This document shows positions 1 to 20,965 of a stretch of DNA of 20,965 bases, piece after piece (the stretch's first letter is position 1; the number at the start of each line of letters is the position of its first letter). The position numbers and the translations under genes were made by a program. Under the pieces are notes generated by a model. That model had not been told where the DNA came from, did no database searches, and saw nothing but the letters and a program-made list of their open reading frames with translations. Source of the stretch: a virus. The stretch lies in IMG/VR virus record IMGVR_UViG_3300036768_001517, positions 1 to 20,965 of that record; one strand, written 5' to 3'.

Positions 1-582
1 GATGTCGCTGAACCGGCGGGCACGCTTTCGTGCCCGCCGGTCGGGGTGTATGACGTAACGGCAGAGCGGCTCCATTGGCACAATGCCAAACGTTTCGCGC
101 AGACAGCGTTCTGCCTTCGTGCTCGGAGAATCGGCATAGGTAACCGACGGGTCCAGCCACGGGAGATCGAGCTTGTAGTCGTATTTCGATGGCTCTTGGC
201 CAAGCAGGAAAACGCGATGCGCCAACTTGTAAAAAACATTGCAGCCGGGCTTGACGGCACAATCAATGAGCATGCGAGGGTAAAAATGGCGCAGATGACG
301 CAGCAATATAGTGCCCTGCACGGTGTCGCCGAGGCCATGATGCCAGCGAAGCAGAAGTCGCCGACGGTGTATCAGATCGATACCGAGCTTGATTAGATCG
401 CCGCTGCCAGGGACAAGCATGTTCAGCATCCGCTGTCTCTTGGCGCAACCTGAGCAGCGGGTAATGGCATCAAGATCGACGCGTGCGCATTTGGCAACTA
501 CGCGCCTTGCCGCCGACCAGACTGTCCTGCCACACGTGGGACAGAAGAATCGTTGTCCTTCCCGGCTGAATTCGCAATTCAT
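1..582 (-). CDS. Zinc-ribbon and GT9-like glycosyltransferase, 3' end outside window
   Basis: The reading frame opens with ATG at 582 and stays open for 194 codons to the left edge, so the C terminus is missing. Residues 1-50 are Cys-rich with two CxxC pairs (CPTC at 14-17, CSGC at 43-46), as in a zinc ribbon. Residues 79-102 include RWHHGLGDTVQGTILLRHLR followed by HFYP. This resembles the N-terminal glycine loop of GT-B heptosyltransferase-type glycosyltransferases (family 9), usually written GLGDxLxxTPxLRxLRxxYP. By family knowledge it would move a sugar from a nucleotide-sugar donor, but the donor-binding half lies outside the window. It starts 11 nt after the stop of the Cys-rich gene and ends the late operon, where phages often carry accessory genes. 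A role in glycosylating virion, DNA or host envelope is inference. The coding call is strong; the function is moderate. Confidence 0.75.
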   Translation of the reverse strand, partial: MNCEFSREGQRFFCPTCGRTVWSAARRVVAKCARVDLDAITRCSGCAKRQRMLNMLVPGSGDLIKLGIDLIHRRRLLLRWHHGLGDTVQGTILLRHLRHFYPRMLIDCAVKPGCNVFYKLAHRVFLLGQEPSKYDYKLDLPWLDPSVTYADSPSTKAERCLRETFGIVPMEPLCRYVIHPDRRARKRARRFSDI

Positions 583-593
583 CTGAGCCCGCA

Positions 594-1163
594 TCATGGC
601 AGAGCCCGCAGGCGACAGGTAGCATTCGCGCCGGTACACAATTCTCCAGGAGTGCTGAGGACGACCGGCGCCGTCATCACCAAGTCGAGGGCCGGACAAA
701 CGATCGGCCCTGGAAACTGCCGCTCGAAGCCCACGCTAAATTCCGGCCCATTGTTTGGGAAGCCTCCACCGATTGTGACTCTCACGCTCACCGCCGGCCA
801 CAGGCGCACTATCGTCGTCTTTACCCGGAGCGGCCGACCGTCGCAAAGCGAAAAGTCAGTGTAGTACCAATTGCAGCCAATTGCATCGGTGCCAATGTAG
901 GGAAGCACAAATTCTACGTCGTTGACGGCAGTGCACGAGCATTCCCCTACGCCCGCTAGCCCGGTCGTCAACACGCCGAATTCTCGCGGCAGTAATCCGT
1001 CCAAGCAGGAAGTGCAATGCGGATCGACGATAGGCTGGCGGCTAGTGTTCGACGTCGACGTCGACGTACTCGTTGGGGGTGGCGAGCAACAGTCGCAGGG
1101 GAGCCCATAGAAGCAATAGACTGGCGCCAACCAACGCGTGAAGTGGGTCCATGCGGTATTCAT
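594..1163 (-). CDS. Cys-rich phage protein of unknown function, probably tail-associated
   Basis: This 189-aa protein starts at ATG 1163, which overlaps the preceding stop as TGATG. An AGGGA Shine-Dalgarno sequence lies 6 nt upstream; an ATG at 1169 is possible but leaves no spacing. It has 13 cysteines, with a cluster near the N terminus (PCDCC at about 23-27) followed by Pro-Pro-Pro and a Thr-Ser repeat linker. Further CxxC or CxC pairs include HCTSC and ECSC. The second half is rich in beta-prone segments (RVTIGGGFPNN, PEFSVGFE). No signal peptide or enzyme motif is evident. Its place behind two probable distal-tail genes suggests a virion or metal- or disulfide-stabilised accessory protein. 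I do not recognise the family beyond recalling similar Cys-rich proteins at this place in planctomycete prophages. Confidence 0.7.
   Translation of the reverse strand: MNTAWTHFTRWLAPVYCFYGLPCDCCSPPPTSTSTSTSNTSRQPIVDPHCTSCLDGLLPREFGVLTTGLAGVGECSCTAVNDVEFVLPYIGTDAIGCNWYYTDFSLCDGRPLRVKTTIVRLWPAVSVRVTIGGGFPNNGPEFSVGFERQFPGPIVCPALDLVMTAPVVLSTPGELCTGANATCRLRALP
1049..1066 (-). repeat. Three tandem TCGACG hexamers (Thr-Ser linker)
   Basis: Three perfect tandem copies of the hexamer TCGACG sit inside the Cys-rich gene. On the coding strand they encode alternating Thr and Ser in the linker after the Pro-rich segment. Unit gain or loss would keep the frame and only change linker length. Confidence 0.6.
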
Positions 1164-1846
1164 CAACATTCCCTGGCGATGAGATACCAATTTACGCCGA
1201 TCTGGGCCATCGAAACCCACTTGCCTGCTGCAACATCGCCGAAATGGTTCACACACATCACGTCGTTTCCGGTATCAGCTTCACCTTGCCCGGAATCGAT
1301 CCAGACCCGGACGCTGCCCACATCTCCCTTGTCAATCGCTTCATTGGTCTTGCCGAGCAGGACGAGGTCGCGCTTATTCGTCTGGATCGCAAGCACCGTC
1401 GCTTCGCGGGCGTCGCCCAAGATGAAAAATTCGGAACCGCCCAGGTCAATTCCCCATTGACCAGCCGAAGGCCCCCAAAACTCCCCGAACGCCGGGGTGC
1501 TCGTGTCATTGAAGCGCACTCTAACAGGAGTCAACGTCACCGCGCGGCCGATCCCGCCAGCGGGGACTGGCTCCAGGGATACCCCGTAGAGCGGCTGAAC
1601 AGCTGAATCGGGCTTGTCGCCGGAGACGACGACGGCATTATCCACCGAGGGGGCTCCGGCAAAGCGAAACACGGCGCCGAGGGGCGCTTCCTCGCTCGAA
1701 TCGTTCCGCCAGTAGAAGCTGTCGCGGAGGACGTCGCGACGTTTGCCATTGCCGACGTTCGTTCGCCGGCCAATGTCCACGAGCGTATTGAATGTGCCGC
1801 CGGGGAAAGCTGGCAGAGTTCCGCCGGGATTGACCTTGTTAAGCAT
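1163..1846 (-). CDS. Phage structural protein, probable tail tip component
   Basis: This 227-aa protein starts with ATG at 1846, immediately after the stop of the upstream gene (TGAATG), and its own stop overlaps the next start (TGATG). Both junctions indicate translational coupling. It is soluble-looking, rich in Gly, Val and Asp, with no signal peptide or membrane segment and many short beta-prone stretches. It contains no catalytic motif I can name. Position four genes after the tape measure protein and before the accessory genes suggests a distal tail, baseplate or receptor-recognition protein, but that rests on context only. Confidence 0.75.
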   Translation of the reverse strand: MLNKVNPGGTLPAFPGGTFNTLVDIGRRTNVGNGKRRDVLRDSFYWRNDSSEEAPLGAVFRFAGAPSVDNAVVVSGDKPDSAVQPLYGVSLEPVPAGGIGRAVTLTPVRVRFNDTSTPAFGEFWGPSAGQWGIDLGGSEFFILGDAREATVLAIQTNKRDLVLLGKTNEAIDKGDVGSVRVWIDSGQGEADTGNDVMCVNHFGDVAAGKWVSMAQIGVNWYLIAREC

Positions 1847-2686
1847 TCAGATCCCCAACAACGAAAAGTCGGCGGACGGATAAACCTCATCGACGTAGAC
1901 GGCGACCGGAGACTCGACTAGTCGTTTTGCGGCATTATCGACTGTCTTATCAAAAAAAACCCAAACATAATCAAAGGCATTATGATAGACGCCGTCGATG
2001 CCGCAGACGTTTTCCGTAACATTGCGACCGACTTCGAACTGGAAGGTCACACTCACATAGCCGTCGTCTTGCGTCTGGCCGGTCGCTCCCAAAAAAAGAA
2101 CCTGCTTCGGCTCAAAGATGCGCCAAGCCGATGCATTCACGCTGCCGGTAAGGCTGGCCAGGATATTGATATAGCTGGGCGTGATAAGGGCCGCCGGCAG
2201 TTGGTGCGTCTCCGAGAACTTGAGATACGGCGCGACGAATCCATCCGCGCCATCGACGCCGTCTTCGTGAACGTTAATTGCTCCGTGCTGATTTGGCGGA
2301 AGCCGTTCGAGCGCTTGATTGGGGTAAATTGTTTCGTTGATTCCGTGGTCTTTATGAACCGTCTTGCCGCTGGTGTCAAAGCTGACCGAAACCAGTCCTG
2401 GCTGATTCTGGTTGCCGCCCTCGAGCGACTGAAGCGACTGATAAACCAGGGTGCAGTCCCACTGCTCCGGGCCGACCTGCTCGACTTCGTGCATATACCG
2501 AGGCAGGACACGACCGAGGATCGAATCGCTGTATAGCGGCGGAGCCGTGGCCAGCAGGGCGGCTCTAGCGGCGTCCTGGTCGGTAGCGCCCTCGACTGTC
2601 CATTTGGTCTCGATGCTGGTAGTATAAGTGCGTTCGTCGCAGTTGGTGCGACGGGAGCCGAAGCGCTCGTAACAGGTGACGGCCAT
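1847..2686 (-). CDS. Phage structural protein, probable distal tail protein
   Basis: This 279-aa protein starts with ATG at 2686. That ATG shares a CATG palindrome with the ATG of the opposing plus-strand gene, so the two start codons overlap head to head. No clear Shine-Dalgarno sequence precedes it. Its leader, and any promoter of its own, would lie inside the opposing gene. The sequence is acidic, lacks a signal peptide or membrane segment, and has beta-rich stretches such as YVSVTFQFEVGRNV. A run of eight T on the coding strand (1952-1959) encodes Phe-Phe near the C-terminal third. Position after the tape measure gene points to the tail tip; no domain is recognised. Confidence 0.75.
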   Translation of the reverse strand: MAVTCYERFGSRRTNCDERTYTTSIETKWTVEGATDQDAARAALLATAPPLYSDSILGRVLPRYMHEVEQVGPEQWDCTLVYQSLQSLEGGNQNQPGLVSVSFDTSGKTVHKDHGINETIYPNQALERLPPNQHGAINVHEDGVDGADGFVAPYLKFSETHQLPAALITPSYINILASLTGSVNASAWRIFEPKQVLFLGATGQTQDDGYVSVTFQFEVGRNVTENVCGIDGVYHNAFDYVWVFFDKTVDNAAKRLVESPVAVYVDEVYPSADFSLLGI

Positions 2687-3128
2687 GCTGATTTATCTGG
2701 CGATATTGGCGATCGGGCAGGTCCGGGGAGGAATGGGAGAGGAAGTCAAATGGCTGGGCCCATCGTCAGGCGGCGCCCTGCATAACGGAGTAGCCAGCGA
2801 GATTTACGACTATTTCTATGCAAGTCGCGATCTCAAGATCGAGCAAGGATATGAGAAGCGAAGAGCTTTTGTCGTTGTGGACGAAGCATTTGCGTCGCTA
2901 CCGGCAGACCTCCAGGCGAAGTGGCTTTGTGGATGGTTTGCCGCCGGTTGGCTTCGGCCACCCACGCCAAATCGAAATAATATGGCGACCGTCTATATAC
3001 TGGCAGATGCTCGCAAGAAGCTCGGCACCTATCGCTTCGGCGACCGAACGATCAAATACGCCCCCGGCATGAAACCCAAAAAGGTCAAGCCAAAGCCTAT
3101 GGCTCGCGGAACAAGACGTCCACGATGA
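2685..3128 (+). CDS. Opposite-strand protein sharing a 12-aa motif with the tape measure
   Basis: This is the only convincing plus-strand gene: 147 aa from ATG 2685, preceded by AGGTG about 7 nt upstream; a GTG at 2676 is an in-frame alternative. It opens with a short hydrophobic stretch (MLIYLAILAIG), then RGGMGEEVKWLG at 2724-2759, identical to residues 540-551 of the tape measure protein. Next come a mixed alpha/beta region with YDYFYASRDL, FVVVDEAFASLP and LQAKWLCGWFAAGW, and a very basic tail (KPKKVKPKP, then Arg-rich). The reverse strand offers only Arg/Ser-rich shadow ORFs. The gene overlaps its left neighbour's start by 2 nt and its right neighbour's end by 32 nt, so no room remains for an intergenic promoter. 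The function is unknown. It could be a late insertion, an antisense regulator or a relic of an inverted segment. Confidence 0.65.
   Translation: MLIYLAILAIGQVRGGMGEEVKWLGPSSGGALHNGVASEIYDYFYASRDLKIEQGYEKRRAFVVVDEAFASLPADLQAKWLCGWFAAGWLRPPTPNRNNMATVYILADARKKLGTYRFGDRTIKYAPGMKPKKVKPKPMARGTRRPR
2724..2759 (+). repeat. Inverted repeat copy A, coding RGGMGEEVKWLG
   Basis: These 36 bases match the reverse complement of 3755-3790 at 31 of 36 positions. All five mismatches fall on third codon positions and are synonymous (Arg, Gly, Gly, Gly, Val codons). The longest exact run is 12 nt at the 3' end. Both copies sit in the same frame relative to their genes. Confidence 0.85.
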
Positions 3129-3618
3129 CGCCCTGCGCCTGCGTGCCCGATGAGCCAGCCAGACTGGCCTGCACCTCGAAGATGTCGTTGGCCACATAAC
3201 TGGCGTTGCTGATCGAAGCCAGTAGGGCGCTATTGGCTGTGCTGGCCGAGTTGATTATCATGCTGCTGGCCAGGATCGAGCTATACGAGCCGCCACCACT
3301 CGATCTCTTGAGATCGAGTGATACGACACGATCGCCCGTCGGCGCAGCGCCGGTCACGGCGTAGCGGACGGCGTCAATCTGTCCGGCAGCGTGGGCGACG
3401 TGGATCGTCGCGGATTCAGCCGTCACATCGATGTCGTTTGGCTGTGAGTAGCGAGCCGAGAATTTATGAATCAGCTTATCGGCGTCAATCCGATCGCCCA
3501 CGGCCGCCGAAACGGCCGCATTGCCCACGCTGCCGGGAGGCGGGCTGAGCGTCGCATTCTGAAAGGAAATAGTGCCGTTTTTGAAAACGACATTGCCGTC
3601 GAACACCTGCGTTGCCAT
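3097..3618 (-). CDS. Phage structural protein downstream of the tape measure
   Basis: This 173-aa protein starts at ATG 3618, chosen because a strong AGGAGG Shine-Dalgarno sequence lies about 6 nt upstream. Longer in-frame starts would run back into the tape measure gene. The N terminus (MATQVFDGNVVFKNGTI) has alternating beta-type residues. The rest is rich in Ser, Ala, Thr and Val with beta-prone stretches such as ATIHVAH and DRVVSLDL, and the C terminus ends VIVDVLF. It has no Cys and no membrane segment. It looks like a beta-rich virion protein, perhaps distal tail or tail tip; no family is recognised. Its last 32 nt overlap the end of the convergent plus-strand gene. Confidence 0.78.
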   Translation of the reverse strand: MATQVFDGNVVFKNGTISFQNATLSPPPGSVGNAAVSAAVGDRIDADKLIHKFSARYSQPNDIDVTAESATIHVAHAAGQIDAVRYAVTGAAPTGDRVVSLDLKRSSGGGSYSSILASSMIINSASTANSALLASISNASYVANDIFEVQASLAGSSGTQAQGVIVDVLFREP

Positions 3619-3628
3619 CTGGCTCCTC

Positions 3629-5407
3629 CTACATAAAGCCGACTGCAAGCACCCCGCCCTTGCGGAGCAGAGCGGCCAATTGGTCGTTCGCCTTAGCTGT
3701 GTTGCTGGCAATCTTCTTGGTATTCTGTTCCATGCGAGCCTGCGGCCCGAATCCGCCCAGCCATTTCACTTCCTCGCCCATGCCGCCACGAATCACGTCA
3801 TGGGCAGCAGCCTTGATTTCGGGGGCGTGCAGCAAGTTATCTAGCTGCTCGATGCGAGCATCGATTTCAGGAATCGCTCGCGGCTTTTTCCGTTCGGCCG
3901 CCGCCGCGTCCAGCAAGGCTTTTCGCTGCTTTTTAAGAATCTCAATCTCGGCCCCAATCTTATGCCGCTGATCCTCGGCCGCCTTTTCGAGATCGGCAAG
4001 CTGGCCCTTGAGGGCGTTATCAATCGCCTTGATTTCTTCGTCGCGAACTTTCGCGATCCGATTTAGCTCGGCCTGCCGCGCTCGCTCAAAAGGACGGCGC
4101 AGCTCGTCATCAACTTCCGTGTGGCGCCTGCCCCGCTCTTCTTCCAGCAAGGCCCTGGCCTTAGCCGCCGTCTCGTGGCTGATTGAACCTTTTAGCTCGC
4201 GGTTGCGAACGTCGAGCAGCGCTTCGCCAATGCCCGCGTCGATCTCCATCTTGCGACGAGCGATCTCCATCCGCAGCGGAATACCTTTGAAAAAATAGCG
4301 AATCCGCTCACCAATCTCCTGAATCTTCGCGCCGAAGCGAACGAAGAGCTTTTCCAGGGCGGCAACCGCCTCGATCCCCGGCAATTGAAAGGCGTGCCAG
4401 AGCGTGACCCATTGTTTTTTCAGGGCCGTTGCCCCTCTGGCCCACTCCAGCTCCAGAGTCTTCCAGAGGATTTGGGCCGCCAATTGCCAATCGCCAGACG
4501 CCAACGAATTCCGGATTCCTTCAAAAGTCGTTAACGCATCCTCTTTGACGATCGCCCAAATATCGCGAAGTGTGTTGGCAGCATTCGCCATCCTCTGCGT
4601 GCTGCGAACAAACAGCAGGCCGATTCCCGCCACGCTGGCCAGAACGAGCCCCGCTGGCGAAACGAGCGCCAATAAGGCGACTTTTACCGCAGCAAGCGCC
4701 GTATCGCTCGCAAGCATCCCCAGCCGCAGTTCCCTGAACAGGAAACTCGCCGAACCGATCGCCTTGCCCAGTGCCAGCACGCTAATGGCGGCTCCGGCCA
4801 GTGCGACGCCGGCTGCCGCAGCCACGCGAAACACGTCGCGGTGGCTGCGAATCCAGGCCGCCGCGATCTGAGCCGCCTCGGTCATGTAGTTGGCGAGCCG
4901 AATCAACTCGGGCATCAGTGCGCTGCCGATTACGGCCGCGCCAGTCTGCAATACTTCCCAAACGGCCTTCAGGTGCCGGCTAAACGTCGTCGCGGCCAAA
5001 GCGTCTTCGCGGCTGAGCGTATAGCCGAGGGCCGCCGCCTCTTTTTCGAAATCCGCAAAAACCCCCGCGTCCTCTGGATGCTTTGTGACGTGATCGACCA
5101 GCTCTTCGAGACTGACGCCCGCCAGGGTCGCCGCGTAGCGCAGTTGCGAAAGCCTTTCGACCGACAGTCCGCTCTTGGCCGACAGATCGACAAGCTCGCC
5201 GCCCAATTTGGTCGCATCGCGGACGGCGACGGCGAAGCCGGCATTAATCAGCGAGCCAGAAAACAATGCCTTGCCGATCTTGCTGACCTTGACCGACCAG
5301 TCGGAGATTTTGCGCTCCGCTTCTTTGAGGCCCTTTTGCAGGCGACCGTCCTTGGCGAACAACTCGACGAAGGCCTCGCCCGCCTTGATTTGTCCAGAGC
5401 CAGCCAA
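3629..5407 (-). CDS. Tail tape measure protein
   Basis: This 592-aa protein is called tape measure from position (directly after the G/T chaperone pair) and composition. Residues 1-170 are helical and Ala-rich. Two long hydrophobic segments follow at about 193-217 (VALAGAAISVLALGKAI) and 242-268 (ALLALVSPAGLVLASVAGI). Long charged helices with coiled-coil character fill 350-530. The start is TTG at 5407, supported by AAGGA about 8 nt upstream; the T stop lies only 4 nt before it. By family knowledge it sets tail length and exits with the DNA; 592 aa predicts a rather short tail. Residues 540-551 (RGGMGEEVKWLG) recur in the opposing gene at 2685-3128. The last 40 residues contain the polar repeat-like NTKKIASNTAKAN, common at tape measure C termini. 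Confidence 0.88.
   Translation of the reverse strand: MAGSGQIKAGEAFVELFAKDGRLQKGLKEAERKISDWSVKVSKIGKALFSGSLINAGFAVAVRDATKLGGELVDLSAKSGLSVERLSQLRYAATLAGVSLEELVDHVTKHPEDAGVFADFEKEAAALGYTLSREDALAATTFSRHLKAVWEVLQTGAAVIGSALMPELIRLANYMTEAAQIAAAWIRSHRDVFRVAAAAGVALAGAAISVLALGKAIGSASFLFRELRLGMLASDTALAAVKVALLALVSPAGLVLASVAGIGLLFVRSTQRMANAANTLRDIWAIVKEDALTTFEGIRNSLASGDWQLAAQILWKTLELEWARGATALKKQWVTLWHAFQLPGIEAVAALEKLFVRFGAKIQEIGERIRYFFKGIPLRMEIARRKMEIDAGIGEALLDVRNRELKGSISHETAAKARALLEEERGRRHTEVDDELRRPFERARQAELNRIAKVRDEEIKAIDNALKGQLADLEKAAEDQRHKIGAEIEILKKQRKALLDAAAAERKKPRAIPEIDARIEQLDNLLHAPEIKAAAHDVIRGGMGEEVKWLGGFGPQARMEQNTKKIASNTAKANDQLAALLRKGGVLAVGFM
3755..3790 (-). repeat. Inverted repeat copy B, coding RGGMGEEVKWLG in tape measure
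   Basis: This is the partner of 2724-2759 on the opposite strand, encoding residues 540-551 of the tape measure protein. The two copies enclose the whole 3097-3618 gene and most of the plus-strand gene. Confidence 0.85.
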
Positions 5408-5411
5408 AGCG

Positions 5412-6076
5412 TCAATCCTTCACAAAAATATTCTTCAGGACGGTAATCGGCACGCTCGCCGGTTTTCGCGGCTGCGACGTCGGATCAAAGTCGCGCGGCG
5501 AAAAGGCCGGCCCGTTGGGATCGCGATGACAGTTGGCCAGGAGTGCCATCTCGCTGGCCGTATGCGACCAGTCATATTTCACGCGGGCCTCGGTCAGTTC
5601 CAGCAAGTCGCGTAGCGTCAGGTTGCCGCAGTCGCGGCCGAGGATGGCGACGCAGTCGCGGACGACATGCCACCAGGTTCGCTCTGGTCGCCATCGATCG
5701 CCAGCTCGGCCCGATCCATTATCTGGCCCGTCAGCTCTTTGAGCTTCGCAAGCGTCTTGGCCAGCAACCGGCGCTTGCGGCCTGGGAAAAAATCGACGAG
5801 GTCAGCCAAGAGAGCGTCGGTCGCCGCTTCGATGGCGTCGCCGGCCATCGCCTGCCCGAACCGCACGTCCGAGATTTGTCGCTCATCCGCCTGCGGCTTG
5901 ACCAGACAATAGATCACGTCGCAGAGCGTGACCGGATCGTCGACCAGTTTGATAAGACTCTTGCCCTCATCCAGGTCGAGCAGATCGAAACCAATGAGTG
6001 ACTTGATCCGCTTGACCGAATCAATCGTCACATCAATGGTCCATTCGCGACCGTCACGATCTTTAAAAATCTTCAT
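5412..6076 (-). CDS. Tail assembly chaperone G-T fusion made by -1 frameshift
   Basis: Ribosomes reading the G frame to codon 97 can slip back one base at 5786-5792 and continue in the T frame to TGA at 5412, giving a product of about 221 aa. I translated the -1 frame from 5786 to 5412: it has no stop. Its C-terminal part, with LTLRDLLELTEARVKYDW and ASEMALLANCHRDP, resembles T domains of tail assembly chaperones. The conserved-looking block begins well upstream (WWHVVRDCVAILGRDCGN) of the first usable start (TTG 5606). T is therefore unlikely to be a separate gene. In lambda the minority gpG-T product recruits tape measure and tube subunits; the same role is inferred here. The tape measure start follows 4 nt after this stop. 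Confidence 0.78.
5618..6076 (-). CDS. Tail assembly chaperone, G-like protein
   Basis: This 152-aa protein starts with ATG at 6076, right after the tail tube gene. Residues 1-30 (MKIFKDRDGREWTIDVTID) form a beta-type N terminus that passes into helical segments, matching gpG-like chaperones of long-tailed phages. These coat the tape measure protein before the tube polymerises. The last 25 residues are low-complexity Ser/Ala/Thr (SATASPSSAATAAT), a weak tail consistent with the -1 frame being the selected one in the overlap. No good Shine-Dalgarno sequence is seen, so coupling to the tube gene, which ends 10 nt upstream, is likely. A slippery heptamer covers codons 95-97. Confidence 0.82.
   Translation of the reverse strand: MKIFKDRDGREWTIDVTIDSVKRIKSLIGFDLLDLDEGKSLIKLVDDPVTLCDVIYCLVKPQADERQISDVRFGQAMAGDAIEAATDALLADLVDFFPGRKRRLLAKTLAKLKELTGQIMDRAELAIDGDQSEPGGMSSATASPSSAATAAT
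5786..5792 (-). promoter_or_regulatory. Slippery site T TTT TTC for -1 frameshift
   Basis: On the coding strand the G frame reads GAT TTT TTC CCA at codons 95-98, giving the heptamer T TTT TTC in the exact X XXY YYZ phase for -1 slippage. A C-rich stretch (CCCAGGCCG) follows. No strong downstream pseudoknot was folded by eye. The -1 frame is open for the next 124 codons. Confidence 0.75.
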
Positions 6077-6086
6077 TTTTATGGCA

Positions 6087-6530
6087 CTAGGTGGCGGTGA
6101 ACCAGGTAGGTGGGTTGTCGCTCCGCGTCGGCTTGACTGTTACCTGAGCAGTCAGAGCGCCGCTAAGCTGCTCCGCGCGAGTGAACTTGATGACCTCGAA
6201 GCTGGCTCGCAACCCCTGACTACCCGTGGTGTTGTAGGCTCCGTCCAAACAGAGCAGCTCGACGGCCGTGTCACCGGTCCAAGCCGCCAGAAGCGCGTCG
6301 AAATTCGCGTCGCCGGTATCCCAGACCAGTTCGAAATCGATCGAACAATTTCGCAAGGCCCCCTTGACGGTGGCAAACTCGCTTTCCCGCGAGCTGGTAT
6401 CGGCCTCCGCCTTCTCGAGGTTCAGCGTGGCGTCGCGTACGAGCTTAATTTCGTTCCAGATCGGCGATGCGTAAGTACCCGTGTTGCGATAGAGCCTGGC
6501 CTGCAGGCCGAGCGTCGTCTTCACACTCAT
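6087..6530 (-). CDS. Tail tube (major tail) protein
   Basis: This 147-aa protein starts with ATG at 6530, preceded by GGGGA. The N terminus MSVKTTLGLQARLYRNTG, followed by WNEIKLVRDATLNLEKAEADTS and SREXEFATVKG-like text, is the usual arrangement of siphovirus tube proteins: a beta strand, then a loop describing the modified ground plane. It continues with IDFELVWD, FDALLAAW and a C-terminal strand with TAQVTVKPT. Length and position directly before the G/T chaperones agree with lambda gpV and TP901-1-type tube subunits. It would polymerise around the tape measure protein. No extra C-terminal Ig-like domain is present. Confidence 0.85.
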   Translation of the reverse strand: MSVKTTLGLQARLYRNTGTYASPIWNEIKLVRDATLNLEKAEADTSSRESEFATVKGALRNCSIDFELVWDTGDANFDALLAAWTGDTAVELLCLDGAYNTTGSQGLRASFEVIKFTRAEQLSGALTAQVTVKPTRSDNPPTWFTAT

Positions 6531-6556
6531 TTTGCTATTCCCCTGGACTTCGAGGG

Positions 6557-6988
6557 TTAATGAATGCAGTTCTTAAAAAGTTCCGGCGCCCGCTCCAGCT
6601 CGATCCCGAAGGCCGGACGCATAAATGGCCGAGGCCGATAATGCAGGGTCCGCGCTGCGCCGCGCGCGCTTCCGCCATGTTCCAGCAGCTTTGGCACGGG
6701 ACGGCGTCGGCCGTTGAGCGGCACCGGCCCGATGACGACGCCGCGATCAGATTCGTCGTAGGCAAATAAGATGTTGCGGATACTGGCAAACGCGTCGTGT
6801 GTATGGCTCGATGGCGGTTTCCCCGGCTGGCTGATCCGCTTGCGATAGCGGATGCTCGACCTAGCCCGCGTGCGAACGTAGGCTCCGAATCGCGACAACT
6901 GCTTGACCGTCGCGGCTCCGGCGAGCCGAGCGACATGATCGCGATCGAAGAATCGCCCTTGAACAATTTCCAGGCCGAAATCAAGCAT
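6557..6988 (-). CDS. Head-tail joining / minor tail protein, gp10/Z-like
   Basis: This 143-aa protein starts with ATG at 6988, overlapping the end of the upstream gene by 8 nt. It carries LSRFGAYVRTRARSSIRYRK followed by Gly-Lys-Pro-Pro. The pattern of a helix with repeated Arg and a GKPP loop is typical of HK97 gp10-like and Mu gpG-like tail completion proteins. The stretch GVVIGPVPL and the C-terminal RPRPFMRPAFG (the usual xRPFMxPA motif) support this. It would act at the neck to finish the tail or join it to the head. Its place between connector genes and the tube gene fits. Confidence 0.78.
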   Translation of the reverse strand: MLDFGLEIVQGRFFDRDHVARLAGAATVKQLSRFGAYVRTRARSSIRYRKRISQPGKPPSSHTHDAFASIRNILFAYDESDRGVVIGPVPLNGRRRPVPKLLEHGGSARGAARTLHYRPRPFMRPAFGIELERAPELFKNCIH

Positions 6989-7439
6989 CGGCCTTCTGCT
7001 CTTCGTTGCGGTAAGTCACCGTCAGAATCGACGTGAACTGGCGAAATTGCTCCAGGTGCTCTGGATCGAAAAGGGTTGTATGCTCCGTCTTGATCCAGGT
7101 GTAGCTGTTCGCATCGTCGCCCAAGACTCCGAAAGAAATAACATCCTTCAGCTCCTGCATAACGCACATGAGAGCGTCGATCGCGGCCGTGTCGAATGTG
7201 TCGCCGCCTCCCGGATCAAGCTTTTGAATCAGGCCGACGAAAATTTCCCGGTCGGCAAGCTGCGTGGAACGGGAATCGAGCGTCGCCGCGTCGCTTTTAG
7301 GAATCACCAAACACGAAAGAGAATCGACCGACGACTCGCGCTTCAGCAGCGGCAGATAGCCGCGCCTGGCCGTGATTCCAAGACCGGAGTCATTAATCGC
7401 CGCGACCAGCAAATCGGCCAAGTCGATGATCCGCGCCAT
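6981..7439 (-). CDS. Tail completion / terminator-like neck protein
   Basis: This 152-aa protein starts with ATG at 7439 (MARIIDLADLLVAAIND), which overlaps the upstream stop as TAATG. A longer frame to 7490 would overlap the previous gene and is less likely. The N-terminal helix, a central strand (SCLVIPKS), an Asp/Glu-containing helix (AIDALMCVMQELKDVI) and the C-terminal strand SILTVTYRNEE resemble small alpha/beta neck and tail-terminator proteins (gpU-type fold class). Assignment is from context and this pattern; there is no diagnostic motif. Confidence 0.7.
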   Translation of the reverse strand: MARIIDLADLLVAAINDSGLGITARRGYLPLLKRESSVDSLSCLVIPKSDAATLDSRSTQLADREIFVGLIQKLDPGGGDTFDTAAIDALMCVMQELKDVISFGVLGDDANSYTWIKTEHTTLFDPEHLEQFRQFTSILTVTYRNEEQKADA

Positions 7440-7807
7440 TAGGTCACTCGCTTGCTGTGAATCCGCAACCGCAGGCGGCTTGAATCGCAATAGCGAAAGA
7501 CCGCCGCTCCCAACATCGACATGGCCTCGTAGACCAACGTCGATTCGCCAATGGTGCGAGCGAATCTATCGCCCCGCTCCGGCTCGACCGGCCCGCCGCC
7601 GAAATCATAATCGACGGCAGAGACGATAAAATCGACTGACTGCGATTGTTCGATCGTGTCGCCGGCGACTGTCTCGATCGCGCTGGCGCCGATGACGGCC
7701 GGTAGTTCGATAGTCTGTCCGCCGCGCGTCGCCGTGATTGTCTCGCCGGCGACGGCCGCCAGGCTTTGACCGATGGCCGTCGCCGCGATATCGATAATGC
7801 CAGCCAT
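7439..7807 (-). CDS. Head-tail connector protein, FII-like
   Basis: This 122-aa protein starts with ATG at 7807 just after the cement-like gene. Its C-terminal half, with VDFIVSAVDYDF, PERGDRF and YCDSSRLRLRIHSKRV, matches the usual layout of phage head-tail attachment proteins. In these a beta barrel is followed by a P-x-x-GD loop and a final xRIHxK strand (lambda gpFII/gp16 class). The N-terminal half has GETITATRGGQTIELPAV, a beta-rich segment. It would bind the portal or adaptor ring and offer the docking surface for the tail. Its stop overlaps the next start. Confidence 0.75.
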   Translation of the reverse strand: MAGIIDIAATAIGQSLAAVAGETITATRGGQTIELPAVIGASAIETVAGDTIEQSQSVDFIVSAVDYDFGGGPVEPERGDRFARTIGESTLVYEAMSMLGAAVFRYCDSSRLRLRIHSKRVT

Positions 7808-7811
7808 GCGA

Positions 7812-8228
7812 CTAAGCCAGCAGCTCCAGTACCATACTGGCGGCCGACTGGTCGGCCGACTGCGTGCTCGACGGCGTCACCTTGGCCCGGATATACCGCT
7901 TGGTGGTCAGCGGCAGCCGGCCGCGAAATATCCCGCCCGCGTCTCCGGCACCACCGGCACCGGTTTGGGTGCCAAGCGTCAGCGCGGTGGCCGACGTGCC
8001 AAAGTCGGCACTCGTCGAATGTTCCACCGTATAGGTGTTTGACTTGCCGTCGGGAAGCTGGGTCGCGGTGAGGGCCGGGGCCGTAATCACCACGTCAATC
8101 GGAGCTGCGAAATCGCCAAAAGGCGAGTTTTGCGTATCAATGACGTCACTGGCGGCCGTGACGCCGGAAACCGGCATGGCGACCGATTTCTTCAGCAGAG
8201 CGTCTTTCAGATTGCGATTATTAGGCAC
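7812..8228 (-). CDS. Capsid cement / decoration-like protein (Bbp16-like)
   Basis: This 138-aa protein uses GTG at 8228, supported by AGGAGG about 7 nt upstream; no nearby in-frame ATG offers better spacing. The order of elements, with an early SGVTAASDVIDTQN, then IDVVITAPALTATQL, then YTVEHSTSADFG, and ending LELLA, resembles Bbp16-family cement proteins. Those are beta-rich and begin with an 'xSxxxIDxxxN' segment. It would sit on the outer capsid lattice. Unlike lambda, where the decoration gene precedes the capsid gene, this one follows it across a terminator-like hairpin. That should lower its dose relative to the capsid protein. Confidence 0.65.
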   Translation of the reverse strand: MPNNRNLKDALLKKSVAMPVSGVTAASDVIDTQNSPFGDFAAPIDVVITAPALTATQLPDGKSNTYTVEHSTSADFGTSATALTLGTQTGAGGAGDAGGIFRGRLPLTTKRYIRAKVTPSSTQSADQSAASMVLELLA

Positions 8229-8248
8229 GCTTGGCCCTCCTGCGAGTT

Positions 8249-8333
8249 AAAAAGATAAGCAGCCTGCGACGAGCGGGCGTCGCTCACGCTGGTTTTAGGG
8301 CGGTCGCAATGACTCGCAGACTGCGTACTTATC
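8249..8333 (-). terminator. Terminator-like hairpin after the major capsid gene
   Basis: The 116-nt gap between the capsid stop and the cement start contains nested complementary arms. These are GATAAG (8254-8259) with CTTATC (8328-8333), CTGCGA with TCGCAG, and an inner GAGCG/CGCTC with a 5-nt loop. In the transcription direction the outer arm is followed at once by five T. The stem is interrupted, so it may only attenuate. The cement gene has its own AGGAGG just beyond. Confidence 0.55.
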
Positions 8334-8344
8334 CAGCCGATCGC

Positions 8345-9265
8345 TTAAAGCGTCAGGCTTTCGGTGTCAGTGATCGCGTCGGTCACGTAGATCGGCACCC
8401 CGAACGCCTCAGTCGGAACGGGAGCGGGGGCTCCGGTGGCGTTGGTCGCGGTGCGGCTGCTGCGCAATTGTTCGAGGCTACGCCGCGACATAAACAGGGC
8501 ATCGGGCCGGACGCCGGCCTGGAACTTCGCCAGCAATTTTGCGATCAACGCATCGGTGAGCCCCTTGCCGCTGTCGGCCGTCAGCTTCTTGATCCGCCCC
8601 AGATTGCGGACGTTGCCGACCTGCAAGCCAGGATAGAGCGTCAGTTCTTGGACATAAGCGGTGAACGGTTTGCCGTTGGCATCCAATACCCGCTGCTCGC
8701 TGACGTCGGAGAGCGACAGATTGCCGCCGGCGCCGTAGATGAACGCGACGTCCTTGGGGCCGAATTTCACCGCCCAGACGCTGGAGCCAGTGGAAGCAGT
8801 CGTCCCGCCCGCATCGACGACCATGTTCGTCGAGTCGTAAGCCGCCAGCAGACCAGCAAAGCCCTTGCTGTCGCCAGGCGAGCTGGTGCCGTAATAGAAC
8901 TGCGTCGCCAGAGCCTGCATGCTCGCCTCCACCACTGCGGACGCTTCCAGGGCGATGTAGGCTTCGGCGCCATCCTCATAGCGATCGGCAACTGCCTTGT
9001 CGCATTCCCATCGCGGATTAAGGATGAACGTCTCGTACAAGCGGTTTTCGTACACTCCGACGACGCCCGCGTTGCCTTCGTTGGCGCTACGGAAGCCAAC
9101 GGTGGGGACGCCAGTGCGAACGAGCGTCTTATACGACAGCCCGGAAATCGTGCGTGCATAGCCGACTGTGATTTCGGGGTGCGCCTTACTCGCTTCGTCG
9201 ATCAGTCCGGCGACCTGGTCTGCGCCGTTGGCAATGGCGATGGATAGCAGAGTGGGAATTGGCAT
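8345..9265 (-). CDS. Major capsid protein, HK97-fold type
   Basis: This 306-aa protein starts with ATG at 9265, with AAGGA about 11 nt upstream. Position after protease/scaffold and portal, plus length, identify it as the capsid subunit. Sequence features agree: an N-terminal helical arm with ANGADQVAGLIDEAS, RTGVPTVGFRSANEG, and a long spine-like helix (AVVEASMQALATQFYYG). A mid-domain block reads WAVKFGPKDVAFIYG, and the C-terminal MSRRSLEQLR with FGVPIYVTDAIT is the common end of these subunits (helix, then strand 'fGxPIxxTD'). No N-terminal delta domain of HK97 size exists, consistent with a separately made scaffold. It would self-assemble on the nested scaffold and then be matured by the protease. 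Confidence 0.88.
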   Translation of the reverse strand: MPIPTLLSIAIANGADQVAGLIDEASKAHPEITVGYARTISGLSYKTLVRTGVPTVGFRSANEGNAGVVGVYENRLYETFILNPRWECDKAVADRYEDGAEAYIALEASAVVEASMQALATQFYYGTSSPGDSKGFAGLLAAYDSTNMVVDAGGTTASTGSSVWAVKFGPKDVAFIYGAGGNLSLSDVSEQRVLDANGKPFTAYVQELTLYPGLQVGNVRNLGRIKKLTADSGKGLTDALIAKLLAKFQAGVRPDALFMSRRSLEQLRSSRTATNATGAPAPVPTEAFGVPIYVTDAITDTESLTL

Positions 9266-9338
9266 CGTGCAAAATCCTTTTGTGAAAATGAGCCCTGATC
9301 CGATTTATTGAGAGTAATAAACCCGACGAAGAGCTTAA

Positions 9339-9746
9339 TTAGTCCCTTAGCTGGATACCGGCCGCAAATCTGGCCAGACTGTCGCTGCCAACGGCGTTCC
9401 GGAGCCTGGCCACCGTCGCGTCAGATAGCTTGTCAGCTTCGTAAGCGACCGGCGCGGCTTCGCCGCGATTCGCCGCGAGCTGCTTTTTCAGCTCATCTTT
9501 TTCGCGAGTCAGCCTTTCGTTTTCGGCACGCAATTCACCCAGATAGAGCGACTGGGCCTCCGCGAAGCTCTTGCCCTCGGCAAACCAGCGGCCGCCGCGA
9601 TCGCCAAAAGCAGCGAGAAATTGATGGCCCTCCTTGGCCCTTTCAGCCGGCCTGGCGTTCGCCTCGGCGGATGATTCGACGGCCAGCTTGCCGGCCTCCT
9701 GCAACTCGTCCGGCTTCGATTCGGTCGGCTTTGTCTGTTCAGACAT
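9339..9746 (-). CDS. Nested scaffold protein from internal start
   Basis: An in-frame ATG at 9746 (residue 266 of the protease gene, MSEQTKPTESK) is preceded by GAGAAGGAA about 9 nt upstream. It would give a free 135-aa scaffold with the same C terminus. This copies the lambda C/Nu3 arrangement, where the nested product is the abundant scaffold. The segment is acidic, predicted helical, and carries the coiled coil. The start falls exactly at the protease/scaffold domain boundary. Confidence 0.65.
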   Translation of the reverse strand: MSEQTKPTESKPDELQEAGKLAVESSAEANARPAERAKEGHQFLAAFGDRGGRWFAEGKSFAEAQSLYLGELRAENERLTREKDELKKQLAANRGEAAPVAYEADKLSDATVARLRNAVGSDSLARFAAGIQLRD

Positions 9747-10541
9747 GGTTGAGTGTTCCTTCTCTTGCTTGGGCACGATCGCCAGACCATGCCGATCCAA
9801 AAAGCGAGCGATAAATCCGCGAGCGCGATCCGGGTCGATGCCAAGATCGCCGGCCTGCGGCCTTTCGTCAGAAAACCCGAACACGTAGTCGGCTAGCGTT
9901 TCTGCCTCTTCGATCACGCCATCGACGGAGAACAAACCTTCCGGATTGGCCGCCGGATCGCCCACCATATCCACGGCCCGCAATCGCTTCAGGCGAACAT
10001 GCGGATAGTTGTTCACGTTCAGCGGATCGGGGCTTTGAAACGCACTGCCGCCGTGGTCTGAAATAAACTGATCCTCGGCCGCGTAATCGGGCGCAAACGA
10101 AATGCTGGCCCCAAAGCTGGCCGGGTCTTCTTCGGCCCGGTCCATAAGGTAGCCGGCCAGGTCGCCGTCCGGCGTGTGATGGGCGCTCTTGGCGAAATGC
10201 TCATCGGCTCGCACGACGTCGCCGTCGACGAGGGCATTTTTGGTGCGCCCCAAATGCTTCCCTAAGCCGTCGCCCGACAAATCGGGATGCGTATAGCGGC
10301 TCTTGACTCCGGCACCGCTGGCGTTGATCGAATCGGCGACTTGCTGCAAAAACACGCCGTCGATCCACATATCATGCCCGAGGGCTTCGCCCCGCGTGAC
10401 CACGGCGAAACCGCGAATCAGGCCCGCTCCGCGATCGCCGCCCGTGCGGTCGACGGGGCTCTCTTCGCCAGCGGAGAGGCCTTTGGCGATCTTCGTTCGC
10501 AGCAGGCGGGGTCGCTCACGCAACTTGCTGTTGACCGGCAT
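9339..10541 (-). CDS. Prohead protease fused to scaffold
   Basis: This 400-aa protein starts with ATG at 10541 (GGGGA about 7 nt upstream), overlapping the portal end by 26 nt. Residues 35-205 form a prohead serine protease-like domain. A likely catalytic His lies in SRYTHP (His85) and a likely nucleophile Ser in FGASISF (Ser146), followed by AVDMVGDPAANPEGLF, a common end block of such domains. Residues 266-400 are acidic and helical with a coiled coil (LRAENERLTREKDELKKQLA), typical of scaffolds. By family knowledge the protease cleaves the scaffold and itself before packaging. Family assignment (S78 or U35-like) is uncertain. Confidence 0.82.
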   Translation of the reverse strand: MPVNSKLRERPRLLRTKIAKGLSAGEESPVDRTGGDRGAGLIRGFAVVTRGEALGHDMWIDGVFLQQVADSINASGAGVKSRYTHPDLSGDGLGKHLGRTKNALVDGDVVRADEHFAKSAHHTPDGDLAGYLMDRAEEDPASFGASISFAPDYAAEDQFISDHGGSAFQSPDPLNVNNYPHVRLKRLRAVDMVGDPAANPEGLFSVDGVIEEAETLADYVFGFSDERPQAGDLGIDPDRARGFIARFLDRHGLAIVPKQEKEHSTMSEQTKPTESKPDELQEAGKLAVESSAEANARPAERAKEGHQFLAAFGDRGGRWFAEGKSFAEAQSLYLGELRAENERLTREKDELKKQLAANRGEAAPVAYEADKLSDATVARLRNAVGSDSLARFAAGIQLRD

Positions 10542-11958
10542 CGTTATTCCCCACGGGAATCCAGATGGTTTTCATGGTCGAGAGCGGAACGCCGGCTTCC
10601 TCGGCATAGGCCCGCACTCGAGCGTTCTTGTCGATGTTTTCGTAGACGTTGCGGCCGTGTCGCTGGGCGACGTCCTCGTAGTTGTCAAGTGACGAATCGA
10701 TCGCAAAGAGTTCGGCCTGGATTTCTTTTAGGGGATCAAGCCAAGGCATGCCCCGATGAATCCATTCCCATCGGGCATCGAGCGCAGCAATCGGCAGCTT
10801 GCCGTCTTGGACGGCCAAGGACAGCCGCCAGGCAGTCCACCAATCCAGTAGCTCGCGAACATCCTGGCGGACGATTTCGGCCGACTGTTCATACTGGAGA
10901 TACGCCTGCCGCGCGCCGCTATAGTTGGTGAAATCTTCGGAATAGAAGCTGTAGGGGATATTTAGCGCTTTTAGGGCGGCGGCGATAATCGTGCTAGCGA
11001 ATTGCTGAAACTCCAGCGACGGGCTTTGGGCTTCCAGAAAGTCGGCCTGGTCGCCCGGATCGAGGTCAAGCAAAAATGGCCCCCGGCCAAAATCGATCGT
11101 ATAGCCGACATCTTTCTGCTCGCCATCTTCTCCGGCATCGCTGGCCGTCTGCGTAATCTGGCCCAGCGGCTCGCTTGACTCGCGAAAGATTTTCAATCCA
11201 AAGAGCTGGCTAACCTTCATCTTGGCCAGGGCATAGTCGAAACCTTCGTAGGTGTCCCGGAACGAATTGAGCGCCGAAGCGATCTCGGAGATTCCACGCA
11301 CGCAGTCGAACCGCTCGCCGTAAGCCGCGTGAAGATACAAATGGGCGGCCGGCACAATCCGGTCGAGAATAAATCCACCCGTCAACGGGAGCCGTCGGCA
11401 GATGGCGTAGTTCAGCGCTCGGCCGCTGCCGTCGACCTCGACGCCTTCGATCCATTGCCGCAAAACGCGGCCGGCGCTGTCGACTGTTGGCATCCAGTCG
11501 CCAGGCATGCCCAACGGCGTGCGAATGCGATCGCTCTCGATCGCCTGCAGGCGGCCGTCCGCCAGGCGGAGCAGCCCGAGGTCGCCATCAATAACGCGGC
11601 GCGCCTCGGCGAAGCGGATCGCCCGAGCCAGCGAATGACGGCCGGCGACGTCAAACGCCTCCTTTTTCCCAAATTCGCCGATAGATGCTTCGAGTTGCGT
11701 GTCCAGAGCGTCATCGCCGGTTTTCGCCTGAAAGCTGAAGGTCGTCACGTAGTCCAGGTGCCTGGCGATCATCCATTTGGCGATCGCGAAGTTGCGCCGC
11801 ATGTCCCGGGCGTTGGTAATTAGCCGACCTCGATCGCTGCTATTCAGCTCGCGATCTTCGCTACGCAATTTGCTGGCGGGAGCTTTGCGGCGCTGATTCT
11901 CGCGGGCCGCGTCATATCCCAGCCCGACGAATTTGCCAATCGCTCGCAGCAGACTCAT
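10516..11958 (-). CDS. Portal protein, lambda B family
   Basis: This 480-aa protein starts with ATG at 11958, overlapping the joiner stop as ATGA. The N-terminal region has RGRLITNARDMRRNFAIAKW followed by MIARHLDYV, the classical start of lambda-type portals (Arg-Arg-x-Leu...Asn-x-x-x-Ala). Other blocks fit too: GDLGLLRLADGRLQAIESDR, an acidic loop, and KALNIPYSFYSEDFTNYSGA, which matches the 'lgipYe.ls.Df...nySs.R' portal motif. Twelve copies would form the DNA channel at one capsid vertex and bind terminase. Length is near the lambda portal after processing. Context between joiner and protease is as in lambda. Confidence 0.92.
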   Translation of the reverse strand: MSLLRAIGKFVGLGYDAARENQRRKAPASKLRSEDRELNSSDRGRLITNARDMRRNFAIAKWMIARHLDYVTTFSFQAKTGDDALDTQLEASIGEFGKKEAFDVAGRHSLARAIRFAEARRVIDGDLGLLRLADGRLQAIESDRIRTPLGMPGDWMPTVDSAGRVLRQWIEGVEVDGSGRALNYAICRRLPLTGGFILDRIVPAAHLYLHAAYGERFDCVRGISEIASALNSFRDTYEGFDYALAKMKVSQLFGLKIFRESSEPLGQITQTASDAGEDGEQKDVGYTIDFGRGPFLLDLDPGDQADFLEAQSPSLEFQQFASTIIAAALKALNIPYSFYSEDFTNYSGARQAYLQYEQSAEIVRQDVRELLDWWTAWRLSLAVQDGKLPIAALDARWEWIHRGMPWLDPLKEIQAELFAIDSSLDNYEDVAQRHGRNVYENIDKNARVRAYAEEAGVPLSTMKTIWIPVGNNDAGQQQVA

Positions 11959-12179
11959 GGGCTATCTCGCAAGTCGATCGAGACGACGCGCGGCCGGGTA
12001 TTGGTCAGGGCCGCTAGCTTGCGCTGCCAGAAGCCATAGGCTTTTTCCAGGTCCGCGACGCGCACCTCCTGGTTGTCGATGCTGACTTTCGTCAGGCCGG
12101 CGGACGACAACAGTAGGGCCTGGTATTTGGCGACCATCTGCTGAGCGAAAGTCAAATCGTCGATCAGATCGGTAGACAA
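11955..12179 (-). CDS. gpW-like head-tail joining protein
   Basis: This 74-aa protein uses TTG at 12179, supported by AGGA about 9 nt upstream. It sits exactly between terminase and portal, as gpW does in lambda. It shows two helical segments (LTFAQQMVAKYQALLLSS and VADLEKAYGFWQRKLAAL) around a short hairpin with VSIDNQEV, the gpW alpha+beta plan. It would bind under the portal to stabilise packaged DNA and allow the connector to attach. Its stop overlaps the portal start. Confidence 0.75.
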   Translation of the reverse strand: MSTDLIDDLTFAQQMVAKYQALLLSSAGLTKVSIDNQEVRVADLEKAYGFWQRKLAALTNTRPRVVSIDLRDSP

Positions 12180-12189
12180 TCGCTTAATC

Positions 12190-14238
12190 CTAAAAGTAGG
12201 TGACTCGTGGCCGCTGCCGTTTTCTCATCCGAATCGACCGTTCGCGGTGGACGGCCAGGCTAATGCCCTGGATCGCCGCTCCGACGGCACAGCCGACCAG
12301 GCAATCAAACCAATGGTTGTCTGGCTTGTGTGGTCGCAACGTCCACTCTTCGACCGTGCGGCCGTGAGCCGTCACCGCCGCAGGCGTCTCGGCCGTCAAA
12401 TGGTCGGCAATCAAGGCGTGTTTATTGGGCGACGCGTTAAAAAGCGTCAGGCTGCCGGGATCGCCAAGCGCGGTCGAAAGCCGCCTGAAAACGAAACTTT
12501 TCCAATAATTGGCGTCGAAAAGCACATGGCGAATCACCTTGCCGGCACTTGTCGGCGGAATCCGCCAATTGAGGCCGCGTCGCTCGCCGATCTTCGGCTT
12601 GTTTTCGTTCAGCCCTCGGCTGGCCGCGCGGACAAACTGGCCGTGACTCGGCATCACAAGGCCTGGAAACTTTGACTGCCCGCAGAATTTGTAGATCGTT
12701 TCCGTCGAGTCGCCCCAGTTGGCGTCAATCAAGAGCCGCTCGATCGTCAGTGCGCTACCGTCCTGGCGATTCCAGCGAGCCTCTGCCAGAGATTCGACCA
12801 ACTCGGTAAGTCCTGCGAACAAGGCTCCCTCGAAGCCGGCGCCGGAGTATCGTTGCCCGAGCGTCTTGCGAAGGTCACGGAGCGTGAACCGGTCGCGTCC
12901 CTGGTCGGGGTGCGCGCCATAATCAAGCACGTAGCCGGTAAAGTCGTCAGCCCAACCGCAGACGGCCCAAAAAAGTACATCTTTCTGAACATCGATGAAA
13001 GCGGTCGCTTTGATCGCGTCTTGCGGAACAACTCGCCGCGGATACCCATTGATCTTGCGAACAATCTCATCGACCGAAAGTACCGCCCCTTCGGCCGTGG
13101 TGCTCGGCAGAGGGTCGTTCTGAAACTCGCTGGCAAAGACTTCCGGGCCATCATCGATCAGTGCGTTGTACGCGTGCTGGATCGCCGAAATTTCCGTCTC
13201 GTCGTCGTAGCAGTGCTCCCAGCTGACGACCGCCCCGGCATCCATCGCCGCTCGGTTGTCACGATAAAACTCGGTCGCTCGCTCGTGGGCCAATTTTTGC
13301 GACTGCGGGTCTTCGGTGTCGTAGCTGGTCCGCAGTTCGGCGTAGTCCTTGAGCCACAACGAGTCGTGCTTGTCCGCCCAGCGGCGGACCATCTTGATTC
13401 GTTCACCTTGCCAAGCGGCGTGCTTTTTCGGGTCGAGGAGCTGATCGACCAAGTCGTCCGGCTCGATGACCGTGGCGTTCATCACCACGGCCAGCGATTT
13501 GTTATGGCCGCCCGCTTTCAGTATCGACTTATGGATGATCTTAAGCCGCTTGCTAACCTGAAGCGGGCTGGCCGCCGATTCGTCGGTCTGCGGATCGTCG
13601 ATGATGACGAAATCGGGCCGCTGCTGAACGCCATCGGGGCGTTTGTATTTCATTCCCCGGCTGGCGCCGGTCAGGCCGTGGGCACAGAGGATCGCCCCGC
13701 TGGCAATCGAGCCTGCGATCGACGGTAAGACGACCGTGTTGGCAGTCCAGCGGAGCTTGGTCAACTGCCCGCGATAGCTCTGACTGTGCTGGCGCTGCGG
13801 CTTCCCCTCCAGGCAGCGGATCGCGTAGCAAACTTCCGGGAAGTCGGCCAGCAACAAATCGTTGCCTTCCAGTTCCCGCTTAATGGAATCAATGTTTGCG
13901 TCGGCCGAGGCCTGGTCGCCGCCGAAGATGGGCACGAATTTTCGGTGCCCATAGATCGTCGCCCAGATGGCCGAGTTTTCGCTGATCGTCGTCTTGGCAA
14001 AGCCGCGATAGACGGCATTGACGAAGCGGCCGCCCTCGAGGACGCATCGCTGGATGCGCTCGATTACGCGCACGTGGTCGCCAGAAAATGGCTTCAGTCC
14101 AGTGCTATTCGGAAAGTACGTAGTAAGAAATAGTAGCAGGTTTTTCTGGCACGCCGCGCGGCGCTCGCGGTCTTCGACTTCCGGCAGCTCGCCGATGTCG
14201 GCGACGCTTTCCGTCTGCTCGCGGCTCTTGCGAGCCAT
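12190..14238 (-). CDS. Terminase large subunit
   Basis: This 682-aa protein has its start set at ATG 14238 (MARKSREQTE). Upstream in-frame codons to 14379 run back into the preceding gene. The ATPase domain shows a Walker A-like VYRGFAKTT at 77-85 and a Walker B DFVIIDDPQ at 209-217. The nuclease domain begins with FIDVQKDVLFWAVCGW (Asp as metal ligand) and continues to LLIDANWG and the C-terminal KPDNHWFDCLVG, whose Asp fits a third ligand. The DVQ...GW pattern resembles GpA-type terminases. It would cut concatemers and drive DNA into the prohead. No small terminase is recognisable next to it; the upstream neighbour is the fibre-like gene. The Shine-Dalgarno is weak. Confidence 0.9.
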   Translation of the reverse strand: MARKSREQTESVADIGELPEVEDRERRAACQKNLLLFLTTYFPNSTGLKPFSGDHVRVIERIQRCVLEGGRFVNAVYRGFAKTTISENSAIWATIYGHRKFVPIFGGDQASADANIDSIKRELEGNDLLLADFPEVCYAIRCLEGKPQRQHSQSYRGQLTKLRWTANTVVLPSIAGSIASGAILCAHGLTGASRGMKYKRPDGVQQRPDFVIIDDPQTDESAASPLQVSKRLKIIHKSILKAGGHNKSLAVVMNATVIEPDDLVDQLLDPKKHAAWQGERIKMVRRWADKHDSLWLKDYAELRTSYDTEDPQSQKLAHERATEFYRDNRAAMDAGAVVSWEHCYDDETEISAIQHAYNALIDDGPEVFASEFQNDPLPSTTAEGAVLSVDEIVRKINGYPRRVVPQDAIKATAFIDVQKDVLFWAVCGWADDFTGYVLDYGAHPDQGRDRFTLRDLRKTLGQRYSGAGFEGALFAGLTELVESLAEARWNRQDGSALTIERLLIDANWGDSTETIYKFCGQSKFPGLVMPSHGQFVRAASRGLNENKPKIGERRGLNWRIPPTSAGKVIRHVLFDANYWKSFVFRRLSTALGDPGSLTLFNASPNKHALIADHLTAETPAAVTAHGRTVEEWTLRPHKPDNHWFDCLVGCAVGAAIQGISLAVHRERSIRMRKRQRPRVTYF

Positions 14239-14287
14239 GCGCTCGCGATGCGACTGGCCAGCGAGCTTTCGGGATGCGACTGCCGGC

Positions 14288-16486
14288 TCAATACGCGCCA
14301 CCCCAGCGATTGGCGAGCACGCTGCCATTGGGTACGGTGCGAATCTGGTGCATCCGCGTCGCCGCGTTGTAGCTGCCACGCGGATCGGTGCTACTCGAAT
14401 TCTTCGGATGCGTGCCGTCCGCCCAGAAGGTCGTATCGGCCGGATAGAGCGAAGGATTGGCGAGCTGATCGGCCCGCAGATCGCTGAAGGCTAGCAGGCC
14501 TCGCGTCTGCCAGGAGGCGAGTTTGTTGCGCAGCCGGACATTGAGCGCGTCAATGGCGGCCATCTCTTCGGCCGTGTAGCCGCCGCCGTAGTCGCGGTTA
14601 AGCATCGTGCACAGCCAGACGGCATTGTCGTTGCCGTTGCATTGCGAAATCATCGAGTCGATGTTATCGACGATCTCATCAAGCACCGTCGTAGCGTCGT
14701 TGGCATCGATTTGGGCGATGTCGTTAATGCTGCCGGCATCGATCGCCAATAGCTCGATGCCATGAGTATGTTCCATGCCGGTAAAGGCGGTCTGCTGCCA
14801 GTACCTGCGAGTAATACCGCTGGTGCCGATCGGGCAGATGACCAGCCGCTTGGGCATGCCATTTTCTTTTTGGGGATACCAGCCGCCCACGATCGACTGA
14901 TTTTCCTGGCCATAGGGCAGGCTTCTGGCGATGCAGGTCGAAACCCGCATTTTCGGCGTCACGCCGGCGTAGGTCGCGCTTGACAGGCTGTCGAGTGCCG
15001 CGAATGTGGGCCGACGGCAGATGGCGATATAGCCCGTTTCCACGGTGCTGGCGCTTGCGGCCAGGCTCGCCGTCAGTCTGATTTTGCCCAGCGGCTGCGC
15101 CCGCCAGCGCGTCAGCGGTCCCGACCAGATGACCTTGCGACGGCGGAAGTCGGGCGTCGCGTCCGCGTCGGTTTGGACGTCGATCGAAATATCGATCAAC
15201 GTAAAGCTGGCTCGCCCGTCCTTGTTCAGGTGCAGGCACAGACAATACCGCTCGGCGTGATTCCAGGGGGCCACCGCAATATCGGGGCCGGCGTGGACGC
15301 GGCCAAAGAGGCTCGATGTGTTGGCTGCAAACTTGAAGACGCCCGTCGAATCGTCGGCTGCGAAGATATCGATACCCAGCGAGCAGTCACTGGGGACCGA
15401 AGCGTCGGACAGGACGATGCTGGCCCAACCTTCGTCGTTGTACGGAAGAACACCGACCTGGTCGACGGTCGTCGCGGTGCGAGCCGCCGAGTGCGTGTTG
15501 TCGCCGTCAAAAACCAGGCGAGTCCTGTAGGGCGTGATTCCCGAGGTGCCGAAGCTGATAGCGGTACAGGTCGAGCCGGTGCCGGCCGTTTCGGCCGTCA
15601 CGAAATGGCGGCCTTGCGTTTCGGCCGTGTCGGCGACGACGCCGAACGGCTTAAATACCTTGGTGACAAGATTCTGCGGTTTGTCGTCCAGTTCGAAATG
15701 AGGGCGAAGCGGAAAGTCGCTGCCGTTCCAGGACTGGACCGGGCCGGCGATCTGCCATTTGATGCCATTCCATTTCGGGAACCGCAGCAGGTTCGTCTGG
15801 CTACTCCAGGTGATCGCGTCGGCATGCAGGGCGACGCTGCAATGATACTCGCCGTTGATGAAGAATTCGGCGACGCCTGGGGCGCCGTAGACCAAATGGA
15901 TTGTAATCCGATTCCAGTCGCCGAACATCACGTTGACGACGCCGGTGCTGGAACCGGCGACGATCGGCTGCGTAACCGTCTCGCTGGCCGAATTGCCGCA
16001 GGTGATCGCGAAGCCAGGCGGATTGAACTGCGGACTGTTGGCCGCGTTCAGGTAAAACTTGCAGTAGCTGTAGGTGCCGCCACCGGCGAGCCAGTAAAAA
16101 TCGCTATCGGCCGCCAGGGCTGTGACGCCGTCATATACCGCGCGAATCCAACAGTCCAGCCAATATTCGCTATCGTCTCCGGAAGCCGCCGAAAGGGCCT
16201 TGCCGGTCGTATTCAGCTGAATCGTGAGTGGGTCGGCGCCGGGGGGCGTATTATTGAAAGCCGTCTCGATATAGCCGCTCGACGTGCAGCCTGGCGGAAG
16301 CTCCGTCTTCGTGGCAGCCCGGTAGGTAAAGCCGCTGGAAATGGCCGCAAAGCTCGATGGGTTACCGGTCACGAGACCGGGCACAACAATCGGATTCACC
16401 GGCACCGTGCCCGAATTGGCCGCCGTGACGATCTGGCCGTCCAGCGTTCCCCAGGCTTCGCCGCTGACCTTTTTCAAAAGTGGCAT
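14288..16486 (-). CDS. Fibre-like protein with C-terminal SGNH hydrolase-like domain
   Basis: This 732-aa protein starts with ATG at 16486, with AAGG about 7 nt upstream, inside the junction with the XhlA-like gene. Residues about 90-260 look like a concanavalin-type jelly roll, with FGDWNRITIHLVYG and FFINGEYHCSVALHAD. A second beta-rich part follows at 290-540. Residues 547-732 read like an SGNH/GDSL hydrolase: VICPIGTSGIT (Ser556, block I changed from GDS to GTS), AIDAGSINDI (Asn588, block III) and ADGTHP (Asp690, His693, block V). By family knowledge such domains de-acylate glycans. Here a role in opening a receptor polysaccharide or capsule is inference. Many aromatic and Thr/Ser residues fit a surface fibre. 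Its position before terminase, away from the tail genes, is unusual. Confidence 0.72.
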   Translation of the reverse strand: MPLLKKVSGEAWGTLDGQIVTAANSGTVPVNPIVVPGLVTGNPSSFAAISSGFTYRAATKTELPPGCTSSGYIETAFNNTPPGADPLTIQLNTTGKALSAASGDDSEYWLDCWIRAVYDGVTALAADSDFYWLAGGGTYSYCKFYLNAANSPQFNPPGFAITCGNSASETVTQPIVAGSSTGVVNVMFGDWNRITIHLVYGAPGVAEFFINGEYHCSVALHADAITWSSQTNLLRFPKWNGIKWQIAGPVQSWNGSDFPLRPHFELDDKPQNLVTKVFKPFGVVADTAETQGRHFVTAETAGTGSTCTAISFGTSGITPYRTRLVFDGDNTHSAARTATTVDQVGVLPYNDEGWASIVLSDASVPSDCSLGIDIFAADDSTGVFKFAANTSSLFGRVHAGPDIAVAPWNHAERYCLCLHLNKDGRASFTLIDISIDVQTDADATPDFRRRKVIWSGPLTRWRAQPLGKIRLTASLAASASTVETGYIAICRRPTFAALDSLSSATYAGVTPKMRVSTCIARSLPYGQENQSIVGGWYPQKENGMPKRLVICPIGTSGITRRYWQQTAFTGMEHTHGIELLAIDAGSINDIAQIDANDATTVLDEIVDNIDSMISQCNGNDNAVWLCTMLNRDYGGGYTAEEMAAIDALNVRLRNKLASWQTRGLLAFSDLRADQLANPSLYPADTTFWADGTHPKNSSSTDPRGSYNAATRMHQIRTVPNGSVLANRWGGAY

Positions 16487-16489
16487 TAT

Positions 16490-16726
16490 CTACCTTACGA
16501 GTGTTTGAACGATCCAGCTTGCCAATCCCGTGAGCACGGCGCCCCAGAAAATCCAGAGATGTTTGGTCCAGCGGGCCTGTTTTTGTTCGAGGCGATCGAC
16601 TCTCGTCAACAAGCCGTTGCGATGCTGGCTACCGAACAGAAATTCATCGTGGCGATTCAACAGCTCTTCGGCCCGCACCACGATCGCCTTGATCTCGCCC
16701 AGCTCGCGCTGAATTGTCTCGGACAT
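16490..16726 (-). CDS. XhlA-like membrane protein, holin accessory candidate
   Basis: This 78-aa protein starts with ATG at 16726 (MSETIQRELGEIKAI); a longer frame to 16768 lacks better support. A helix with heptad spacing (IKAIVVRAEELLNRHDEF, then LLTRVDRLEQKQARWTKH) is followed by one C-terminal membrane span, WIFWGAVLTGLASWIVQ. This coiled-coil plus single-span plan matches XhlA/hemolysin-type phage lysis accessories. By family knowledge these help holins permeabilise the inner membrane. It ends 3 nt before the fibre-like gene. It could be another small coiled-coil membrane protein. Confidence 0.65.
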   Translation of the reverse strand: MSETIQRELGEIKAIVVRAEELLNRHDEFLFGSQHRNGLLTRVDRLEQKQARWTKHLWIFWGAVLTGLASWIVQTLVR

Positions 16727-16758
16727 GGCAATCTCTGAGCGGATCACAGATAACGCGT

Positions 16759-16780
16759 GGACGGGCATCCGTTCCCGTCC
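16759..16780 (-). other. Hairpin between small membrane genes
   Basis: A perfect 7-bp stem, GGACGGG with CCCGTCC, encloses an 8-nt loop in the 77-nt gap between the 16804-17178 gene and the XhlA-like start. No T run follows in the transcription direction, so it is more likely an RNA-stability or processing element than a full terminator. Confidence 0.45.
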
Positions 16781-16803
16781 GTTTCACCATGCAACAGGGG
16801 TAT

Positions 16804-17178
16804 TTACTTGGTCGGCGCAGTCGCTGCGTCGGCCGGTTTAGTTGCAAGAGCGTCTTCAATCAGTTTGCGACCCTTCGCACTGCCGGCGATATTGGCGAAC
16901 ACTTTGCCAAGTTCGCGCAACAACGCGTCGTCGCTCTTCAGGAAAAGCCGCACTTCGTGCACACTCTTGGCGAGAAAGTCCGCGAAATCGCTGATCGCCA
17001 GGTCTTCCAGCAGGTCCGGCAAAAAGGAAAAACCGTACTCCCGCAGCTTGCCGGACAGATGAATGAAGTGCCGCTTGCGGTTTTCGGCCGCGCGGCGCCG
17101 CTGAAAGAGAACGGCCGCACCGCAGAAGCTGGCGACCACGACGGCTACGAGTAAGACGATTCGTTCTGGGGAAAGCAT
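16804..17178 (-). CDS. Small inner-membrane-anchored protein, unknown function
   Basis: This 124-aa protein starts with ATG at 17178. Residues 7-26 (IVLLVAVVVASFCGAAVLF) form one membrane span, followed at once by QRRRAAENRKR, a positive-inside stop. That leaves a cytoplasmic domain of about 90 residues. The domain is helical (REYGFSFLPDLLEDLAISDF, DDALLRELGKVFANIAG) and ends in an Ala/Thr/Pro-rich tail. The Shine-Dalgarno is weak. It lies in a run of small membrane genes between the lysis-like peptidases and the fibre-like gene. No family is recognised; a holin is possible but the single span and long tail do not require it. Confidence 0.65.
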   Translation of the reverse strand: MLSPERIVLLVAVVVASFCGAAVLFQRRRAAENRKRHFIHLSGKLREYGFSFLPDLLEDLAISDFADFLAKSVHEVRLFLKSDDALLRELGKVFANIAGSAKGRKLIEDALATKPADAATAPTK

Positions 17179-17221
17179 GTTTACGATCCAGGTTTTTATT
17201 GGTTGTTGGTTTTCGACGCAA

Positions 17222-17383
17222 TTAGTCGGCTACCAGCAGATGCTTGTAGCGGGACAGAGCCGCCTTGTCCTGGCGAATCGACTGCAACAGCTTGGCTCGG
17301 CGACGACGTTTCTCGCCGGAAAGCTGCCGCGAGAATTTCGACTCTTGCAAGAAGGCACGGGTCGTTCGCTTGAGGCCGGCCAA
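17222..17383 (-). CDS. Small basic protein, TTG start, unknown function
   Basis: This 53-aa protein falls below common length cut-offs. TTG at 17383 is preceded by GGAGGG with a 5-nt spacer, a strong ribosome site, and starts 1 nt after the upstream stop. The product is very basic and helical, with FLQESKFSRQLSGEKRRRRA and KLLQSIRQDKAALSRYKHLL, and has no membrane span or Cys. Nucleic-acid binding or membrane-surface association is possible. I recognise no family. Confidence 0.6.
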   Translation of the reverse strand: MAGLKRTTRAFLQESKFSRQLSGEKRRRRAKLLQSIRQDKAALSRYKHLLVAD

Positions 17384-17384
17384 G

Positions 17385-17780
17385 TTAGCCCTCCGACTCG
17401 CGGCTGTATTGGCCCCACTTGATCGCCATGGCGCAAATCGCCGCCAGGATCGCAGAGCCGATTACCAACAGCCAGTATGGTCGATCGCCGGCAAAAGATT
17501 CAAAAGATTCACTCGCCGGCGGGTCCGCTTTGTTCGCTGCCGAGGGCGCGGGAGAATCTTTGCCGGGATTTGGGTGCCGGCGATCGATGACCTTTTTGAG
17601 CGGACAAAACGGGCCGGCGCAAGGCCTGATATCGCCGTGGACGGCTGCGCTGCGCACCGCAGCTTGATAGAGCGAAGGCAGCCTGGCGAAGGGCCTGCTA
17701 TCTGGCCTTTCGCAGGCGAGCGATGGCAAAACCAGAGCCGCAAAGACCAGCACACAAAGCACAGCCGATAGCCGCTTCAT
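17385..17780 (-). CDS. Secreted or membrane-tethered small protein, unknown function
   Basis: This 131-aa protein starts with ATG at 17780, chosen for its GAGG site 6 nt upstream and for the typical signal peptide it exposes (MKRLSAVLCVLVFAALVL, then PSLAC). A polar, Pro/Ser/Ala-rich middle carries a CAGPFC pair. One C-terminal membrane span follows (YWLLVIGSAILAAICAMAI), then a short KWGQYSRESEG tail. The predicted topology is periplasmic middle, cytoplasmic tail. The gene begins inside the end of the C39-like gene, sharing 83 nt in another frame. This overlap of exported envelope proteins recalls spanin pairs, but no spanin domain is recognised. Confidence 0.65.
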   Translation of the reverse strand: MKRLSAVLCVLVFAALVLPSLACERPDSRPFARLPSLYQAAVRSAAVHGDIRPCAGPFCPLKKVIDRRHPNPGKDSPAPSAANKADPPASESFESFAGDRPYWLLVIGSAILAAICAMAIKWGQYSRESEG

Positions 17781-18333
17781 AAAAAACCTCGTTATTGGGA
17801 CTGATCGCGATAGCCCAGGAACCATCCGACATCCATTTCACATAAAACTCGTCCAGTGGCATCCTGACCACGGACAACGGAAAATTGCTGTCGATCAGAT
17901 AGGCCGCCTGGTCCGAAAGTCCGACGCAAACGACGGCGTGATAGCCGTAGCACTGATCGACCCATGCTGCCTGATAGAAATTTCGCAAGCCCACGATGCA
18001 AGGCCGTTTACAGGCCAGCTGGCGTTGCAGGAATCGCAAGCCCGACTCGAAGTCGCCGACGGCGGACTCAAATTCGATGTCGTGTGTTCTCAGCAGCGAC
18101 TCGATATCAGACTCAGTAAGGCCGCCGAAGTGCCGCGTGCGAAAATGTTCGGCCTTATCGAATTGTCCATAGTAGCGCAGCACCGTGCAGATCGCCGCAT
18201 GGGCGCAGCTTGGCCCCCAATTGCTCTCGCGACTTCCCGCCGGAATGTGAATTGGCCCCTTCGAGCAGCCGACGGAAAACAGAAAGCCAAATAGGCAGCC
18301 GGCGATCAGACGCCAGAAAGCGTTACGCTTCAT
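17698..18333 (-). CDS. C39-like cysteine peptidase, lipoprotein, with C-terminal membrane span
   Basis: This 211-aa protein starts with ATG at 18333. Residues 1-23 form a lipoprotein-type signal (LIAGCLFGFLFSVGC, Cys23 as the lipid site; position -3 is Ser, so not ideal). The mature part begins SNWGPSCAHAAICTVLRYYG: Cys43 followed by a helix and RYYG is the usual nucleophile region of C39-like and related papain-fold peptidases. YGYHAVVCVGL supplies His132 and LIDSNFP supplies Asp148. A hydrophobic C-terminal segment (AAIGCALCAGLCGSGFAIA) before RLRKAR could be a second anchor. It would act in the periplasm or envelope on a peptide or crosslink. The substrate is unknown. It sits between two small membrane genes. 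Confidence 0.72.
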   Translation of the reverse strand: MKRNAFWRLIAGCLFGFLFSVGCSKGPIHIPAGSRESNWGPSCAHAAICTVLRYYGQFDKAEHFRTRHFGGLTESDIESLLRTHDIEFESAVGDFESGLRFLQRQLACKRPCIVGLRNFYQAAWVDQCYGYHAVVCVGLSDQAAYLIDSNFPLSVVRMPLDEFYVKWMSDGSWAIAISPNNEVFYEAAIGCALCAGLCGSGFAIARLRKAR

Positions 18334-18451
18334 GGTCTCGGTGCCACTTTTGAATGACCAGCATGATCAACATCGTCGCGGCGGCCACGATCGGCACGTA
18401 GGCCGGAACTGGATAGTGCCAGAGAGATTCCAGTCGGGTGGCGTAGGCCAT
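18323..18451 (-). CDS. 42-aa single-span membrane peptide
   Basis: The start ATG at 18451 overlaps the papain-like gene's stop as TGATG, and its TAA at 18323 lies 11 nt inside the C39-like gene, so both junctions are coupled. The product opens MAYATRLESLWHYPVPAY, then one span (VPIVAAATMLIMLVI) and a basic, His-containing tail (QKWHRDHEA). Without this gene 117 nt of a tightly packed operon would be empty. It could be a pinholin-type peptide or a partner of the adjacent peptidases; no family is recognised. Confidence 0.65.
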   Translation of the reverse strand: MAYATRLESLWHYPVPAYVPIVAAATMLIMLVIQKWHRDHEA

Positions 18452-19008
18452 CAGGTCAACTCCACGGGGGCCAAGCTGATACCGTCCCGCAATTCCACGC
18501 GGGCCAGTTTGTTTGGAGAAAAACTTGACAAGCTCCGCTTGCCTTCGAGTCGCTTGAAAAGCTTCAACCAGCCAGCTCGGAGTTCCGAGCAGAAAAGGCT
18601 ATGCAGGTCCGTCTGCCGCAGCTTGGACTCGATCCATGACAAGCCTTCCCCGCCGGCTCGGATTGCTCCGATGTAGTCGTATCCCAGTCCCAGCTTGCCG
18701 ACGAAATAGTCGGTAAGCCGCCGGCTTTCGTTTTCCGCGAGCTGCCTGGCCAGCGGGTAATGCCAGACGCGGCCGTCGTAGTGATTGATCCAGTCCGTCA
18801 GCGGTTGGGCTTGAACGCCCTTGCAGGGGACACCGCGAATCACGCAGGGCCGGCGATTATCGGTCGTGCTTTCGAAGACGAGCAGCCGGCCTTCGTAATC
18901 GGCGATCGTTGCCACATGCGACAGCCGGCCATATGTGGCCAGCTTGATCGCCAGGCTGCTCCAGGCGTTGCCGGAGCAATACAAACCGTCGCCGGGCTTG
19001 AATTCCAT
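18451..19008 (-). CDS. YiiX/NlpC-P60-like permuted papain-fold protein
   Basis: This 185-aa protein has its start set at ATG 19008 (MEFKPGDGLYCSGN), because family members begin with this 'PGDxxx' strand. The frame is open further upstream but reads through a hairpin-rich, non-protein-like stretch. Key residues follow the circularly permuted order: His31 (RLSHVATI), Glu46 (LLVFESTTD), then after YDYIGAI the nucleophile Cys140 (HSLFCSELR). By family knowledge such enzymes cut amide or ester links in peptidoglycan peptides or lipids. No signal peptide is present, so as a lytic enzyme it would need a holin-like export route. It begins the membrane/peptidase cassette and is coupled to the 42-aa membrane peptide. 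Confidence 0.78.
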   Translation of the reverse strand: MEFKPGDGLYCSGNAWSSLAIKLATYGRLSHVATIADYEGRLLVFESTTDNRRPCVIRGVPCKGVQAQPLTDWINHYDGRVWHYPLARQLAENESRRLTDYFVGKLGLGYDYIGAIRAGGEGLSWIESKLRQTDLHSLFCSELRAGWLKLFKRLEGKRSLSSFSPNKLARVELRDGISLAPVELT

Positions 19009-19034
19009 GAGGCACCACAAAGAGAGTAAAAGAG

Positions 19035-19082
19035 GCTCTGCGGCGCCTTGCCTGCGCACACAGCAATGTAACGCCGCAGAGC
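19035..19082 (-). terminator. Long-loop hairpin upstream of papain-like gene
   Basis: GCTCTGCGGCG (19035-19045) and CGCCGCAGAGC (19072-19082) are perfectly complementary over 11 bp with a 26-nt loop. In the minus direction the stem is followed by CTCTTTTACTCTCTTT, a broken T-rich tract, so it may terminate or attenuate. The papain-like start lies 26 nt further on. Confidence 0.5.
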
Positions 19083-19127
19083 ACAGCCCGGCCAGGCGAA
19101 GCAAGCGCCTCCCGGCACGCTTGCAGT

Positions 19128-19146
19128 CCGCAGATAGCATCTGCGG
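19128..19146. other. Tight 8-bp hairpin
   Basis: CCGCAGAT and ATCTGCGG pair perfectly around a 3-nt loop. In the plus direction it is followed by GTCAAAATTTTTGA, which is weakly terminator-like for plus-strand transcripts. In the minus direction no T run follows. Confidence 0.45.
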
Positions 19147-19303
19147 GTCAAAATTTTTGAGCCAGAAAGCTCCGGCGACTCACCACTTCGCCAGGCGGGC
19201 AGGTGACGCCTTCAATTTCGCTCTAATCGTTAAAGAAAGAAAGTCGTGTTTTGCGGGTGTTCCCGGCCGCGTTAAGCGAACATTTTGACCAGGAAGGACC
19301 CGT

Positions 19304-19687
19304 CTATTGGTTATTACACACTGGACCAACGCTATTTGGTCCCAGCGTCTCCAATTCTTTTGGCAGTTTGCCCGCCTCAATGCGCCGCACCGTCGTAACT
19401 AGCGCTCCAGCGTTCCAGATGATCGCCCCGAGGTGGTTCTCATCGCGATGCCCGGCGACATACTTCGCCAGATGGCGGGCCAGGCTATCGGCGAAGCGGT
19501 GTGTCGGCAGGCCCCGTTCCCAGTTCCGCTCCCCGTAGTGTTTGCAGCCCTCCTCCATGTGCAAAGCCCACTCCAGCAGCGCTTCGTAGGGCAACAGGTC
19601 GAATCGCCCCTTGCCCGCATGCGCGCTGCGAACGGCGCCAGTCGCATATTCGTCACGTCCGCCTGAATCGAGAATGCCGGTTGTCAT
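19304..19687 (-). CDS. dATP/dGTP diphosphohydrolase-like protein (DUF5664 type)
   Basis: This 127-aa protein starts with ATG at 19687, with GGAG 5 nt upstream. The motifs KGRFDLLPYEALLEWALHME, EGCKHYGERNWERG, ARHLAKYVAGHRDENHLG and AIIWNAGAL follow the order of the phage domain named 'dATP/dGTP diphosphohydrolase, N-terminal' (DUF5664). This is an all-alpha, MazG-like nucleotide pyrophosphohydrolase relative. Glu45/Glu46, and acidic and His residues around RDENH, are plausible metal ligands. By family knowledge it would split deoxypurine triphosphates and so shape the dNTP pool during phage replication. The annotated name comes from the family; activity of this stand-alone short form is inference. 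It lies downstream of the DUF3987-type gene, behind an AT-rich leader. Confidence 0.8.
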   Translation of the reverse strand: MTTGILDSGGRDEYATGAVRSAHAGKGRFDLLPYEALLEWALHMEEGCKHYGERNWERGLPTHRFADSLARHLAKYVAGHRDENHLGAIIWNAGALVTTVRRIEAGKLPKELETLGPNSVGPVCNNQ

Positions 19688-19780
<93 letters not shown>

Positions 19781-19821
19781 GGCGCATCTAACTAAGTAAG
19801 CATAGTAACCTCCTGCATCCG

Positions 19822-20965
19822 CTAGACCCGGTAGAGCCTGGCCGCAAAATAGCGCATTGCCGGCCTTCCCCCGGTAAAGCAATTCTCGCGTACAATCGCC
19901 AAACCACGCCCGACGAGGTCCGACAAAATCTCGGCCCGCTCCTTGGCCGGCAGCCCGCAGCGGTTTGCGATGCCGGTGCCTGTTATTCCGGCCTGTCCGG
20001 CGGAATCAATTATTCGCCAAATCCGCTTGAACTTGGCGTCGTACGCCGAGCCCGCCGCCGACACATGGCGACTGGCAAGGTAGATCATTCGTCTGGTCAA
20101 ATAATCGATCAGCTCGGTAGCCCAAACCGCATCCGCTGCCGCGATAATGGCCTGGTCGCGGGCGCCGCTCACGGCCCGGAGGAGGGCCAGCTTTCTGGCC
20201 TGCTCAACGGCACGCACCCAAACCGGCCCCAGCGGATCACCCAGCCGGCGACGCTCTGCCTCGGCCATTTCTTCGAGTCGTTCGAAGACCGCCTCGGCCT
20301 CCGGTCGCGTCGGAATGATGATTGGCGATGGGTCCATCTGCGGCACACTCGACAGGTTGCCGCCGGGGTTAAACGATCCCCAAAAGCGAGCCACGTCAAG
20401 CAGGCTTTCGGGCGGCCGGTCTATCGATGGTTTTTGCTTCTTCGCGTCCGCGTCGCCCTCAAAGATGAGCGTGCGACTGTAAAACCCCTCGGTGATGCCC
20501 TCGGTCGTAAAACTGTCGTACAGCGACTGCGGTACCGTCGTACCGTGGATGACGGCATGCGGCTGGTGGATCGTCTTGATTTTCTTCGTTTCGGCGTACG
20601 CCTGGCCGACATAGCTCGATCCGCTGCGTGTATATACGCTCATGAAGACGCTAATAATTTCGTACAAATGTTTTTGACGAGCATCACCGAGTGTCTTCAG
20701 ATAGCGACCAATCTCGTCGATCTGAAAAAGCATCGCCGGATGTTCGGCCAGCACGCTGACCAGACCCGCAGAAGACGCCGCTCCCTCGCCCAGCATCTCC
20801 GACAAGCCGACGAGTCGCATGATCTCGGTGTTCACCTCACGCGCCCGCTCCTTGCCCGATCCGCTCCCGGATACCGCCAGGCAATAGATGTTTGTACGCG
20901 TCTTGTGGTCGTCCTGAACTTTGCGGCCGGTCAGCACGGACAGCAGGCATAGCGCCCCGGCCAGA
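19822..20965 (-). CDS. DUF3987-type P-loop helicase/primase-associated protein, 5' end outside window
   Basis: The frame is open to the right edge, with LAGALCLLSVLTGRKV preceding the first possible start (GTG 20937). The N terminus is therefore missing and the visible part is about 381 aa. A P-loop reads VSGSGSGKERAR and a Walker B-like strand reads AMLFQIDEIGRYL. The block HAVIHGTTVPQSLYDSF, then TEGFYSRTLIFEG, matches the usual 'gx.tp..l...l..e.l.nGfl.R.l' region of DUF3987 ATPases. These occur as C-terminal parts of phage and plasmid primase/helicases. The C terminus, with GITGTGIANRCGLPAKERAE and then LVGRGLAIV, looks like a winged helix. It probably acts in phage DNA replication. Stop TAG is at 19822. 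Confidence 0.82.
   Translation of the reverse strand, partial: LAGALCLLSVLTGRKVQDDHKTRTNIYCLAVSGSGSGKERAREVNTEIMRLVGLSEMLGEGAASSAGLVSVLAEHPAMLFQIDEIGRYLKTLGDARQKHLYEIISVFMSVYTRSGSSYVGQAYAETKKIKTIHQPHAVIHGTTVPQSLYDSFTTEGITEGFYSRTLIFEGDADAKKQKPSIDRPPESLLDVARFWGSFNPGGNLSSVPQMDPSPIIIPTRPEAEAVFERLEEMAEAERRRLGDPLGPVWVRAVEQARKLALLRAVSGARDQAIIAAADAVWATELIDYLTRRMIYLASRHVSAAGSAYDAKFKRIWRIIDSAGQAGITGTGIANRCGLPAKERAEILSDLVGRGLAIVRENCFTGGRPAMRYFAARLYRV

Follow-up and report, generated by a model that had tools for sequence, protein, structure and literature searches.

A putative accessory gene in a phage tail module carries an exact copy of a C-terminal tape measure protein motif

The window (the whole stretch of DNA that was analysed) is a 20,965-base virus sequence, a fragment, and every result reported here rests on this one phage fragment. 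Its tail module contains a plus-strand open reading frame (ORF) situated between the gene for the tape measure protein (TMP) and that for the late tail protein g1847, together with a further gene, g3097, with which the ORF is convergent. The locus contains the following features.

1847–2686, minus strand: g1847, 279 aa, a conserved late tail protein whose gene directly follows the TMP gene in relatives
2685–3128, plus strand: the plus-strand ORF, ATG start, 147 aa, no matches in homologue searches
2687–3628: insertion between the TMP stop codon and the g1847 start, 942 nt
2724–2759, plus strand: codons for RGGMGEEVKWLG, residues 14–25 of the plus-strand ORF
3097–3618, minus strand: g3097, 173 aa, convergent with the plus-strand ORF, 32-nt overlap
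3629–5407, minus strand: TMP gene, 592 aa, PHROG tail length tape measure, best E value 5e-12
3755–3790, minus strand: codons for RGGMGEEVKWLG, TMP residues 540–551, where related TMPs have the conserved motif [R]GTFSAxxAxRLG

The 592-aa product belongs to the TMP family, as it matches PHROG tape measure families and relatives have the same gene order. g1847 is a candidate tail-tip protein; a fold search gave no significant PDB match, and its BFVD matches were only to unnamed phage proteins. Elsewhere in the window, the open end (1–699, minus strand) holds a partial gene, past the tail genes and at the end of the contig, which by eye resembles family 9 glycosyltransferases. A protein with a dATP/dGTP diphosphohydrolase N-terminal domain (19304–19687; PF18909, E value 5e-20) is a possible nucleotide-pool gene product. 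Two adjoining genes encode cysteine-peptidase-like proteins, one resembling C92/YiiX-like amidases (18451–19140; E value 0.0035) and the other with a weak match to C39-like peptidases (17698–18333; E value 0.11).

The ATG of the plus-strand ORF overlaps the g1847 start codon as CATG and has the Shine–Dalgarno (SD)-like sequence AGGTGA 5 nt upstream; an alternative GTG start at 2676 is possible. Since the RGG shared with the TMP (see below) lies upstream of the internal methionine, translation probably begins upstream of that residue, at 2685 or at the GTG. Among the six frames, only that of the ORF has a coding score over most of 2687–3096, where no minus-strand genes are present. The score is weaker than in most phage genes and neighbours; it is mostly positive, and 147 codons are open. 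The synonymous codon usage of the ORF is the most atypical among the 22 genes compared (−1.71 bits per codon versus −1.35 to −1.60) and its GC content is below that of 96% of windows of the same size, so that the ORF looks foreign. No convincing or consensus promoter was found in a scan of the region directly upstream, consensus scans being weak evidence in this organism. The product has an 11-residue hydrophobic start and a very basic C terminus (KPKKVKPKPMARGTRRPR), the latter as described in the first-pass annotation. Its structure, predicted without an alignment, reached a pLDDT of 46, which is too low for fold prediction. On these sequence features, we hold with moderate confidence that the ORF is a real, horizontally acquired gene with putative expression.

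About 100 related virus loci were retrieved with major capsid and terminase queries. The TMP and g1847 genes are separated by −8 to +104 nt in ten relatives for which a complete TMP and a g1847 homologue are available, versus 942 nt in the window. The ORF and the convergent g3097 therefore lie in an insertion. Homologues of g3097 are found between the tail tube gene and g5618 in the related records L031 and L055, which indicates that g3097 has been relocated in the window, a tail gene now following the TMP gene. L031 also has two tandem tail tube genes (3590–4492), both matching g6087. In another related record, L003, positions 10536–11150 encode a Cas9-like N terminus (ILGLDIGANSVGWAVIG) and then an arginine-rich stretch, with a weak RRXRR Pfam match (E value 0.002); this lies a few hundred bases past the last tail-side ORFs and may be phage-borne or part of a flanking host locus. 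Of 20 related records, 8 have an integrase or resolvase gene (match above the cut-off or with E ≤ 0.001), which makes lysogeny plausible for the clade. No integrase was found in the 21-kb record itself.

The plus-strand product and the TMP have RGGMGEEVKWLG in common, with identity at 12 of 12 residues, as had been noticed on first reading. The two DNA copies are identical at 31 of 36 positions. The five differences (CGT/CGG, GGC/GGA three times and GTG/GTC) are indeed all synonymous third bases, for which p is about 0.002 if the positions are unconstrained. When 200 shuffles of the ORF protein were compared with the six-frame translation of the window, the longest exact common peptide was 4–7 residues. 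A chance match of the 12-mer is thereby excluded. HMMER matched the TMP to the plus-strand product at E = 2.4e-4. Beyond the 12-mer no similarity between the two proteins was found, in agreement with the earlier statement that the remainder of the 147-aa product is unrelated to the TMP.

Nine related TMPs contain GTF[SNG] at 44–57 residues from the C-terminal end. The usual form is [R]GTFSAxxAxRLG followed by a helix of type ERTAKATEETAKNTKK; the TMP of the window has RGGMGEEVKWLG at the same place, followed by the matching helix EQNTKKIASNTAKA. This shared place and shared following helix indicate that the 12-mer coincides with the C-terminal motif conserved in the family. By our own estimate, about 1% of random 12-mers from the 592-residue protein would lie this close to the motif. 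The proposal that the shared stretch is a docking peptide gains indirect support from its position. Among the relatives examined, the RGGMGEEVKWLG variant of the motif is unique to this phage.

Two possibilities raised alongside the original observation were not borne out, namely that the motif might recur in other TMPs or small proteins and that the plus-strand product might have homologues. None of the related TMPs and small proteins that were examined contains RGGMGEEVKWLG, and scans of IMG/VR with degenerate forms of the motif gave three matches, none of them coding, at the degeneracy covered. No homologue of the product was found by peptide-pattern scans of IMG/VR and GTDB genomes, by tblastn in phage records, by HMMER on 58 related records or in Pfam, PHROGs, NCBIfam, PADLOC and PDB; the searches for close relatives relied on exact peptide patterns and may not have reached the records nearest to the window. 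The relatives contain no second copy of the TMP motif, and the 7-mers shared with other ORFs are isolated and chance-like.

The two copies differ at five codons, versus a mean of 5.8 expected under independent codon choice, in a test whose power is limited because only 10 of the 12 codons can vary. The copy in the TMP gene is in keeping with the codon usage of the phage, and that in the ORF agrees better with the usage of the ORF itself. Since the codon differences are about as many as independent choice gives, there is no need to invoke DNA copying or an active DNA repeat. Together with the gene-specific codon fit, they make both a recent copy and an active inverted recombination site less likely, so that the earlier suggestion of selection on the peptide is reasonable. 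The two 36-nt arms encoding the 12-mer form the longest inverted repeat among those listed for the window; this repeat, the insertion and the foreign codon usage of the ORF are additions to the first reading. Long-range RNA pairing in the late transcript was considered and rejected. All five differences are non-pairing (U-C, C-U and G-G, no wobble), which indicates that no RNA stem or structure is being kept. A diversity-generating retroelement was likewise rejected, as the mismatches include T/G and G/C, are not adenine-specific and are all synonymous.

The explanation that we tentatively favour, and regard as quite possible though short of probable, is that the phage acquired the plus-strand ORF as a moron, the product of which mimics the C-terminal motif of the TMP and competes for or shares a TMP partner. 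This accessory gene would have been placed in reverse orientation after the TMP gene, ahead of the tail gene that follows. An insertion between genes that are adjacent in relatives and an atypical composition, both expected of a moron, are found here. Near its N terminus the putative product would bear an exact copy of the motif that replaces GTFSAxxAxRLG of the family in this phage. Its most likely use would be that of a decoy occupying the site into which the C terminus of the TMP normally fits; the tail-tip hub, a tail assembly factor and a host factor used in DNA entry are candidate sites. Related phages would thereby be impaired in tail assembly or DNA entry, an effect like that of Tab (see below). 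This further step, in which an accessory protein with the C-terminal docking motif of its own TMP blocks or gates tail assembly or genome entry by tape-measure mimicry, is possible but rather doubtful.

The decoy proposal starts from a gene-like, foreign ORF in an insertion, an exactly shared peptide and the position of that peptide on a conserved TMP motif. The far-beyond-chance match, the absence of the insertion from ten relatives, the exclusively synonymous differences and codon differences as under independent choice are all consistent with a decoy, and the integrase and resolvase genes of the clade would permit lysogeny. In siphophages such as JBD30, the core of the baseplate anchors the C termini of the TMP (PMC11445458), and Tab serves as a precedent (PMC10884400). 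The ORF would have to be expressed, its product would have to meet and compete for a TMP partner, and a lysogen would presumably benefit. Several observations speak against a decoy. Neither a homologue of the ORF nor a convincing upstream promoter was found, the record is without an integrase, the motif variant is unique to this phage, the predicted structure has low confidence, and Tab, the closest functional precedent, shares no peptide of more than 4 residues with its TMP. A self-targeting decoy would also call for some counter-measure, of which the only sign that emerged is that g3097 is convergent with the ORF. Except in a few model phages, it is poorly known what the TMP C terminus binds and how this partner triggers tail assembly and genome entry; a naturally occurring protein with the same short motif would point to the partner and provide a testable inhibitor.

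The inverted arms could instead be recombination sites, in the same codon phase, of an invertible or exchange cassette. A 995-nt inversion would replace the C terminus of the TMP (41 aa) by the 122-aa tail of the ORF, like the G segment of Mu. As in invertible tail cassettes of the Mu G-segment type, the repeats lie within two ORFs, in phase, and flank about 1 kb (2760–3754). Unlike in those cassettes, the likeness is explained at the peptide level, no recombinase was found in this fragment and the alternative end is not TMP-like. The DNA identity of the arms is no higher than predicted from the peptide alone (5 of 12 codons differ) and their codon biases differ. The 21-kb record, a fragment, yielded no resolvase or tyrosine recombinase; the alternative tail is without the C-terminal helix of the TMP family, and the ORF is provided with a start codon and an SD-like sequence of its own. 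A cassette is highly unlikely on this evidence. It is also rather unlikely that the ORF is not expressed and represents a decaying insertion, its TMP-like stretch kept by chance from an old duplication. Such an origin would agree with the failure to find a homologue or a strong promoter and with a coding score weaker than in most neighbours, but not with 147 open codons and mostly positive scores; moreover, differences that are synonymous only (p about 0.002) would be unexpected of a decaying copy.

Two further explanations accept a functional protein. In one, the product functions in the virion or in assembly and uses the docking peptide of the TMP without interference, both proteins together binding one tail-tip or chaperone partner. 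The same exact 12-mer, beyond chance, speaks for such cooperation as well, as does the location of the ORF inside the tail module next to g1847 and g3097, both late proteins. We consider it unlikely, however, given that all other tail genes are on the other strand, that the codon usage of the ORF looks foreign and that the tail modules of relatives lack the ORF. In the other, the small protein titrates away the sensor of a host defence that recognises this TMP motif. Defence linked to TMPs does exist, since SNIPE interacts with siphovirus TMPs (PMC13190303), and the ORF has the features of an accessory gene; but no defence is known for this motif and PADLOC gave no meaningful match, so that an anti-defence role appears very improbable.

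The favoured moron-encoded decoy can be compared with three known systems. SNIPE is a bacterial factor acting through siphovirus TMPs. In contrast to the ORF product, it is a host-encoded membrane-bound nuclease, and peptide sharing is not reported in the text consulted (PMC13190303). HK97 gp15 and other moron-encoded superinfection exclusion proteins resemble the proposed moron in being products of accessory phage genes whose target pathway involves the TMP (PMC10883804). HK97 gp15 is a predicted inner-membrane protein, whereas the ORF product has only the 11-residue hydrophobic start, the basic tail and the TMP peptide.

The late operon of Pseudomonas phage JBD26 contains the moron Tab (tail assembly blocker) on the opposite strand. 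Tab acts in a way that depends on the C-terminal region of the TMP, and its gene converges on the counter-gene anti-Tab and overlaps it by 47 nt (PMC10884400). Like Tab, the ORF is small, runs opposite to the late genes and overlaps a late gene tail to tail (g3097, 32 nt). The TMP C terminus is involved in both cases, by action for Tab and by the shared peptide for the ORF. g3097 takes the place of anti-Tab relative to the ORF, a resemblance of layout only. Tab differs in its length (83 aa) and in its place between the terminase genes, and it has its own promoter; it has no peptide longer than 4 residues in common with its own TMP, and a blastp comparison of the ORF product with Tab and anti-Tab was negative. 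By analogy, the product may act in the manner of Tab without being a Tab itself. A decoy of this kind would extend prophage-encoded interference with tail assembly, known from Tab and Tai, to mimicry.
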